Below are positions 1 to 64,000 of a DNA stretch of 64,000 nucleotides, piece by piece (the first letter of the stretch is position 1; every line of letters begins with the position of its first letter). Made by a program: the position numbers and the translations under genes. Under the pieces are notes generated by a model that saw only the letters and a program-made list of their open reading frames with translations, had not been told where the DNA came from and did no database searches. The stretch lies in contig NZ_VFQC01000001.1 in NCBI RefSeq assembly GCF_006717075.1, forward strand, positions 558,001 to 622,000, given 5' to 3'. This stretch comes from Haloactinospora alba. GTDB taxonomy: Bacteria; Actinomycetota; Actinomycetes; Streptosporangiales; Streptosporangiaceae.

Positions 1-1
1 C

Positions 2-769
2 GACGCGCTGGACGAGCGCCACCTCACCGACATAGCCGAGGCCGCCGCCGAAGCCCACCGCACGGACGGAACCGTGTGGGTGGCGGTGGACCCCGGAGCG
101 AGCAGCACCCAGCTGTCCTACGCGTTGCGGCTGCGCGGGCAGGCCGGGGCGCGGGGCCCGATGCTCGCCGTGGCGGGCAGCCTCACCGAGGTGACCCAGC
201 GCCAGATGGACACCCTCGCCCGCAGCGGCCCGGTGAAGTTCGTCGACATCGACGTGGAACGCCTCACCGACCCCCGCGACGACCACGCCCAGGAGGTGGC
301 CCGGGAACTCACCAGCCAGCTCACCTCCGCGGGGTTCCCCGAACTGGTCGTGGCGCGCGCTCTCCCAGTACGGGAGGGCGCCGGGGGAACGCCGTCCCGG
401 CGCGCGCTTCCGGGCCGACTCGCCGAGCTCGTGTGCGAGGTCGTCCAGGACGTGCACGAGGAGGCCGGGGCGCACTCCCTACCCAGTGGCCTCTACCTCA
501 CCGGTGGGGACGTCATCTCCAGCGTGCTCGACGAGCTCGGGGTGCACGCCTTCGAGGTCGGTGGTGAGGTGCTTCCGCTAGCGGTGCACGGCCACCTGAG
601 CGGCGGCCCCCTGGACGGAACCCCCACGGTCACGAAGGGCGGACTGGTGGGCGACGACACCGCCGCCTCCGAGTGCGTGGCCAAACTGCGGCGAGCGGCC
701 CAGACCCGGCTGTTGCAGGTGTACTCCGAGGTCTCGGAACACATCATCCCGAACACGTCCGGTAGCTGA
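2..769 (+). CDS. four-carbon acid sugar kinase family protein, C-terminal part
   Basis: The reading frame is open from the first bases of the window, so the gene begins upstream; about 255 residues are visible. The C-terminal half has the nucleotide-binding signature of the DUF1537 (OtnK/DtnK/LtnK) family: LTGGDVISSVLDELG, then GEVLPL, GHLSGGPLDG and a TKGG motif. Family members phosphorylate four-carbon acid sugars (threonate, erythronate, 3-oxo-tetronate) in the cytoplasm. The final stretch after the TKGG motif is followed by a tail of about 45 residues without recognisable features. The next gene is 118 bp downstream on the same strand. The substrate cannot be told from this part. Confidence 0.82.
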   Translation, partial: DALDERHLTDIAEAAAEAHRTDGTVWVAVDPGASSTQLSYALRLRGQAGARGPMLAVAGSLTEVTQRQMDTLARSGPVKFVDIDVERLTDPRDDHAQEVARELTSQLTSAGFPELVVARALPVREGAGGTPSRRALPGRLAELVCEVVQDVHEEAGAHSLPSGLYLTGGDVISSVLDELGVHAFEVGGEVLPLAVHGHLSGGPLDGTPTVTKGGLVGDDTAASECVAKLRRAAQTRLLQVYSEVSEHIIPNTSGS

Positions 770-887
770 GACCCGGCTGTCGACCACTGCGAGCTGACTC
801 ACATCCTCCCAGGGCAGCGCACCATGGTGTGCGTGGTCTACACTGCCGGGAAATTTACCCAAGTAGAAGACGATTCCAAGGAGGATG

Positions 888-2012
888 ATGACACAACTGG
901 CATACGGAACGCTCCAGCAACTGCCCAAGGTGCTCCTGCACGACAACCTCGAGGGCGGCCTCCGGCCCAGCACCCTCGTGGAACTCGCCGCGGAGCAGGG
1001 CTACACGGGCCTTCCCGCCGAGGAGCCCGGCCGGCTGCAGGAGTGGTACGCCCGGGAAGGGGCGCGGCTGCACGAGGCGGAATCCGTGCGCTTCGAACCG
1101 GTGCTGGACCTGTTGCAGACCCGGGAGGCACTGACCCGGGTGGCGGCCGAGTGCGCCCAGGACCTCGCCGAGGACGGCGTCGTCTACGCCGAGGTCAAGG
1201 TGGCGCCGGAGCTGCACACCCGTCAGGACCTCAACAGGGAGGAGGTCGTGGCCGCGGTCCTGGAGGGACTGCGCGTGGGGGAGGCCAAGTCCCGGCTGTT
1301 CGGGCGCACCGTCGACGTGCGGCTGCTGCTCACCGCGATGCGGCAGGCGGCCGACTCGTTGGAGATCGCCGACCTCGCGGTGCGGTACCGGCACCAGGGG
1401 GTCGCGGGCTTCGACATCTCCGGGCCCGAGGCGGGGTACCCGCCCACACGCCACATCTCGGCCTGCGAGTACATCAAGCGGGAGAACTTCAACCTCACCC
1501 TGCACGCGGGGGAAGGGTTCGGACTCTCCTCGATCTGGGAAGCGATCCAGTGGTGCGGCGCGGAACGGCTCGGCCAGGGCGTGCGCATCATCGACGACAT
1601 CGCCGTGGCCGAGGACGGCTCGGCCAAACTGGGACAGCTCGCCTCCTTCGTCCGGGACAAGCGGATACCGCTGGAACTGTGCCCCAGTTCCAACGTGAAC
1701 ACCGGCGTCGTGCGCGACCTGTCCGAGCACCCGGTGGAGGTGCTGCGGAAACTGCGGTTCCGCGCCACCATCAACACCGACAACCGGATGCTCGACCGCA
1801 CCTCGATGACCGAGGAGTTCTCCCGGCTCGCCGACGAGTTCGGTTACGGCCTGGAGGAACTGCGGTGGTTCACGGTGAACGCGATGAAATCCGCTTTCAC
1901 CAGCCACGACGAGCGTCTCGCGCTGATCAACCACACGATCAAGCCCGGCTACGCCACGGTGCGTTCCGGATACGCCAGCGCGGCGTTCTTCCGCCAGGAA
2001 GACGCCTGGTAA
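888..2012 (+). CDS. adenosine deaminase-like protein with substituted active-site residues
   Basis: A 374-residue homologue of actinobacterial adenosine deaminase, which hydrolyses adenosine to inosine in purine salvage. Overall similarity is clear: LLH..L.GGLRP at the N-terminus, FDISGPEAGYPP, LHAGEGFG, CPSSNVNTG and NTDNRM. Key residues differ. The HDHLDGG metal motif reads HDNLEGG, so the second metal-ligand His is Asn, and the catalytic RLGHGVRI motif reads RLGQGVRI, so the general base His is Gln. The HAGE Glu/His and the NTD Asp are retained. It may be inactive, metal-altered or act on another substrate. AAGGAGG abuts a first ATG at 885; the second ATG at 888 has better spacing, so I chose it. 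Confidence 0.85.
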   Translation: MTQLAYGTLQQLPKVLLHDNLEGGLRPSTLVELAAEQGYTGLPAEEPGRLQEWYAREGARLHEAESVRFEPVLDLLQTREALTRVAAECAQDLAEDGVVYAEVKVAPELHTRQDLNREEVVAAVLEGLRVGEAKSRLFGRTVDVRLLLTAMRQAADSLEIADLAVRYRHQGVAGFDISGPEAGYPPTRHISACEYIKRENFNLTLHAGEGFGLSSIWEAIQWCGAERLGQGVRIIDDIAVAEDGSAKLGQLASFVRDKRIPLELCPSSNVNTGVVRDLSEHPVEVLRKLRFRATINTDNRMLDRTSMTEEFSRLADEFGYGLEELRWFTVNAMKSAFTSHDERLALINHTIKPGYATVRSGYASAAFFRQEDAW

Positions 2013-2040
2013 CCAGCCGCTGCCACCGGGCCGGCCCCGC

Positions 2041-3090
2041 TCACGAGCGGGCCGCGCTGTCGGTGGACGGCAGCGCGCGGGCCAGCCGCTCCGGTGAGAT
2101 CCGCTCCTCGCTGACGTAGTAGAGGAGACTGCCCCCGGGGACCGGTGTCCGCCACGGTGGGCTCACCCGCAGCGTCCCGTCGACACGCGCGGCGAGCAGC
2201 GTGGCGTCGTGCTCGCGCCCCATGACGGTCTGGTAGTCGCCGAACGCGGCCGAGGGCGCGGAGTCCGGCAGGCGCAGCGCGTACGTGTTCTGCCCGCCGT
2301 AGGTCATCAGCTCCGAGTACACCTGGGATATACCCGGCGACTGGAGCTCCTCGGTCACCATGCGCGGGCTGTGCCACTGCAGGCAGCGCACCTCGCCGTT
2401 GACGTACTGCAGGCGGGTGGTGTGCTCCAGGTCCCGCAGGGTGGCCACCAGGTGGACGTCCGGGGCGACGTGGTTGACCGTCACCACGACCGCCAGGGTC
2501 TCGTGGTCGTCACGCGCGTCCACGAGAACCGTGTGCGCCCGGTGCACGCCTGCGCGCCGCAGCACGTCGCTGTCGGTGAGGTCACCGCGCACGAAGTCGG
2601 TGACGCGGTCCGGCATGGGGTGGCTCTCCACCTCGTCCCAGGCCGCGAGGACCACTGCCTGGTTGGTGTCGGCCAGCACCTCGTCGACGATGCGTTCCGT
2701 CCGGCCGGGGGTGTAGCCGAGCACCACGGTGTGCTTCCTGTGGTCCACAGTGATCGAGCCGTGCATACGCCGTCCCTTCGCGTTCTCGATGGCGCCCGCA
2801 AGCTGGGTGAAGATCGTGGTGAGCGTGGCGATACCGCCGATGATGACGTAGACCCCGACGACGTGGCCCATCGTCGTGGTGGGGTGGAAGTCGCCGTACC
2901 CCACGGTGGAGGCGGTCACGATGAACCACCACCAGTAGGTCGCGGGGTCGGTGAACCGGGCGTCCGCCGGTTCGGCGAGGGCCATCAGCGGCCAGCTCGT
3001 CACGAACACGGCGACCATCACCATGGCCGGCAGCATCCAGGTGCGCGCCCGGGTCAGGCCGCGCAGCAGGTAGGTCAGGAAAACAGGCAC
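2041..3090 (-). CDS. two-TM potassium channel with cytoplasmic RCK/TrkA-N domain
   Basis: A 349-residue membrane protein. Hydrophobic segments lie at about residues 18-38 and 78-100, with the pore loop between them carrying the K+ selectivity filter TVGYGD. A NAD-binding-type TrkA-N (RCK) domain starts near residue 120 (HTVVLGYTPG..., the Rossmann beta-alpha-beta) and runs to about 240. The architecture is that of prokaryotic 2TM K+ channels gated by cytosolic ligands. The start is GTG. The gene is convergent with the adenosine deaminase-like gene; the two stop codons are 28 bp apart and a short GC hairpin lies there. Confidence 0.9.
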   Translation of the reverse strand: MPVFLTYLLRGLTRARTWMLPAMVMVAVFVTSWPLMALAEPADARFTDPATYWWWFIVTASTVGYGDFHPTTTMGHVVGVYVIIGGIATLTTIFTQLAGAIENAKGRRMHGSITVDHRKHTVVLGYTPGRTERIVDEVLADTNQAVVLAAWDEVESHPMPDRVTDFVRGDLTDSDVLRRAGVHRAHTVLVDARDDHETLAVVVTVNHVAPDVHLVATLRDLEHTTRLQYVNGEVRCLQWHSPRMVTEELQSPGISQVYSELMTYGGQNTYALRLPDSAPSAAFGDYQTVMGREHDATLLAARVDGTLRVSPPWRTPVPGGSLLYYVSEERISPERLARALPSTDSAARS

Positions 3091-3454
3091 GGGTCGGTCC
3101 GTTCACGTACGAGGGGTCTCTCCCACCTCCGCCAGTGTGCCGTATCCCCGCGGGCCGGGCACCGCGCCACCGCGGTCCACGGGTGACGCGGGCGCGGAAC
3201 CGGCACTCCCGATCACACGCCGCGGACGCGGAAGGGAACCGGAGCCGAGGAATTGTTCCTTTCCTTTGTCCTCTCCACGAGATTCGTGCGGGGACGGAGG
3301 CGGGAGGCGCGACGGGGGAGGAAAAACCCGAGGACCGGCCCGTGTTTCGGGCGGGGCGGACAATTCCGGTTTCCGGTACTTCTTCTTCCTGTCGTTTCGT
3401 GATTCGTAGTAATCTCGCGCTCGGCATCCCCATCCCCCAGTACGGAAGCACAAC
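3091..3454. other. intergenic region upstream of the channel and kinase genes
   Basis: About 360 bp between the divergently transcribed K+ channel and Ser/Thr kinase genes. It should hold both promoters. It contains T-rich patches near 3250-3270 and 3375-3400, unusual for this GC-rich DNA, but I could not assign convincing -35/-10 pairs and see no gene. Confidence 0.5.
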
Positions 3455-4882
3455 ATGGCAGAGGAACACACGGGTGGTCGTGTCGTGGCCGGCCGTTACG
3501 AGCTGCGTGAGGAACTCGGCCGGGGCGGCATGGGAGTGGTGTGGCTCGCCCACGACCACTCGCTCGCACGCGACGTCGCGATCAAGGAAGTGCTCGTTCC
3601 CGACCATGTGACAGGAGAGGAGCGCACGGAGGCGCACTCCCGGATCCGGCGCGAGGCCCAGACCGCCGCGCGCATCGCCCACCCTGCGGTGATCACGGTC
3701 CACGACATCCTCGACGTCGACGGTCACCCGTGGATCGTGATGGAGCGCATCGAGGGAGAGTCCCTCCAGGAACGGCTGGACAGCCGAGGCCCCCTGCCCG
3801 AGGCCGCCGCCCGCACCATGGCGGAGGCGATCGTGGGCGCGCTGCACGCGGCGCACGAACTCGGGGTGGTCCACCGCGACGTCAAACCCGCCAACATCAT
3901 GCTGGCCGGGGACGGGCGGGCGATGCTGACCGATTTCGGCATCGCGACCGTTGACGGCGCCACCGCGCTGACACGCACCGGAACCCTGATCGGTTCCCCG
4001 GAGTACATGGCGCCGGAACGGCTGGAGCGCGAGGAGGCCCTGGCCGCTTCCGACCTGTGGAGCCTGGGGGCGACCCTGCACGCCGCTGTCGAAGGACGGT
4101 CACCCTTCCACCGGGAGACGTTGACCGGAACCATCACCGCTGTCGTGACCCTGCCGGTTCCGCCCCCGGAGCACGCCGGAGGGCTCACCCCGCTGATCAC
4201 CGGCCTGTTGAACCGCGACATAGAGCGACGCCCCACAGCGGAACAGGCACGGGACCTGCTCAGTGGAACGGAGGGCACCCACCGGCTGAGTCCCTCCAAC
4301 CCGACCCGTGTCCTCCCGGACGCCACCGGGCCGCCTGCCCCGGACACACCGCCGCGTCGGGAGGGGGGAGTGGTCTCGTCGGACCACCCGCTGCGCGCGA
4401 CGCCCCACACGCCCTCCGCGCCCCCGCAGCGGCCGTCATCCCGGCCGGTACCGGAACCGAGCCCTCCGTCCCCGCCGTCCCGGGCCCTGGACGCGAGCGG
4501 GACGGGGGAGGAGGATCCCCCCGTTCCCCCCTCGATTCACGCCGCACGGGCACTGCTGATGATGTTCGGCGCGCAGGCGCTCATTCTCGGAGTCATCAAT
4601 CTCGGCGAGGACACGCTCTGGTACCTCGTGCGGATTCCGGTCGCTGTGGTGTGGCTTGTTGAGGGGGCCGTCGCTCTGGCCGTCGGTTTCCGTCTCTCTT
4701 TCGGAAGGGGCGGCGTTCTCGCGGCGGCGGTGGTTTTCTCCGTGCTCCGTATTCTGGTCATACTGAGCGACATGTTCCATGGCTACGATCCACGGATATG
4801 GATGCTCGTCCTATTCCCGGCCGTGGTTTTCCTCGTCGCGCGGGAGGACGCGCGCGATTTCCTGCTGCACCGCCGGGGATGA
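3455..4882 (+). CDS. membrane-bound Ser/Thr protein kinase (PknB-like kinase domain)
   Basis: A 475-residue Hanks-type kinase. The kinase domain spans about residues 12-275: glycine loop GRGGMGVVW, invariant Lys in VAIKEV, catalytic loop HRDVKPANI, DFG motif TDFGIA and APE-like MAPERL. A Pro/Ser/Arg-rich linker (about 280-365) follows. The C-terminus (about 370-465) has four hydrophobic segments rather than the single TM plus PASTA domains of PknB, so it is a membrane kinase without an obvious extracellular sensor. It stands alone between divergent and convergent neighbours. Substrates are unknown. Confidence 0.92.
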   Translation: MAEEHTGGRVVAGRYELREELGRGGMGVVWLAHDHSLARDVAIKEVLVPDHVTGEERTEAHSRIRREAQTAARIAHPAVITVHDILDVDGHPWIVMERIEGESLQERLDSRGPLPEAAARTMAEAIVGALHAAHELGVVHRDVKPANIMLAGDGRAMLTDFGIATVDGATALTRTGTLIGSPEYMAPERLEREEALAASDLWSLGATLHAAVEGRSPFHRETLTGTITAVVTLPVPPPEHAGGLTPLITGLLNRDIERRPTAEQARDLLSGTEGTHRLSPSNPTRVLPDATGPPAPDTPPRREGGVVSSDHPLRATPHTPSAPPQRPSSRPVPEPSPPSPPSRALDASGTGEEDPPVPPSIHAARALLMMFGAQALILGVINLGEDTLWYLVRIPVAVVWLVEGAVALAVGFRLSFGRGGVLAAAVVFSVLRILVILSDMFHGYDPRIWMLVLFPAVVFLVAREDARDFLLHRRG

Positions 4883-4961
4883 ACGCGGCGGAGCCCCTTC
4901 TCTCCGGGAACGGCGGCTGGTGCTCCCGGGATCGCACACCCGGACCGCGCCGCCGCCGTGG

Positions 4962-5516
4962 TCAGAGGTAGCGGACCACCCGGGCGGGGTTGCCGACGGC
5001 GACGGCGTTGGCGGGAAGGTCACGGGAGACGACGGCGCCGGCGCCGACCACGGTGTTCTCCCCGACGGTGACCCCGGGGCAGACAATGGCGCCCCCGCCC
5101 AGCCAGGCATTGTCGCCGATGGCGATCGGGCTGGCGGACTCCCACTTGGCGCGGCGCAGCTCCGGGTCCACCGGGTGGGTGGGGGTCAGCAGCTGCACGT
5201 TGGGTCCGAGCTGGGCGTCGGCCCCGATGCCGATGGGGGCCACGTCGAGCAGCACGACGCCGAAGTTCAGGAACGCGTTGTCGCCGATGGTGGTCCGGTA
5301 GCCGTAGTCCACCCGCAACGGTGGCCGCACCTCGACGCCGTCACCGACCTTGGCCAGCAATTGCCCCAGCAGCTCGCGCCGGGTGTCCGGGTCGTCGGCG
5401 CTGGTGGCGTTGAACCGTTCGGCCGCCAGGGCGGCGTGTGTGGCGTCGGCGATGAGCTCCGGGTCGTCGGCGATGTAGTGCTCGCCCGCCAGCATGCGTT
5501 CCTTCTGGCTGGTCAA
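4962..5516 (-). CDS. sugar O-acetyltransferase (maltose/galactoside acetyltransferase family)
   Basis: A 184-residue left-handed beta-helix acetyltransferase of the Maa/LacA/NodL family, transferring acetyl from acetyl-CoA to a sugar hydroxyl. The N-terminal Mac domain begins with KERMLAGEHY. Hexapeptide repeats (IGDNAFLNFG, IGIGADAQLG, IAIGDNAWLGGGAIV, VGENTVVGAGAVV) fill residues 75-175, and the catalytic His lies in LTPTHPVDPELR. Length is normal for the family. It is monocistronic, convergent with the kinase gene; the real acceptor sugar is unknown. Confidence 0.92.
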   Translation of the reverse strand: MTSQKERMLAGEHYIADDPELIADATHAALAAERFNATSADDPDTRRELLGQLLAKVGDGVEVRPPLRVDYGYRTTIGDNAFLNFGVVLLDVAPIGIGADAQLGPNVQLLTPTHPVDPELRRAKWESASPIAIGDNAWLGGGAIVCPGVTVGENTVVGAGAVVSRDLPANAVAVGNPARVVRYL

Positions 5517-5690
5517 CCGTGCGTCCTCCCGCCGGGCCGGTGATGGTGTGAGGGCAGCATCCTACCGCCGTCCGCATTCCCCGCACCATCCCCGCCGACG
5601 CGGGAGCCGGAGCCACGACGACGGCGCGGCTCCGGCGTGACGCGTTCTCCCCGTGCCTTCCGCGCGGTGCGGCGGCCGGGGTTGTAGGGT

Positions 5691-5740
5691 CGCACCGGGC
5701 GGCGGACGGTCCCCTACTGTGCGATCCGCCGCCCGGTGCG
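5691..5740 (-). terminator. terminator of the SDR-AurF-BVMO-DUF4873 operon
   Basis: A perfect 16-bp inverted repeat (CGCACCGGGCGGCGGA at 5691-5706 and its complement at 5725-5740) with an 18-nt loop, 5 bp beyond the DUF4873 stop codon. There is no U-tract, as is common in actinomycetes. Confidence 0.75.
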
Positions 5741-5745
5741 AGTCT

Positions 5746-6066
5746 TCACAGCTCGGGGTCCACCTCGGGCAGGGGGTAGGGGGGCGCTCCGGAGCCGAAG
5801 ACGGGGTGGCCGCCCCAGACGTTGGCGTCGCCCAGTTTCCCCGATCCCTCATGGCCTTCCGGTGTCCGCACGGTGACCGAGGTGTTCCCGGCCTGGAACG
5901 CCTCGGTCACCTCCGAGCTCGGCGACAGCCGGCCCACCCACCGGTAGCCGCCGTTGAGCGGGTCGAAGTGGCCCGCGATGTGGGCGTGCGCGGTGATCTC
6001 CGCGCCGTTGGCCACCAGGGTGACGGGGCCGTTGTACTCTTCTTCCTCGTCGTCCATGCCGCTCAT
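5746..6066 (-). CDS. DUF4873 domain protein
   Basis: A 106-residue protein with the DUF4873 pattern: GPVTLVANG, a HAHIAGHFDPLNGGYRW segment and a C-terminal TPEGHEGSGKLGD stretch. Members sit beside flavin monooxygenases in actinobacteria; their function is unproved. The ATG start overlaps the stop of the upstream BVMO gene in an ATGA junction, so the two are probably translationally coupled. A short acidic run (DDEEEE) follows the start. It is the last gene of the operon before the terminator. Confidence 0.82.
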   Translation of the reverse strand: MSGMDDEEEEYNGPVTLVANGAEITAHAHIAGHFDPLNGGYRWVGRLSPSSEVTEAFQAGNTSVTVRTPEGHEGSGKLGDANVWGGHPVFGSGAPPYPLPEVDPEL

Positions 6067-7577
6067 GCGGTGACCTCCACTCCGTTGCGGCGAGCGGCGG
6101 AGCGGGAGCTGAGGTGGTAGTTCCCCGCGTCGAACTTGCGGTTCTGCAGCGCGAACTCCCAGCTGAAACCGGGCCACAGCGTCACGTTGCGGCCTTCGGA
6201 GTTGAGGTACCAGCTGTCGCAGCCGCCCGTGACCCAGACGGTGCCCTTCATCTTGCGCTGCACCCGCCGGGTGTAGGCGTCCTGGGCGTCCTCCCGGGGG
6301 GAGAGCCGGTCGACGCCGTTGTGGCAGGCGTAGCGCAGCGCGGCCATGGCGTAGTTGATCTGCGCCTCGATCAGGAACACCTGGGAGGTGTGTCCCGGCC
6401 CGGTGTTGGGTCCGGCCAGGAGGAACAGGTTCGGGTAGCCCTTGACGGTGGTGCCGCGGTGGGCCTGCATGTTGTCGCCCCACCGTTCGGACAGGGCGAC
6501 CCCCTCGGAGTCGTAGATCCGTTGGGCGATCGGCAGGTCGGTCACGTGGAAGCCCGTGCCGAAGATGATCGTGTCGACCTCGCGCTCCGTCCCGTCGGCG
6601 GACACGACCGACTTCTCCCGCACCTCGGACACCCCGTCGGTGATGACCGACACGTTGGGCTGGGCCAGGGAGGGGTAGTAGTCGTTGGCGAGCAGGATGC
6701 GCTTACAGCCGGGGAGGTAGTTCGGGGTGAGCTTGGCGCGCAGCTCGGGGTCCTTGACGGCCCGCTTCATGTGGGCCTTGGACAGTGCCGCGACCCCCTT
6801 CATCAGCTTGGGGCTGTGCACGAACCCGAAGATGTAGTTCTCCCGCATCCAGTAGACGCCCTTCCGGGCGATCTGCTGGGTGACCGGAACGTTGCGGTAG
6901 AGCCAGCTCTCCACGGAGCTGATGTTGCGGTCGGTGCGGGGGATCACCCAGGCGGGGGTGCGCTGGAAGAGGTGCAGGTGACCGACCTGGGGCTGGATCT
7001 GGGGCACGAACTGGATGGCGGAGGCGCCGGTGCCGACCACGGCCACGTTGCGCCCGTTGAGGTCGTGCTCGTGGTTCCAGTCGGCCGAGTGGAACATGGT
7101 TCCCTCGAACTTGTCCAAACCCGGAATATCGGGAATGGAAGGGTCGGCGAGTGCCCCGCAACCGCTCACCAGGAACTGGGCGGTGACGACGCCGTGCGGC
7201 GTGTGCAGCCACCAGCGGTTGCCCTCCGGGTCCCAGCGGGCCGCCTCCACGTCGTGGTCGAACTTGACGTGCCGGACGATGTCCTCGTCCTCGGCGACGC
7301 GGCGCAGGTAGTCCCAGATCTCGGGCTGTCCGGAGAAACTCCGGCTCCAGTCCGGGTTGGGAGCGAACGACAGCGAGTACAGGTTCGACGGTACGTCGCA
7401 GGTCGCTCCGGGGTAGGTGTTGTCACGCCAGGTGCCACCGATGTCGTTGGCACGTTCCAACAGCACCAGGTCTTTCAGCCCGGCCCGCTTCAGTCGGGCC
7501 GCCATGCCGATCCCGGCGAACCCGGTGCCGATGATGGCAACCCGGTAGTGCTCGGGATGTGTCGCGCGTTCGGTCAC
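6063..7577 (-). CDS. FAD-dependent Baeyer-Villiger-type monooxygenase
   Basis: A 504-residue flavoprotein with two Rossmann motifs, IIGTGFAGIG (FAD, residues 15-24) and VVGTGASAI (NADPH, about 180), and the BVMO-type fingerprint F-E-G-x3-H-x3-W (residues 157-167). It also has the GGTWRDNTYPGATCDVPS segment typical of class B flavin monooxygenases. Such enzymes insert oxygen next to ketones or oxidise heteroatoms using NADPH and O2. The GTG start follows GGAAGGA. It lies third in an operon with an SDR and a diiron oxygenase, which suggests successive oxidation of one lipid- or steroid-like substrate; that is inference. Confidence 0.92.
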   Translation of the reverse strand: MTERATHPEHYRVAIIGTGFAGIGMAARLKRAGLKDLVLLERANDIGGTWRDNTYPGATCDVPSNLYSLSFAPNPDWSRSFSGQPEIWDYLRRVAEDEDIVRHVKFDHDVEAARWDPEGNRWWLHTPHGVVTAQFLVSGCGALADPSIPDIPGLDKFEGTMFHSADWNHEHDLNGRNVAVVGTGASAIQFVPQIQPQVGHLHLFQRTPAWVIPRTDRNISSVESWLYRNVPVTQQIARKGVYWMRENYIFGFVHSPKLMKGVAALSKAHMKRAVKDPELRAKLTPNYLPGCKRILLANDYYPSLAQPNVSVITDGVSEVREKSVVSADGTEREVDTIIFGTGFHVTDLPIAQRIYDSEGVALSERWGDNMQAHRGTTVKGYPNLFLLAGPNTGPGHTSQVFLIEAQINYAMAALRYACHNGVDRLSPREDAQDAYTRRVQRKMKGTVWVTGGCDSWYLNSEGRNVTLWPGFSWEFALQNRKFDAGNYHLSSRSAARRNGVEVTA

Positions 7578-7652
7578 GTTTCCGGTTCCTTCCGATGCCG
7601 TCCGGTGGCGTACGCCCGAGGCGGGGCCGGCGCGCGCCGGCCCCGGCGGTGG

Positions 7653-8576
7653 TCAGGCGGCGGCTCCCCGGCGGCCCAGCAGGCCCGCCCGGCGCCAGAA
7701 GAACTTGCCCGGGCCGGAGATCATGCCGGACTTGTTCAGCGTGGAGACGACCTTGCGGGCGGCCCACGTCTTCGTGTCGGTCCACTGGGAGTTGCGGCGC
7801 GCCACCCTGCGGGCCTCGCGCGGGTCCAGTCCGACCTTCGCGTACACCTGGGGGTTGATCAGGCGCGTCGCCGAGTAGTACACGACCAGACCGAGCATGA
7901 GCCGGCTGTAGCCCTTGACGAGAGGGTTGCGGTCCTGCCAGTCGCGGGCCAGCTCCTCGCGGGCGTAGCGCATGTGCCGCGCCTCCTCCACCACGTGGAT
8001 GCGGGAGACCGCCCGGGTGAGGGGCTCCAGCGACTCGTCCACCATGATCTCGCGCTGCAGCTGGTCCAGGATCTCCTCCACGAACAGCGCACCGCTGAAC
8101 GTGAGCGGTCCGTTGGAGATGGCCTTGAAGATCCGGCCGAGGAACTGCGCCGTGCGGTCCAGGTTGTAGAACGGCGCGTCGAGCTTCTCGATCATCTTGG
8201 CGAACATGATCGAGTGGCGGCACTCGTCGGCGATCTCGGTGTAGGCGTACTTGACGTGGTTGGAGGTGGGGTCGCGGTCGTAGGCGTGCCGGACCAGCAT
8301 CTGCATCAGGATCGTCTCGAACCAGATGCCGATGCTGGCGACGCTGGCGATCTCCTGGCGGCTCAGCTCCTTGCGCTGCTCCTCGGTGAGCTGGTCCCAC
8401 AGGTAGGTGCCGTAGAGGGAGATGCGCTCCGGGTGGATCGCGTACTTGTCCTTGTCGACGGGAGCGTCCCAGTCGATCTCTACCAGCGGGTTGTAGGACG
8501 CCTTGGCCGACGAGCGCAGCAGGCGTTTGGCGATGTCTTCCCGGTCGGTGACGGGGGGTTGCGCCTGGACGGTCAT
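7653..8576 (-). CDS. AurF-family diiron oxygenase
   Basis: A 307-residue protein with the ferritin-like diiron pattern of the AurF (p-aminobenzoate N-oxygenase) family: an early Glu in IWFETILM, E-x6-H in YTEIADECRHSIMF, and later FVEEILD and the E-x2-H motif in VVEEARHMRYA. Most actinobacterial members have unknown substrates, and some hydroxylate or desaturate lipids. The ATG was chosen because AAAGGAGG precedes it by 6 nt; longer frames lack a ribosome site. It lies 47 bp after the SDR gene and 75 bp before the BVMO gene. Confidence 0.88.
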   Translation of the reverse strand: MTVQAQPPVTDREDIAKRLLRSSAKASYNPLVEIDWDAPVDKDKYAIHPERISLYGTYLWDQLTEEQRKELSRQEIASVASIGIWFETILMQMLVRHAYDRDPTSNHVKYAYTEIADECRHSIMFAKMIEKLDAPFYNLDRTAQFLGRIFKAISNGPLTFSGALFVEEILDQLQREIMVDESLEPLTRAVSRIHVVEEARHMRYAREELARDWQDRNPLVKGYSRLMLGLVVYYSATRLINPQVYAKVGLDPREARRVARRNSQWTDTKTWAARKVVSTLNKSGMISGPGKFFWRRAGLLGRRGAAA

Positions 8577-8623
8577 TGCGGTCCTCCTTTGACGGGGTGG
8601 CGCTGCGGGTAGCGGCGGGTGGT

Positions 8624-9460
8624 TCAGTTCGTCGCTGGGCGGACACCGTGGCGTTCGTGCAGCCCGCGGGCGATCTCGGAGCCGGCGAGATGCCCGGAGT
8701 GCACCACGGCAGCGAGCTGGAGCGAGGCGACGCGATCGACGATCCCCGGCGCGTGCCGGGTGGCCCACAGCGCTGTGGTGCCCAGCGTGGTGGAGGCGAC
8801 GTCGCGGCGCGGTTTCGCTGCGGCGGCGGCGCGCACGACGGTCATCGTGGTGTCGCGGACGCGTTCCGCTGGTACGAGGCCGTCGAGCGCCACGCCCTGG
8901 GAGCGTGAACTGTCGTGGATGGGGGTGTCGACGTATCCGGGGTGGACCGTGGTGACCCCGATGTGCGTGCCGTACTCGGCGCGGAGCGTGTCCGCGTAGG
9001 CGGTCAGCGCGCGTTTGGAGACCATGTAGGCGCCGGCGAAGGGGAGCGGTAGTCCGGCGAGGAGGGAGGCGGTGATGATCACCCGGCCGCGTTGCCGCAG
9101 CAGCGCCGGCATCGCCGCTGCCGTGACCTGCCAGGTTCCCAGCAGGTTGACTTCCAGCGCGTCGCGGGCGCCGGCGGTCGGTGCGGCACCGATGTCGACG
9201 GCGGGGCCGACACCGGCGTAGTGGACCAGCCGGTCCAGTCGGCCGCCGAGGCGGTCAACGGCCTCCGTGACGGCTTCGTTGACCTGTTCCTCATCGGTGA
9301 TGTCGCAGGCGATGACACCGTCGTCGGGCTTGCGGTCGAGGCCGACCGCGTCGGCACCGAGGTGCCGCAGCACCGCGAGTGTGGCGCTGCCGAACGCGCC
9401 GGAGCCGCCGGTGACGATGACCTTGCGGCCGGACAGGTCACCTAGTGCGCCTGGGGTCAT
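8624..9460 (-). CDS. short-chain dehydrogenase/reductase
   Basis: A 278-residue classical SDR: TGGSGAFGSA nucleotide-binding motif near residue 17, CDITDEEQV, NLLGTW, the Ser in ITASLLAG and the catalytic YMVSK. The usual NAG motif reads YAGVG here. It probably interconverts an alcohol and a ketone with NAD(P)(H). GGAGGAG precedes the ATG. It is the first gene of the operon with the diiron oxygenase and BVMO, so its ketone product could feed the BVMO (inference). Confidence 0.9.
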   Translation of the reverse strand: MTPGALGDLSGRKVIVTGGSGAFGSATLAVLRHLGADAVGLDRKPDDGVIACDITDEEQVNEAVTEAVDRLGGRLDRLVHYAGVGPAVDIGAAPTAGARDALEVNLLGTWQVTAAAMPALLRQRGRVIITASLLAGLPLPFAGAYMVSKRALTAYADTLRAEYGTHIGVTTVHPGYVDTPIHDSSRSQGVALDGLVPAERVRDTTMTVVRAAAAAKPRRDVASTTLGTTALWATRHAPGIVDRVASLQLAAVVHSGHLAGSEIARGLHERHGVRPATN

Positions 9461-9487
9461 GTGATCTCCTCCACAACGGTTGGAGGA

Positions 9488-9516
9488 ATATTACAATGGC
9501 CATTGTCACGGTGCAA
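9488..9516 (-). promoter_or_regulatory. SDR operon promoter with palindromic operator in the spacer
   Basis: Read on the minus strand, TTGCAC (9511-9516) and TAATAT (9488-9493) form -35 and -10 elements with a 17-bp spacer. The spacer contains the perfect 14-bp palindrome ACAATGGCCATTGT (9493-9506). The SDR start codon is 28 bp downstream. A dyad between -35 and -10 is where MerR-family activators bind, and a merR-type gene diverges from here, so this is its probable operator; MerR promoters usually have a 19-20-bp spacer, which does not fit. Confidence 0.65.
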
Positions 9517-9621
9517 TAGGTTAACGTCGTATCCGTGGGAAATGACCGCCGCGTTTCCGCCACATGCCGGGATCGTGGCGGAAGTGACGCGAGCGCGCGG
9601 CGACTTTCCTAGGCTGATCCC

Positions 9622-10383
9622 ATGGCCGAATACCGCATCGACGAACTAGCGCGGCTCGCCGATACCACCGTGCGCAACGTCCGCGTCTACCAGGACCGCG
9701 GGCTGCTCTCCCCGCCGAGACGCGAGGGGCGCGTCGGCATCTACACGGAGGCGCACCTCGCCCGGTTGCGACTGATCGGCCAACTACTCCAACGCGGTTA
9801 CACGTTCGCCAACATCAGCGAGCTGATCACGGTGTGGGAGCAGGGCGGCGACCTCAACGACATCCTCGGCTTCGAGTCGGCCGTGGGGGACCCGTGGTCG
9901 GACGAGATCCCCAGCTACATCACGATCGGCGACCTGCGCGAACTGTTCGACGGGGATGTCACCCCCGCCAACATCGACCGCGCCGTCCAACTCGGCCTGC
10001 TGGAGCGCGAGGGCGCCCGGTTCCGCGTCCCCAGCCCGCGGCTGCTGCACGCCGGCGCCGAACTCGCCGTGGCCGGCATGTCCGTGAGCACCGTGCTGGA
10101 CATCGCCGAACGGATGCGGAACCAGGTCGACGCCGTCGCTGGGGACGTGGTGAACACGGTGGCCGAACACATCCTCACGACCTACGCCCCGGACGGGATG
10201 CTGAAGGGCGAGGACATGTCCGAGGCCGCCGGCCTCGTCCGGCGCCTCCGACCGCTCGCCCAGACGGCGGTGGACGCGATGCTCGCCCAGGCCATGGCCC
10301 GTCACCTCAACGACGTGGTGGGAGAACACTTCGCGGGGATACTGGACCACCTCCAGGAGGAGAAGAACCAGCAGTCCGCGTGA
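9622..10383 (+). CDS. MerR-family transcriptional regulator
   Basis: A 253-residue regulator with an N-terminal MerR winged helix (YRIDELARLADTTVRNVRVYQD, then RGLLSPPRREGR and AHLARLRLIGQLLQRGYTFANI) over residues 4-75. The rest is a long alpha-helical effector domain without the Cys cluster of metal-sensing MerR proteins. It is divergent from the SDR-AurF-BVMO operon, with 161 bp between start codons containing a palindrome. It probably controls that operon and responds to an organic ligand. The ribosome site is weak. Confidence 0.9.
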   Translation: MAEYRIDELARLADTTVRNVRVYQDRGLLSPPRREGRVGIYTEAHLARLRLIGQLLQRGYTFANISELITVWEQGGDLNDILGFESAVGDPWSDEIPSYITIGDLRELFDGDVTPANIDRAVQLGLLEREGARFRVPSPRLLHAGAELAVAGMSVSTVLDIAERMRNQVDAVAGDVVNTVAEHILTTYAPDGMLKGEDMSEAAGLVRRLRPLAQTAVDAMLAQAMARHLNDVVGEHFAGILDHLQEEKNQQSA

Positions 10384-10415
10384 CGGCCGGAGCGACCGCC
10401 GGCCGTCACGCGGAC
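10374..10415. terminator. bidirectional terminator between MerR and GMC genes
   Basis: A perfect 17-bp inverted repeat (10374-10390 and 10399-10415, 8-nt loop) that overlaps the MerR stop codon and lies 14 bp before the end of the convergent GMC oxidoreductase gene. Confidence 0.8.
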
Positions 10416-10428
10416 GGGCCGGGTGCGA

Positions 10429-12285
10429 CTACTCGGCCGGAGCCCTGTCCGGGGTCTCCTCCGGGGCCGCGGACTCATCCGGGACCCCGCCCGGGGCCAG
10501 ACGCAGTTCGGCGAACGCTCCGGCCGGGACGGCCGGGCTGTGCGGGGCCACCGGCGCTATGCGGCGGTACTCGCCACCCGGCGTCGGTCGGGGGTCGGCC
10601 TCGCCCTTGTTCGGCCAGAACGACATGGCCCGCTCGGCCTGGGCCGTGATGGTCAGCGACGGGTTCACCCCGAGGTTGGCCGTGATCGACGAACCGTCCA
10701 CCACGTGCACTCCCGGGTGTCCGAACAGCCGGTGGTAGGGATCCAGCACCCCCTCGTCCGGGTTCGCGCCGATCGGGCAGCCGCCGATGAAGTGCGCTGT
10801 CATCGGGATGTTGAGGACCTCACCCACGGTTCCGCCGGCATGGCCGTCGATCTCCTCCGCCAGCCGGCTCAGGGTCTCCTGGCCCTCCGGGATCCAGGTG
10901 GGGTTGGGCTCGCCGTGCCCCTGGCGGGAGGTGAGGCTGCGCCTGCCGAGCAGGTTGCGCTTGGCGTAGGTGGTCAGCGAGTTGTCGAAGGACTGCATGA
11001 CCAGGCCGATGATGGTGCGTTCCGAGAAGCGCCGCACCGACAGGCTGCGCAGGAACGTGCGCGGCTGGCGCGCCGCCAGCCCCAGGAACCGCAGCCAGCG
11101 CGGTACCCGCCCGCCACCGGGGACCTGCATCGTCGCCAGCAGCCCCATGGCGTTGGACCCCTTGCCGTAGCGCACCGGCTCCACGTGGGTGTGCGTGTTG
11201 GGGTGGATGGACGAGGTGATCGCCACCCCCTGGGAGAAGTCCTCCGGCGGGTCGACCTCGGAGGTCATGGCGCCGCCGAGCGACTCGGAGTTGGTGCGGG
11301 TGAGGGTGCCCAGGCGCGGGGAGATCCGGGGGAGCAGCCCCCGGTCGCGCATGTCGTGCAGCAGGCTCTGTGTGCCGTAGGAACCCGCGGCCACCACCAC
11401 CTGGCGCGCCGTGAAGGTGCGCGCGTTCCGCCGGCGCCGCTGGGTCCCGGTGGCCAGCGTGTCCACCGCGTAGCCACCGCCCCGCCCGGAGGGAAGCTCG
11501 CGTATCCGCTCCACCGAGGTCATCGGGTGGATGTCCGCCCCGTTGCGTTCGGCGAAGTACAGGTAGTTCTCGTTCAACGTGTTCTTGGCGCCGCGCCGGC
11601 ACCCCGTCATGCACTCCCCGCACTCGACGCAGGCGCGCCGTCTCGGGCCGGCCCCGCCGAAATAGGGGTCGGCGGTCTCCTGGCCGGGAGCGCCCCGCAC
11701 CTCACCGGTGCCGTCCTGACCGTCGCCGAAGAACACACCCACCGGGGCGAGGTGGAACGAGTCGCCCACCCCCATGTCCGTGGCGACCTTGCGTAGGTGC
11801 ACGTCCGACGGGGTCATGGTGGGGTTGGTGCGTACCCCCAGCATCCGCCGCGCCTGGTCGTAGTACGGCGCGAGCTCCGCGCGCCAGTCGGTGATGTCGC
11901 GCCACTGCGGATCGTTGAAGAAGTCCTCCAGCGGCTCGTACAGGGTGTTGGCGTAGTTCAGCGAACCGCCGCCGACACCGGCGCCGGCCAGGATCAGCAC
12001 GTCCCGCAGCATGTGGATGCGCTGGATCCCGAACATGCCCAGGGCCGGGGCCCACAGGAAGTTCTTCAGGTCCCACGAGGTCTTCGGGAGCGTCTCCGGC
12101 GTGAAACGCCGCCCCGCCTCGAGGACGCCGACCCGGTAGCCCTTCTCGGTCAGCCTGAGGGCGCTGACGGCGCCCCCGAAGCCCGACCCCACGACGAGTA
12201 CGTCGTAGTCGGGTTCCTCGGCGCCGTCGGAGTCTCGGGAGGGGTGGTGTTGGGGGGTCCGTGCCGTTGTCGTCGCGGTGGCCAC
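10429..12285 (-). CDS. GMC-family oxidoreductase, cholesterol-oxidase-like
   Basis: A 618-residue flavoprotein: FAD-binding VVGSGFGGAVSALRL near residue 30, GAGVGGGSLNYANT, and the C-terminal GMC signature HFIGGCPIG...HPGVHVVDGSSITANLGVNPSLTI. A Cys cluster (CVECGECMTGC, about residues 218-228) followed by RRGAKNTL resembles the ferredoxin-like motif in mycobacterial ChoD-type proteins. The likely role is oxidation of a sterol or other alcohol; the substrate is not proved. There is no signal peptide, so it is cytoplasmic. It is monocistronic and may belong functionally with the neighbouring SDR/BVMO genes. Confidence 0.88.
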   Translation of the reverse strand: MATATTTARTPQHHPSRDSDGAEEPDYDVLVVGSGFGGAVSALRLTEKGYRVGVLEAGRRFTPETLPKTSWDLKNFLWAPALGMFGIQRIHMLRDVLILAGAGVGGGSLNYANTLYEPLEDFFNDPQWRDITDWRAELAPYYDQARRMLGVRTNPTMTPSDVHLRKVATDMGVGDSFHLAPVGVFFGDGQDGTGEVRGAPGQETADPYFGGAGPRRRACVECGECMTGCRRGAKNTLNENYLYFAERNGADIHPMTSVERIRELPSGRGGGYAVDTLATGTQRRRRNARTFTARQVVVAAGSYGTQSLLHDMRDRGLLPRISPRLGTLTRTNSESLGGAMTSEVDPPEDFSQGVAITSSIHPNTHTHVEPVRYGKGSNAMGLLATMQVPGGGRVPRWLRFLGLAARQPRTFLRSLSVRRFSERTIIGLVMQSFDNSLTTYAKRNLLGRRSLTSRQGHGEPNPTWIPEGQETLSRLAEEIDGHAGGTVGEVLNIPMTAHFIGGCPIGANPDEGVLDPYHRLFGHPGVHVVDGSSITANLGVNPSLTITAQAERAMSFWPNKGEADPRPTPGGEYRRIAPVAPHSPAVPAGAFAELRLAPGGVPDESAAPEETPDRAPAE

Positions 12286-12329
12286 GGGTGTGCCTCTCTT
12301 CGGTACGCGGGTCCCGAGACCAAGGTGTT

Positions 12330-12358
12330 ACGAGTCGGTGTCATTTATAGTGACTCGT
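12330..12358. promoter_or_regulatory. candidate operator upstream of the GMC oxidoreductase gene
   Basis: An inverted repeat with 7-bp arms ACGAGTC (12330-12336) and GACTCGT (12352-12358) encloses a smaller dyad GTCA/TGAC and, on the minus strand, a TATAAA -10-like hexamer. It lies 45 bp upstream of the GMC start in the AT-richer gap that also serves the DUF6230 gene. Confidence 0.4.
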
Positions 12359-12518
12359 CGCACTTGGAAACGTGACATTAATTATTGTAAGGTCCATCAC
12401 CTACTGGCCGGTATATGAAAGCTATGTAACACGTGAGGCCAGGCGGCGCGCAAGGCTCGCCGACATCCCCCCGGCGTGGGCACCGGCCGGAACCGGTGCC
12501 GTAAAGGAGGAAACATCC

Positions 12519-13136
12519 ATGTCAGACGAGACCACGGCCGAGGCCGCTACCGGCGGCACCGGCTGGAAACGTTTCAGTCTCGCCCTCATCCCCGCTCTGG
12601 CGGGTGCGGGCATCCTCGTCGGCCTCACCGCTCAGGGGAGCATCGCGGCCTCGTTCGCAGTATCCGGCGACAACTTCAAGGTGTCCGCTGACGAGCTGGA
12701 CGGCACCGGATTCGCCCAGTACGGCGACATCGCCACCTCGGCGGACGACACCCAGCACCCGGTCGCCGTCTCCGTCGTCGACGACGCCGAGCTCAGCAAC
12801 CTCTGCCAGTCGGTCCTGATGGACACCCCCGTCGGCGAGGTCACCCTCCTGGTGAACGCGGGGCAGGGAGACAGTCCCGCCGAGGCGGAGAACATGGTCA
12901 TCGACGTGGAGCAGCTCTCCGGCGACGCGGAGTTCTCCAACATGGAGATCGGCCGGGACGCGAGCACACTGGAGAACGCCACCGGCAGCACCGGCGAGGT
13001 CGGCGGCTTCGGCCAGCAGGCCGATACCGTGAACATCACGGACCTCAAGCAGACCGCCTGGTCAGTGAACGCCGGGACCTTCAAACTGACCGGGCTGAAG
13101 CTGAACGTGAAGCCCGGAAACCACGAGTGCTTCTAA
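12519..13136 (+). CDS. DUF6230 family exported protein
   Basis: A 205-residue protein. The ATG at 12519 follows AAAGGAGG by 8 nt and is preferred to an upstream in-frame start. Residues 20-45 form one hydrophobic segment (FSLALIPALAGAGILVGL), and the rest is a beta-rich extracytoplasmic domain ending in NVKPGNHECF, with one Cys pair (NLCQSVL and the C-terminal Cys). DUF6230 genes in actinomycetes typically precede DUF6114 genes, as here, 3 bp apart. The function is unknown; cell-envelope location is inferred. Confidence 0.82.
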   Translation: MSDETTAEAATGGTGWKRFSLALIPALAGAGILVGLTAQGSIAASFAVSGDNFKVSADELDGTGFAQYGDIATSADDTQHPVAVSVVDDAELSNLCQSVLMDTPVGEVTLLVNAGQGDSPAEAENMVIDVEQLSGDAEFSNMEIGRDASTLENATGSTGEVGGFGQQADTVNITDLKQTAWSVNAGTFKLTGLKLNVKPGNHECF

Positions 13137-13139
13137 CCA

Positions 13140-14621
13140 ATGACTAGGAACGGAATCGGAGCACGGCGACGCGCGTCCGCGCGGAGCGGATTCCGGAACT
13201 GGCGGAGGACCCGCCCCTTCTGGGGCGGGCTCCTCGTCGCCCTCGGCGGCGTCGTCATCCTGCTCGCTCCGCTCGCCCCGTTGCCACTCATCATCACGCA
13301 GGGCATCGCGGGAGTGTCCGGCTACCTCGTCGGCCTGCTGCTCATCGCGATCGGTGTGCTGTCCTGGATACAGCCCCCGCAACGGATGTTCTTCGGGATC
13401 GTGGCGATCCTGCTGTCCCTGGCGTCGTTCGTCACCTCCAACTTCGGCGGCTTCGTCCTCGGGATGCTGCTCGGCCTCGTCGGCGGGGCGATGCTGTTCG
13501 CCTGGATGCCCAGACGCGAACCGCGGGGCGGCCGCGCCACGGACGGGGACGCCGGTCCGGGCGCCGGGGAGGAGACCCCCGGCACGGAGGAGATCCCCAG
13601 CACGGGCCCCGCGGAGGACGAGGGCGCCACGTCCCTCCACCCCGACGATGCGGATACCGCCAACCAGCGGGAGGAGAAACAACAACCGGACAACGATTCC
13701 CAGGCCGGCGGGAAGCACTCGGGCGTCGGCGGACTCGCCCACGCGTCGGTGGCGCTTCCACTGGCCCTGACCCTGACCCTGCCCGCCGCGACAGCCCCCA
13801 CCGACCTGTGGGACGACTGGTTCGGCTCCGGCGACGACGGGTCCTCGGAGTCCACTCCCTCACCCACCCCCTCGGAAAGCGAGTCCGCGGAGCCCGCTCC
13901 CGACGACTCGCCCACCGACGGCGGTGACGGGGACACCGACTCCGGGGACGGCTCCGAGGAGGGCGACTCCGACGGTGACTCCGGGGACGGCTCCGAGGAC
14001 TCCGGCGACGGCGACGGCGAGGGGCCGGACGGCTCGGACGACAGCTCCGAGGAGGACGGCGACGGTGAGGCCAACCCCGAGGAGTGCCAGTTCGAGCGGG
14101 GCGAGTCCTCCCAGGCCGAGAGCGAGGAGGAACTCCTCAACGCCCTTGAGGACTGCCAGGCCGCCAAGGAGAATGACGAGTCCCCCGACGTCGAGAGTGA
14201 GGAGAGCGAGGACGACCGGTTCATCGCGGGAACCGCGCGGACCGGCCTGAGCGCCGACTCCCTGACCATGAAGGGAGCCACCTTCGACGGTGTGGTGGAG
14301 TACCCCACCACCGACGGCCCCAAGCGCTACCTCAAGATGTCCATGGACGAGGCCGACTTCGAGGGGGCGCGGCAGTGGTTCGACCACAGTGACACCACCG
14401 CGGCGCTCGACATCCCCGCGATGACCATGTCCGGCGACGTCGAGATGCACGTTACCCGGATGGAGGCCCGCATCCTCGGCATCAAGCTGACCTTCACCCC
14501 CGACTTCCCGCCTCCCCTGCTGCTGCCCTACATGACCGTGACCGACCTCGAGGTGGACCAACCGTTGGCCGACGCCAACGCCATCAACATCGACGGGTTG
14601 AACGAGCACGCAGCCGTCTAG
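13140..14621 (+). CDS. DUF6114 membrane protein with acidic linker and extra C-terminal domain
   Basis: A 493-residue protein. The first 130 residues match DUF6114: RTRPFWGGLLVALGGVVILL followed by four membrane segments. A Glu/Asp/Gly/Ser-rich region (about 225-320) contains a 23-bp DNA direct repeat at 13938-13960 and 13977-13999. The last 120 residues (TARTGLSADSLTMKGATFDG onward) form a beta-rich domain recalling the DUF6230 partner. Typical DUF6114 proteins are far shorter, so this looks like a fusion or expansion. It is co-transcribed with the DUF6230 gene. No function is known. Confidence 0.8.
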   Translation: MTRNGIGARRRASARSGFRNWRRTRPFWGGLLVALGGVVILLAPLAPLPLIITQGIAGVSGYLVGLLLIAIGVLSWIQPPQRMFFGIVAILLSLASFVTSNFGGFVLGMLLGLVGGAMLFAWMPRREPRGGRATDGDAGPGAGEETPGTEEIPSTGPAEDEGATSLHPDDADTANQREEKQQPDNDSQAGGKHSGVGGLAHASVALPLALTLTLPAATAPTDLWDDWFGSGDDGSSESTPSPTPSESESAEPAPDDSPTDGGDGDTDSGDGSEEGDSDGDSGDGSEDSGDGDGEGPDGSDDSSEEDGDGEANPEECQFERGESSQAESEEELLNALEDCQAAKENDESPDVESEESEDDRFIAGTARTGLSADSLTMKGATFDGVVEYPTTDGPKRYLKMSMDEADFEGARQWFDHSDTTAALDIPAMTMSGDVEMHVTRMEARILGIKLTFTPDFPPPLLLPYMTVTDLEVDQPLADANAINIDGLNEHAAV

Positions 14622-14654
14622 CGCCACCGCCCGCACGGAAGCGGCCGGCGCACC

Positions 14655-14687
14655 GCCCCGCCCGCCCGGACACCGGGCGGGCGGGGC
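14655..14687 (+). terminator. terminator of the DUF6230-DUF6114 operon
   Basis: A perfect 15-bp GC stem (14655-14669 and 14673-14687) with a 3-nt loop, 33 bp past the DUF6114 stop codon. Confidence 0.75.
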
Positions 14688-14720
14688 ACGTTCGTGCGGA
14701 GCTCCGTCTCGGGACTGGAT

Positions 14721-14877
14721 CCTGTTTTCGGACGCTGTTCGTCGCGAGCGGCGTCTCCGGTACCGCCCGGCACGGTCGAGAAGGGAGACCGAGCGGGACC
14801 CTCCGCCGCCCGGCGGGAACGCCGCCGGACGCTTGTCCTGGGGCGGTGCGCACCAGGACAAGCGTCCGAAAAACAGG
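14721..14877. repeat. hairpin repeat family copy D, inverted, with nested hairpin
   Basis: Outer arms CCTGTTTTCGGACGC (14721-14735) and GCGTCCGAAAAACAGG (14862-14877) pair with one extra base. The first arm continues into GACGCTGTTCGTCGCGAG, the reverse complement of the core shared with copies at 24217 and 29118. A perfect 16-bp inner hairpin (14826-14841/14853-14868, 11-nt loop) ends 11 bp from the stop of the minus-strand gene at 14880 and could terminate it. Confidence 0.65.
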
Positions 14878-14879
14878 CC

Positions 14880-15368
14880 CTAACCCGCGGACGGTCGGAC
14901 ACCCGCGACCGTGGCCTCGAGGTCGGTCGTGTCGAGCCGGTCCGAGTAGAGCCGCACCGACACCCCCACACCGGGTCGGACCAGCCAGAACGCCTGACGC
15001 GCGGACCGGTACCCGGGGTAGGCGCCGTCGTGGAACGAGGCCCGTTCCCACTCCTCGGGATCGCGCTCGTGGTACTCGGCGAGGAAGTCACGCAGCTCAT
15101 CCACCCCCGACAACCGCTCGCCCCGCAGCACGTTGATCTTGAGGTCGACGCGGTACCCGTCGTCGACCTCGCGCTCCCACACGCGCGAGGAGAAGTCCAC
15201 CCCGCCCCACACCGTGGCGAAGTCCGACACGTCGTCCCCGGCAGCGGGCGGCACGTGCCCGATGACGAAACCACCCAGCTCCCCCTCCGCGCCGCGTCCC
15301 GCGGCGGTCAGGAGCAACGACCCTGCCCCCACCAGGACGGCGACGACGATCCGCGCGAACAGCCCCAT
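14880..15368 (-). CDS. hypothetical exported protein
   Basis: A 162-residue protein I do not recognise. It starts with a signal peptide (MGLFARIVVAVLVGAGSLLLTAAGR). The mature part is acidic, with many Asp/Tyr/Trp residues and a repeated YHERDPEEWER/SFHDGAYPGYRSARQAFW pattern, probably a small alpha/beta secreted domain. The ATG was chosen because GGAGGGAG precedes it; longer in-frame starts lack a ribosome site. It is transcribed alone between the DUF6114 gene and the cyd operon. Confidence 0.65.
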   Translation of the reverse strand: MGLFARIVVAVLVGAGSLLLTAAGRGAEGELGGFVIGHVPPAAGDDVSDFATVWGGVDFSSRVWEREVDDGYRVDLKINVLRGERLSGVDELRDFLAEYHERDPEEWERASFHDGAYPGYRSARQAFWLVRPGVGVSVRLYSDRLDTTDLEATVAGVRPSAG

Positions 15369-15507
15369 GGACACACTCCCTCCGTGGATCGGACGCCCCG
15401 CGTGAGCGTCCCTCTCCACGTCAGAATGCGGTGTCCCGGCGGACGCGACCAGCCCGAACCGCATCCCTGTGTACGGCCCGTGCGCGCGGGCGCCGCAGGC
15501 CTGGCCG

Positions 15508-17376
15508 TCATCGCCGCGAGACGCGCTGGTACCAGCCGGGACGCGCGCGGAGCTCGGCGTGCGAACCACGCTGTAGCACCCGTCCCCGCGAGAGCACGTA
15601 GATGTCGTCCACCTGGTCCAGGCCGGCCAGGTCATGGGTGACCAACAGTGTCGTGTACCCCCGCGCGGCCGCCAACAGGTCGGACATCACCTCCCCCCGC
15701 GTGTCCGGGTCGACGTGGGCGGTGGGCTCGTCCAGCACCAGCACCCGCGGTGCGGCGAGAAGGGCCCGCGCCAGCGCGAGGCGCTGGCGCATACCGCCGC
15801 TGAGCCGCGTCCCGTGCGTACCCACCTCGGTGTCCAGCCCGTCGGGCATCGCCGCGACCTCGTCGGCGAGCCGCACCCGGCGCAGCGCCTCGGACAACTG
15901 CTCCTCGTCGGCCTCGGGCCGGGCCAGCCGCAGGTTCTCCCGTACGGTGCTGGCGAACACGTGCGGATCGTGCGGGACCCCGGCGATCGCCCGGCGCGCC
16001 TCGTCCGGGGGACAATCCGTGAGGTCGGCGCCGTCCAGCTCCACGGTTCCGCCGTCGGGGTCGCGGAACCGCAGCAGCACGTCGGCGAGCGTGCTCTTGC
16101 CCGCTCCGCTGGGACCGAGCACCGCCACGGTCCTCCCCGGCGGGACGCTGACGTCCACCCCGTCCAGCGCCCACGGCTCGTGCTGTCCGTAGCGCGCCCG
16201 CAGCGAGCTTACGCGCAGCCCCGACCGGGGGTCGCTCTCGGGCAACCGCGGCGGCAGCTCGGCACCGTCCGGCGGGACAGCGACCGGGGGAGGCGCGTCC
16301 AGCACCTGGAACAGCCGCCGGGCGCTGGCGCGCACCGCCCCCAGTTTCGCCGCCACGGCCGGGAGCGGCGCCGCGATCTCGAAGGCGGCCACGGCGGTCA
16401 ACACGAGCACGGCCAGCGAGACGGCACCGAGTTCACCGCCCCGCACCGCCGCGACTCCCAACAGCAGCGTCCCCCACACGGTCAGTCCGGTGACCAGCGT
16501 GACCGCGCCGGCTCCCACGCCCAGGAGGGCCGCGTCGTGCCGGGCCGAACGGGTGAGTTCCGCGTCGGCCCGCTCCACACGCTCCACCGCCCGGGGCATG
16601 GCCCCGTAGGCCACCAGGTCGGGCGCTCCGTGGAGCGCGTCCACCAGCGCGGTGGAAAGGTCCCCCCGGCCCCGGGCGGCGCGCTGTCCGGGCCCGCGGC
16701 CCAGTACCGTCGTGGCGGCGGGAACGGCGACACCGGCCAGCAGCAGTCCCGCCGCGAGCAGCGCACCCCCGGGCGCGAACACGACGGTGCAGAACGCGGT
16801 GACGGCGCTTCCGGTGACCAGGGCGGCCACCGGCGGTGTCAGACCCCGCAGCAGCAGGTCCTGGGTGGCGTCCGTGTCGCTCACCAGCCGGGACACGAGG
16901 TCCCCGGAGCGCACCGTCCCGGAGGGGGACTCGGGCGGGTTCGGGTCCCGCGTGTCGGTGTCCGGCGCCGCCGGCAGGCTTTCCAGGCGCGCGAGCCGCT
17001 CGTAGACGCGCGTCCGCACGTCGGCGAGGGTGCGGAACGCGGCGTCGTGGGTGACGAGCCGTTCCAGGTAGCGCGCCACGCCGCGGGTGATGCCGAGCGC
17101 GCGGGTCGCCACGACGGCGACGCTCAGCGCCGTGATCGGCGGGTGCTCGGCGGCTTTGGCGAGCAGCCACGCCGCCACGGCCAGCAGGGCGACGGCCGAG
17201 GCCGTGGTGGCGGCGCCGAGCACCGCCCCCAGCGCGAACCGGGGGACCCGCGCGGGTGTCAGGGTGAGCGCGACCATCCGGACCAGTGGGTCACGGCCGC
17301 GCCACGCGCGTCCGGTACCCCGCGTGTTCTCCCCGTTCGCGCCGCTCGGGTGGGTGGCCTGCTGTGTGTCGCTCAC
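15508..17376 (-). CDS. cydC: thiol reductant ABC exporter subunit CydC
   Basis: A 622-residue ABC half-transporter. The membrane domain (about 35-340) opens with RMVALTLTPARVPRFALG and GVARYLERLVTHDAAFR, typical of CydC. The ATPase domain has Walker A GPSGAGKS, signature LSGGMRQRLALAR and Walker B VLVLDEPTAH. With CydD it exports cysteine/glutathione-type reductants needed to assemble cytochrome bd. The GTG start overlaps the cydD stop (GTGA). It is the last gene of cydABDC. Confidence 0.95.
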   Translation of the reverse strand: MSDTQQATHPSGANGENTRGTGRAWRGRDPLVRMVALTLTPARVPRFALGAVLGAATTASAVALLAVAAWLLAKAAEHPPITALSVAVVATRALGITRGVARYLERLVTHDAAFRTLADVRTRVYERLARLESLPAAPDTDTRDPNPPESPSGTVRSGDLVSRLVSDTDATQDLLLRGLTPPVAALVTGSAVTAFCTVVFAPGGALLAAGLLLAGVAVPAATTVLGRGPGQRAARGRGDLSTALVDALHGAPDLVAYGAMPRAVERVERADAELTRSARHDAALLGVGAGAVTLVTGLTVWGTLLLGVAAVRGGELGAVSLAVLVLTAVAAFEIAAPLPAVAAKLGAVRASARRLFQVLDAPPPVAVPPDGAELPPRLPESDPRSGLRVSSLRARYGQHEPWALDGVDVSVPPGRTVAVLGPSGAGKSTLADVLLRFRDPDGGTVELDGADLTDCPPDEARRAIAGVPHDPHVFASTVRENLRLARPEADEEQLSEALRRVRLADEVAAMPDGLDTEVGTHGTRLSGGMRQRLALARALLAAPRVLVLDEPTAHVDPDTRGEVMSDLLAAARGYTTLLVTHDLAGLDQVDDIYVLSRGRVLQRGSHAELRARPGWYQRVSRR

Positions 17377-19196
17377 GGTGCTGCGCTTTCGTGGATGATC
17401 CGTCCGTTGTCCAGCCGTGCCGCGCTGTCGGTGGTGTCGGCCCACGCCCGGTCGTGGGAGACGATGATCCCGCTGCGGTCGCGCAGGAGTCGCGCGACCG
17501 CGACGCGGACGGCGGCGGCGTTCTCGGGGTCGAGGTGGGCGGTGGGCTCGTCGAGCAGTACGAGCGGGGCGTCCCGCAGGAACGCGCGCGCAAGCGCGAT
17601 CCGCTGCCGCTGTCCGGAGGACAGACGCGCGCCGCGCTCGCCCAGGCGGGTCTCGTAGCCCTGGGGCAGTTCCCGGACGAACGCGTCGGCCTCGGCCATC
17701 CCGGCCGCCTCGCGCACCCGTTCCATCGGGGCGTCCGGAGCGCCCAGGCGGATGTTGCCGGCGACGGTGTCGTCGAAGAGGTACGGGTCCTGGGGGACCC
17801 AGGCGATGTGCGCCCGCCACTCCTCGACGGGGACCCGGTCCAGCGCCGTCCACTCCGTGCCGTCCCTCCCGTCCGGGTGGTGGGACGCGGGCCCGCCGCG
17901 CACGTGAATCGCACCGGACCCGGGAGTGGTGACCCCCAGCAGCAGCGACAGCAGGGAACTCTTGCCCGCACCGCTGGGGCCTGCCACCAGCAGACTGCGT
18001 CCCGGTTCCACGTCGAGGTCCACGTTGTGGAGGACGGGGGAGGAACGTCCGGGGTAGGTGAGACCCACCCCGGACAGCCGCACCCGTACGGGCGCACGGC
18101 CCCCTCCCGGGAGCGCGGGGGACCCCCCGTCGGTGACCGGGGCGGCCTCTGCCCGGGCGCCGCTGTCGTCGGGGGCCTCCTCCAATACCCCGAACACCTG
18201 CTCGGCGGCGGCCACCCCCTCCATGCTGGCGTGGAACCGGGCTCCGACCTCGCGCAGCGGCAGGTACGCCTCCGGCGCGAGGATCAGCACCAGCAGCGCC
18301 GTCTCGTAGTCCAGCTGTCCGTACATCAGGCGGATGCCGATCTCCACCGCGACCAGCGCCACCGCCAGTGTGGACAGCAGCTCCAACACGAACGCCGACA
18401 GGAACGCGACCCGCAGCGTCGACATCGTGGTGCGTCGGTGTTCGTCGGTGATCCGGCGGATGATCCCGGCCTGGACCCTGGCGCGGCGGAAGATCGCCAG
18501 AGTGGGCAGGCCCTCCACGACGTCGAGGAAGTGCCCGCCCAGCCGGTTGAGCAGCCGCCACTGCCGCTGCGTCCGGTTCTGGGTGTGCATGCCGACCAGC
18601 GCCATGAAGATCGGGATCAGCGGCAGCGTCACGGCGATGACCGCCGCCGAGATCCAGTCGGCGCTGGCGACCACGACGAGTACCGCCAGCGGGACGAGGG
18701 CGGACAGGACGAGTTGCGGTAGGTACCGGGCGAAGTACTCGTCCAGGGCGTCCAACCCGCGGGTGGCGAGCGTGACCAGCTCGCCGGGGCGGGACGTGTG
18801 CCCGTCTCCGGTGTCGTCCGCCCGCCCGGCGAGCCAGACGCGCCCCGTGCCGCGGGTGTGGCCCACCGGGCGGGTGCCGCTCGCGGGAACCCCGGTGACG
18901 TGGGAGACCAGCATGCGGCGCAGCTGCGACTTTGCGCTGGCCGCGGACCGCAGCGCCGCAGCCTCGGCGCCGTAGGAGAGCAGCGCGCGGGCGACGGCGA
19001 CGCCCGCCACGGCGGTGATGGCCCAGGACAGTTCCGAGGTTCCGCTGCCGCGGGTCGCCGCGGCGATGGTGTGGGCGAGCAGCCACGCCTGGGCGAGGAT
19101 CAGCCCGGTGGCACCGAGGCCGCTGAGCACGGTTACGACAAGGTGCGTGCGGACGGCCCGCGCCGCCCGCAGCAGCCGGGGGTCGAGCGGTTTCAC
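17373..19196 (-). CDS. cydD: thiol reductant ABC exporter subunit CydD
   Basis: A 607-residue ABC half-transporter. The TM region includes GLILAQAWLLAHTIA and RGLDALDEYFARYLPQLVL, a CydD hallmark. The ATPase has Walker A GPSGAGKSSLL, signature LSSGQRQRIALAR and Walker B LVLLDEPTAHLD. It forms the CydDC heterodimer with the next gene. The GTG start overlaps the cydB stop, giving tight translational coupling. Proline/arginine insertions occur in the cytoplasmic loop near residues 90-115. Confidence 0.95.
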   Translation of the reverse strand: MKPLDPRLLRAARAVRTHLVVTVLSGLGATGLILAQAWLLAHTIAAATRGSGTSELSWAITAVAGVAVARALLSYGAEAAALRSAASAKSQLRRMLVSHVTGVPASGTRPVGHTRGTGRVWLAGRADDTGDGHTSRPGELVTLATRGLDALDEYFARYLPQLVLSALVPLAVLVVVASADWISAAVIAVTLPLIPIFMALVGMHTQNRTQRQWRLLNRLGGHFLDVVEGLPTLAIFRRARVQAGIIRRITDEHRRTTMSTLRVAFLSAFVLELLSTLAVALVAVEIGIRLMYGQLDYETALLVLILAPEAYLPLREVGARFHASMEGVAAAEQVFGVLEEAPDDSGARAEAAPVTDGGSPALPGGGRAPVRVRLSGVGLTYPGRSSPVLHNVDLDVEPGRSLLVAGPSGAGKSSLLSLLLGVTTPGSGAIHVRGGPASHHPDGRDGTEWTALDRVPVEEWRAHIAWVPQDPYLFDDTVAGNIRLGAPDAPMERVREAAGMAEADAFVRELPQGYETRLGERGARLSSGQRQRIALARAFLRDAPLVLLDEPTAHLDPENAAAVRVAVARLLRDRSGIIVSHDRAWADTTDSAARLDNGRIIHESAAP

Positions 19197-20245
19197 GTCG
19201 TCGCGGTGCCTTTCCCGGCCGTGGGGTCGTGGTCGGTGGTGTCCTCGGAGCCGGGATCGACCTGTTGCGGGGTGACGCGTTTGCGGAACACCCAGTAGCT
19301 CCAGGCCTGGTAGGCGAGTACCACGGGGAGGAAGACGACGCCGACCCAACTCATGACGGTGAGCGTATAACGTGCCGACGCCGCGTTGTGGACGGTGAGG
19401 CTGTGGGCCGGGTCGGTGGTGGACGGCAGCACGTTCGGGAAGAGCGCGCCGAAGAGGGCCACGGACAGGGCCAGAACGGTGACGGCCGTCGCGGTGAAGG
19501 ACCACCCCTCGCGGCGGCGCATCGCCAGCAGGACGCTGGCGAACAGCGACACGCAGGCCAGCACCACCAGCGGGAGCGTCCACGGTTTCCCGTGGGCGGC
19601 CTGGGTCCACAGGAGGAAGGCCGTGGTGGCGGGCAGGGCGACGGCGGCGGAGCGCGTCGCCGCCCTGCGGGCGCGCCCGCGCACGGCGCCTTGGGTCTTG
19701 AGGGTGAGGAACACGGCGCCGTGCAGGGTGAACAGGGACAGGGTGGTGACGCCGCCGAGCAGAGCGTAGGGGTTGAGGAGGTCCGCCATCCCGGAGGTGA
19801 CCGTGTGGTCGGCGTCCATGCCGACCCCGCGCACGATGTTGGCGAAGATGACCCCCCACAACGCGGCGGGGACGGCACTGCCGACGATGATGGCGCGGTC
19901 CCACCAGGCGCGCCACCGGTCGGTGTCGCCCTTGCCGCGGTACTCGAAGGCGACCCCGCGGACGATGAGCGCGAGCAGGATGAGCAGCAGGAAGAGGTAG
20001 AGGCCGCTGAACAGGGAGGCGTACCAGGCGGGGAAGGCGGCGAACATGGCGCCGCCCGCGGTGATCAGCCACACTTCGTTGCCGTCCCAGACGGGGCCGA
20101 TCGCGTTGATCATGACCCGGCGGCCGGTGTCGTTCCTGCCGACGGACGGCAGCAGAACACCCACGCCGAAGTCGAACCCTTCCAGGACGAAGTATCCGGT
20201 CCACAGGATCGCGATGGCGATGAACCACACGAGCACGAGGTCCAT
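19193..20245 (-). CDS. cydB: cytochrome bd oxidase subunit II
   Basis: A 350-residue multi-spanning membrane protein: LVWFIAIAILWTGYFVLEGFDFGVGVLLP, INAIGPVWDGNEVWLITAGGAMFAAFP and LHGAVFLTLKTQG are family signatures. CydB supports quinol oxidation by the bd-type terminal oxidase, which reduces O2 with high affinity at the cytoplasmic membrane. The ATG lies 8 bp after the cydA stop and is preceded by CTAGGAG. The C-terminal tail is short, polar and cytoplasmic. Confidence 0.95.
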   Translation of the reverse strand: MDLVLVWFIAIAILWTGYFVLEGFDFGVGVLLPSVGRNDTGRRVMINAIGPVWDGNEVWLITAGGAMFAAFPAWYASLFSGLYLFLLLILLALIVRGVAFEYRGKGDTDRWRAWWDRAIIVGSAVPAALWGVIFANIVRGVGMDADHTVTSGMADLLNPYALLGGVTTLSLFTLHGAVFLTLKTQGAVRGRARRAATRSAAVALPATTAFLLWTQAAHGKPWTLPLVVLACVSLFASVLLAMRRREGWSFTATAVTVLALSVALFGALFPNVLPSTTDPAHSLTVHNAASARYTLTVMSWVGVVFLPVVLAYQAWSYWVFRKRVTPQQVDPGSEDTTDHDPTAGKGTATT

Positions 20246-20253
20246 GTCGACTC

Positions 20254-21705
20254 CTAGTAGACGAAGGCGGGAACGCGGTCGTTGGAGTCCCCGTCGTCTC
20301 CGTCGGGTGCTTGGGGGACGAGGTGGGAGGGGCCGGCCTTGACGTAGCGCCACAGCAGCCCCGCTTCGACGACGGCGAGAACGCCGTAGATCGCGGTGAA
20401 CAGGGTGAGGGACAGCGCCACCTCACCGAGGCTGACGCCGGGGGAGACGCTCTGGGCGGTGAGGAGCTCGCCGCGTACGGTCCAGGGCTGGCGGCCGATC
20501 TCGGTCAGCAGCCACCCGAGGATGTTGGCGGTGACCGCTGCGGGAAGCGCGGCCATCGTGGCGTAGTAGAACCACCGGTTGTCGGGCAGGCGTCTCCTGC
20601 GGGTCCACCACAGTCCGGCCGCGGACAGCAGCACCCCGGCCAGGCCGAGTCCGATCATCAGGCGGAACGACCAGTACAGCACGAAGACGTTGGGGGTGTA
20701 GTCGCCCGGTCCGTAGGCGGCCTCGTAGGACTCCTGCAGGTCGTTGATGCCGTGCACGGTCCCGTCGATCTCGCCGGTGGCGAGGAAGCTCAGGACGTGG
20801 GGGAGGTTGAGGTCGATGACGTTGAGCCGTTCGTCGACGTCGCCGACGGCGAACGCGGAGAAGGGCGCGCCGTCCTCGGTCTCCCAGAGCGCCTCGGCCC
20901 CGGCGAGTTTCATCGGTTCGTAGGCGGCGGCGAGTTTCGCCTGGTGGTCGCCGGAGTAGACGGCGAGGACGCCGGCGATCAGGGTGACGACCATCCCGGC
21001 CCGCAGCGTCGTGCGGAAGAGTTCGTGCTCCCCGCTGGGCGGGGTGACGCCGGGAGTGCCGGTGTCGCCCCTGGTCCGGCTGCGCCACAGCTTGAACCCG
21101 CTCACGGCGACGACGAACAGCCCGGCGATGATGAAGGAGGCGGCGAGGACGTGCAGGTAGGTGGACCAGGCCTGGGTGTTGCTGAGCACCGCCCAGATGC
21201 TGGTGAGCTGGGCGCGCCCCGTGTCGGGGTCCACGGTGTAGCCGACCGGGTTCCGCATCCACGCGTTGGCCGCCAGGATGAAGTAGGCGGAGAGGTTGGT
21301 GCCGACGGCGGCGGCCCAGATGCAGGCCAGGTGGACGCGGCGGGGCAGCTTGTCCCACCCGAAGATCCACAGTCCGATGAAGGTGGACTCCAGGAAGAAG
21401 GCGATCAGCGCCTCCATGGCCAGCGGCGCGCCGAAGACGTCGCCGACGAAGCGGGAGTACTCGCTCCAGTTCATCCCGAACTGGAACTCCTGCACGATGC
21501 CGGTCACCACGCCCATGGCGAAGTTGATGAGGAAGAGTTTCCCGAAGAACTTCGTGGCCTGGAGGTAGGAGTGTTTTCCGGTCCGGTGCCAGGCGGTCTG
21601 CAGGACGGCGACGATCGCCGACAGTCCGATGGTCAGCGGCACGAACAGGAAGTGGTACACCATCGTGATCCCGAACTGCCAGCGGGCGAGATCCAGAGCT
21701 TCCAT
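20254..21705 (-). CDS. cydA: cytochrome bd ubiquinol/menaquinol oxidase subunit I
   Basis: A 483-residue haem-bearing subunit: DLARWQFGITMVYHFLFVPLTIGLS with the axial His near residue 18, GIVQEFQFGMNWSEYSRFVGD, and the conserved GRQPWTVRGEL motif near 395. The quinol loop is of the short type. It starts the cydA-cydB-cydD-cydC operon, which supplies a high-affinity oxidase for low oxygen or respiratory stress. A cluster of CTAC/GTAG dyads overlaps its probable promoter. Confidence 0.96.
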   Translation of the reverse strand: MEALDLARWQFGITMVYHFLFVPLTIGLSAIVAVLQTAWHRTGKHSYLQATKFFGKLFLINFAMGVVTGIVQEFQFGMNWSEYSRFVGDVFGAPLAMEALIAFFLESTFIGLWIFGWDKLPRRVHLACIWAAAVGTNLSAYFILAANAWMRNPVGYTVDPDTGRAQLTSIWAVLSNTQAWSTYLHVLAASFIIAGLFVVAVSGFKLWRSRTRGDTGTPGVTPPSGEHELFRTTLRAGMVVTLIAGVLAVYSGDHQAKLAAAYEPMKLAGAEALWETEDGAPFSAFAVGDVDERLNVIDLNLPHVLSFLATGEIDGTVHGINDLQESYEAAYGPGDYTPNVFVLYWSFRLMIGLGLAGVLLSAAGLWWTRRRRLPDNRWFYYATMAALPAAVTANILGWLLTEIGRQPWTVRGELLTAQSVSPGVSLGEVALSLTLFTAIYGVLAVVEAGLLWRYVKAGPSHLVPQAPDGDDGDSNDRVPAFVY

Positions 21706-21740
21706 ACGTACCTCTTCCGCGCACCCATAGATTGACGGAC

Positions 21741-21779
21741 CGTAGTACGACAGATTGTAGTTCTACAGTTCGTAGTACG
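21741..21779 (-). promoter_or_regulatory. cydA promoter with two BlaI/CopY-like dyads
   Basis: Two related boxes, CGACAGATTGTAG (21748-21760) and CTACAGTTCGTAG (21763-21775), stand 15 bp apart, and CGTAGTACG occurs twice (21741 and 21771). On the minus strand TCGACG and TACAAT form a plausible promoter (18-bp spacer) across the boxes, 49 bp upstream of cydA. CTACA/TGTAG dyads resemble BlaI/MecI-family operators. I see no Rex-type TTGTGAA-N-TTCACAA box. Confidence 0.5.
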
Positions 21780-21999
21780 TCGATGGGAGGGGAGGTTCCC
21801 GAACCTCGGCGGCGGGCGTCCCGCACACGCGGAGCCGGCCGGTGCCGCGCCGCCCTACCGGGCGTTGGAACGAAAGGAAGCTGTCACCAGGGGAAACGTC
21901 GGTCGTTGCGCAGAGCCCGGCATCGGTGCGGCGCCGGGACCGCGCCCGGTGATGTAACCGAGGACACGTGCGACGCCACGCGTCCGGCGGACAGGGGCC

Positions 22000-22659
22000 C
22001 TACATGTCCTCCGGGTCGACACCCCGCTCGGACAGCATCTCGCGCATCATCTCGATCTCGGACTGCTGGGTCTCGGCCATCCCGGCGGCGAAGTCCACCA
22101 CCATGGGCTCCTCGCCCAGCTCCTCGGCCGCCTCGGCCATGTCGACCCCGCCGACATGGTGGTCGATCATCGCCCGCAGGAAGACGATCTCGGCGTCCTC
22201 GCCCTCGGCGGTGCGCAGCTTCTCCATCCGCTCCTCGGAGGCCATGCCCGGCATGCCGCCCTCGGCGTCGTGGTCGGGCATCCACGACATGGGCGGTTCC
22301 GGGCCGCGCGCGGGCAGGTCCCACTGCACCAGCCAGCCCTGCATCCGCCCGATCTGCTCCTGCTGCGTACGCGCGATGTCCTGGGCGACGGTCCGCAGAG
22401 CCGTGTCCTCGCTCTCCTCCAGGACCAGCAGCGACATGTTCACCGCCTGGGCGTGGTGCGTGCTCATGTCCCGCAGGAACCCGGCCTCGGGTGAGTCGTC
22501 GTCCGGGTAACCCGGGCTTCCGAGCGCGTAGCCGCCGACGAGCGCCGCCACCACCAGAGCAGCCACAGCGCTCCACAACGGCCAGCCGCGCCGATGTCCC
22601 TGGTCACCGTGCTGCTCCCCAGCACTGCTGCTGTCCTCCGCGGTGTGGTCCTTGCGCAT
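22000..22659 (-). CDS. DUF305 family membrane-anchored protein
   Basis: A 219-residue protein with one N-terminal TM segment (PLWSAVAALVVAALVGGYAL, about 28-47) and a ferritin-like all-alpha DUF305 domain. The His/Met-rich motifs MSTHHAQAVNM and MIDHHVGGVDMAE mark the two repeats, and a further Met-rich loop (DAEGGMPGMASEERM) lies between. Such proteins are suspected metal (copper) binders on the outer face of the membrane; this is unproved. It is divergent from a DUF3105 gene 93 bp away, a pairing often seen in actinobacteria. Confidence 0.88.
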   Translation of the reverse strand: MRKDHTAEDSSSAGEQHGDQGHRRGWPLWSAVAALVVAALVGGYALGSPGYPDDDSPEAGFLRDMSTHHAQAVNMSLLVLEESEDTALRTVAQDIARTQQEQIGRMQGWLVQWDLPARGPEPPMSWMPDHDAEGGMPGMASEERMEKLRTAEGEDAEIVFLRAMIDHHVGGVDMAEAAEELGEEPMVVDFAAGMAETQQSEIEMMREMLSERGVDPEDM

Positions 22660-22752
22660 GGGGAACCATCCTCACCAAGCCGGGCGTTACTCACGAGAAC
22701 CCCGAATCGGGGGAACCGCAGTGTCCCACAGCACCCTACTGTTCCGGGAGCG

Positions 22753-23418
22753 ATGCACGTGAGCGAGAGCAAGGCCGCCCGGCGGCGCCGCCAGGCAGCG
22801 GAACGAAAGGCCCAACGCCTCCGGCAGGAGCGCAGACGCAGGATCCTCACCATCGCCGGTGCCAGTGGTGCCGCGGTCCTCGTCCTCAGCCTGGTGGGGC
22901 TGGGCGTCTACCGGCAGTACGAACGCAGCACGATCGAGGGGCTGCGGACCTTCGACGAGCTCACCAACGACCACGTGACCGAACCGGTCGACTACGACCC
23001 CGAACCGCCCGTCGGGGGAGACCACCACGCCGTGTGGCAGAACTGCGGCGTGTACGAGGAACCGGTGTCCGCCCGCAACGCCGTGCACTCGCTGGAGCAC
23101 GGCGCGGTGTGGCTCACGCACGAGCCCGACCTGCCCGAGAAGCAGCGCGAGGAGCTCGCGTCGCTGTACTCCCAGGGCAGCTACGTCATCGTGAGCCCCT
23201 ACGACGGGGAGATGCCCGCCCCGATCGTGGCCAGCGCCTGGGGCAAGCAGCTCCGCCTGGACGACGCCACCGACGAGCGGATCAGCGCGTTCCTGCGGGC
23301 CTACGAGAGGAGCTCCGACGTGCCCGAACCCGGAGCGGCCTGCTCCAACGCCCTGGACCTGAACCGCGCGGAGCTGGAGGAGGCGGGCGGCATCGACGCC
23401 CTCACCGGCGGAATGTGA
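22753..23418 (+). CDS. DUF3105 family membrane protein
   Basis: A 221-residue protein. A very basic cytoplasmic N-terminus (ARRRRQAAERKAQRLRQERRRR) precedes one TM helix (about 33-53). The exterior domain has the DUF3105 core: PVGGDHHAVWQNCGVY, HSLEHGAVWLTH and VIVSPYDGEMPAPIVASAWGK. Its His-rich motif and a CSNAL Cys suggest metal or redox chemistry, but the function is unknown. The ATG at 22753 is preceded by GGGAG and gives the right topology. Its divergent neighbour encodes a DUF305 protein. Confidence 0.87.
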   Translation: MHVSESKAARRRRQAAERKAQRLRQERRRRILTIAGASGAAVLVLSLVGLGVYRQYERSTIEGLRTFDELTNDHVTEPVDYDPEPPVGGDHHAVWQNCGVYEEPVSARNAVHSLEHGAVWLTHEPDLPEKQREELASLYSQGSYVIVSPYDGEMPAPIVASAWGKQLRLDDATDERISAFLRAYERSSDVPEPGAACSNALDLNRAELEEAGGIDALTGGM

Positions 23419-23432
23419 CCTCCGGCCGGGAT

Positions 23433-23894
23433 TCAGACCTCCCCGTCGGGAAGGGCGGGCACGGTGTCGGCGATCACGTCGCCCACCTCCACCAGCCCCC
23501 GTGCGGGTGCGCCGTAGGAGGGCGGAACGTCCAGCTCCACGTAGGCCTCGCGCCCCACCGCCGTGAAGAGCGTCGGGCGGTCGCCCGGCTCGGGGAACCA
23601 CGCGATCCCGTTGACGGTCCGCAGATGGGAGTCCGGGGCCAGCTCGGTGGGGCGCTCCACACCGCACCGCACCGCGACGGGCGGATCCCCCCACGCCGCG
23701 ACATGGTCCGAGTCCGGGCGCGTGGCGACCCGTTCCTGCCCGACCACGGTGTCGGGCAGACGCTGCACCAGCGTGCGGCACAGCTCGGCCGTCTCCGCGT
23801 CCGGCGAGGGTGCCGGAACCTCGGCGGTGTCCGCCGCGCACCCCGCCAGCACGGTAAGGGCCGCCGCTGTGGCGGCCACTGTCCTCAGTCGCAT
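23433..23894 (-). CDS. DUF3515 family lipoprotein
   Basis: A 153-residue lipoprotein: signal peptide with lipobox LAGC (Cys at residue 19), then a Pro/Ala linker and the DUF3515 domain (LCRTLVQRLPDTV, AWGDPPVAVRCGV, NGIAWFPE, VELDVPPSYG). In streptomycetes this gene sits between ddl and thiL; here it keeps the thiL side only. The function is unknown. It lies 21 bp downstream of the Lrp-type gene on the same strand. Confidence 0.85.
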   Translation of the reverse strand: MRLRTVAATAAALTVLAGCAADTAEVPAPSPDAETAELCRTLVQRLPDTVVGQERVATRPDSDHVAAWGDPPVAVRCGVERPTELAPDSHLRTVNGIAWFPEPGDRPTLFTAVGREAYVELDVPPSYGAPARGLVEVGDVIADTVPALPDGEV

Positions 23895-23915
23895 CGGCTT
23901 GTCGAAACCACCAGG

Positions 23916-24149
23916 TCAGATGTTCACGATCGGGCAGGTGAGAGTGCGCGCGATACCGTCCAACCGCTGGATACGCGCCACCACCATGCGGCCCAGGGCG
24001 TCCACGTCCTCGGCCTGGGCGCGCACGATCACATCGTAGGGCCCGGTCACGTCCTCCGCCTGCGTCACTCCGTCGATCGCGGCGATGTCGCGGCTGACGT
24101 CAGCCGCCCGGCCGACATCGGTCTGAATCAGAATATAGGCCTGCACCAT
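23916..24149 (-). CDS. stand-alone Lrp/AsnC ligand-binding domain protein
   Basis: A 77-residue protein equal to the RAM (Lrp/AsnC effector) domain without a DNA-binding helix: VQAYILIQTDVGRAADV, GVTQAEDVTGPYDVIVRAQAED and the C-terminal TLTCPIVNI. Stand-alone RAM proteins oligomerise and bind amino acids. Actinobacteria usually keep this gene beside thiL, as here. It starts at the ATG before VQAYILI and probably leads a two-gene unit with the DUF3515 gene. Confidence 0.88.
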   Translation of the reverse strand: MVQAYILIQTDVGRAADVSRDIAAIDGVTQAEDVTGPYDVIVRAQAEDVDALGRMVVARIQRLDGIARTLTCPIVNI

Positions 24150-24216
24150 GCGGCCCCTTTCCGGACGAGTATCCTGCCAGTCCTCGGAGCGTGCCGTCCG
24201 CAATCGCGGGTTCGGT

Positions 24217-24285
24217 CCCTGTTCGGTGGACGCGTGCGCGGCGCCGGGCGCGCCGCTCGTGACGAACAGCGTCCGCCGAACAGGG
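24217..24285. repeat. hairpin repeat family copy A
   Basis: A 69-bp element with 17-bp inverted arms (CCCTGTTCGGTGGACGC at 24217 and GCGTCCGCCGAACAGGG ending 24285, one mismatch) around a 35-nt GC-rich centre ending CGTGACGAACA. The same core recurs at 29118 and, inverted, at 14721. It ends 41 bp before the thiL start. Confidence 0.7.
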
Positions 24286-24326
24286 CTAGACCACTTCTCC
24301 GAAAGCGTCACCGTACCCTGATAGTT

Positions 24327-25286
24327 GTGTTGCGCACTATTGGAGAACTGGGCGAACCTGGGCTTATCGGACGCGTGTCGGCCAAGTTCCCACAAACCGC
24401 CGACGTAATCATCGGGCCCGGTGACGACGCCGCCGTCACCAGTGCCCCCGACAACCGCGTCGTGTCCAGCACCGACCTCCTCATCGAGGGTCGGCACTTC
24501 CGCCGCGACTGGTCGAGCGCGCGTGACGTCGGACACAAGGCGGTCGCGCAGAACTTCGCCGACATCGCCGCGATGGGGGCCAGACCGACCGGGCTGCTCC
24601 TGGGGTTCGCCGTCCCCGACGACCTCCCCGTGGCATGGGTGGACGGCTTCGCCGACGGTATCGCCGCTGAGTGCGCCACCGCCGGCGGGGCCGTGGTCGG
24701 CGGCGACACCGTCGGCGCCCCCGCCGTGACGGTCGCGATCACCGCCCTGGGCGACCTGGGCGGGGCCGAGGCCGTGCGCCGCTCCGGGGCCCGGCCCGGC
24801 GACACGGTGGCGGTCACGGGAAACCTGGGACTGTCCGCGGCGGGATACGCGCTCCTGCGCGCCGGTGCCGACGGCCCCGACGAGGCCCTGGCCGAGCACC
24901 GCCGCCCCAGCCCGCCCTACCCCCAGGGGCCGCGCGCGGCCGCGCTGGGCGCGAGCGCCATGATCGACATCAGCGACGGACTCGCGCACGACCTCGGCCA
25001 CGTTGCCCGGGCGAGCGGGGTGGCGGTCGCACTGGACTCCTCCGCGCTGGTCCCACCCGCCGGACTGCGCTCCGCCGTGGAACGTCTGGCCGAACTCGGA
25101 GGGGGCCACCGCGGCGTCCGCGAGTTCATGGTCGCCGGCGGGGAGGACCACGCCCTGGCGGCGACCTTCCCACCCGGAACCGGGCCTCCCGACGGTTGGA
25201 CCACCGTCGGCGCGGTGCGGGAGGGGCAGGGGGTCACCGTCGACGGCCGGACCCCGCCGCCCACCTCCTGGAACCACTTCGGGTGA
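24327..25286 (+). CDS. thiL: thiamine-monophosphate kinase
   Basis: A 319-residue ThiL, phosphorylating thiamine monophosphate to thiamine diphosphate with ATP. Signatures: GELGEPGLIGRVSAKF, GPGDDAAV (Mg-binding), STDLLIEGRHF, VGHKAVAQNFADIAAMGA, GGDTVGA and MIDISDGLAHDLGH. The GTG at 24327 gives the usual N-terminus (LRTIGELGE); much longer frames exist upstream but have no start signal. It diverges from the Lrp/DUF3515 pair. Confidence 0.94.
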   Translation: MLRTIGELGEPGLIGRVSAKFPQTADVIIGPGDDAAVTSAPDNRVVSSTDLLIEGRHFRRDWSSARDVGHKAVAQNFADIAAMGARPTGLLLGFAVPDDLPVAWVDGFADGIAAECATAGGAVVGGDTVGAPAVTVAITALGDLGGAEAVRRSGARPGDTVAVTGNLGLSAAGYALLRAGADGPDEALAEHRRPSPPYPQGPRAAALGASAMIDISDGLAHDLGHVARASGVAVALDSSALVPPAGLRSAVERLAELGGGHRGVREFMVAGGEDHALAATFPPGTGPPDGWTTVGAVREGQGVTVDGRTPPPTSWNHFG

Positions 25287-25436
25287 TCGACGGAGCGGGG
25301 GCGATGTGCCAGAGTGCGGTAGTGGGAGAGAACGGGCGCGGCACCCCGGACCCCACCGGACGGTTCTGCCGTTCCTACCGGTGCGTCGGGGCGGCAGTGG
25401 CCACGTCCACGTGACGAACGAGGCGGAAGCACAACT

Positions 25437-26066
25437 ATGCGGCGGCGAGACGCGGACCGGCGGGGCCGGCGTGGTGCGCACCGCGCCGAGCCACACGACG
25501 CCGGGAAGCTGGCCACGCTCACACGCGTACTGGAGAGCACCGTCCCCCGGAAGGTACGTCCGCCCCACGTGCTGACCGTGCTCGTGCTCTCCGGGGTGAC
25601 GCTCGCGCTGACACTGTTCGCCTACAGCACCACCCAGATCCACCTGAAGTTCAGCGGGCCGCCGACGGGGCGGGACGCGGCCCCGGACACCGGCAGCCAG
25701 CACCTCGAGCCCAGCGCGGGAACGGCGGAACCCTCCGCCCCGCCGGGCGCCGGAACCGCGGGCGTCCGGGTCACCTACCGGACCGTGGACTCCTCGGAGA
25801 CCGGGTTCACCGGACAGGTCGCGCTCACCAACACGGGAGACGAGCCGGTGGAGGAGTGGCGACTGGCGCTGGGCTTCCCCGACGCCGAGGTCACCTCGGC
25901 CTGGAACGCCGACTGGCAGGTGTCGGGAAGCAGCGTCCGGATGCACCCCGCCGAGGACACCGCCGCGATCGCGCCGGGTCAGACGGCCACCATCGGGTTC
26001 ACCGCGCACGGGCCGGAGCAGGAGCCCTCGAGCTGTTCCCTGAACGGCCGCGCCTGCGGCATCTGA
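25437..26066 (+). CDS. membrane-anchored protein with C-terminal CBM2-like domain
   Basis: A 209-residue protein. An Arg-rich cytoplasmic N-terminus is followed by one TM helix (HVLTVLVLSGVTLALTLFAY, about 44-63), a Pro/Ser/Thr-poor linker, and a family-2-like carbohydrate-binding fold (about 108-209): VTYRTVDSSETGFTGQVALTN, EEWRLALGFPD, AWNADWQVSGSSV and a GFTAHG/SLNGRAC end. No catalytic domain is present, so it may tether the cell to polysaccharide. It starts at an ATG with no strong ribosome site. It is convergent with rpmB. Confidence 0.78.
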   Translation: MRRRDADRRGRRGAHRAEPHDAGKLATLTRVLESTVPRKVRPPHVLTVLVLSGVTLALTLFAYSTTQIHLKFSGPPTGRDAAPDTGSQHLEPSAGTAEPSAPPGAGTAGVRVTYRTVDSSETGFTGQVALTNTGDEPVEEWRLALGFPDAEVTSAWNADWQVSGSSVRMHPAEDTAAIAPGQTATIGFTAHGPEQEPSSCSLNGRACGI

Positions 26067-26101
26067 GCGGAGGTCCCGGGGATGCCCCCGGACACGAAAA
26101 G

Positions 26102-26125
26102 GCGCCACGGCCTACGCCGTGGCGC
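26102..26125. terminator. bidirectional terminator between CBM2-protein gene and rpmB
   Basis: A perfect 10-bp stem GCGCCACGGC / GCCGTGGCGC with a 4-nt loop, flanked by AAAA on one side and GAAAA on the other, in the 87-bp convergent gap. Confidence 0.8.
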
Positions 26126-26153
26126 TGACGGAAAACCGACCGCGCGGGTGTGC

Positions 26154-26339
26154 TCAGTTGCCGACCTTGCCGGCCTTGATGCACGACGTGCACGCGTTCA
26201 GGCGTTTGGGTGTGCCACCCACGCGCGTACGCACGGTCTGGATGTTGGGATTCCAGCGGCGGGGGGTGCGGCGGTGCGAGTGAGAGACACTTTTACCGAA
26301 CCCGGGTCCCTTGCCGCAAACGTCGCAGACGGAAGCCAC
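26154..26339 (-). CDS. rpmB: 50S ribosomal protein L28
   Basis: A 61-residue L28 of the Cys-containing type: start [15 protein letters not shown], then [16 protein letters not shown] and [12 protein letters not shown], giving a four-Cys zinc ribbon. The GTG start gives the normal N-terminus. It binds 23S rRNA in the large subunit. It is transcribed away from recG; the adjacent 540 bp contains no gene. Confidence 0.95.
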
Positions 26340-26879
26340 GGTAACTCCATTCACGCTTTCGGGTCCGTGCACTGGCGCACACGTGCGAGAGCGACCCGAG
26401 AGGTCCAAAAATCAGGATGACGCTGCGCGCCGACCGTGCGAGCGTACACGACGATCGGAACCGCTCCCAACCGCACGGGGATCCTCCCCCGCACGAAGCG
26501 GTAGTGACGGGTGCGCCCCGGTCCGACACTCCAGCCGGAAGAAGGCCGCACGCCAGCGCCGCTACCAGTGTACCTGCAGTGTTCGACTCCCGGGCCACTA
26601 CCTCGCACGGCACCGCACACCAGCCGGGCCGGGCCCATTCGAGAGGTGCCCGCCCCCTCGCGCCCTGTCCGGGAACCCGGCGGCCGGCGCTCCCGCAGGC
26701 CGGCAGGGGACCCGTTCCGTGCCCGGAGGCGGCCGTGTCGCCGGCGCGGCCGCGCGCCCCGTGACGAGCAGTGCCCCCGGACAGGCCCTAACCTTGCACG
26801 TGAGGAGTCCGCCGCGCGCGTACCGGTACCCGTCGGCACGCGCGCGGTGTCCCGGTGGAGAGTGCTGGAAGGAGCCCCG
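26340..26879. other. 540-bp intergenic region between rpmB and recG
   Basis: No convincing gene. It must hold the divergent promoters of rpmB and recG, and it carries hairpin repeat copy C (26664-26785). In Streptomyces a DAK2-domain gene lies at this point; I see no trace of one. Confidence 0.55.
26664..26785. repeat. hairpin repeat family copy C, extended form
   Basis: Terminal arms CCTGTCCGGG (26664-26673) and CCCGGACAGG (26776-26785) are perfect. The right end GTGACGAGCAGTGCCCC is a diverged version of the GTGACGAACAGCGTCC core of copies A and B, and is followed by CCCTAACC as in copy D. It lies 94 bp before the recG start. Confidence 0.5.
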
Positions 26880-29114
26880 TTGATCACGTGGGACGAACCA
26901 CTACGGGCCACGCTGGGAGCCAACGCCGCCAAGAAGCTCGCCGCCGAACTGGACCTGCACACCGCGGGCGACCTGTTGCAGCACTATCCCCGGCGTTACG
27001 TCACCCGCGGGGAACTGACCGACCTCGCCGCGTTGGACGAGGGCGAGAACGCCACCGTGCAGGCCGAGGTCCGCAGGGCGAACGAGCGCCGCATCAACGG
27101 TGGGCAGGGCGGCAAGCCCCGGACCATGCTGGAGGTCGTCGTGACCGACGGCACAGCCCAGCTCACCCTGGCGTTCTTCCACAAGACCGGATGGCACAAG
27201 CGCCACCTGGTTCCGGGGTCCCAGGGCATGTTCGCCGGCAGGGTCTCCTCCTTCCGCGGCCGGCGCCAGCTCGCCCACCCCGAGTACGAGATGCTGCCCA
27301 CGGGGGAGGCCACCGGCGAGGACCGCGCCCGTGAGTTCGCCGGCAGACTGATCCCGGTCTACCCCGCCACCAAGGACCTCTCCTCCATGCGGATCCAACG
27401 CTGCGTGGAGGTGCTGCTGGACCAGGTCGGCGAACTCGACGACCCCCTGCCGCGGGAACTGCGCGAGCGCCACCGCCTCCGGGACCTGCGCACGGCGTTG
27501 GAGGACGTGCACCGGCCGGCCGACCGGGAGTCCGCCGACGCGGCGCTGCGCAGGCTCAAGTGGGATGAGGCCTTCGTGCTGCAGCTCGCCCTCGCCCAGC
27601 GCCACCGGGAGGCCTCCGCCGTCCCGGCGTGTGCCCGACCGCGCGTCACCGGCGCCGCACTCGACGCGTTCGACGCCCGGCTCCCCTTCACCCGGACCGA
27701 GGGCCAGGTGGCGGTGGGCGAGACCATCTCGGCCGGGCTCGAGGCCACCCACCCCATGCACCGCCTGCTACAGGGCGACGTGGGAGCCGGGAAGACCCTC
27801 GTCGCCCTGCGTGCCATGCTGCAGGTCGTGGACGCGGGCGGCCAGGCCGTCCTGCTCGCCCCCACCGAGGTCCTGGCCCAGCAGCACTACCACTCCATCG
27901 TGGCGATGCTCGGCCCCCTCGCCGACGGCGGGCGGCTCGGCGCGGACGAGCACGCCACCCGCGTCACACTGCTGACCGGCTCCGCCGGAGCGGCCGCGCG
28001 ACGCGAGGCGCTGCTGGAAGCGGCCTCGGGCACGGCGGGAATCGTGGTCGGCACCCACGCCCTCCTGCAGGAGCACGTGTCGTTCGCGGACCTGGGGCTC
28101 GTCGTGGTGGACGAACAGCACCGGTTCGGGGTGGAGCAGCGCGACGCGCTGCGGGAGAAGGCGACGCGGGGGCGGCCGCACGTCCTGGTGATGACCGCGA
28201 CCCCCATCCCGCGCACGGTCGCCATGACCGTGTACGGCGACCTCGACGTGTCCGTGCTCGACCAAATCCCCGCCGGACGCTCCCGGGTGGACACGCACGT
28301 GGTCCCGGCGCGGGAGAAACCGCACTTCCTGCACCGTGCCTGGGAGCGGATCACCGAGGAAGCCGCCCGGGGCCACCAGGCGTTCGTGGTCTGCCCCCGG
28401 ATCGACGGCGACGGGACCGAGGCAGGCTCCGCGCCCGCCGGGGAACAGAACGGAGACAGCCCGCTCCAAGAGGAGGGCGGCGGGAACGAGGCGGAAGCGG
28501 GGACGCGCCCGCCGCTGGCGGTGTCCGACGTCGCCGCCGAGCTCTCCGAGGGGCCGCTCGCCGCCGTGCGGGTCGAGGCGTTGCACGGCCGTCTCACCCC
28601 GGACGAGAAGGAGTCGGTCATGCGCCGCTTCTCCGCGGGCGAGGTGGACGTGCTCGTGTCGACCACCGTGGTGGAGGTGGGGGTCGACGTGCCGAACGCG
28701 ACAGTGATGGCGATCATGGACGCCGACCGTTTCGGCGTGTCCCAGCTGCACCAGCTCCGGGGGCGTATCGGACGCGGGAGCCTGCCCGGGCTGTGCCTGC
28801 TGGTGACCGAGGCCGAGGAGGACACACCGGCGCGGGACCGGCTGGATGCGGTGGCGGGAACCCGGGACGGGTTCGCGCTGTCGCGGGTCGACCTGGAACA
28901 GCGCCGCGAGGGGGACGTGCTCGGCGGTGCCCAGTCGGGGAAGCGGTCCTCGCTGCGGCTGCTCACCCTGCTGCGGGACGCCGACCTCATCGGCGACGCC
29001 CGGGAGGAGGCCGCCGCGTTCGTCGCGGCCGATCCCGAGCTGGCCACCCACCCGCGACTGGCCCGCTCCCTGGGGGACTTCCTGGAGCGGGCCGATTACC
29101 TGGAGAAGGCCTGA
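26880..29114 (+). CDS. recG: ATP-dependent DNA helicase RecG
   Basis: A 744-residue RecG, which remodels stalled forks and Holliday junctions. Order: N-terminal wedge/OB domain (LLQHYPRRYVTR), helicase motifs QGDVGAGKT (Walker A), DEQHRFG (motif II), MTATPIPRT (III), ALHGRLTPDEKE (IV), STTVVEVGVDVPNAT (V) and QLRGRIGRG (VI). An acidic insertion of about 35 residues (near 515-545) separates motifs IA of domain 2. I chose the TTG at 26880 because GGAAGGAG precedes it by 5 nt and it gives the usual length. Confidence 0.95.
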   Translation: MITWDEPLRATLGANAAKKLAAELDLHTAGDLLQHYPRRYVTRGELTDLAALDEGENATVQAEVRRANERRINGGQGGKPRTMLEVVVTDGTAQLTLAFFHKTGWHKRHLVPGSQGMFAGRVSSFRGRRQLAHPEYEMLPTGEATGEDRAREFAGRLIPVYPATKDLSSMRIQRCVEVLLDQVGELDDPLPRELRERHRLRDLRTALEDVHRPADRESADAALRRLKWDEAFVLQLALAQRHREASAVPACARPRVTGAALDAFDARLPFTRTEGQVAVGETISAGLEATHPMHRLLQGDVGAGKTLVALRAMLQVVDAGGQAVLLAPTEVLAQQHYHSIVAMLGPLADGGRLGADEHATRVTLLTGSAGAAARREALLEAASGTAGIVVGTHALLQEHVSFADLGLVVVDEQHRFGVEQRDALREKATRGRPHVLVMTATPIPRTVAMTVYGDLDVSVLDQIPAGRSRVDTHVVPAREKPHFLHRAWERITEEAARGHQAFVVCPRIDGDGTEAGSAPAGEQNGDSPLQEEGGGNEAEAGTRPPLAVSDVAAELSEGPLAAVRVEALHGRLTPDEKESVMRRFSAGEVDVLVSTTVVEVGVDVPNATVMAIMDADRFGVSQLHQLRGRIGRGSLPGLCLLVTEAEEDTPARDRLDAVAGTRDGFALSRVDLEQRREGDVLGGAQSGKRSSLRLLTLLRDADLIGDAREEAAAFVAADPELATHPRLARSLGDFLERADYLEKA

Positions 29115-29117
29115 GTC

Positions 29118-29183
29118 CCCTGCCGGTGGGCGCGTGCGCGGAACCGGGGCGGGGCCGTGACGAACAGCGTCCACCGGACAGGG
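29118..29183. repeat. hairpin repeat family copy B
   Basis: A 66-bp element starting 4 bp after the recG stop: arms CCCTGCCGGTGGGCGC (29118-29133) and GCGTCCACCGGACAGGG (29167-29183) pair with one bulge and one mismatch. Its centre begins GTGCGCGG and ends CGTGACGAACA, as in copy A. It could also act as the recG terminator. Confidence 0.7.
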
Positions 29184-29274
29184 CCAGCCCACGGCCGCGG
29201 CGCGCGGCTGGTCCGGTAGACCTGGTGCTTGGGAACGGACACGGCACCGTAGCCAGAGAGGGGAAACTGCACAC

Positions 29275-29856
29275 ATGACCCGCATCATCGCCGGAACCGC
29301 GGGGGGACGCCGGCTCGCCGTACCCAACGGGAGGGTGACCCGCCCCACCGGTGACCGGACGCGTGAGGCACTGTTCTCCTCGGTGCTGTCGGACCTGGGA
29401 ACCCTGTCCGAGGCGCGGGTGCTGGACCTGTACGCGGGGTCGGGGGCGATCGGGCTGGAGGCGCTGTCCCGCGGGGCGTCCCACGCGCTGATGGTGGAGG
29501 CCGACCGCCGGGCGGCCGCGACGTTGCGCCGCAACGTCGCGAGCGTGGACCTGCCGGGAGCCCGGGTGGAGGTCGGACGGGTGCTGCGGGTACTGGAGCG
29601 GGGGCCGGGAGGCGCCCCCTACGATCTCGTCGTCGCCGACCCGCCCTACGCGCTGCCCGACGCCGAGCTCGGTGAGGTGCTGGCGGCGCTGCGCGACGGA
29701 GGGTGGTGCGTGCCGGACGCGCTGCTGGTGGTGGAACGCGCGAGCCGTGGGCCCGACCTGGTGTGGCCCGAGGGCTTCGTCCCGGTGCGGATGCGCCGTT
29801 ACGGGGAGGCGACCCTTTGGTACGGTCGCACCGCGAGTCTCCCGGACCATGCCTGA
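29275..29856 (+). CDS. rsmD: 16S rRNA (guanine966-N2)-methyltransferase
   Basis: A 193-residue RsmD: N-terminal RIIAGTAGGRRLAVP, GDRTREALFSSV, SAM-binding VLDLYAGSGAIGLEALSRGA and the catalytic DPPY (VVADPPYALP). It methylates G966 of 16S rRNA late in 30S assembly. The usual rsmD-coaD order holds, with coaD 67 bp downstream. Confidence 0.93.
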   Translation: MTRIIAGTAGGRRLAVPNGRVTRPTGDRTREALFSSVLSDLGTLSEARVLDLYAGSGAIGLEALSRGASHALMVEADRRAAATLRRNVASVDLPGARVEVGRVLRVLERGPGGAPYDLVVADPPYALPDAELGEVLAALRDGGWCVPDALLVVERASRGPDLVWPEGFVPVRMRRYGEATLWYGRTASLPDHA

Positions 29857-29923
29857 ACGCCGGGCGGGAACCGCCGGGGCGGGGAACCGTGCCCGAAGGT
29901 CGGCCAGAGAGGAGCGGTCCACC

Positions 29924-30409
29924 GTGCGCCGTGTCGTCTGCCCCGGGTCCTTCGACCCGATCACCAACGGTCACATCGACATCATCGGGCGCGCAGCACG
30001 GCAGTACGACGAGGTGATCGCGGCTGTTCTGCTGAACGTCAACAAACGCGGCCTGTTCAGCGTCGAGGAGAAGCTGGACATGCTGGCGGAGTGCACCCGC
30101 GACTTCGGGAACGTGCGGCTGGCCAAGTTCGACGGGCTGCTGGTGGACTTCTGCCGGGAGAACGAGGTCAACTCCATCATCCGCAGTCTGCGTTCGGTCA
30201 GCGACTTCGACTACGAGATGCAGATCGCCCAGATGAACTACCGGCTCTCCGGTGTGGAGACGATGTTCATGACGGCCAACCCGCAGTACTCGTTCCTGAG
30301 CTCCAGCCTGGTGAAGGAGGTCGCCCGGAACGGCGGGGACGTCAGCGGTCTGGTGGCGCCGTACGTGGAGACGCGGCTGCGGGAGAAGTACAAGGAGCAG
30401 GGGGACTGA
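29924..30409 (+). CDS. coaD: phosphopantetheine adenylyltransferase
   Basis: A 161-residue CoaD, making dephospho-CoA from 4'-phosphopantetheine and ATP. It shows CPGSFDPITNGHIDII with the nucleotidyltransferase TxGH motif, RSLRSVSDFDYE and the YSFLSSSLVKEVA loop (ISSTxxR equivalent). GTG start after GAGAGGAG; the length is exactly the family norm. Confidence 0.95.
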   Translation: MRRVVCPGSFDPITNGHIDIIGRAARQYDEVIAAVLLNVNKRGLFSVEEKLDMLAECTRDFGNVRLAKFDGLLVDFCRENEVNSIIRSLRSVSDFDYEMQIAQMNYRLSGVETMFMTANPQYSFLSSSLVKEVARNGGDVSGLVAPYVETRLREKYKEQGD

Positions 30410-30629
30410 CCGTTCCCCGGGACAACGGGTGATTTTGGGGCGGCCCGCATCGGTGGTTACGATGAAGGAACGATTGTGCCTGAATCTCCGCTGCGCCGTG
30501 CGGGTGTGACATTCCGCGCTCGGCGGTGCCGGGGAGTACCACCAGCTCGCCGTTCGCCGCCACGGCGGACGGCCGTATTCAACGAAAGCGCGAATTACCC
30601 TGTCTCGTCTAGATGCTCGCGCCCCTCTC

Positions 30630-31187
30630 GTGGTCGACACCAAGTCACTGGGGCGCCAACCAGGTTCGATGCGGACCCTCGAACGCATCGCGCCCGCTCC
30701 CGGATCGTTGGCGAACGGGATGGTCCACGTCCCCGAGGGCGCCGACATCGCACTGGAGCTGCGGCTCGAAGCGGTCATGGAGGGGGTCCTCGTCACGGGG
30801 ACGGGACGCACCAGGTACGAGGGGGAGTGCTCCCGGTGCCTGGATCCGGTCTCCGACGCCATCGAGGTCGATTTCCAGGAGCTCTTCCGGTACCCGGAGG
30901 AGGACTCCAAGGGCAGGAGCCCGGCCGCCTCGGAATCGGACGCCGAGGACGAGGAGGACGAGGACTACTACCTTGAGGACGATCTGCTCGACATGGAGCA
31001 GGTGCTCAGGGACGCGCTCGTTCTCGCGCTGCCGTTGACCCCGCTGTGCCGGGACGACTGCCCCGGCCTCTGCGTGGAGTGCGGAGTCAAGCTCGCCGAG
31101 GCCGAACCCGGCCACAGCCACGGCGACCCTGTCGACCCCCGCTGGGAGCCGTTGCGGAAACTGGGCGGGGACACCGGTGAGCAGTGA
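30630..31187 (+). CDS. DUF177 (YceD-like) protein
   Basis: A 185-residue protein from the first available GTG. DUF177 motifs: VDTKSLGRQPG, VMEGVLVTG, ECSRCLDPV, and the C-terminal zinc-like CRDDCPGLCVECG. The gene lies between coaD and rpmF, as is standard, and YceD homologues help 23S rRNA/L32 expression or processing. In-frame residues LSRLDARAPLV just upstream match the usual family N-terminus, yet no ATG, GTG or TTG lies between the in-frame stop at 30507 and 30630. True initiation could be at a rare ATT (30594) or CTG (30600). An acidic stretch (DEEDEDYYLEDD) is present. Confidence 0.85.
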   Translation: MVDTKSLGRQPGSMRTLERIAPAPGSLANGMVHVPEGADIALELRLEAVMEGVLVTGTGRTRYEGECSRCLDPVSDAIEVDFQELFRYPEEDSKGRSPAASESDAEDEEDEDYYLEDDLLDMEQVLRDALVLALPLTPLCRDDCPGLCVECGVKLAEAEPGHSHGDPVDPRWEPLRKLGGDTGEQ

Positions 31188-31555
31188 CGGTTCCCCGCGC
31201 GGGTTCACCGTCTGAGGTGACCCGGCGGGTGGGTGACACCACCACGGCGGAGCGACCGGTTCCGCCTGTCGAGTAAGCTGTGGCTGGTCCGTCGTCCGGT
31301 CCGGCCCGCGTGCCGCACGGTGCGGACACCAGGACACCGGGCAGTGCGGACCGTGACATCCTCGCCGCCAGTGGCGGGGAGGTGAGACACCGCCTCCGGT
31401 GCGGTGCCGTTGGGCAGCGCACGACGGGGAGGTCCCGGCGGGGATTCGCCCCTGTCGGGGGTGATGACCGCACGGTGCCATGAGTACCTCACCCTGAGGG
31501 GCGGCCGGGGTTTCCGCCCGTCAGGCGGGAGAGGACGTCAACGAGGAGGAGTAAA
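31188..31555. other. 368-bp intergenic region upstream of rpmF
   Basis: No gene is seen. It presumably holds the rpmF promoter and leader; small GC hairpins occur (for example around 31518-31530), but nothing that I can name. Confidence 0.5.
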
Positions 31556-31732
31556 GTGGCTGTTCCGAAGCAAAAGAAGTCGCGGAGTAATACCCGCAAG
31601 CGCCGGTCCCAGTGGACCGCGTCGCGTCCGAACCTGGTTACCTGCCAGCGTTGCCGTGGCACCAAGCTCTCCCACACGGCTTGCCCCACCTGCGGCACGT
31701 ACCGGAACCGCCAGGTCGTCAAGCCGGCGTGA
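31556..31732 (+). CDS. rpmF: 50S ribosomal protein L32
   Basis: A 58-residue L32: VAVPKQKKSRSNTRKRRSQW followed by two CxxC pairs (TCQRCRG and ACPTCG), the zinc-binding form. GTG start after GAGGAGGA. It follows the DUF177 gene in the standard order and precedes rnc. Confidence 0.95.
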   Translation: MAVPKQKKSRSNTRKRRSQWTASRPNLVTCQRCRGTKLSHTACPTCGTYRNRQVVKPA

Positions 31733-31983
31733 GCAGCGGATCGCGGTGGGCTCACGCGGTTGGGCCCGCCGATCCGACCGCGACGCGGGAGACCACACAC
31801 CGGTACGGGCATATCCCGAGGCCGTGGTGGTCGCCGGCGGGAGGGCGGTTCCCCTCCCCGTGTGCCAACAGCGGCGTCCACCTCGCTCTCGAGCGTCCCT
31901 TGACCGGATCTGCCGAGCGCAGCCGTGCGACGACCCGGCGTGCCTGGGGACAGGACGCTGGAGATTTAGGGGTGTGAGCGCGA

Positions 31984-32709
31984 GTGGCAACGCAACTCAG
32001 CGCCGTTGAGGCACACGAGTTCTACCAGGCGATCGGTGTCGAACTGGACGCGCAGGTACTGACTCGCGCGTTGACGCATCGTTCCTACGCTTACGAGAAG
32101 GGCGGCCTGCCCACGAACGAGCGCCTGGAATTCCTCGGGGACTCCGTGCTCGGGTTGGTCGTCACGGACACGTTGTTCCGGGAGCATCCCGATCTGCCCG
32201 AGGGGCAGCTCGCCAAGCTGCGCGCGGCCGTGGTCAACATGCGCGCGCTCGCCGACGTGTCCCGGGGCCTGGGCATCGGCGGCTACATCAGGCTGGGGCG
32301 CGGCGAGGAAGGCACCGGGGGGCGGGACAAGTCCTCCATCCTCGCCGACACGCTGGAGGCGATCATCGGCGCGGTCTATCTGGACCGGGGCCTGGACGTC
32401 GCCTCGGACCTGGTGCACCGCCTGTTCGACCCGTTGATCTCCACCGCCTCGGGGCTCGGCGCGGGGTTGGACTGGAAGACGTCGCTGCAGGAGCTGACCG
32501 CCTCCGAGGTGCTGGGTGTTCCCGAGTACTTCGTGGAGGAGAGCGGCCCCGACCACCAGAAGACGTTCCGGGCCACGGTCCGTGTGGCCGGGGAGGAGTA
32601 CGGTCTCGGCGCGGGGAGCAGCAAGAAGGAGGCCGAGCAGCAGGCAGCGGAGTCGGCGTGGAAGGCGATCCGCGCCCGTTCCGCCGGCCGGGGCGAGTCC
32701 CGGGAGTGA
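31984..32709 (+). CDS. rnc: ribonuclease III
   Basis: A 241-residue RNase III: catalytic signature [17 protein letters not shown] (about residues 40-56), the second acidic site [13 protein letters not shown] (about 120) and a C-terminal double-stranded RNA-binding domain (about 158-230, [18 protein letters not shown]). It processes rRNA and structured mRNAs. GTG start; the next gene, mutM, starts 7 bp after its stop. Confidence 0.95.
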
Positions 32710-32716
32710 CGCTCGG

Positions 32717-33589
32717 ATGCCTGAACTTCCCGAGGTGGAGGTGGTCCGGCGCGGGCTGGACCAGTGGGTGACCGGTCGCACGATCGGCGCGGTCTCGGTT
32801 CTGCACCAGCGTGCCGTCCGGCGGCACGCTGGTGGGCGGAGCGACTTCTCCGCCCGGCTGTCCGACCGCCGGGTCGAGGGTGTGTCCCGGCGGGGTAAGT
32901 ACCTGTGGCTGGCGCTGGACTCGGGCGAGGCTCTTCTGGCGCACCTGGGTATGAGCGGGCAGCTCCTGGTGCAGCGGCCGCAACAGGCGCCGGAGCGCCA
33001 CCTGCGGGCGTCACTGCGGCTGGACGGGGACGAGGGGACCGAGGTGCGGTTCGTCGACCAGCGCACGTTCGGTCACCTGCTGGTGGATCCGCTGGTCGCG
33101 GACGGCGGCGCGCGGGTGCCGTCGGCAGCCCGCCACATCGCCCGTGACCCGCTCGATCCCGAGTTCGACGAGGACGCCGTGGCGGCGGTACTGGCGCGGC
33201 GCCGCAGCGACATCAAACGCGCCCTGCTGGACCAGTCGCTGATAAGCGGCATCGGCAACATCTATGCTGACGAGGCGTTGTGGCGGGTACGACTGCACGG
33301 CGGGCAGCACACCGGGTCGCTGCGCCGCTCCGACGTCGCGGAGCTGATGGCCGAGGTCCGGGCGGTCATGCGCGACGCGTTGGCCGCCGGCGGCACCTCG
33401 TTCGACGAGCTGTACGTGAACGTCAACGGGGAGAGCGGTTACTTCGAACGGGGACTGAACGTCTACGGGCGGGAGGGGCAACCGTGCGCGCGGTGCGCCG
33501 CCCCGGTCCGGCGTTCGGCGTTCATGAACCGCTCCTCGTACCACTGCCCCCGGTGCCAGCCGCTGCCCGCCGGTGTGAAGCCAGCCTGA
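32717..33589 (+). CDS. mutM: formamidopyrimidine-DNA glycosylase
   Basis: A 290-residue Fpg/MutM that removes 8-oxoguanine. The catalytic N-terminus PELPEVE is intact, followed by [17 protein letters not shown], the helix-two-turn-helix [14 protein letters not shown] and a C-terminal zinc finger (CARC...CPRC). The N-terminal Pro is exposed after Met removal at ATG 32717. It is close behind rnc and before acyP, a likely operon. Confidence 0.95.
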
Positions 33590-33605
33590 GGCGAGGGAGG
33601 TCCGA

Positions 33606-33881
33606 GTGAGCGACGCGCGGATGACGGCATGGGTGCGTGGCCGGGTCCAGGGTGTCGGATTCCGTTGGTGGGTGCGTGCGCGCGCTCTGGAGCTGGGCCT
33701 GACCGGTGCGGCGACGAACCTGCCGGACGGCAGGGTGGAGGTCGTCGCCGAGGGTGAGCGGGAGCACTGTTCCCGGTTGCTTGAACTGCTGCGTAGCGGG
33801 GATACTCCCGGTCAGGTCGCGTCCGTTACCGAGCGTTGGGACGAGTTTCGGGGTGCGTTCTCCGGATTCGTCGAACGGTGA
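33606..33881 (+). CDS. acyP: acylphosphatase
   Basis: A 91-residue acylphosphatase with the substrate-binding Arg in [12 protein letters not shown] and the catalytic Asn in [11 protein letters not shown]. It hydrolyses acyl phosphates in the cytosol. The GTG start follows GGGAGG, and the gene is 16 bp after mutM, probably co-transcribed; a hairpin lies about 115 bp downstream. Confidence 0.93.
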
Positions 33882-33995
33882 GTATCCTGGAGAGAGGATG
33901 CGAGCCGTGTGCTCCGGGTGCCAGCTCGTGTCGCTGCGTCCGTCGAGTGGACGGCGCGGCGGTACCGGTCGGGCCGGGAGGCGCGGATGCGGAGC

Positions 33996-34016
33996 GCCAG
34001 GCGAGACTCGCCTGGC
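33996..34016 (+). terminator. hairpin downstream of acyP
   Basis: A perfect 9-bp stem GCCAGGCGA / TCGCCTGGC with a 3-nt loop, followed by TACTGCG. It is a likely end of the rnc-mutM-acyP transcript. Confidence 0.6.
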
Positions 34017-34184
34017 TACTGCGTGATCACTGACAGTAATTGACGGTTGTGACTGGCGACGTCCACAGCGCGGCGTTGGAGGGCGTGCTCCGCTTCTTTC
34101 GGCAGGGTGCTGGTGGTTGTTCGGGGCGGTCCCGGGGCCGTGCGCGTCGTCCAGTCTGGTTACTCAACGTGGAGGACCCACATC

Positions 34185-34376
34185 ATGGCGAAGGCTCTGT
34201 TTGGCCACGTCGGCGCTTCCGACCCGCAGATGGTCCGGGAGATGCAGCGGTTGCGGGAGCGGGTGCGCGATCTTGAGGAGGAGGTCGGGCGCCTTCAGGC
34301 GCGTAACGAGCAACTCAGCGCCGAGGTAGCTGACGTGGCTGTCAGCGCGACGGATCGCGAGCCCGCGCTCGCGTAG
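34185..34376 (+). CDS. small conserved coiled-coil protein
   Basis: A 63-residue protein: AKALFGHVGASDPQMVREM then a heptad-like RLRERVRDLEEEVGRLQARNEQL coiled coil. Similar small proteins occur near smc in actinobacteria; the function is unknown. The ATG follows GGAGGACC at good spacing. It ends in a short Ser/Ala/Thr tail before a hairpin. Confidence 0.75.
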   Translation: MAKALFGHVGASDPQMVREMQRLRERVRDLEEEVGRLQARNEQLSAEVADVAVSATDREPALA

Positions 34377-34413
34377 TACGCGCCCAACCGTAGCTTTACG
34401 GATGTAACGAACA

Positions 34414-34448
34414 AGGGACGCCGCCCCGCACCGTACTCCGGCGTCCCT
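34414..34448 (+). terminator. hairpin after the small coiled-coil gene
   Basis: A perfect 10-bp stem AGGGACGCCG (34414-34423) / CGGCGTCCCT (34439-34448) with a 15-nt loop. It separates this gene from the smc leader (34449-34685), in which I see no gene. Confidence 0.65.
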
Positions 34449-34685
34449 GGTGGCGCAGGGGAGAGATCCCGTCCGATTCCGCGAGGGATCCCCCTCTCCC
34501 TATTTCCTACTTTCCCGAGGGATTTGGCAAGATTACGCGCGGCATCGGTCCGCGCCACGCTCCCGAAACGGCGAGTCTGTTCACACCGGTGCTGTTCGTT
34601 CCCGGAACGGGGCCCGTACCCGGCGCGTTCGTGGCACCCTTGTCCTGCGGAACCGTAAACCGGGAACGGGAACAGGGAGTACGGG

Positions 34686-37600
34686 GTGTACCTGAAGAAC
34701 CTCACGTTGCGTGGCTTCAAATCCTTCGCCTCCGCGACGACCCTGCGGTTCGAACCCGGCATCACCACCGTGGTCGGGCCCAACGGTTCCGGGAAGTCCA
34801 ACGTCGTCGACGCCCTCGCCTGGGTGATGGGCGAGCAGGGCGCGAAATCACTGCGCGGCGGGAAGATGGAGGACGTCATCTTCGCCGGGACGTCCTCCCG
34901 CGCCCCGCTCGGCCGTGCCGAGGTGAGTCTCACCATCGACAACACGGACGGCGCCCTGCCCATCGACTACTCCGAAGTGACGATCAAACGCACCATGTTC
35001 CGCAACGGCGGATCGGAGTACGCCCTCAACGGTGACACGTGCCGGCTGCTCGACCTGCAGGAGCTGCTCAGCGACTCCGGGATCGGCCGGGAGATGCACG
35101 TCATCGTCGGGCAGGGCCAGCTCGACACCGTGCTGCACGCCGGTCCCGAGGAGCGCCGGTCGTTGATCGAGGAAGCCGCCGGCATCCTCAAACACCGCAA
35201 GCGCAAGGAGAAGGCGCTGCGGAAGATGGAGGCGATGCAGGGCAACCTGGACCGGGTGAACGACCTCGTCACCGAGGTGCGCCGCCAGCTCAAACCACTG
35301 GGCAAACAGGCCGAGCTCGCCCGGCGCGCCGCCACCATCCAGGCCGAGGCCCGCGACGCCCGGCTGCGGTTACTCGCGGACGACATCACCGCGCTGCGCG
35401 AGCAGATCACCAACGAGGAGGCCGAGGAGTCCGCCGCCCGCGCCCGCCGCGACACCACGGAGAAAGCCCTCGCCGAGGCCCAGGCCCGGGAGAACGAGCT
35501 GGACACGGCGGCCGCGCAGGCAGCACCCCGCCTCGCCCGGGCCCAGGACACCTACCACCGCCTCTCCCAGCTCAAGGAGCGCCTGGACGCGGTCGCCGGC
35601 CTGGCGAACGAACGTCACCGCAACCTCAGCGCGCCGGCCGAGGAGGAGCAGCGCGGCCAGGACCCGCAGGAGCTGGAACGCGAGGCCGAGGAAGTCCGCG
35701 CCCAGGAGGAGCAGCTCCAGGAGCACCTCGACAGTGCCCAGGAGGGGCTGGACGGCGCCGTGACGGAACGCGGAACGGCCGAGGCCGCGCTGGAGGCGGA
35801 GGAGAAACGCGTGGCGGAGGCGGCCCGCCTCGCGGCCGACCGTCGGGAGAACCTCGCCAAGCTCCGCGGTCGGGTCGACGCGCTGCGCAGCCGCCTCGCC
35901 GCGAGCGAGGCCGAGGTGGAACGGCTGAACGACGCCGCCGCCGAGGCGCGGGAACGCGCCGAGGAGGCCCGGGCGCAGCGCGAACAGGCCGAGAACGACA
36001 CGTCCGGGCTGGACGCGGGAGACGCCGACCTCCAGGCGCACCGCGAGGCGGCCGAACGCGACCTCGCCGCGTTGGACACCGAACTGTCCGAGGCGCGCGA
36101 CGCCGAGCGGGCGGCCGAGCGGGAACGCGCCGCCATCGCGGCCCGGAAGGAAGCCCTGGAGACGGGGCTCAGCCACAAGGACGGTGCGGGCGCGCTGCTG
36201 GCGGCCGCCGACCGGTTGCCCGGCGTGCTGGGGTCGCTGGCCTCGCTGGTGGAGGTGGAGACCGGCTGGGAGACGGCCATCGCCGCAGCCCTCGGCCCCG
36301 CCTCGGACGCGGTCGTGATGGAGAGCCCCGGCGCGGCCGAGTCCGCCCTCACCCTGCTGAAGACCGACGACGCGGGCCGCTCGGGCATCGTCGTCGCCGA
36401 ACCCGCGGCGGCGCCGCCGCGCGACTCCTGGCCCACGCCCCCGCACGGGGCGCGCTACGCCGTGGAGGCGCTCACCCCGCCGGAGGACCTCACCCAAGCC
36501 GTGACCGCGCTGCTGGACCGGACCGTGCTGGTGGCGGACACGTCCGACGCCCAGCGCGTCATCACCGACCAGCCCCGGCTGCGCGCCGTCACCAGCTCCG
36601 GGGACGTGTTCTCGCCGGCCCTGGTGCAGGGCGGGTCCTCGTCCGGAAGCCTGCTGGAGACCCAGGCGGCCGTGGACGAGGCCGCCGAACGGCTGGAACG
36701 CGCCCAGGAGGAGTGCGAACGCGCCAGTGCGCGGCTGGCCGACACGCAGCGGCGGAGGACCGAAGCCGCCAACGCCCTGGAGGAGGTCGAAACCCGCAGG
36801 CGCACGGCGGACCAGCGCCGGAACGAAGCCAACCAGCGTATCGCCGAGATCGGCGGGCAGGTCAGCGCCGCCGAGGCCGAGGCCGAGCGGAGCGCCCAGG
36901 CCGCGGCGAAAGCCTCCTCCGGTCGGCAGAACGACCTGGATACCCTCGCCGAGCTGGAGGAGCGCCTGGCCGCCACCGAGGCGGAACCGGAAGCGGAGGA
37001 CGAACCCGACACGAGCCACCGCGACGAGCTCGCGGAACGGGCCAGCGCCGCCCGAGCGGCGGAGACCGAGGCGCGGCTGGCCGTGCGCACCGCCGAGGAG
37101 CGGGTGCGTTCGCTCGCCGGACGCGCGGAGAAGCTGGAACACGCCGCCGCGGAGGAGCGCCGCGCCAGGGAACGTGCCGAGCGCCAGCGCGAGCGGCGCC
37201 GCGGCCAGGCCGAGGTCGCCGAGGCGGTGGCGCGGGCTGCCGACGAGGCGCTGCGTCGTGTCGCGGACTCGCTGTCCGCGGCCGATACCGAACGCGGCCG
37301 TGCCGAGGAGGAGCGTTCCGCCCGGGACACCGAGCTGAAAACGGTACGCGCCCGGGTGCGGGAGCTGTCGGTGGAGCTGGAGAAGCTCGCCAACACGGTG
37401 CAGGGCAGCGAGGCCGCTCGTGAGCAGCGCAAGATCAGGCTGGAGGAGCTGGAGACGAAGGCGGTCGAGGAGATGGGCGTCGACGTGGCCGCGCTCCTCG
37501 CCGAGTACGGCCCGCACGTTCCGGTGCCGGCGGGTGACGGCGCGGAGGGACAGCCGGGCGGGGACGGCAGCGCCGGACAGCAGGGGGACGAACCACCGCG

Positions 37601-38333
37601 GGACCACACACGGCAGGGAGAGGAGGGCACGGACGCCGACTCCGGGGAACTTCCGCCGGGCACGGTTCCCTACGTCCGGGAGGAGCAGGAGAAGCGCGCC
37701 CGCAAGGCCGAACGGGAACTCACCAAACTGGGCAAGGTGAACCCGCTCGCGCTGGAGGAGTACGCCGCCCTGGAGGAGCGCCACTCCTACCTCACCTCGC
37801 AGCTGGAGGACCTGAAGCAGACCCGCCGCGACCTGCAGAAGGTCGTGGAGGAGGTGGACAGCCGGGTCCAGGAGGTGTTCTCGGCGGCGTTCGAGGACGT
37901 GTCCCGGGAGTTCGCCCACATCTTCAGCCGCCTCTTCCCCGGCGGGGAGGGCAAACTGGTGCCCACCGACCCGGAGGACATGCTCACGACCGGTGTCGAC
38001 GTGGAGGCGCGCCCGCCGGGAAAGAAGGTGAAGCGCCTCTCCCTGCTGTCGGGCGGGGAGCGCTCCCTCACGGCTGTGGCGTTCCTGGTGGCGATCTTCA
38101 AGGCGCGCCCGTCGCCGTTCTACGTCCTCGACGAGGTGGAGGCGGCGCTCGACGACACCAACCTGCAGCGGCTGCTGGTGATCTTCGACGAGCTGCGCAC
38201 TGTTGCCCAGCTCATCGTGATCACGCACCAGAAGCGCACCATGGAGGTCGCCGACGCGCTGTACGGGGTGACGATGCAGGGCGACGGCATCTCGCACGTC
38301 ATCAGCCAGAAGCTGGAGCGCAGCCGGACGTAG
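34686..38333 (+). CDS. smc: chromosome partition protein SMC
   Basis: A 1215-residue SMC, the core of the condensin that folds and segregates the chromosome. Walker A GPNGSGKSN at residue 32; N-terminal FKSFAS; long Glu/Arg/Ala-rich coiled coils (about 160-500 and 670-990); hinge (about 505-665) with GVLGSLASLV; ABC signature LSGGERSLTA; Walker B FYVLDEVEAALDD. A low-complexity Gly/Asp/Gln-rich insert (about 945-985) interrupts the second coiled coil. GTG start. The partner genes scpA/scpB are not here. Confidence 0.96.
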   Translation: MYLKNLTLRGFKSFASATTLRFEPGITTVVGPNGSGKSNVVDALAWVMGEQGAKSLRGGKMEDVIFAGTSSRAPLGRAEVSLTIDNTDGALPIDYSEVTIKRTMFRNGGSEYALNGDTCRLLDLQELLSDSGIGREMHVIVGQGQLDTVLHAGPEERRSLIEEAAGILKHRKRKEKALRKMEAMQGNLDRVNDLVTEVRRQLKPLGKQAELARRAATIQAEARDARLRLLADDITALREQITNEEAEESAARARRDTTEKALAEAQARENELDTAAAQAAPRLARAQDTYHRLSQLKERLDAVAGLANERHRNLSAPAEEEQRGQDPQELEREAEEVRAQEEQLQEHLDSAQEGLDGAVTERGTAEAALEAEEKRVAEAARLAADRRENLAKLRGRVDALRSRLAASEAEVERLNDAAAEARERAEEARAQREQAENDTSGLDAGDADLQAHREAAERDLAALDTELSEARDAERAAERERAAIAARKEALETGLSHKDGAGALLAAADRLPGVLGSLASLVEVETGWETAIAAALGPASDAVVMESPGAAESALTLLKTDDAGRSGIVVAEPAAAPPRDSWPTPPHGARYAVEALTPPEDLTQAVTALLDRTVLVADTSDAQRVITDQPRLRAVTSSGDVFSPALVQGGSSSGSLLETQAAVDEAAERLERAQEECERASARLADTQRRRTEAANALEEVETRRRTADQRRNEANQRIAEIGGQVSAAEAEAERSAQAAAKASSGRQNDLDTLAELEERLAATEAEPEAEDEPDTSHRDELAERASAARAAETEARLAVRTAEERVRSLAGRAEKLEHAAAEERRARERAERQRERRRGQAEVAEAVARAADEALRRVADSLSAADTERGRAEEERSARDTELKTVRARVRELSVELEKLANTVQGSEAAREQRKIRLEELETKAVEEMGVDVAALLAEYGPHVPVPAGDGAEGQPGGDGSAGQQGDEPPRDHTRQGEEGTDADSGELPPGTVPYVREEQEKRARKAERELTKLGKVNPLALEEYAALEERHSYLTSQLEDLKQTRRDLQKVVEEVDSRVQEVFSAAFEDVSREFAHIFSRLFPGGEGKLVPTDPEDMLTTGVDVEARPPGKKVKRLSLLSGGERSLTAVAFLVAIFKARPSPFYVLDEVEAALDDTNLQRLLVIFDELRTVAQLIVITHQKRTMEVADALYGVTMQGDGISHVISQKLERSRT

Positions 38334-38400
38334 CCGCCCCGCGGCCGCCGTTCCTGTGCCACCGCGCGGGTCCGGTGCGGCACCAGACCGGTGACCACGT

Positions 38401-38442
38401 GGAGCCGCGCTGCACCGTGGATCCCCGGTGCAGCGCGGCTCC
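38401..38442. terminator. strong terminator between smc and a convergent gene
   Basis: A perfect 17-bp stem (38401-38417 / 38426-38442) with an 8-nt loop and a following CGTTGTGT, 68 bp past smc and 18 bp before the end of the convergent small gene. Confidence 0.85.
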
Positions 38443-38460
38443 CGTTGTGTCCGGTCGTGG

Positions 38461-38649
38461 TCAGTGGGTCGCGTCCGCTGCGTCGTGCGGGCGGACCTCG
38501 GTGGCGGCGAGGTAGGTGTTCAGGCGGGTGCGGAGTTCACGGGCGGTCGCGCGGATGCGGCTGGGCCACAGGGAGCCGGTTCGGGTGTCTTGGACGAGCT
38601 GGTCGGCGAGGTCGCGGAGTTCGCGGCACTGGTGCGGCGTGAGGTCCAT
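38461..38649 (-). CDS. small hypothetical protein linked to a WhiJ-like cluster
   Basis: A 62-residue protein with no recognised domain. It is helical and charged (MDLTPHQCRELRDLADQLV), and its ending RTRLNTYLAATEVR resembles the DLAAHVRAYLATTGH ending of the upstream neighbour, hinting at shared origin. GGAAGGA precedes the ATG. A 13-bp GTGGTCCTTCCGG repeat lies just upstream. It probably belongs to the unit of the 38706 gene. Confidence 0.6.
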   Translation of the reverse strand: MDLTPHQCRELRDLADQLVQDTRTGSLWPSRIRATARELRTRLNTYLAATEVRPHDAADATH

Positions 38650-38705
38650 TCCGGGTGTGGTCCTTCCGGGTGTGGTCCTTCCGGGGCGTGGCTGGTGTTC
38701 GGCGG

Positions 38706-39275
38706 TCAGGTGCGCTGGTGGCCGGTGGTGGCAAGGTAGGCGCGTACGTGGGCGGCGAGGTCGGCCATGTCGGGATCGGGATCGGGACGGGCGGAAACAT
38801 TCGGCCCGGTGGGTCCGGGTGCGGGTGCGCGGGTGACATAGGGGCGGACGCGGTCGGGTGGGTGGAAGGTGGTCAGGGCGTGGTCCATGGCTTCCAGGGT
38901 GCTGAAGGCCAGGGCGATGTCGGGATGAGTGGCGTGGTGCGCCTTGTAGGGCAGGAGCGCGTCGTGGGTGGGAGAGATGTTCCAGTGACGGCTGTGGCGT
39001 TGGGCGACTTCGCAGAATTCGCCCCAGCGGGGAATGCGTTGTTGTGGAACGAGGCGGGGACGGACACCGCGCGGGATGCTGCGGGGCGTTGGTGGGGGTG
39101 GGTCGGGGTGCGGTTCGTCGTCGGTAGCTCGGTTGCGGGTGCGGGCGGCTTCCTCGGCGAGGACGCGTTTGAGGCGGGCGCGCGGGACGTTGCCGGCGTG
39201 TTGTCCGTTGGGTGGGGGCGGGGCGACGCCGAGGAGGGCGAGTAGCGGCAGGAGGAGCCACGTGAAGGTCCGCAT
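38706..39275 (-). CDS. hypothetical protein, possibly exported, divergent from XRE/DUF5753 gene
   Basis: A 189-residue protein I do not recognise. It begins with a hydrophobic signal-like segment (MRTFTWLLLPLLALLGVAPPPP), followed by a basic/Pro-rich linker (about 30-75), a central WGEFCEVAQRHSRHW/HHATHPDIALAFSTLEAM helical region and a C-terminal ADLAAHVRAYLATTG helix. AAGGAGT precedes the ATG. It shares an AT-rich divergent promoter region with the WhiJ-like regulator, which probably controls it. Confidence 0.62.
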   Translation of the reverse strand: MRTFTWLLLPLLALLGVAPPPPNGQHAGNVPRARLKRVLAEEAARTRNRATDDEPHPDPPPPTPRSIPRGVRPRLVPQQRIPRWGEFCEVAQRHSRHWNISPTHDALLPYKAHHATHPDIALAFSTLEAMDHALTTFHPPDRVRPYVTRAPAPGPTGPNVSARPDPDPDMADLAAHVRAYLATTGHQRT

Positions 39276-39325
39276 ATGTCACTCCTTGTAGCAACAGGAA
39301 GCACGAAGAGCGATGAAGTAAAGCT

Positions 39326-39374
39326 ATGTTCATGATGATTAATTCAACATGAAGCGTCAAGATGAAGTGTTCAT
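39326..39374. promoter_or_regulatory. AT-rich divergent promoter with TTCAT/ATGAA dyads
   Basis: ATGAAGTGTTCAT (39362-39374) is a perfect dyad with a 3-bp centre. A second TTCAT (39329-39333) faces ATGAA (39349-39353). The gap is markedly AT-rich compared with its surroundings. These are candidate operators for the adjacent DUF5753 regulator. Confidence 0.45.
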
Positions 39375-39449
39375 AATGAGTTGAATGCCCGGAAATTTTT
39401 TGAGACGGAATAGGATCAACACCCAGCCGCCCCCGATACAGAGGCAGAC

Positions 39450-40289
39450 ATGAGGCACAGTCCCACCGTGCGCAAGCGCAGGCTCGCTGCTGAACTGCGC
39501 CGCCTGCGGGAAACCGTCGGATACACCGTGGACGGCGCCCGTAAAGCTCTCGGCTGGTCATCGGGCCGTCTCAACCATATGGAGGCAGGGCGCTCCCGTC
39601 CGGACCCCAGTGCGCTCAGGGACCTCTTGAATACTTACGAGGTCACGGATCCCGCCCGTCGCGAAGCGATACTCGCTTTGGGGCGACAGTCAAAGGAGCG
39701 CGGGTGGTGGGACACCTACAGTGACGTGTTGCCCGATTCCTATATCGGCTTCGAAGCAGAGGCGTCGACGATCAGTACCTTCCAACCGATCGTGATCCCT
39801 GGTCTGCTGCAGACGGCGGATTACGCGGCGATGAGTGCCCGTGCTGCCCTCGCACGTAGCGACGCCGAGATCAATCGCATCGTTGCCGCACGCATGGAAC
39901 GCCAGGAGATACTGGCCGGAGAAGACGCGCCGGACCTGCACGCGGTGGTCGCCGAGGAGGCTTTGATCCGGCTGTGTAGTACTGACCAAGGACTCGCGCG
40001 TCAGCAGATCAGCTACTTGATCGAGATCGCCGAGTCCCTCAACACGATCACGGTCCAAATACATCCACAGTCGTCGGGTATGCACGCAGCTACGTTCGGC
40101 GCCATGGTCATTCTGGACTACAGCGATGAGCGTGACCCCAGTCTTGTCTACATCGAGACGAGGGCTGAAGGGCTCTATCTGGAAGAACCCGCGTATGTGA
40201 CTGGTTACCGACAAGCTTTCGAACACGTCGCCATGGATGCTCTGTCCCAGGCGGGGTCGATCGACCTGATGAAGAACCTGATTCGCTAG
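39450..40289 (+). CDS. XRE-type regulator with DUF5753 domain (WhiJ-like)
   Basis: A 279-residue protein: an N-terminal Cro/XRE helix-turn-helix (ELRRLRETVGYTVDGARKALGWSSGRLNHMEAGRSRP, residues 14-50) and a DUF5753 domain (about 90-270; FEAEASTISTFQPIVIPGLLQTADYA, VVAEEALIRL, TVQIHPQSSGMHA, VYIETRAEGLYLE). This is the WhiJ-type arrangement of streptomycetes, in which DUF397 partners follow, as here. Such clusters modulate development. The translated start ATG is 10 bp before two DUF397 genes. Confidence 0.9.
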   Translation: MRHSPTVRKRRLAAELRRLRETVGYTVDGARKALGWSSGRLNHMEAGRSRPDPSALRDLLNTYEVTDPARREAILALGRQSKERGWWDTYSDVLPDSYIGFEAEASTISTFQPIVIPGLLQTADYAAMSARAALARSDAEINRIVAARMERQEILAGEDAPDLHAVVAEEALIRLCSTDQGLARQQISYLIEIAESLNTITVQIHPQSSGMHAATFGAMVILDYSDERDPSLVYIETRAEGLYLEEPAYVTGYRQAFEHVAMDALSQAGSIDLMKNLIR

Positions 40290-40299
40290 TGAGGTTTCT

Positions 40300-40491
40300 G
40301 TGTGCTTTCCGGATGAGGTGGTGTTTCATAAGTCCACATATAGCGCCAGTGCCAACGAGTGTGTTGAGGTGGCCGAGTGCGCGCGGGGGGCGGCTGTCCG
40401 TGATTCCCGGACCTCGACGGAGGGGAGTCTGGTGTTCCCGGTGGGGGAGTGGCAGGCGTTTCTGCGCGGGGCGCGGTCGGGTCTGCTGTGA
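40300..40491 (+). CDS. DUF397 protein, copy 1
   Basis: A 63-residue DUF397 protein: VVFHKSTYSASANECVEVAE, AAVRDSRTSTEGSLVF and EWQAFLRGARSG. DUF397 proteins act with WhiJ-type regulators, perhaps as anti-regulators or as an antidote-like partner. GTG start 10 bp after the DUF5753 gene stop. Copy 2 downstream has ATG at the same place. Confidence 0.85.
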   Translation: MCFPDEVVFHKSTYSASANECVEVAECARGAAVRDSRTSTEGSLVFPVGEWQAFLRGARSGLL

Positions 40492-40500
40492 TCCGCACTC

Positions 40501-40544
40501 CTGCCCTGGTGGCCCGGCGGGGTCCGGCCGGGTTACCAGGGCAG
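40501..40544 (+). terminator. hairpin after DUF397 copy 1
   Basis: CTGCCCTGGT (40501-40510) pairs with ACCAGGGCAG (40535-40544), enclosing a second GC stem. Copy 2 keeps the inner part but lacks the closing arm. Confidence 0.55.
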
Positions 40545-40574
40545 GTATGAGTCCCGTTCGCTAGTGAGGTTTCT

Positions 40575-40766
40575 ATGTGTTCTCCAGACGACTTGGTGTT
40601 CCACAAGTCCACATACAGCGCAGGCGCTTCCGAGTGTGTTGAGGTGGCCGAGTTCGCGCGGGGGGCGGCTGTCCGTGATTCCCGGACCTCGACGGAGGGG
40701 AGTCTGGTGTTCCCGGTGGGGGAGTGGCAGGCGTTTCTGCGCGGGGCGCGGTCGGGTCTGCTGTGA
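40575..40766 (+). CDS. DUF397 protein, copy 2
   Basis: A 63-residue paralogue of copy 1, identical over the last two thirds, with changes at DDLVFHKSTYSAGASECVEVAEF. The ATG start replaces GTG. With the regulator and copy 1 it forms a three-gene cluster. The extra copy alters dosage of the partner protein. Confidence 0.83.
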   Translation: MCSPDDLVFHKSTYSAGASECVEVAEFARGAAVRDSRTSTEGSLVFPVGEWQAFLRGARSGLL

Positions 40767-40807
40767 TCCGCACTCCTGCCCTGGTGGCCCGGCGGGGTCC
40801 GGCCGGG

Positions 40808-41045
40808 CCAATGGCCCCGGTGGGAGTCCCACACCACCCGGCCGCGTGTGTTCCGACACTCCCGTTCCCAGCCGTGGTGGACAGTCCCCCGGCGTTTTGG
40901 AGCGGGACACTGTCGCGCGTACCGCGTGTTAGCACGCGGCCAGGCGACGGAACAGCAGCGCACCGCCGTCGCCGCCCTTTCCCGTCCGGTGTGGGCCCAC
41001 CACCGGGAACACGCTCCGAGCACGGCGCGTAAAGTGGACATGTCG
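40808..41045. other. intergenic region upstream of the cobalamin riboswitch
   Basis: No gene is supported. It presumably contains the promoter of the btuF-btuC transcript; I cannot place the -10/-35 with confidence. Confidence 0.4.
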
Positions 41046-41049
41046 CCCT

Positions 41050-41190
41050 ACCGGTCCCATCCCGGCAGGGCACACGGGCACCGCGTGAGCGAAGTCCGGT
41101 GGTGGGGGCGTTCCCACGCCCCCGAACCCGGCGCTGTCCCGCAACTGTGACGCCCGCCGCCCCGCGGCGGGACGAGCCAGGTCGCCTCCG
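41050..41190 (+). promoter_or_regulatory. cobalamin (AdoCbl) riboswitch
   Basis: Contains the diagnostic core GCTGTCCCGCAACTGT followed by a GC stem and the B12-box-like GAGCCAGGTCGCC (41174-41186), with the upstream GCAGGGCACACGGG and GGTGGTGGGGGCG helices. It lies 92 bp before the btuF-type gene, so cobalamin should repress the transporter by transcription or translation control. Confidence 0.88.
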
Positions 41191-41281
41191 CGGATGCCGA
41201 CGCTCACTGTCCTCGTGGGAAGGACGGTCCGTCCCAGCGGGCTCTGACACTTCCCCCGGATCGCTGTTGCAAAGGAGCCCC

Positions 41282-42229
41282 GTGCGCAGAGCACTCACGA
41301 CACCGGCCATAGCCGCTCTGGCGGTTCTTCCCCTCGCGGCGTGCGGCGGGACGGGAACACAGGAGGAGGACTCCGGCGGCGGCAACGCCGGCGGGGAGTT
41401 CCCCGTCACCGTCACCGACGCCCGGGGCGAGCTCGACATCGACGAGAGGCCCGAACGCATCGTCTCCCTGTCGCCGACCCTCACCGAGACCCTGTTCGCG
41501 GTCGGCGCCGGGGACCAGGTGGTCGCCGCCGACGAGCACTCCAACTATCCCGAGGAGGCACCCGACACCGACCTCTCCGGGTTCACCCCCAACGTGGAGG
41601 CGATCACCGAACACGACCCCGACCTCGTCATCCTCGGCCGCGACGCCCAGGACTCCGCCGGACAACTGGAGGACGTGAACATCCCGGTCTTCGTGGCGCC
41701 CGCCGCCGAGACCCTCGACGACGCCTACGACCAGGTGCGCACGGTCGGCAAGGCCACCGGCCACGCCGACAAGGCGGACACGGTGGCAAGCGGGATGGAG
41801 TCCGACATCGACGACACCATCGCCGAGACCACGGACGCCATCGGCGACACCGACCTGACGTACTACCACGAGCTCGACCAGGAGATGTACTCGGTGACAT
41901 CCGACACCTTCATCGGCCAGGTCTACAGCGAGTTCGGCCTGGACAACGTCGCCGACGCCGCCGACGACACCGCCGGCGGATACCCGCAGCTGTCCGCGGA
42001 GTACGTCGTGGAGCAGAACCCGGACCTGGTCTTCCTGGGGTACAGCGGTGAGGACGCTGTCTCGGAGGTGAAGCAGCGGCCCGCGTTCGACACCGTCACC
42101 GCCGTCGGGAACGACGACATCACCCAGCTCGACCCGGACATCTCCTCGCGGTGGGGCCCGCGCGTGACCGAGCTCGCCGACAGCGTCTCCGAGTCCGTCA
42201 TCGCCGCGGCGGACGCCGAGGAGGAGTAG
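41282..42229 (+). CDS. cobalamin ABC transporter substrate-binding lipoprotein
   Basis: A 315-residue lipoprotein with lipobox LAACG (Cys at residue 20) and an acidic linker. It is a class III (FecB/BtuF) binding fold: RPERIVSLSPTLTETLFAVGAGDQVVAAD, NVEAITEHDPDLVILG and PDLVFLGYSGED. The upstream cobalamin riboswitch indicates B12 or a corrinoid as the ligand. The GTG start follows AAAGGAG. It is coupled to the permease gene, which starts 3 bp after its stop. Confidence 0.9.
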   Translation: MRRALTTPAIAALAVLPLAACGGTGTQEEDSGGGNAGGEFPVTVTDARGELDIDERPERIVSLSPTLTETLFAVGAGDQVVAADEHSNYPEEAPDTDLSGFTPNVEAITEHDPDLVILGRDAQDSAGQLEDVNIPVFVAPAAETLDDAYDQVRTVGKATGHADKADTVASGMESDIDDTIAETTDAIGDTDLTYYHELDQEMYSVTSDTFIGQVYSEFGLDNVADAADDTAGGYPQLSAEYVVEQNPDLVFLGYSGEDAVSEVKQRPAFDTVTAVGNDDITQLDPDISSRWGPRVTELADSVSESVIAAADAEEE

Positions 42230-42232
42230 CCC

Positions 42233-43261
42233 GTGCGGCGTCCCCGGCTGACCTGGGCATGGCTCGCCGCCGGGCTTGCCGTGCTCGCCGCAGCGCTCGT
42301 CCTCGGCGCCACAGCCGGGGCCGCCAGCATCACCCCGGCCGACATCGGCGGTGAGCTGCTCAGCCGTGTGTGGCCCGGCATGGACTCACCACTGGACGAG
42401 CGGGAGCGCGCCGTACTGGTGCAGCTGCGGTTGCCCCGCGTCGTCCTCGGCGCTGTCGTCGGAGGGCTGCTGGCGACCGCGGGAGCCAGCTACCAGGGGG
42501 TGTTCCGCAACCCGCTGGCCGACCCCTACCTGCTGGGGGCAGCCGGCGGGGCCGGACTGGGCGCCACCCTGGTGATGGTGTTCGGCCAGAGCCTGGACGC
42601 GGCACCGCAGGCCGCCATCCCGGCCTCCGCGTTCGTGGGCGCGCTGCTCGGCGTCGCCGCCGCCTACGCCCTCGGTACGACAGCGGGCGGTGGCAGCGCC
42701 GCCCTGGTGCTGGCCGGCGTCGCGGTGTCGTCCTTCCTCTCCGCGGCCCAGACGCTGGTGCAACAGTTCCGCCTGGACGACCTGCAGCGCGTCTACACGT
42801 GGCTGCTCGGCGGTGTCGGGCACGGCGGCTGGGACGAGGTGCGGATGATCGCCCCGTACGCCGTCGTGAGTGTGCTGTTGCTGCTGGCGTGCGGTTACCT
42901 GCTGGACATGCTCGCCCTCGGCGACGAGAAGGCCCACAGCCTCGGGCTGAATCCGGCGGCGGTGCGGATGCTCGTGATCTCGGCCGCGTCCCTGGCGACG
43001 GCGGCCGCCGTCGCGGTGAGCGGACTCATCGGGTTCGTCGGCATCATCGTGCCGCACATGGTGCGCCGCCTCGTGGGCACCGGGCACCGGCTGCTGCTGC
43101 CGATGTCCCTGCTGGTGGGCGCCGGCTTCATGGTGCTGGTGGACATCGTCGCCCGCACGGCCCTCGCCCCCGCCGAGCTCCCGCTCGGGGTGGTGACGGC
43201 GTTCCTCGGCGCGCCGTTCTTCATCGTCATCCTGCGGACCACGCGCCACCGCGGGACCTAA
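42233..43261 (+). CDS. FecCD/BtuC-family ABC transporter permease
   Basis: A 342-residue permease with about ten TM helices: LRLPRVVLGAVVGGLLATAGASYQGVFRNPLADPYLLG is the FecCD signature, LGDEKAHSLGLNP the cytoplasmic coupling motif, and SGLIGFVGIIVPHMVRRLVG follows. GTG start. It works with the substrate-binding protein upstream for corrinoid uptake. The operon ends here: the expected ABC ATPase (BtuD) is not next to it, since ftsY follows. Confidence 0.92.
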   Translation: MRRPRLTWAWLAAGLAVLAAALVLGATAGAASITPADIGGELLSRVWPGMDSPLDERERAVLVQLRLPRVVLGAVVGGLLATAGASYQGVFRNPLADPYLLGAAGGAGLGATLVMVFGQSLDAAPQAAIPASAFVGALLGVAAAYALGTTAGGGSAALVLAGVAVSSFLSAAQTLVQQFRLDDLQRVYTWLLGGVGHGGWDEVRMIAPYAVVSVLLLLACGYLLDMLALGDEKAHSLGLNPAAVRMLVISAASLATAAAVAVSGLIGFVGIIVPHMVRRLVGTGHRLLLPMSLLVGAGFMVLVDIVARTALAPAELPLGVVTAFLGAPFFIVILRTTRHRGT

Positions 43262-43322
43262 CACCGCCCTGCCCACCGGAGTTGCCCATGCGGGCCGCTC
43301 CTTCTGCGAAACTGGGCTCGTT

Positions 43323-44519
43323 ATGGACTACACGATATTCGCTGTCGCCACGTTCATCGTCGCGCTGCTGGTGTTCGGCGGTGTCTTCCTCATCCGGCCG
43401 CGCCGCTCGGAACCGCCCCAACAACAGCCGCGGCAGGAAGAGCAGGCCACCGCCGACTCCGGCACCGCTGTCGCCGAACCAACCGAAACCGAAAGCGCCG
43501 AGGAACCGGCGGAGGGCTCCGGCGCCGTCGCCGAGGCGGAACCGGCAACCCCCGCCACCGCCGAACCGGCCGCGCCCGAGGTGGAGACCCCACCGCCGTC
43601 CGCCGGGCGGATGGTGCGGCTGCGCTCCCGCCTCGCCCGCTCGCAGAATGTCCTCGGCCGGGGGCTGCTGAACCTCCTCGCCTCCGACAAACTCGACGAC
43701 GACACCTGGGAGGAGATCGAGGACACCCTTGTCACCGCCGACGTCGGGGTCGAGTCGGCGACAGCGATCGTGGAGAACCTCCGCACCAAGGTCAAGGTGC
43801 TGGGAAGCCGCACCCAGGACGACGTGCGCCAACTGCTGCGGGAGGAGCTGCTCACCCAGATCGACCCGAACGCGGACCGTGCCGTACGGACCCGGGCGGA
43901 GACGGACCGGCCCGCCGTCATCATGGTCGTGGGCGTGAACGGCACCGGCAAGACCACCACCGCCGGGAAACTCGCCCGCGTCCTCGTGGGGGACGGCCGC
44001 AGCGCCGTGCTGGGCGCGGCCGACACGTTCCGCGCTGCCGCCGTCGACCAGCTGGAGACGTGGGGCAACCGCGTCGGCGCGCCCGTGGTCCGCAAGGACG
44101 AGGGCGCCGACCCCGGCAGTGTCGCCTTCGACGCGGTGGCCCGCGCGACCGAGGACGGCGCCGACACCGTCATCATCGACACCGCCGGACGGCTGCACAC
44201 CAAGACCGGCCTGATGGACGAGCTCGGCAAGGTGAAACGCGTCGTCGAGAAGAAGTCCGACGTCGACGAGGTGCTGCTGGTCCTCGACGCCACCACCGGA
44301 CAGAACGGGCTGCGTCAGGCCCAGGTGTTCTCCGAGGTCGTCAACATCACCGGCATCGTGCTGACCAAGCTGGACGGCACCGCGAAGGGCGGCATCGTCC
44401 TGCAGGTCCAGCGGGAGCTGGGAGTCCCGGTGAAACTCGTGGGCCTGGGCGAGGGCGCCGACGACCTGGCCCCCTTCGATCCGGAGACGTTCGTGGACGC
44501 CATCCTCGACGGGGAGTGA
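43323..44519 (+). CDS. ftsY: signal recognition particle receptor FtsY
   Basis: A 398-residue FtsY: an N-terminal TM anchor (about 5-24), an acidic Ala/Pro/Glu linker (A domain, to about 95), a helical N domain (SQNVLGRGLLNLL...) and a G domain with GVNGTGKTTTAGKLA, DTFRAAAVDQLE, DTAGRLHTK and TKLDGTAKGG. It docks ribosome-SRP complexes at the membrane. The ATG start is well placed. It is convergent with the ABC exporter genes. Confidence 0.96.
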   Translation: MDYTIFAVATFIVALLVFGGVFLIRPRRSEPPQQQPRQEEQATADSGTAVAEPTETESAEEPAEGSGAVAEAEPATPATAEPAAPEVETPPPSAGRMVRLRSRLARSQNVLGRGLLNLLASDKLDDDTWEEIEDTLVTADVGVESATAIVENLRTKVKVLGSRTQDDVRQLLREELLTQIDPNADRAVRTRAETDRPAVIMVVGVNGTGKTTTAGKLARVLVGDGRSAVLGAADTFRAAAVDQLETWGNRVGAPVVRKDEGADPGSVAFDAVARATEDGADTVIIDTAGRLHTKTGLMDELGKVKRVVEKKSDVDEVLLVLDATTGQNGLRQAQVFSEVVNITGIVLTKLDGTAKGGIVLQVQRELGVPVKLVGLGEGADDLAPFDPETFVDAILDGE

Positions 44520-44553
44520 TCCGGGGCCGTCCGCGCCCTCGAGGCCCGGCCGG

Positions 44554-45351
44554 TCAGACGAGGACGTCACGGCGGGAGAACGCCGCCAGCGCCAATCCGG
44601 CCAGCACCACCGCCACCGCGACCAGGACACCGGTGAAGCCCGCGTCCAGACCGTTGTTCAGCGGGTCGGGGTCCTGGGCGTAGTAGAACGGGGACAGGAA
44701 GCGCAGCCACTCCAGTTCCTCCACCTGCAGGGCGAAGGTGTTGCCCAGGTAGCCGACCGCCGCCAGCAGCGCGGCCCCCGCAAGGGCGGCCGCGCGCCGG
44801 CCGGTCGCCGCCCCGATCGCCAGCGCCACCGACCCGTAGGCGAGAGCGAGCAGGGTGACAGCCGTGCCCGCCGCGACCACCCGGCCCGCGGCGATGTCGA
44901 TACCCGTGGGGGGACTCAGCAGCAGGAGCGTCGCGACCAGCCCCGCCCCGAGCACCACGAGGAAGGCCACCAGAGCGGCGAAGCGCTGCAGCACCACCCT
45001 GCCCCGGCTGACCGGGTGCGCCAGCAGCAGCTCCAGTCCGCCCTCCTCCTCTTCCCCCGCGATGGCGCGCGTTCCCACCATGATCGCCGCGATCACCATC
45101 AGCACGGGGGTGAGTATCCCGAACACGGTGGCGTTGAGGTAGCCCTCCGGGCTGGTCATGTCCGACCACCCCATGGCCTCCATCACTCCCTGCGGCATGG
45201 CCTCCATGTAGGCGTCCATCGCCTCGGCGGACTCCTCCATGGCGGGCCAGAACGAGGAGTACAGCGCCGTCACCGCGACGACGGCCACAAACCAGCCCAC
45301 CAGGGCCCGCAGGTGGTCACGCAGGAACTTCCCGAAGACGTCACGCTGCAT
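44554..45351 (-). CDS. ABC-2 type transporter permease
   Basis: A 265-residue permease with about six TM helices, starting MQRDVFGKFLRDHLRALVGW, containing a conserved AIAGEEEEGGLELLLAHPVSRGRV loop typical of ABC-2 permeases (ABC2_membrane_2). Its start lies 11 bp inside the upstream ATPase gene. Substrate unknown; related pairs export antibiotics or other drugs. Confidence 0.88.
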   Translation of the reverse strand: MQRDVFGKFLRDHLRALVGWFVAVVAVTALYSSFWPAMEESAEAMDAYMEAMPQGVMEAMGWSDMTSPEGYLNATVFGILTPVLMVIAAIMVGTRAIAGEEEEGGLELLLAHPVSRGRVVLQRFAALVAFLVVLGAGLVATLLLLSPPTGIDIAAGRVVAAGTAVTLLALAYGSVALAIGAATGRRAAALAGAALLAAVGYLGNTFALQVEELEWLRFLSPFYYAQDPDPLNNGLDAGFTGVLVAVAVVLAGLALAAFSRRDVLV

Positions 45352-46267
45352 CGCGACCCGCCTCCTCCCAGGCACCGTTGTTGTAGTGGGTGAAGAACAG
45401 CTCCTCCAGGTCGGGCTCCTCACTGTCCAGGGTGAGCACCGTGTGCCGGGAGGCGGCCTTCACGAGGGCGTCCGGGCTGCCGTCCACCATGCAGCGCAGC
45501 GTGTCCCCGTCCACCGTGACGTCGCGGGTGTTGTCGATCGCGGCGAACTCCTCGCGGTCGACCGGGGCGCCGAACCGGATGGTGACCCTGCGCGCGGAGC
45601 GTTCCCGCAACGCGTCCATGTCCTCGAGGGCGACCATGCGCCCCGCGCGGATGATGGCGGCGCGGTCGGCCACGTCCTGGACCTCGCTGAGGACGTGGGA
45701 GGACATGAAAACAGTGCGGCCCCGGGCGCGCGCCTCGCGCACCATGCCGAGGAACTCCTGCTGGAGGAGCGGGTCCAGGCCGCTGCTCGGCTCGTCCAGG
45801 ATGAGCAGCTGGGGATCGTGCATGAACGCCTGCACCAGCCCCACCTTCTGCCGGTTGCCCTTGGACAGCCCCCGGATGGGGCGGGACAGGTCGAGGTCGA
45901 GCCTCTCGGCCAGTTCCCGGATGCGGGCCTCGTCCACACCCCCGCGCAGCCTGCCCAGGTACACCAGCAGCTCCCGGGCGGGACGTCTGCTTCCCATCGC
46001 GAGCTCCCCGGGCAGGTACCCGATGCCGCGCCGGGCACGTACCCCCGCGGTGCGCGGGTCGTGCCCCAGGACGCGCACGTCGCCCGAGTCGCGTCGGATG
46101 AGGTCGAGCAGGACGCGGATGGTGGTGGTTTTCCCCGCTCCGTTGGGGCCGAGGAAGCCGAACACCTCACCCGGACGGACCTCCAGGTCGACACCGGAGA
46201 GCGCCTGGTGCCGGCCGTACTTCTTGGTGAGTCCTCGGGTGAGGATCGGCGGGGGATCTGTCGCCAT
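45341..46267 (-). CDS. ABC transporter ATP-binding protein
   Basis: A 308-residue ATPase of the daunorubicin/ABC-2 type: Walker A GPNGAGKTTT, a GLSKGNRQKVGL signature (in place of LSGGQ) and Walker B LLILDEPSSGLD, then SSHVLSEVQDVADR. A C-terminal DrrA-like domain extends to the end. It overlaps the permease gene by 11 bp, so both make one exporter. The KGNRQK signature is common in this ABC-2 subfamily. Confidence 0.92.
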   Translation of the reverse strand: MATDPPPILTRGLTKKYGRHQALSGVDLEVRPGEVFGFLGPNGAGKTTTIRVLLDLIRRDSGDVRVLGHDPRTAGVRARRGIGYLPGELAMGSRRPARELLVYLGRLRGGVDEARIRELAERLDLDLSRPIRGLSKGNRQKVGLVQAFMHDPQLLILDEPSSGLDPLLQQEFLGMVREARARGRTVFMSSHVLSEVQDVADRAAIIRAGRMVALEDMDALRERSARRVTIRFGAPVDREEFAAIDNTRDVTVDGDTLRCMVDGSPDALVKAASRHTVLTLDSEEPDLEELFFTHYNNGAWEEAGRDAA

Positions 46268-46637
46268 ACGGAGTTCTCGATTCCGTCTCCGGTTGCCGCC
46301 GCGGCGCGGCGGCTTGGTGTGTTTCGGCTACACGGGTCCGCGCGGCGGCGGACAGCTCCAGTTATGCCCGCTCCGGGAAGGAACGCACCACGGGTTTGGC
46401 GCGCTGTTAACGCCACACGCCCGGGGTGCTGACGTTGTCTTTACGGCCGCTGGCCGGAGGCGCGCGGAGCGTGTCATCGCGGTGTAACACGGCGGGCCGA
46501 TTCTTCACACCGGGGCAACACGGTTGGTCGGTCGAGGAAACACCTGCCGAGCACGATGGTGGCGCGGCCGCGGGACAGCCACCGTTCCCGTCGGCCGCCC
46601 CTCGCTGCCACACACGACCCCGGACATTGGAGGCGCC
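46268..46637. other. intergenic region between ABC exporter and amt genes
   Basis: A divergent 370-bp gap that should carry promoters for both. It contains GTTAAC and GTGTAACAC segments; I looked for a GlnR box (GTnAC-n6-GnAAC) and found none that I could assert. No gene is seen. Confidence 0.4.
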
Positions 46638-47963
46638 ATGATCGACAGCGGGACCACCGCCTGGCTACTGGTAAGCGCCGCGCTGGTGATGCTGATGACG
46701 CCCGGCCTGGCTTTCTTCTACGGAGGCATGTCCCGGGCCAAGAGCGTGCTGAACATGATGCTGATGAGCTTCGCCAGTATCGCGATCGTCAGCGTCCTCT
46801 GGGTGCTCGTGGGGCACTCGCTGACGTACGCGGACGGCGCGGGACCGCTCACCCCCGTCATCGGCGGGCTGGGGGACGCCGGACTGGGCGGCATGGTCGG
46901 GGAGGTCGACCCGGAGGGCGGCTACCCCCTGCTCGTGGACGCCGGGTTCCAGATGATGTTCGCCGTCATCACGGTCGCGTTGATCAGCGGCGCCATCGCC
47001 GACCGGGCCAAGTTCGGCGCCTGGCTGCTGTTCGTCCCCGTATGGTCCCTGCTGGTCTACTTCCCGGTGGCCCACTGGGTCTGGGGAGGCGGCTGGGTGA
47101 GCAGCCTCGACATCGGCGGGACCGAGGTGGTCGACTTCGCCGGCGGCACCGCCGTGCACATCAACGCGGGAGCGGCGGCCCTGGCCCTGACCGTGGTGCT
47201 GGGGCGCCGGAAGGGCTTCGGCGCGGAGTCGATGCGGCCGCACAACCTTCCCTTCGTCCTGCTGGGCGTGGCGCTGCTGTGGTTCGGCTGGTTCGGCTTC
47301 AACGCGGGTTCGGCCTACGCCGCGGACGAGACCGCCGCGCTGGCACTGGTGAACACCCAGGTCGCGACGGCGGCCGCCACGGGAGCGTGGATGCTGGTGG
47401 AGCGGCTGCGCCAGGGGCGCGTCAGCGCTCTGGGCTTCGCCTCCGGCGCGGTGGCCGGGCTGGTGGCGATCACCCCGGCGGCTGCGGACCTCACCCCGCT
47501 CGGGGCGACGCTGCTGGGACTCGTCGCCGGGGGAGTGTGCGCCTACACCATCAGTCTGAAGTTCAGGTTCGGTTACGACGACGCGCTGGACGTCGTCGGT
47601 ATACACCTGGTCGGCGGGATCATCGGGGCGCTGGCGATCGGTTTCCTCGCCGCGCCGGTCGCCGGTGACAGCAGCGGACTCCTCTACGGGGGCGAGTTCC
47701 ACCTGCTCCTGGTCCAGGGGATCGCTCTCGTCGGGGTGGCCGTGTACTCGTTCGCCGTCACCTACGTCGTGGGCAAAGCCATCGACGCGGTCATGGGCTT
47801 CCGGATACCGGAAGCCGTGGAGACGAACGGCCTGGACCACGAGATCCACTCCGAGACCGCCTACGCCTTCGCCGAGCTGGACCACCTGGCCGACGGAGCC
47901 GAGGAGCTCTCCGCATCGACGCCTCCGGGTGCGGAGACGGCCGAGCGGGGCGTCCGGTCCTGA
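46638..47963 (+). CDS. amt: ammonium transporter
   Basis: A 441-residue Amt/AmtB channel with eleven membrane helices: TAWLLVSAALVMLMTPGLAFFYGGMSR, ADRAKFGAWLLF, HINAGAAALALTVVLG with the pore His, ALLWFGWFGFNAGSA, and DDALDVVGIHLVGGIIG with the second pore His. It admits ammonium. The ATG follows GGAGG. The usual glnK and glnD genes do not follow; instead there is a hairpin and a lipoprotein gene. Confidence 0.94.
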   Translation: MIDSGTTAWLLVSAALVMLMTPGLAFFYGGMSRAKSVLNMMLMSFASIAIVSVLWVLVGHSLTYADGAGPLTPVIGGLGDAGLGGMVGEVDPEGGYPLLVDAGFQMMFAVITVALISGAIADRAKFGAWLLFVPVWSLLVYFPVAHWVWGGGWVSSLDIGGTEVVDFAGGTAVHINAGAAALALTVVLGRRKGFGAESMRPHNLPFVLLGVALLWFGWFGFNAGSAYAADETAALALVNTQVATAAATGAWMLVERLRQGRVSALGFASGAVAGLVAITPAAADLTPLGATLLGLVAGGVCAYTISLKFRFGYDDALDVVGIHLVGGIIGALAIGFLAAPVAGDSSGLLYGGEFHLLLVQGIALVGVAVYSFAVTYVVGKAIDAVMGFRIPEAVETNGLDHEIHSETAYAFAELDHLADGAEELSASTPPGAETAERGVRS

Positions 47964-48011
47964 ACCCGCAACGGGGCGGGTGACCACCAGGGCGGCGCAC
48001 ACTGCGGCCGA

Positions 48012-48052
48012 GACCCCGGGGCAGTACGGGAATCCCGGACCGCCCCGGGGTC
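48012..48052 (+). terminator. hairpin downstream of amt
   Basis: GACCCCGGGGC (48012-48022) pairs perfectly with GCCCCGGGGTC (48042-48052), 49 bp past the amt stop; the arms are followed by the repeated ACGGG word. Confidence 0.65.
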
Positions 48053-48071
48053 ACTACGGGCGCGCGCCCTT

Positions 48072-48099
48072 CCGGTGTGGCCGAATCCGGCCACACCGG
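48072..48099 (+). terminator. second hairpin downstream of amt with T-rich tail
   Basis: CCGGTGTGGCC / GGCCACACCGG, perfect 11-bp stem with a 6-nt loop, followed by ACTCTTTTGTGATTTCTTG, a rare T-rich stretch. The remaining 370 bp to the next gene holds no gene that I can identify. Confidence 0.7.
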
Positions 48100-48472
48100 A
48101 CACTCTTTTGTGATTTCTTGCACATCCCTTGCCGCTGCCTTGGGGGAGCCGTGACGTTTTCCCACCGCAGAAGCACAGCCAGTGCGGTGATGGCGGGGGT
48201 GCCCACGCCGCGGACGTGTCGTCCGCTTCCCCGGGCGGTGCGGTTCGACACGCGTGTCCCGTCGTGTTATCGCCAGGATGCGGCGGCGTGTTCGGTACGC
48301 TGAGCGCACGGTAGGCAGATTCGCGCTTCCCGCGCGGTCGCCCGGGGCCCGCACTGCCGGAACGCCCCCGAGTCAGAACCCGGAACCCGCGTTGAGTCCT
48401 CGCGTCCGGGTGCCGATCAGCGACAGCTCGTACACCCCCGTGTATCACCAGGGCACGGGCCCAGGAGGCATG

Positions 48473-49675
48473 ATGGCGTCGGTTCACTCCCACAGACGCA
48501 GACCAGGCAAACCGTTGCGGTTCGCCGTCGTAGCCGTCGCGTTCGCGGCGGGTACCGCCGGATGCTCGATCGACCTGAGCGACTTCCGGCCGGGCGGCGG
48601 TGAGGAGGAGGAAGCCTCTCCCTCACCGACACCGGTGGACGCCGGCCCGGTGCTGGACAGCGCGCTGGAGCAGCTCGGCTCGGGTGCCGCCACCGTGTCC
48701 CAGGGCCAGGTCGCCGCCTCCGAGGACAGCCCGGTCAACCAGGTGTCGCTGACGGTGACGGACGCCGGAGCGGTATCGGGAACCCTGCAGCAGGGGGAGA
48801 ACGAGGCCGAGGTGATGGAGGCGGACGGGAAACTGTTCGTCAACGCCCCGGAGGAGTACTGGCTCGACCAGGAGATCGTGAACCCCGACACGGACAAGTA
48901 CGCCGGGAACTGGGTGCGGGTCACCGGTGACCAGCTCGGCTTCGACCCCGCCTCGGTCCTCACCCCCGAGCAGTTGTCCGCGGCGCTCGGCGAGCTGGCG
49001 CCGGACGGGGGCGAGGCGGTCCCGGAGAAGCTCGACGGCGACAACGTTTACCGCATCGACCTCAAGGGCGGCGACGAGAACCGGGTGTGGGTCAGCGAGG
49101 AGGAACCGCACCGGTTGCTGCGGCTGGAGGTCGAGGAGCTCGCGCCGGAGGGCGGCGACTCGGGGCCCCGCACCAGACTGGACTTCTCCGAGCCCGAGGA
49201 GGAGAAGGTCCGCGAGGCCTACGACACGCTCACCAGCGCCGCCGAGGACTCCCTGGACAGCTCCCGGGACGCCCGCATCGAGGTCAACTGGGACGGGGAA
49301 CTGGACCTGGACTGCGAGGTCGGCGGCAAGTGCACGGTCAACGGCACTGTGACCGACGCCTCCGGCGACAGCGGTGCCGACGGTTCCGTCGCGGTGCGCA
49401 TGGACGCCACGGTCAACAACGACGAGCTGGGCGAGAAGACGTGCAAGGACACGGCGTCGCTGGACGCCGGAGGCAACGCCGACGTCTCCTGCACGATCGA
49501 CTACGACCTGTCTCCCAGCGCCAACCCGCAGGAGTACAGCGTCAGCGGTGACGCGCTGCTCTCCACCCGTGGGATCACGGGGGACGCGCAGGATAAGCTG
49601 GTCAACACGATCGAGGACAGTCGCGACGCCACGCTGGAGAAGAGCGACTCCTCCGGTGACTCCGACAAGGGCTAG
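48473..49675 (+). CDS. hypothetical lipoprotein, LppX/LprG-like in layout
   Basis: A 400-residue exported lipoprotein: basic start, hydrophobic segment FAVVAVAFAAGTAGC with lipid-modified Cys, a Pro/Ser/Glu linker and a large acidic beta-rich domain (LDSALEQLGSGAATVSQGQVA; ENEAEVMEADGKLFVNAPEEYW; LTPEQLSAALGELAP), then a second domain of about 120 residues with four Cys (DLDCEVGGKCTVNG and SCTIDYD). The first domain resembles LprG/LppX-type lipoproteins, but this is weak. The second of two adjacent ATGs (48473) has better spacing from AGGAGG. It precedes ffh. Confidence 0.75.
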   Translation: MASVHSHRRRPGKPLRFAVVAVAFAAGTAGCSIDLSDFRPGGGEEEEASPSPTPVDAGPVLDSALEQLGSGAATVSQGQVAASEDSPVNQVSLTVTDAGAVSGTLQQGENEAEVMEADGKLFVNAPEEYWLDQEIVNPDTDKYAGNWVRVTGDQLGFDPASVLTPEQLSAALGELAPDGGEAVPEKLDGDNVYRIDLKGGDENRVWVSEEEPHRLLRLEVEELAPEGGDSGPRTRLDFSEPEEEKVREAYDTLTSAAEDSLDSSRDARIEVNWDGELDLDCEVGGKCTVNGTVTDASGDSGADGSVAVRMDATVNNDELGEKTCKDTASLDAGGNADVSCTIDYDLSPSANPQEYSVSGDALLSTRGITGDAQDKLVNTIEDSRDATLEKSDSSGDSDKG

Positions 49676-49761
49676 CGGGTCCCCGACGGCCGGGGCGCAT
49701 ACTGGCCGCTTCGGCGGGTAACCTAGAAAGCCACTCCCGAGACGAAGGACTGGCCACACTC

Positions 49762-51357
49762 GTGTTCGAGACGCTTTCCGACCGGCTGACAACGGTCTTC
49801 ACCTCGCTGCGCGGCAAAGGGCGGTTGTCCGAGGAGGACATCAACACCACCGCGCGCGAGATCCGTCTCGCGCTGCTGGAAGCCGACGTAGCTCTCCCCG
49901 TCGTCCGCGACTTCATCGCGCACGTCAAGGAGCGCGCCCGCGGCGCGGAGGTATCCAAGGCGCTGAATCCGGCGCAACAGTTCATCAAGATCGTCAACGA
50001 GGAGCTCGTCCAGATCCTCGGTGGCGAGAGCCGCGAACTCAGCTTCTCCAAGACGCCGCCCACCGTCATCATGCTCGCGGGGCTGCAGGGGTCCGGGAAG
50101 ACCACCCTGGCCGGCAAGCTGGGCAAGTGGCTCGCAAGCGAGCGCGACACCCCGCTGCTGGTCGCCGCCGACCTCCAGCGACCCAACGCGGTCACCCAGC
50201 TCCAGGTGGTGGGTGAGCGTGCCGAGATCCCGGTCTTCGCTCCGGAACCCGGAAACGGTGTGGGCGACCCGGTCGAGGTCGCACGGGAGTCCGTCGAACA
50301 GGCGCGGCGCAACAACCACAACGTCGTCATCATCGACACGGCGGGCCGGCTCGGCGTCGACGAGGAGATGATGCAGCAGGCCGCCGACATCCGGGACGCG
50401 GTGCAACCGGACGAGATCCTGTTCGTCGTGGACGCCATGATCGGTCAGGACGCGGTCAACACCGCCCAGTCGTTCCTGGACGGTGTCGGTTACGACGCGG
50501 TGGCGCTCACCAAGCTCGACGGGGACGCGCGCGGTGGCGCGGCGCTGTCCATCCGGCACATCACCGGCAAGCCGATCATGTTCGCCTCGACCGGGGAGAA
50601 GCTGGAGGACTTCGACGCCTTCCACCCGGACCGGATGGCGTCCCGCATCCTCGACATGGGCGACATGCTCACCCTGATCGAGCAGGCCCAGCGCACGTTC
50701 GAGGAGTCGGAAGTCGAGAAGATGGCCAGCACACTGGCCTCCGACGACGACTTCACGCTCGACGACTTCCTCGAGCAGATGTCGATGATCCGCAAGCTCG
50801 GACCCATCAACAGCCTGCTCGGAATGATGCCCGGTATGGGGCAGATGCGGGACCAGATCAGCAACGTCGACGACGCTGACCTCGACCGCATCACCGCCGT
50901 CATCAGGTCGATGACGCCGGCGGAGCGCCGCAACCCCAAGATCATCAACGGGTCACGCCGACTGCGGATCGCCAACGGCTCGGGAACCCAGGTCAGCGAC
51001 GTCAACGGGCTGGTGACCCGGTTCTTCGAGGCGCAGAAGATGATGCGGCAGATGAAGAACGGCGGGATGCCCGGCATGCCGGGGATGCCCGGTTCCGGCT
51101 CCGGCGCTGGCGGCGGGAAGAAGAAGGCCAAAGCGCAGCAGAAGAAGGCCAAGAAAGGCAAGCAGCGCAGCGGGAACCCGCTCAAGGCCAAGCAGGAGGA
51201 GGCCGAGAAGGAGGCCCAGCGCCAGCAGCGCCGGGAGGAGGGCGGCGACCAGCAGTCGCAGCTGCCACCGGGGCTGGGCGGCGGCTCGCAGCTGCCTCCG
51301 GGCATGGGCAGCGGGCCGCAGCCGGACCTCTCCGACTTCAAACTGCCGAAGAAGTAG
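49762..51357 (+). CDS. ffh: signal recognition particle protein Ffh
   Basis: A 531-residue SRP54 GTPase: N domain, G domain (GLQGSGKTTLAGKLGKW, DLQRPNAVTQL, DTAGRLGVDE, TKLDGDARGG) and Met-rich M domain (MSMIRKLGPINSLLGMMPGM, NGSGTQVSDVNGL) that binds the 4.5S RNA and signal peptides. After residue 440 comes a long basic Lys/Gln/Arg-rich tail and a Gly/Pro end, longer than in E. coli but common in actinobacteria. The GTG at 49762 lacks a strong ribosome site. Confidence 0.96.
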   Translation: MFETLSDRLTTVFTSLRGKGRLSEEDINTTAREIRLALLEADVALPVVRDFIAHVKERARGAEVSKALNPAQQFIKIVNEELVQILGGESRELSFSKTPPTVIMLAGLQGSGKTTLAGKLGKWLASERDTPLLVAADLQRPNAVTQLQVVGERAEIPVFAPEPGNGVGDPVEVARESVEQARRNNHNVVIIDTAGRLGVDEEMMQQAADIRDAVQPDEILFVVDAMIGQDAVNTAQSFLDGVGYDAVALTKLDGDARGGAALSIRHITGKPIMFASTGEKLEDFDAFHPDRMASRILDMGDMLTLIEQAQRTFEESEVEKMASTLASDDDFTLDDFLEQMSMIRKLGPINSLLGMMPGMGQMRDQISNVDDADLDRITAVIRSMTPAERRNPKIINGSRRLRIANGSGTQVSDVNGLVTRFFEAQKMMRQMKNGGMPGMPGMPGSGSGAGGGKKKAKAQQKKAKKGKQRSGNPLKAKQEEAEKEAQRQQRREEGGDQQSQLPPGLGGGSQLPPGMGSGPQPDLSDFKLPKK

Positions 51358-51374
51358 CCGAGGAACCCGTCGGT

Positions 51375-51409
51375 AGCCCCGTGTGGGAAAGAACGCATCA
51401 CACGGGGCT
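51375..51409 (+). terminator. ffh terminator
   Basis: A perfect 11-bp stem AGCCCCGTGTG / CACACGGGGCT with a 13-nt loop, followed by TGTTCAT, 18 bp beyond the ffh stop. The rest of the gap to rpsP (51410-51647) is promoter and leader. Confidence 0.8.
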
Positions 51410-51647
51410 TGTTCATATCTGGCACCGGTGAGCCGTCACACAGGGCGTGCGGCGGTTCCCAAGGGGGTGTCCGGCGCGTCGGCGCGGCTGTGCGCCCGCC
51501 GTGTCTGGCATAATAGGAGGGCGACTAACGGCGCCCGGGTCGGCCCTCTACTTGCCCGCGCGCCCACGTCCCGCCTGAGCGGCGCGTTACAACCCCACGT
51601 TTCGCAACGCAAGGCAATCAGTCTGTAATCGGGAGAAGACCACACCA

Positions 51648-52118
51648 GTGGCTGTCAAGATCAAACTCAAGCGTATGGGGAAGATCCGTACGCCGCAGTA
51701 CCGCATCATCGTCGCCGACGCCAAGAACAAGCGGGACGGCCAGGCGATCGAGGAGATCGGCAAGTACCAGCCCACCGAGGAGCCGAGCTTCATCCAGGTC
51801 GACTCCGAGCGGGTCCAGAGCTGGCTGTCTGTGGGGGCGCAGCCCACCAAACCGGTGAAGGCGATCCTGCGGCGTACCGGTGACTGGCAGAAGTTCAAGG
51901 GACTTCCTGCTCCGCAGACCCCGTTGAAGGTGGCCGAGCCCAAGGACAAGGAAGCCCAGGAAGCACAGTTCCAGGCTGTCCTCAAGGAGCTCGTCCTGCC
52001 GGACAACGAGGACAAGGGCAGCGAGGGCAAGACGAAGAAGTCCCAGAAGGCCGAGACGTCGGAGAAGAGCGACGGGCAGGCCGAGGAGAAGGCGGAGAAG
52101 TCCGAGGGCGAGGCCTGA
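51648..52118 (+). CDS. rpsP: 30S ribosomal protein S16
   Basis: A 156-residue S16: [41 protein letters not shown] is the conserved core, and [21 protein letters not shown] the end of the fold. After residue 110 comes a Lys/Glu/Ser-rich, charged tail (actinobacterial S16 proteins are often extended so). GTG start after GGGAGAAG. It begins the conserved rpsP-KH-rimM-trmD-rplS segment; the next GTG lies 2 bp beyond its stop. Confidence 0.95.
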
Positions 52119-52119
52119 C

Positions 52120-52361
52120 GTGCTGGAAGAGGCGCTTGAGCACCTTGTCAAGGGCATCGTCACCAACTCCGACGATGTCCAGGTGCGGGCCCGTCGGCTC
52201 CGCAAGGGCAAGGTGCTCGAAGTCCGGGTGCATCCCGAGGACCTCGGCAAGGTGATCGGCCGCAACGGCCGCACCGCCAAGGCACTGCGCACGGCATCGG
52301 TTCGCTGGCCGGGGGACGTTATGTCCGCGTCGACCTGTTGGACCTGCACGAAGTGCGCTGA
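52120..52361 (+). pseudogene. khpA: KH-domain RNA-binding protein gene with apparent 1-nt deletion
   Basis: From a GTG 2 bp after rpsP the frame encodes LEEALEHLVKGIV, ARRLRKGKVLEVRVHPEDLGKVIGRNGRTAKALRT, a KhpA-type KH domain. At about 52294 the reading frame leaves the family: after ALRT the expected IGSLAGGRYVRVDLLDLHEVR end is encoded in another frame, with a stop at 52359. One base missing near ACGGCATCGG (expected ACGGnCATCGG-like) explains it; restoring it gives 80 residues, the normal length. As read, translation runs to 52428 as 102 residues with an unrelated Cys/Pro-rich tail. This may be a real mutation or a sequence error. Confidence 0.8.
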
Positions 52362-52500
52362 CTGCCGTCCGGGGGCCGGTCCCCGCCCGGGACCGCCCCC
52401 CGGAAACACCGCCCGCTGCGTGCCGTGAATCCCGCGAGCCCGCCGGAGGCTGCGTGACCCACGCGGGCGGCGTCGCAGCGAACAAACGCGGAGGAGAGCG

Positions 52501-53013
52501 ATGCGTCTCGTCGTCGGCCGGATCGGCCGACCGCACGGTGTCCGTGGTGAGGTCACCATCGACGTGCGGACCGACGACCCCGGTGTGCGCTTCGCAGCCG
52601 GCGCCACGCTGCTGACCGACCCGGACAGCGCCGGACCACTCACCGTCACCTCGTCCCGTAACCACGGGGACCGCCTGCTCGTCCGGTTCTCCGGGGTGAA
52701 GGACCGCGACGGCGCGGAGGCGCTGCGCGGCACGAACCTGCTCGTGGACTCACAGGACCTCGCACCCACCGGTGACCCGGACCAGTTCCACGACCACGAG
52801 CTGCGCGGACTGCGAGTGGAGACCAGCGGGGGAGAGGACGTCGGCGTCGTCAGCGACGTGCTGCACCACGCGCAGGACCTCCTGGTGATCGAGGACGACG
52901 CCGGAACACAACGGCTGGTCCCGTTCGTGGCCGCCCTGGTGCCCGAGGTGGACACGGCCAACGGCCGCATGACCATCGACCCGCCGCCGGGTCTGCTCGA
53001 CCTGGAGAGCTGA
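52501..53013 (+). CDS. rimM: ribosome maturation factor RimM
   Basis: A 170-residue RimM: VVGRIGRPHGVRGEVTIDVRTDDP is the N-terminal RimM motif, followed by the PRC barrel with LRGLRVETSGGEDVGVVSDVLHHAQDLLVIE and VPFVAALVPEVDTANGRMTIDPPPGLLDLE. It helps process the 16S head with S19. The ATG is preceded by GGAGGAG. Confidence 0.94.
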   Translation: MRLVVGRIGRPHGVRGEVTIDVRTDDPGVRFAAGATLLTDPDSAGPLTVTSSRNHGDRLLVRFSGVKDRDGAEALRGTNLLVDSQDLAPTGDPDQFHDHELRGLRVETSGGEDVGVVSDVLHHAQDLLVIEDDAGTQRLVPFVAALVPEVDTANGRMTIDPPPGLLDLES

Positions 53014-53104
53014 CCGGGCCGAGCGCCCGCACCCGGGAACGGCCCCGGCCACACCCACCGCTCCGGCCGCGGGAACACCATGTCCGAGACACGCCGGGAG
53101 CCCC

Positions 53105-53905
53105 ATGCGTATCGACATCATCACCATCTTTCCCGACTACTTCGCTCCTCTCGACCTCTCCCTGCTGGGGAAGGCACGCGAGTCGGGGATCCTCGACATC
53201 CGGCTGCACGACCTGCGCACCTGGACCCACGACCGGCACAACACCGTCGACGACACCCCCTGCGGGGGCGGTCCCGGCATGGTGATGAAGCCCGAGCCGT
53301 GGGGGGAGGCCCTGGACGCCGTCACCGGCGACGCGCCAGCGGGGGCGGAGGAGGCCACCCCCCGGCTGATCCTGCCGACCCCCAGCGGTGCCGGCTTCAC
53401 CCAGAAACACGCGGAGCGACTCTCCGGCGAACCGTGGCTGGTCTTCGCCTGCGGGCGCTACGAGGGTATCGACGCCCGGGTGGCCGAGGAGGCCGCGCGG
53501 CACATGCCGGTGGAGGAACTCAGCATCGGTGACTACGTCCTGGCGGGCGGCGAGTCGGCGACCCTCGTCATGGTGGAGACGGTCTCCCGCCTCCTTCCCG
53601 GGGTACTCGGCAACACCGCCTCCGCCCAGGAGGACTCCTTCGCCAGCGGGGGTATGGACAGCCTGCTGGAGGGGCCGGTGTACACCCGCCCGACGAGCTG
53701 GCGCGGGCACGACGTCCCGCCCGTGCTGCTCTCCGGCGACCACGGGGCGGTGGAACGCTGGCGACGTGACGAATCACTCCGAAAAACGGCGCGCAACCGC
53801 CCCGAACTCCTCCGTGCGGCCCCTGAGGGGGAGTTCGGACGGCGTGACCAGGAAGTCCTGGACGAGCTCCGGTTACAGGGCGGTGGAGAATCTATGGCAG
53901 ACTAG
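53105..53905 (+). CDS. trmD: tRNA (guanine37-N1)-methyltransferase
   Basis: A 266-residue TrmD of the SPOUT class, methylating G37 in tRNAs: IDIITIFPDYF, HDLRTWTHDRHNTVDDTPCGGGPGMVM, FACGRYEGIDARV and the knot SIGDYVLAGGESA. The C-terminal domain has SWRGHDVPPVLLSGDH. Length is normal. It lies 91 bp after rimM in the usual cluster. Confidence 0.95.
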   Translation: MRIDIITIFPDYFAPLDLSLLGKARESGILDIRLHDLRTWTHDRHNTVDDTPCGGGPGMVMKPEPWGEALDAVTGDAPAGAEEATPRLILPTPSGAGFTQKHAERLSGEPWLVFACGRYEGIDARVAEEAARHMPVEELSIGDYVLAGGESATLVMVETVSRLLPGVLGNTASAQEDSFASGGMDSLLEGPVYTRPTSWRGHDVPPVLLSGDHGAVERWRRDESLRKTARNRPELLRAAPEGEFGRRDQEVLDELRLQGGGESMAD

Positions 53906-54068
53906 ATGAGTTGCCCCTGTATGTGGGGCGCGGCCGTTCGCCGCCCAAGGCAACCACGCCGGCCGCGACGAACTCCACCGGGGGCACAGTTTCGACCCGA
54001 GCAGCAGATCCGCCCGCGCGAACCGCATGTCCGTCGCCGCGGCGCGCAATCGATGAGGAACCGCTGAG

Positions 54069-54413
<345 letters not shown>

Positions 54414-54486
54414 AACCCGCGCACGCGCCTACAGTGAGGCGTTTTTCCCGGCGCGATCGGGCGCTCTCGGATAGGCTTCGGTTCCG

Positions 54487-55404
54487 ATGAGCACTGACGA
54501 ACCGGAGCCCGGGGCGGCTGGGCAGGTTTCCGGCGGCCCGTACCGGCCCGAGGAGAGCACCCCGGCTGAGAACAGTGGCTCCCCCATGCGTGAGCATGAG
54601 GGAGCCGCACCTGTATCCGGCGCCGGTCGTCCGGAGGACAGGTCGGCAGGTGGCCAGGCCGAGGCAGGGGAGAGTGTGGGCCCAACGATGAACGCGAAGA
54701 AAGAAGCGTCGAACGCGAAGTCCGGTTCCTTCTGGAAGGAACTTCCCGTCCTGGTCGTGATCGCCCTCGTTCTGGCGTTCGTCATCAAGACGTGGGTGGC
54801 CCAGGCGTTCTACATCCCCTCGCAGTCCATGGAGAACACCCTGCTCGTCGGGGACCGCGTGCTCGTCAACAAACTCGTGTACCAGGTGCGCGACATCGAA
54901 CGCGGCGAGGTCGTGGTGTTCAACGGGAGCTCCTCGTGGGACGAGGAGAACACCGTCACCGTCGAGGAACCGAGCAACCCCATCGCCAAGGGCTTCACCT
55001 GGGTGGGCCAGCAGTTGGGCGTGCACCCCACCGGTAAGGACTACATCAAACGCGTCGTCGGCCTCCCCGGGGACACCGTGGAATGCTGCGACGCGGAGAA
55101 CCGGGTGCTGGTGAACGGCGAGCCGCTGACCGAGCCCTACCTGTACCCGGGAAGCCAGAGCACCCACGCCGAGTTCGGACCGGTCGAGGTTCCCGAGGGG
55201 CGGCTGTGGGTCATGGGCGACCACCGCGAGATCTCCCAGGACTCCCGGATGCACCAGAACGACCCCGGGGGCGGAGCCATCGCGAAGGAGGACGTCGTCG
55301 GGCGCGCGTTCGTCCTCGTCTGGCCGCTGGACCGCATCGACACGCTTCCCGTCCCGGAGACGTTCACCCCTCTCAACGAGGGGGAGGCCTCCGCCGCGCG
55401 GTAA
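54487..55404 (+). CDS. lepB: signal peptidase I
   Basis: A 305-residue S26 peptidase: a polar N-terminal region, one TM helix (ELPVLVVIALVLAFVIKTWV, about 85-104), the nucleophile Ser in IPSQSMENTL and the general-base Lys in YIKRVVGLPGDTV, then VMGDHREISQDSR. It cleaves secretory signal peptides outside the membrane. The first 67 residues are Gly/Pro/Glu-rich; an alternative ATG at 54688 would give a shorter form, and a strong hairpin lies between the two starts. Confidence 0.93.
   Translation: MSTDEPEPGAAGQVSGGPYRPEESTPAENSGSPMREHEGAAPVSGAGRPEDRSAGGQAEAGESVGPTMNAKKEASNAKSGSFWKELPVLVVIALVLAFVIKTWVAQAFYIPSQSMENTLLVGDRVLVNKLVYQVRDIERGEVVVFNGSSSWDEENTVTVEEPSNPIAKGFTWVGQQLGVHPTGKDYIKRVVGLPGDTVECCDAENRVLVNGEPLTEPYLYPGSQSTHAEFGPVEVPEGRLWVMGDHREISQDSRMHQNDPGGGAIAKEDVVGRAFVLVWPLDRIDTLPVPETFTPLNEGEASAAR
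54577..54606 (+). promoter_or_regulatory. hairpin inside the lepB 5' coding region
   Basis: Arms GGCTCCCCCATGC and GCATGAGGGAGCC pair at 12 of 13 positions around a GTGA loop. If lepB begins at 54688, this would be a terminator or attenuator after rplS; if it begins at 54487, it lies in codons 31-40. Confidence 0.4.
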
Positions 55405-55692
55405 CCAGCGGCGCCGCGCTGCATCCCCCGGGAAGAGCGGGCGCGACCGTGACCGAGAGCACCGGACGGCGTAGGATCCGGGAAGCGGGGACCGGAACCC
55501 CCTCCGGTAGGACGGGTGGCCGGGAAACCCCATCCGTGCGGCGGGGCAGCGGAGTTTCGTTGCCCGTCGCGGACGGTTGACACGTGCAGCATCCTGGTCT
55601 CATGGCGAGGGCTGCCGAGTGAACGACAAGAAAAGCCGAAAAAGGGGGCCGGGAGCTACGAGCCTGGCGGGAACGACGAGAGCGAGCGCGAG

Positions 55693-56025
55693 ATGAGTTC
55701 TGAAGAGCTGGAGAAGTACGAAGCCGAGATGGAGCTGCAGCTCTACCGCGAGTACCGCGACGTCATCGGCCTGTTCAGCTACGTGGTGGAGACCGAGCGC
55801 CGGTTCTACCTCACCAACCAGGTGGACTTGCAATCTCGCAGCACCGACAACGGCGAGATGTACTTCGAGGTCACCATGGAGGACGCCTGGGTGTGGGACA
55901 TGTACCGCCCGGCCAGGTTCGTGCGCAACGTGCGCGTGGTGACGTTCAAGGACGTCAACGTCGAGGAGATCACCAAGACCGACTTCGACGTTCCCGCTAC
56001 CGGGAGCCCGGGACCGTCCACCTAG
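55693..56025 (+). CDS. DUF2469 family protein
   Basis: A 110-residue protein: MSSEELEKYEAEMELQLYREYRDV, FSYVVETERRFYLTNQVDL, EVYF-like EMYFEVTMEDAWVWDMYRPARFV and VRVVTFKDVNVEEI, all typical of DUF2469 (e.g. mycobacterial Rv2901c). It is strongly conserved between lepB and yraN in actinobacteria, with function unknown. The ATG at 55693 matches homologues. Confidence 0.88.
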   Translation: MSSEELEKYEAEMELQLYREYRDVIGLFSYVVETERRFYLTNQVDLQSRSTDNGEMYFEVTMEDAWVWDMYRPARFVRNVRVVTFKDVNVEEITKTDFDVPATGSPGPST

Positions 56026-56132
56026 ACGTACGCTCCACCTCCGTCGCGCCCGGGTGTCCACTGCCGTCAGCGACGACACCTCACTACGGCGGATCCGCGG
56101 CACGGCGGGTACCGGGAAACACGGACCGGTAG

Positions 56133-56167
56133 TCGGGCTGGCCACCCGCGGCGGGTGGCCAGCCCGA
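56133..56167. terminator. terminator after the DUF2469 gene
   Basis: A perfect 17-bp inverted repeat (56133-56149 / 56151-56167) with a minimal loop, TCGGGCTGGCCACCCGC and its complement. It separates the rplS-lepB-DUF2469 genes from yraN. Confidence 0.8.
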
Positions 56168-56244
56168 CCTCTGTCCACAGCCACCCGGATCCGGATGGCG
56201 CCGCGGGGTTATGGCCGCGCATCGTGGAGCGCGGAGGTGACGTC

Positions 56245-56625
56245 ATGGTGGCCAGCCCACAGCACAACACCCGCCGCGGCCGAACCCTCGGACAGCGTGG
56301 GGAGCAACTCGCGGCGGCATACCTCGAACGGGTCGGGATGCGCGTCCTCGCGCGCAACTGGCAGTGCCACGCAGGGGAAATCGACATCCTCGCCCGCCAC
56401 GGCGGGAGACTCGTCGTCGTCGAGGTCAAGACCCGCAGCAGCCTGCGGTTCGGCACCCCGCTCGAGGCGGTGACCCCGGAGAAACGCCGGCGGCTGCGCC
56501 ACCTGAGCTGGCTGGCCGCGGCCCGGTACGGCGCGGCTGCCGGACGCACCCGGGTCGACGCCGTCTCGGTGCTGACCGGACCGGGCGGGCGGGTCTTCCT
56601 CCGGCACCACCGCAGGGTGGCGTAG
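56245..56625 (+). CDS. yraN: UPF0102 (YraN) endonuclease-fold protein
   Basis: A 126-residue Yra[51 protein letters not shown] has the nuclease-like E-x-D-x8-E-x-K residues of the Holliday-junction/restriction fold, then TRVDAVSVL. The function is unproved. The ATG follows GGAGGTG. It abuts yifB with no gap, in a three-gene unit yraN-yifB-dprA. Confidence 0.92.
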
Positions 56626-58152
56626 ATGGGGCTGGCGCGTACCTACTGCATGGCCCTGCTCGGTGTGGACGGCCACCCGGTCGAGGTCGAGTCCCACCTG
56701 GGCGGCAGCACCCCCGGGCTGACCCTGGTCGGCCTACCGGACACCGCCCTCCGCGAAGCCCGGGACCGGATCCGCGCGGCCGTCCTCAACTCCGGGGAGC
56801 ACTGGCCCGAGGAACACATCACCGTGAGCCTCTCACCCGCCAGCCTGCCCAAGAGCGGCAGCGGGTTCGACCTCGCGATCGCCGCCGCCGTCCTGGCGGC
56901 GAACGGGGCGGTGCCGGTGGCGCGGGTGCACAACGCCGTGTTCGTGGCCGAACTCGGCCTGGACGGCCGCACCCGCGCGGTACACGGGATCCTCCCGTCC
57001 GTGCTGGCGGGGATGCGCCACGGTCACACCACGTTCGTCGTGGCGCGCGCCAACGCCGCGGAGGCGGCCCTCGTCCCCGGCGCCACGGTGGTCGCGGTCG
57101 ACTCGCTCACCGAACTGGTCGCCCGACTGCGCGGCGAACCGGTACCGGAGCACCTCCCCCTCGACGAGCCCGAACCCGCCGAGACCGCACCCTCCCAGTA
57201 CACTCCCGACCTCGTCGACGTCCTCGGACAACCGATCGCCCGGCGCGCTGTGGAGATCGCCGCGGCTGGCGGGCACCACCTGATGCTGCTCGGCCAGCCG
57301 GGAACCGGGAAAAGCCTCCTCGCGGAACGGCTGCCCGGCATCCTTCCCCCGCTCACCCGCTCCGAAGCCCTCGAGGTGACCACCGTCCACTCGGTGGCGG
57401 GGACCCTCCCCCAGGGAGGGCCGCTGATCTCCCGGCCGCCGTTCTGGGCACCGCACCACACCGCCACGCGCGCCGCCGTCATCGGCGGTGGCAGCACCCG
57501 ACTGCGGCCGGGGTGCGTCTCTTTAGCCCATCGCGGCGCCCTCTTCTTGGACGAGGCCCCCGAGTTCGGGCGCAGTGTCCTGGACTCGCTGCGCCAACCG
57601 CTGGAACGCGGGGAGGTCCTGGTCTCCCGCGCCGCGTCCACCGTGACGTTCCCCGCCCGCTTCCAACTCGTGCTGGCGGCGAACCCGTGCCCCTGCGGGA
57701 AATCCGGAAACGCCTGCACCTGCGGTTCCGTGCAGCGCCGCCGCTACCTCGCCCGGCTCTCCGGCCCCCTGCTCGACCGCGTCGACCTCAAGGTCGAACT
57801 GCAGCCGGTGGCCCACGCCGAACTCCTCGCGGACCGCACCCTCGCCGAGTCCTCGGCCACGGTCGCCGAACGGGTCGTCCAGGCGCGCGACCGCTGCGCG
57901 CGACGGCTGTCCGCCACCCCGTGGACGACCAACGCCGACGTGCCCGGGGCGGAACTGCGCCGGACGTTCCCCCCTCCCGAGGCCGCCGTCCGGATCCTCA
58001 CATCCGCGCTGGAGCGCGGCGAGATCAGCGCGCGCGGCGTGGACCGGGCGCTACGCATCTCCTGGACACTGGCGGACCTGGCGGGGCGGGAGCGTCCCAG
58101 CAGCGAGGACACCGCCTACGCCTACGCGCTGTGGTCGGGGCAGGCGCAGTGA
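56626..58152 (+). CDS. YifB/ComM-family Mg-chelatase-like AAA ATPase
   Basis: A 508-residue protein of the ComM family, which helps branch migration in natural transformation: N-terminal ChlI domain (HLGGSTPGLTLVGLPDTALREARDRIRAAVLNSG), Walker A GQPGTGKSLLAERLPG, HRGALFLDEAPEF (Walker B), NPCPCGKSGNACTC zinc-like cluster and arginine-finger region. The C-terminal Mg_chelatase_C domain begins near 400. The ATG follows directly on the yraN stop; dprA overlaps its own stop (GTGA). Confidence 0.94.
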   Translation: MGLARTYCMALLGVDGHPVEVESHLGGSTPGLTLVGLPDTALREARDRIRAAVLNSGEHWPEEHITVSLSPASLPKSGSGFDLAIAAAVLAANGAVPVARVHNAVFVAELGLDGRTRAVHGILPSVLAGMRHGHTTFVVARANAAEAALVPGATVVAVDSLTELVARLRGEPVPEHLPLDEPEPAETAPSQYTPDLVDVLGQPIARRAVEIAAAGGHHLMLLGQPGTGKSLLAERLPGILPPLTRSEALEVTTVHSVAGTLPQGGPLISRPPFWAPHHTATRAAVIGGGSTRLRPGCVSLAHRGALFLDEAPEFGRSVLDSLRQPLERGEVLVSRAASTVTFPARFQLVLAANPCPCGKSGNACTCGSVQRRRYLARLSGPLLDRVDLKVELQPVAHAELLADRTLAESSATVAERVVQARDRCARRLSATPWTTNADVPGAELRRTFPPPEAAVRILTSALERGEISARGVDRALRISWTLADLAGRERPSSEDTAYAYALWSGQAQ

Positions 58153-59051
58153 CCGCGCCGGAACCGCAACACGCGGACCCCGACGGTGACGCGGCCGCGC
58201 GTGCCTGCCTCACCGCGGTCGCCCCGCCGGGGAGCCCCCTCATGGGCGCACTGCTGGACGAGCACGACGCCCGCGAGGTGTGGGAGGCGCTCCGCTCGGG
58301 AAGCGCGCTCCCGCGGCTGTCCGGCAGTTCGGGCGAGGCGCGGCCCGGCCAGCGCGCGGCGCAGTGGAAACGCTGGCAGGACCGCGCCCGGGCCCTCGAC
58401 GCCGATGCGCTGCTGTCCGACACGGCGGAGCTGGGCGGGCGGGTCGTCGCCCCCGGCAGCCCGGAGTGGCCCACCCAGCTCGACATGCTCGCCGGACACC
58501 GCCCCTACGCCCTCTGGGTGCGCGGCGCACACGACCTGCGCAACGCCTGCCTGCGGGCGGTGTCGCTGGTGGGAGCCCGCGCCGCGTCCGGTTACGGGCT
58601 GCACGTCGCGGGGGAGCTGGCCCACACCCTGGCGCGGCGCGGCACGGCCACCGTCTCCGGCGGAGCGTACGGGATCGACGCCGCCGCCCACCGGGGCGCG
58701 CTGGCCGCGGGAGGGGCAACCGTCGTCGTGCTCGCCTGCGGTCTGGACGTGGGATACCCCAGCGGCCACGAGAACCTGTTCGCCGACGTCGCCGCCAACG
58801 GAACCCTTGTCACCGAGTACCCGCTGGGGAGCCGACCCAACCGGGGAGGGTTCCTCGTGCGCAACAGGGTCATCGCCGCACTGAGCCCCGGCACCGTCGT
58901 CGTGGAGGCGGGGCTGCGAAGCGGCGCGATGAACACCGCCCGACACGCCCACGAGCTGCACCGGGTGCTGATGGCGGTTCCCAAGCCCGTTCCCGGAGGG
59001 TCCGCTCCAGCTCCGGGCGGGGGCGTGCCGTTCACTCTGAACGTCGCGTAA
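58149..59051 (+). CDS. dprA: DNA-protecting protein DprA, C-terminally truncated
   Basis: A 300-residue DprA, loading RecA onto incoming single strands. The Rossmann-fold core is present: LVGARAASGYGLHVAGELA, VSGGAYGIDAAAHRGAL, GYPSGHENLF, FLVRNRVIAALSPGTVVVEAGLRSGAMNTAR and LHRVLMAVP. After residue 281 the usual continuation (GPVTS-x-GCH-LLRxGA-ALVTD and a winged-helix tail) is absent, replaced by KPVPGGSAPAPGGG and a stop. It looks cut off exactly where a foreign region begins. Activity is doubtful. Confidence 0.88.
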   Translation: MTAPEPQHADPDGDAAARACLTAVAPPGSPLMGALLDEHDAREVWEALRSGSALPRLSGSSGEARPGQRAAQWKRWQDRARALDADALLSDTAELGGRVVAPGSPEWPTQLDMLAGHRPYALWVRGAHDLRNACLRAVSLVGARAASGYGLHVAGELAHTLARRGTATVSGGAYGIDAAAHRGALAAGGATVVVLACGLDVGYPSGHENLFADVAANGTLVTEYPLGSRPNRGGFLVRNRVIAALSPGTVVVEAGLRSGAMNTARHAHELHRVLMAVPKPVPGGSAPAPGGGVPFTLNVA

Positions 59052-59062
59052 CGGAGCGATTA

Positions 59063-59097
59063 CGACGGGGGCGCGGACCGGCGCCGTGCCCCCGTCG
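59063..59097 (+). terminator. hairpin after truncated dprA
   Basis: CGACGGGGGC (59063-59072) pairs with GCCCCCGTCG (59088-59097) with further CGG/CCG pairing inside, 11 bp past the dprA stop. The 150 bp beyond hold no gene. Confidence 0.65.
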
Positions 59098-59255
59098 CTT
59101 GTGCCCTGATGTGTACCGGGCTACCTACGCCGCAACCCGGACTTCCCTGGGCCGCAGGGGGATGACGGTGGGGACCGCCTACAGCGGCCAAGACACTCAG
59201 CAACCTATTTGGCCGGGGGGCGGTTGCACCACCGCTTGAGGGGCACCCTGAACGT

Positions 59256-59537
59256 ATGAGTGATGAGCACCGTACCGTCCCCTCTTGGGAGGCACGACAG
59301 CACTTCGCCAAGGTGGTTCGACGGGTTGTGGAGCGGGAGGAAGCCGTTTACGTCGCTGACGACGAATACTCAGAGCCGTACGTTGCTATTGTTCCCGTTG
59401 CTCTCGTGAGGCACTACGAGAGCCTCCTCGACCAGATGGAAGAACAGCTGTTGGAGGAGCGACTGGTCCGTCTAGAGACCGGTCGTAGCGAGACGCTCTC
59501 CGCCGACGAGGCGAAACAAGAACTTGGACTCGTGTAG
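59256..59537 (+). CDS. Phd/YefM-like antitoxin
   Basis: A 93-residue antitoxin of the Phd/YefM type: SWEARQHFAKVVRRVVEREEAVYVADD and YSEPYVAIVPVALVRHYES fit the DNA-binding N-terminus; the acidic Leu-rich C-terminus (LLDQMEEQLLEERLVRLE) should cap the toxin. ATG after GAGGGG. The toxin gene begins 6 bp downstream. Codon use is less GC-biased than in dprA. Confidence 0.85.
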   Translation: MSDEHRTVPSWEARQHFAKVVRRVVEREEAVYVADDEYSEPYVAIVPVALVRHYESLLDQMEEQLLEERLVRLETGRSETLSADEAKQELGLV

Positions 59538-59543
59538 GCCGCC

Positions 59544-59819
59544 ATGGACGGGTACCGCATCGAGTACGACAGAGCAGCCATCAGGGATCTTGCGGGAATC
59601 TCTGAGCAGCGCGTGCGGCAAGCAGTGAGCGACGCCATAGACCGTCTGGCCCGAGAGCCGCGCCCCGATAGGTGTTGCAAAATGCAGGGCCGCAGCAACG
59701 CGTGGCGCATCCCTGTCAGAACGGTTGGGGGGCCGTACCGGGTGATCTACACGGTCGATGACGCCGAGCGGCGGGTCGTGATTATGATCGTCGGACACCG
59801 CAGGCAAGTGTACCGGTGA
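59544..59819 (+). CDS. RelE/ParE-superfamily toxin
   Basis: A 91-residue toxin: YRIEYDRAAIRDLAGISEQ (helix-turn), CCKMQGRSNAWRIPVRTVGGPYRVIYTVDDAERRVVIMIVGHRRQVYR ends with the usual basic HRRxVYR motif. RelE homologues cleave ribosomal mRNA, ParE ones attack gyrase; the sequence does not settle which. It is the second gene of a standard TA operon. Two adjacent Cys (CC) are unusual. Confidence 0.87.
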   Translation: MDGYRIEYDRAAIRDLAGISEQRVRQAVSDAIDRLAREPRPDRCCKMQGRSNAWRIPVRTVGGPYRVIYTVDDAERRVVIMIVGHRRQVYR

Positions 59820-59843
59820 GGCCCCGCCAGCTGGCTCGCGCAG

Positions 59844-60557
59844 CTACGAGGAGCCGTCCCCCCGAGACTTGGGTGGCCCCTGCTCGCCGCCCTGGTCATT
59901 GAGGACCACCCGCAGCGGCTTCTTTGGGCTCGGGAGCTTCTCCTCAATCTTTTCGATCGCCTTGCGGACGTAGTGCAAGTTGCCCTCAGGCGCGTCGCGA
60001 GTTTCGCGGAAGTCGGCGAGGTCGAGGTCGTAGGTCAGTGGCCCGACCGGGCCGTATGGCCCTTCAGCCTCGATCGTGATCGTGTGGAGCTGCGGGACGT
60101 CCTCCTCCACGATCTTACGGCCAATGCCGATAAACCAGACAAGCCTGTGGCCAGGACCGAGCGACTTGATGCCCTCGCGCAGTCGCCGCTGTGCGGCTTC
60201 TCCCTTCGCGGAGGAACTGTTGTCACTCGGCAGTGGTGGGTCGATGGTGGCGCGGATGTTGTGCGCGAACGTCGGCCCCGAGTTACCAAGGAGCAGGTTA
60301 AACGCCGACCCCTGCGCCTCATCCGCGCGCACGTCCACCCAGACGTAGGGCTGGGCGGCGTCCCTGGCTATCTGGCGCTGAAGTTTGGTTTGCTCATTCG
60401 CTGCGTCGGCCGCCCGCTCCTGGTGCCCGGTCTGCTTTCTGACGGCTTTGGCCTGGACTCCGGTGAAGATTGCCGACACGATGGACACGAGGGCGGCGGC
60501 CCAAGCGCCCCCTGCGGCGGCAAACGAAGCCAGTACTTCCGATTGCATTTCCCACAT
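59844..60557 (-). CDS. membrane-anchored hypothetical protein
   Basis: A 237-residue protein I do not recognise. One N-terminal TM helix (ASFAAAGGAWAAALVSIVSAIFTGVQA, about 8-34), a coiled-coil linker (ADAANEQTKLQRQIARDAAQ) and a beta-rich domain (PYVWVDVRADEAQGSAFNLLLGNSGPTFAHNIRATIDPPL) resembling ones found in many actinomycete accessory genes. It opposes the RelE toxin tail to tail, 24 bp away. No nuclease or enzymatic motif is visible. Confidence 0.65.
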   Translation of the reverse strand: MWEMQSEVLASFAAAGGAWAAALVSIVSAIFTGVQAKAVRKQTGHQERAADAANEQTKLQRQIARDAAQPYVWVDVRADEAQGSAFNLLLGNSGPTFAHNIRATIDPPLPSDNSSSAKGEAAQRRLREGIKSLGPGHRLVWFIGIGRKIVEEDVPQLHTITIEAEGPYGPVGPLTYDLDLADFRETRDAPEGNLHYVRKAIEKIEEKLPSPKKPLRVVLNDQGGEQGPPKSRGDGSS

Positions 60558-60660
60558 GCACCGATGGTCCCAGCCGTCACGGGCACGCGCCCCCGCTTTG
60601 CCCCGATTGGTTCGGCGTTCTCCCGACACGCGCCCACCAGGTGCGCTAGGGTCGGTCGAC

Positions 60661-60948
60661 ATGACGTCACCTGACAACGAACGACAACAGTGCGCCAGCT
60701 TTTGGGGGCTGGTGCCAGACGGCGAGACAACGTGGCGCGTCGAGACCACCGGGTGCGACAGCGAGACCAGCCGCACGTGGGCGCCCGGCCACGATGGCAA
60801 GCTCAAAGGCCACTTGATTCGGTGGGGCGTGGCCGGGTGCTGGGTGTTCAAAACCAGTGGCGGCGTGGTCACCGGCCAGGGGGCCGCCCAGTGGGGTCGC
60901 CAGCTCGGCTGGCCCGACGTGGCCGAGCGGATCGACCCGCAGGACTAG
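60661..60948 (+). CDS. hypothetical small protein
   Basis: A 95-residue Trp- and Thr-rich protein (SFWGLVPDGETTWRVETTG, HLIRWGVAGCWVFKTSGG) with two Cys in the middle. I recognise no family. The ATG follows TAGGGT by 14 nt, so the leader is short. It runs tail to tail into a GntR gene, the stops overlapping by 4 bp. Confidence 0.55.
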   Translation: MTSPDNERQQCASFWGLVPDGETTWRVETTGCDSETSRTWAPGHDGKLKGHLIRWGVAGCWVFKTSGGVVTGQGAAQWGRQLGWPDVAERIDPQD

Positions 60949-61184
60949 CTTTCCGCTCCGGCTACGAACCGGCCCTTGCCGCGCCGGGTGACGATGCGGC
61001 CCTCGTCTTCGAGGATGGCCAACGCGGCCCGCACGGTGGGCCGTGACACCCCGAACTCCTCGATGAACTCGGCCTCAGGTGGGATACGGCGCCGAGGCGG
61101 GTACTCGCCCGACTCGATCCGGGCGCGCAGGATCGCCGCCACCTGATCGCGCAGGAACTCAGGACCGTCCAGGTCTATCGCCAT
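60945..61184 (-). CDS. short GntR-family regulator
   Basis: A 79-residue protein that is essentially a GntR winged helix (FLRDQVAAILRARIESGEYPPRRRIPPEAEFIEEFGVSRPTVRAALAILEDEGRIVTRRGKGRFV) with no effector domain. Short KorA-like GntR regulators occur on actinomycete integrative and plasmid elements. The ATG at 61184 is chosen; a GTG at 61214 would overlap the operator array. It should bind that array and also control the small genes beyond. Confidence 0.82.
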   Translation of the reverse strand: MAIDLDGPEFLRDQVAAILRARIESGEYPPRRRIPPEAEFIEEFGVSRPTVRAALAILEDEGRIVTRRGKGRFVAGAES

Positions 61185-61211
61185 ATAACAATAGTCGCTG
61201 ACCTGCGCTTT

Positions 61212-61251
61212 CACATGAGGTCACATGAGGTCATGTGTTGTCATGTATAAT
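61212..61251. promoter_or_regulatory. phased operator array with embedded promoter
   Basis: Half-sites ACATGA (61213 and 61223) and TCATGT (61231 and 61241) lie in a mirror arrangement, 10 bp apart within each orientation; CACATGAGGTCATGTG (61222-61237) is the central dyad. TATAAT (61246-61251) is a rare perfect -10 hexamer for the rightward genes. The spacing fits binding of a GntR dimer to one DNA face. Confidence 0.7.
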
Positions 61252-61322
61252 GGATAGAAAGGCCCCCGCGCCTGCAGCCACAGGCCGGGGGTGTGGCCAC
61301 CAGCTAATGAGGAGCTGATGAC

Positions 61323-61469
61323 ATGAGGCAGTCAATCACAGCGGCGCCCCGCCGTTCCAACCGCGTGCGGCCGTACTACCGGATCTGGGAGCGCCAAAAA
61401 GCAACGCAGGACGCTTTGTCGGCGGAGCTGCTGCGGCGCACCCTGGCCGGGTTGGAGGCCCTGCGGTGA
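61323..61469 (+). CDS. very small hypothetical protein
   Basis: A 48-residue basic protein (PRRSNRVRPYYRIWERQKATQDALSAELLRRTLAGLEAL). ATG after GAGGAGC. It follows the operator promoter and a hairpin (CCCCCG...CGGGGG around 61263-61291), and its stop overlaps the start of the next ORF (GTGA), so it is co-translated. Function unknown. Confidence 0.6.
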   Translation: MRQSITAAPRRSNRVRPYYRIWERQKATQDALSAELLRRTLAGLEALR

Positions 61470-61729
61470 GCGGCTGGCAGCGGCACATGGACCTGTTGAT
61501 AGCCCTCAACAACGCCCTACGCATTCACGGCCGGGACGGGGTCATTGACTCCGGGCTCCGGCGCGTCGGTGACATGCCCATGCTGGTGGTCGGAAACGTT
61601 GTAATCGAGGTCAAAGGGCCTGCGTTCGTCGTCACCCGGACCGACGAGTTCGGGGACGCTCTCAGCCGCACCACCCAGGCCGCAGACGACGTTCACGCTG
61701 CGGCTAAGCACATCCTCACGACCTCCTGA
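61466..61729 (+). CDS. hypothetical protein in a small-gene operon
   Basis: An 87-residue protein (MDLLIALNNALRIHGRDGVI, VIEVKGPAFVVTRTDEFGDALS) with no recognised domain. GTG start overlaps the preceding stop, so the two are translationally coupled. The ALRTHG-like helix and IEVKGP strand give an alpha/beta outline only. Confidence 0.58.
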   Translation: MSGWQRHMDLLIALNNALRIHGRDGVIDSGLRRVGDMPMLVVGNVVIEVKGPAFVVTRTDEFGDALSRTTQAADDVHAAAKHILTTS

Positions 61730-61820
61730 ACCGCCCTCAGCCGCTCGGCGCCAGGTGGCGTCGGGCGGCTCCGAGACCCCACGGACGGCCGAGGAGGGGC
61801 CGCATCCCGCCCGTCAGGGT

Positions 61821-62042
61821 TCAGACCTGGGTGCGGGCGAAGTGGTCGGGGCAGTAGGCCCACAGGTACCCCTTCGCGAACCGGGCGTGGTGGCGCTTGA
61901 TGACCGTCATCTGGTCAGCGGGCAGGACGACCCCGCACGTGGATACGGTGCACGCACAAGGGTCGGCGGCGCTTCGGTCAGGGAAGGCCTCGCTCAGGAC
62001 GCGGGGCTCGTCGTACTCGATCAGGTCTCGCTCGTCGGTCAC
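61821..62042 (-). CDS. small Cys-rich hypothetical protein
   Basis: A 73-residue protein with clustered Cys/His (DPCACTVSTCGVVLP, KRHHARFAKGYLWAYCPDH), consistent with a small zinc finger. GTG start with AGAGGAG before it supports a real gene. No known family. It and the 62228 gene read leftward. Confidence 0.6.
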   Translation of the reverse strand: MTDERDLIEYDEPRVLSEAFPDRSAADPCACTVSTCGVVLPADQMTVIKRHHARFAKGYLWAYCPDHFARTQV

Positions 62043-62227
62043 GCCTGCGCTCCTCTCTGGCTGTGTTCGCCCTCAGCATGCTGGAGGGGCAGAGATTCCA
62101 CCACACCCCTGTGGTCACGGTCACCACGGGCGGGGCTTGGTCTAGATCGGTGCTGCCCGGGGGCGGGTGGCTGGCCGGGGCAGGGCACCCGAGGCGCTCG
62201 GAGACCCCACGGGGGCGCGAGGAGGGG

Positions 62228-62602
62228 CTACGCCGGGCGGGGAAGTACGCGGTTGTCGTCGGTGACTTCGTACAGGTCGATTCGGAGCAGGTGCCGCACG
62301 GCAGAGGGAACGCGCTCGGCAGCCTTGACGGCCGAGGTCGGCACGATCAGGGCGTAGCGGATGGTCGGGGACTGGTCCGTCATCCGGCGCAGCAGCTGGC
62401 CGTACGCGATGTCAGCGTCTATGCCCCTCTCGGTGGTTCGGCCCTTGGCCTCACCGATCAGCCGCTCGTCACCGCGCACCGCCTCGATGTCGGTCCACTG
62501 GTCGGTGGGCGTGGTGGGGGTCCAGCCCTCGGCGATCAGCCAGCGCCGGAACGCGTCCAACACACGGTCCTCGTCGCTTTCATGTCTGCTCATGCCCGAC
62601 AT
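62228..62602 (-). CDS. PD-(D/E)XK-like nuclease-fold protein
   Basis: A 124-residue protein. WTDIEAVRGDERLIGEAKGRT gives Asp...Glu-x-Lys, the PD-(D/E)XK pattern of restriction and repair nucleases; downstream helices and YALIVPT strand fit the fold. No DNA-binding domain is attached. The ATG at 62602 is tentative, with a GTG at 62617 and ATG at 62593 as options, and no clear ribosome site. It may be a decayed or accessory restriction component. Confidence 0.65.
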   Translation of the reverse strand: MSGMSRHESDEDRVLDAFRRWLIAEGWTPTTPTDQWTDIEAVRGDERLIGEAKGRTTERGIDADIAYGQLLRRMTDQSPTIRYALIVPTSAVKAAERVPSAVRHLLRIDLYEVTDDNRVLPRPA

Positions 62603-62993
62603 GATGTCACTCGCCACCGATAAGGGGCGCTGGTGTGGCCGACCTGTGACGGCCCTCTGAGTGGGGTCACGAGCGGATTACGAGGCTGTGTCGGCCTGAA
62701 CACGCCTTGCTGTCACTTCTCGTTGCGCCGGCCCGAACGACGAGTGATGAGCCCCGTAGGAGCCCGGCGTGTCGTTGCCGTACTGGGGGTACCGGGGGAG
62801 GGCGGTAGCTGGGGCACCCCTACCGATTGCGGGAGCGACGCCCGGGTGATGGGGTGGAGTCACCGCAGGAGCACTGAACTCGTAGATCTTGGCTACCCGA
62901 AAGGGCAAGTGGGAGTCGGGACGAGGTCGGAGCCGTACCGACCTTCGTTCCGGGAGACCCACCCGTGCACACGCTGAGATTCACCATCGGGCC
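62603..62993. other. intergenic region upstream of XRE gene
   Basis: About 390 bp with no convincing gene; a TTG start at 62889 could extend the XRE gene into it. Promoters for the divergent genes should lie here. Confidence 0.4.
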
Positions 62994-63185
62994 ATGCAGC
63001 TCGTTCGCGAGCAGCGCGGCCTGTCCAAGATCCGGCTTGCCAAGACCAGCGGGCTCGACCGCAGGAGCCTGGCCCGCTGGGAGGCTGGCCAGCAGACCCC
63101 TGACCTGCGCACCATCGGCCGTCTCGCCGACGCCCTGGGCTGCCACCCCACCGTCCTCATCGAGTGGGCGGAGGACGACCAGTGA
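62994..63185 (+). CDS. XRE-family helix-turn-helix protein
   Basis: A 63-residue Cro/XRE domain protein: MQLVREQRGLSKIRLAKTSGL, RRSLARWEAGQQTPDLRTIGRLADALGCHPTVLI. It is nearly all HTH. A TTG at 62889 would add 35 residues; the ATG at 62994 gives the standard domain. Its stop overlaps the GTG of the next tiny ORF. Confidence 0.75.
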   Translation: MQLVREQRGLSKIRLAKTSGLDRRSLARWEAGQQTPDLRTIGRLADALGCHPTVLIEWAEDDQ

Positions 63186-63277
63186 GCGACCCCGCCGACC
63201 TGCTGGAGTGGTCCACCGACGAGGTGACCCCGCGCGAGCGCCGGGAGGCCGCTGCCGAGCAGGACGCGGCGGATTGA
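63182..63277 (+). CDS. 31-residue ORF coupled to the XRE gene
   Basis: A 31-residue acidic/basic helical peptide (DPADLLEWSTDEVTPRERREAAAEQ) starting at a GTG that overlaps the XRE stop (GTGA). The overlap suggests co-translation; no function known. Confidence 0.45.
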   Translation: MSDPADLLEWSTDEVTPRERREAAAEQDAAD

Positions 63278-63626
63278 ACCCGGCGTGCGGTGGCCTCTCT
63301 CTGACATCTGGGGGCGTCTCCGGGCGCCTGGCGGGGGCGGGGCGGGTGTCGGGCCCACCCCACCTCGCCAGGTCAAGGAAAAGCCATCGAGAGCCGCGCC
63401 GGTCGCCGGTGGCTCGTGTTGCAGACGGCAACACCATGGGTGCGTTTAGTAGTTTTGCCAATGCCGAGCGTTGCGAAGAGATAGATTTGTCGCACCCCAG
63501 GGGTACAGAAATAGATGCGAATCGGACATACGATTGAGTTGGGATCTCTGACGTGCCCACCCCCCCGCGCACGACCCGCAGTCGACAGCAAACTGCACAG
63601 CGCGACCGACAGGAAGGGAGACCGCC
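63278..63626. other. intergenic region before the Panacea gene
   Basis: A 350-bp gap. The part from about 63430 to 63530 is more AT-rich, so a promoter for the Panacea gene may lie there. No gene seen. Confidence 0.4.
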
Positions 63627-64000
63627 GTGGCTAGCGCACATGACGTAGCCGCTTACGTCCTGTCCAAGGTCGGCCCCGTGTCCACCATGAAGCTTCAGAA
63701 GCTCGTCTACTACTCGCAGGCGTGGTCGCTGGTCTGGGACGAGGACCCCCTGTTCCAGGAGCGCATCGAGGCATGGGCCAACGGTCCTGTCGTACGCGAA
63801 CTGTTCGCCGAGCACCGCGGCCAGTTCTCCGTTGGGGAGTGGCCGCGTGGTGACGTCGACCACCTGACCCCTGACCAGCGCAAGAGCATCGACGTTGTGG
63901 TCGACACCTACGGGAAGCTAACGGGGAAGCAGCTCAGCGAGATGACCCACAACGAAGACCCTTGGAGGAAGGCCCGGGCGGGCCTTCCCGCCCATGTCGG
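63627..64000 (+). CDS. Panacea-domain (DUF4065) protein, 5' part
   Basis: The first 124 residues of a Panacea (SocA/DUF4065) protein: AHDVAAYVLSKVGPVSTMKLQKLVYYSQAWSLVWDEDPLF, RIEAWANGPVVRELFAEH and DVVVDTYGKLTGKQLSEMTHNEDPW. These are antitoxins or hyperpromiscuous antitoxin domains in phage, plasmid and TA loci. GTG start after AGGAAGGGAG. The gene continues beyond the window; its toxin partner would follow or precede, and none is visible in the window. Confidence 0.9.
   Translation, partial: MASAHDVAAYVLSKVGPVSTMKLQKLVYYSQAWSLVWDEDPLFQERIEAWANGPVVRELFAEHRGQFSVGEWPRGDVDHLTPDQRKSIDVVVDTYGKLTGKQLSEMTHNEDPWRKARAGLPAHV

Follow-up and report, generated by a model that had tools for sequence, protein, structure and literature searches.

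An adenosine deaminase-like clade with replaced active-site residues and a conserved C-terminal tail in Haloactinospora alba and related actinobacteria

The locus and its adenosine deaminase-like gene

The window, meaning the whole stretch of DNA that was analysed (64,000 nucleotides of Haloactinospora alba, contig NZ_VFQC01000001.1, positions 558,001 to 622,000), begins inside a sugar-acid kinase gene, which is followed by a gene resembling those of adenosine deaminase (ADA) and by a convergent ion-channel gene. The features of the locus, in window positions, are the following:

1–769, + strand: 3' part of a DUF1537 (SBD_N/NBD_C) sugar-acid kinase gene, the whole of which lies on contig 1 at 557420–558769
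878–884, + strand: AAGGAGG, similar to a ribosome-binding site, directly 5' of ATG 888; the orthologues mostly carry GGAGGA-type sites, and the spacing fits ATG 888
888–2012, + strand: ADA-like gene, 374 aa from ATG 888 or 375 aa from ATG 885; Pfam A_deaminase, 298 bits
945–947, + strand: AAC, Asn in place of the zinc-ligand His17, alone among 20 orthologues
951–953, + strand: GAG, Glu in place of the substrate-contact Asp19, by alignment to solved ADAs
1503–1514, + strand: intact HAGE motif with the zinc-ligand His214 and the acid Glu217, from the sequence and orthologue comparison
1575–1577, + strand: CAG, Gln in place of the catalytic His238, a replacement found in 18 of 20 orthologues
1773–1784, + strand: NTDN (NTD at 1773–1781), with the zinc-ligand Asp295 intact; the next Asn is the usual residue in canonical actinobacterial ADA
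1980–2012, + strand: C-terminal tail AAFFRQEDAW and stop codon, clade-specific
2041–3090, − strand: ion-channel/TrkA-N gene, convergent with the ADA-like gene and flanking the locus

The first ATG given by the open reading frame tool for the ADA-like frame was 885 (885–2012, + strand), and residue numbers of the window protein are counted from it. The better supported start was nevertheless ATG 888, since the equivalent Met is the start in 18 of the 20 other clade members and most of these 18 have a GGAGGA-type site before it at matching spacing. The original prediction of an ADA homologue at 888–2012 held, the frame being open and the profile alignment that had been proposed as a check covering positions 1–327 of the 330 of Pfam A_deaminase (PF00962), with 298 bits against a cut-off of 27. 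The NCBIfam equivalog model for ADA, NF006847, gave 492 bits (cut-off 412) for the window protein; all 21 members of the clade described below matched this model, clearance of the cut-off being seen for the window protein.

Active-site residues of the window protein

The active site is described with mammalian ADA residue numbers, and the roles given to the His17, Asp19, His238 and Asp296 columns are those established for the mammalian enzyme. On alignment to solved mammalian ADAs, N21 of the window protein corresponded to His17, E23 to Asp19, Q231 to His238 and N300 to Asp296, so that the catalytic places read His15, Asn17, Glu19, His214, Glu217, Gln238 and Asp295. The two replacements that had been proposed from the sequence, of the second metal-ligand His by Asn (HDNLEGG, codon AAC at 945–947) and of the catalytic His by Gln (RLGQGVRI, codon CAG at 1575–1577), thus fell on His17 and His238, and the HAGE (1503–1514) and NTD (1773–1781) motifs were intact as stated. 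The account of HDNLEGG was incomplete in one respect, in that Asn was counted as a change, whereas the Glu in place of Asp19 (D23E), displayed in the same motif, was not. N300 represents no change, because the 296 place is Asn in 43/43 canonical actinobacterial rows. These rows, a count that omits the divergent paralogue L005 (the tree outgroup, with Thr at the Asp296 place), were invariant at the eight catalytic positions (His/His/Asp/His/Glu/His/Asp/Asn), and the residue losses therefore exceed chance; chance or a misreading of motifs was ruled out by this invariance together with the alignment to solved ADAs. In PMC9483566, roles are described for both His238 and Glu217 of ADA, and His238 is presented as the base that turns the zinc-bound water into hydroxide.

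Distribution of the clade and variation of its residues

When 341 genomes of the host family were searched, with an orthologue defined by at least 70% identity, 20 genomes (the window genome included) were found to carry an ADA-like orthologue. The next matches reached at most 63% identity, and the ten that were fetched all had canonical motifs. Among the best 80 matches in a species-level genome collection, at least five were clade members, namely three Nocardiopsis species, one Nocardiopsaceae strain and one actinomycete metagenome-assembled genome. The His238 place was Gln in 18 of the 20 orthologues, Asn in one (L106) and His in one (L103). Asn at the His17 place was confined to the window protein, its HxH pair (His15, His17) reading HDN and that of the other 19 close orthologues HDH. 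His15, His214, Glu217 and Asp295 were kept in 20/20 close members and His17 in 19/20; the four zinc ligands and Glu217 were accordingly complete in all 19 orthologues other than the window protein, of which 18 have His238 replaced and one has His. The Asp19 place was more variable (D 15, V 4, E 1), as was position 296 (N 15, C 2, G 2, S 1).

A 21st, diverged member, G225b, is a second ADA copy in genome G225 (L164, 58%). Four of its catalytic places are changed (His15 to Asn, Asp19 to Ile, Glu217 to Gln and Asp295 to Gly), and it keeps His at 17 and 238. Its frame is open and its C-terminal tail is retained. The clade total is at least 21, as the family matches were given as best matches only and others like G225b could be among the weaker ones; G058, G239 and G250 also have second copies, which the tree showed to be canonical. 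When residues present in at least 85% of 20 clade rows were compared with those in at least 90% of 41 canonical rows (L012, L025 and L005 being left out), 16 core positions were near-fixed to different residues, including the His238 place and the replacements R105K, R157D, F194C and F341H.

C-terminal tail and structure model

The proteins of the clade end in a common tail, FFRxEDxW in 20 of them and ALFRREDLW in the 21st, with F369, R370, E372, D373 and W375 invariant in 21/21; the canonical ADA rows of the alignment were without the FFRxEDxW tail. A DNA pattern for FFRxEDxW followed by a stop codon was run against 345 genomes from the order (the host family contributing 341) and matched exactly the 20 close-orthologue genomes, once each. 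The reversed pattern, used as a control, gave no match in the same 345 genomes.

An AlphaFold model of the window protein, built on a 22-row alignment, had a mean pLDDT of 77.7, with segments 182–187, 208–216 and 225–233 and the tail (363–375) below 50. The solved structures closest in fold were those of mouse ADA and of mutants of it, with 1fkw as the best match (TM 0.78/0.83), and the model confirms the ADA-type TIM-barrel fold, with low confidence in the active-site loops. Structure prediction, which had been put forward as a check, thus bore out the fold, whereas the active-site geometry and the position of the tail in the model were unreliable. As to a tail acting as a lid over the active site, the model gave no confident tail position (pLDDT < 50).

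Canonical ada in the carrier genomes

The host genome (4.94 Mb, 4 contigs) contains five A_deaminase genes. A second, intact ada, the presence of which the original prediction had proposed to examine, was found in L001 (contig 1, 3189574–3190587, minus strand), which is of the canonical type (HDHLDGG and RLGHGVRI) and 57% identical to the window protein. Canonical ada was present in all 20 carrier genomes. The canonical copies L165, L166, L168 and L170, from same-genus genomes (G131, G129, G128 and G126, respectively), grouped apart in the tree from those of the other carriers, and this separate grouping suggests that ada was replaced by horizontal transfer in these four.

Phylogeny, selection and rate

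In a 65-row protein tree, the 21 clade rows formed one side of a single branch (support 100/99), which was present in 100% of 200 bootstrap trees. G225b and then L103, both with His238, branched first within the clade. The exact placement of G225b is unsure owing to its long branch (1.08), and the fork that parts L103 from the remaining clade was weak (84/38). An order of events in which the tail came first and His238 was then replaced by Gln is likely, and the weakness of this fork keeps it short of proof.

Selection was assessed by simple counting of dN/dS in the 20 close members, G225b being left out. In 22 within-genus pairs, values ranged from 0.11 to 0.42 for the clade and from 0.07 to 0.42 for the canonical copies, the clade value being higher in 14; eight of these pairs set against each other two sections of genus g35 that have their canonical copies at separate places in the tree. 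Once these eight were excluded, the ranges were 0.11–0.35 and 0.07–0.26, respectively, and the clade had the higher value in 12 of 14. For the full set of 190 pairs, the clade dN exceeded the canonical dN in 124 (means of 0.160 and 0.139). The clade genes are therefore under purifying selection, slightly less tight than that on ada. A decaying pseudogene was ruled out by the 21/21 frames free of internal stops together with the within-genus dN/dS of 0.11–0.42.

Compared with its near relative G047, the window copy had a dN of 0.141 and the canonical copy one of 0.120, so its rate does not stand out within its genome. The window protein differed at 24 of the 146 positions invariant in the 43 canonical rows (L005 left out). 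Five of its changes at such positions were private (H21N, A179S, Y255F, V296I and L302M), and the other 19 close members had 0–2 private changes each. The eight catalytic positions were not significantly enriched in changes, whether in the 20 close members (4/8 against 42/138 other invariant positions, p 0.22), in the window protein alone (3/8, p 0.12) or in G225b alone (4/8, p 0.08); the only set that reached significance was that of all 21 members pooled, with 7/8 catalytic positions changed (p 0.008).

Association with the DUF1537 kinase

The best NCBIfam match of the upstream kinase was D-threonate kinase, with 236.5 bits, under the cut-off of 450. The kinase and the ADA-like gene lay within a 1.5-kb flank of each other in 18 of 20 genomes, the distance in the remaining two being 1.9 and 4.2 kb; in G225, the kinase was 8.6 kb from the diverged copy, all 21 members being less than 9 kb from a DUF1537 kinase gene. 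In four genomes, the kinase was inverted and still adjoined the ADA-like gene. Other frequent neighbours were an MFS transporter, a Gfo/Idh oxidoreductase and Lon. The kinase was present in 72 of 341 family genomes, all 20 carriers included, and is therefore not dependent on the ADA-like gene. An obligate partnership was unsupported, as 52 of the 72 kinase genomes were without a close ADA-like orthologue (one of them, G225, having the diverged copy), and at the seven kinase-only loci examined (L128–L134) the search beside the kinase gave no ADA-like match. No kinase was found in the 1.5-kb flanks of 10 canonical loci of the family and L001 that were scanned, in contrast with its position beside the ADA-like gene.

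At L124 (G025:C35:35113-36455), the kinase beside the ADA-like gene consists of two overlapping frames, which reads as a frameshift or an assembly error; the ADA-like gene there is open. Upstream of the kinase of the window genome, an MpaB/Lcp-type oxygenase gene (PF09995; L006:6659-7909, G000:C1:554659-555909) is situated between two MFS genes. Neither this gene nor the ion-channel/TrkA-N gene had a match beside the other loci examined.

Possible function of the clade

We read canonical deamination as reduced or lost in the clade, and most likely absent in the window protein. For the latter, one of the four zinc ligands, the water-activating His and the ribose-contact Asp are all missing, which, given established ADA chemistry, argues against useful deamination of adenosine. 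As regards Gln238 alone, more caution is needed, since hydroxylate formation by mouse ADA is reportedly not impeded when His238 is replaced.

The reading that we prefer, and to which we would give about an even chance, is that the window protein is a duplicated and repurposed ADA that now binds a ligand and has a partner-contacting tail; selection on the genes and the invariance of the tail point to such a role. An ADA paralogue in the host family would have gained the short tail FFRxEDxW, after which the catalytic base His238 was probably lost to Gln, the zinc site being kept in most members. The window protein would have been eroded further by the loss of a zinc ligand (H17N) and the change of Asp19, and would no longer deaminate adenosine, acting instead by binding. 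More speculatively, a ligand, which may or may not resemble a purine, could sit in the barrel, and the conserved tail could contact a second subunit or a partner, perhaps one encoded at the linked DUF1537 kinase locus. The term pseudoenzyme, offered originally next to that of a changed enzyme, is a fair description to this extent: the window protein combines a kept fold, lost catalytic residues and purifying selection, and the plain term suits it and G225b better than the clade, most other members of which are changed only at His238 and, in some, at Asp19 or 296. A more specific version, in which the members are ADA-derived pseudoenzymes whose tail docks a partner, perhaps the DUF1537 kinase, and whose old site senses a purine or related ligand as a signal, seems rather unlikely to us; if true, the stepwise erosion of the clade, beginning with the tail and proceeding through His238 to single zinc ligands, would be a case of a metabolic enzyme turned into a regulator.

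Metal chemistry appears to matter still in most of the clade, given the zinc ligands complete in 19/20 and Glu217 in 20/20 close members, and for the same reason an altered zinc enzyme has to be taken seriously as another explanation for these members. The His238 kept in L103, the lack of a significant focus of change on catalytic positions outside the pooled set, the ordinary dN of the window copy, the tail left unplaced by the model and the many kinase genomes that have no close ADA-like orthologue also count against the preferred reading. Such a protein would be a zinc amidohydrolase in which Gln238 orients the zinc water and Glu217 protonates a substrate other than adenosine, the window protein working with three ligands and Asn or being weakened. 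The 16 near-fixed new core residues are what a new specificity would be expected to produce, and the neighbourhood of the gene, with its sugar-acid kinase, Gfo/Idh oxidoreductase and MFS transporter, is also consistent with it. The absence of one zinc ligand from the window protein speaks against this enzyme, as does G225b, which lacks two ligands and Glu217 and yet has an open frame and the tail; moreover, the ribose- and base-contact positions drift, with none fixed to a new residue. We regard a zinc amidohydrolase as a tentative possibility.

That the protein is an ordinary ADA, a redundant isozyme which tolerates His238Gln and in which the Asn is mild or recent, is improbable. The matches of 21/21 members to NF006847 (the window protein with its 492 bits over 412), the mouse His238 mutants with solved structures (1uio, 1uip) and the reported hydroxylate formation without His238 would all agree with it; however, a canonical ada resides in every carrier genome, the ribose-contact Asp19 is V or E in 5/20 members, and the window protein has lost a zinc ligand. 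It had been stated that the reading would fail if homologues from related genera shared the residues and had measured deaminase activity; the Gln proved to be shared by related genera, the Asn was not, and no measured activity was found in the literature searched. That the Asn (C to A) reflects a mistake in sequencing, or that the His was lost very recently in this one strain, in a protein really of the HxH, Gln238 type, is highly improbable: the Asn occurs in one assembly against His in the other 19 orthologues and the codons are one base apart, but D23E in the same motif and four more private changes suggest real divergence, and Gln238 would be unaffected either way.

Comparison with known deaminases

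The window protein shares with canonical actinobacterial ADA (NF006847, PRK09358.1-2; PF00962) full-length homology, about 56–63% identity and the HAGE and NTDN motifs, and differs from it in the changes of His17 to Asn, Asp19 to Glu and His238 to Gln and in the FFRxEDxW tail. Neither the fold nor the family is new; the novelty lies in the lineage, in its tail and in the graded way in which it has lost catalytic residues. Among the literature matches listed, in which few subscription journals were covered, there was no paper whose title concerned such an ADA-like clade. The clade proteins are probably misnamed as ADA in databases: 19 of 21 are without the catalytic His and 2 of 21 without zinc ligands, yet the match to the NCBI 'adenosine deaminase' equivalog model makes annotation as ADA likely.

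Solved mutants of mouse ADA (1uio, H238A; 1uip, H238E; 1fkw, D295E; 1fkx, D296A) have the same fold with catalytic residues changed. These are single laboratory changes, whereas that of the clade is natural and nearly clade-wide, with the loss of a zinc ligand added in the window protein. The clade therefore offers a natural series, from His238 kept, through Gln or Asn and the loss of one zinc ligand, to the loss of most of the site, which makes the contributions of His238 and of single zinc ligands testable, as well as the transition from an enzyme to a non-catalytic protein. The adenine deaminase of the ADA family (3rys, AAur1117) has the same fold as the window model; it presumably has Glu at the Asp19 place, like the window protein, and, unlike it, is taken to keep HxH and His238. 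Another A_deaminase gene of the host genome, L002 (G000:C1:3326706-3327683), has HGGE instead of HAGE and LHLHFTGS as its front motif, and probably belongs to a different deaminase subfamily.
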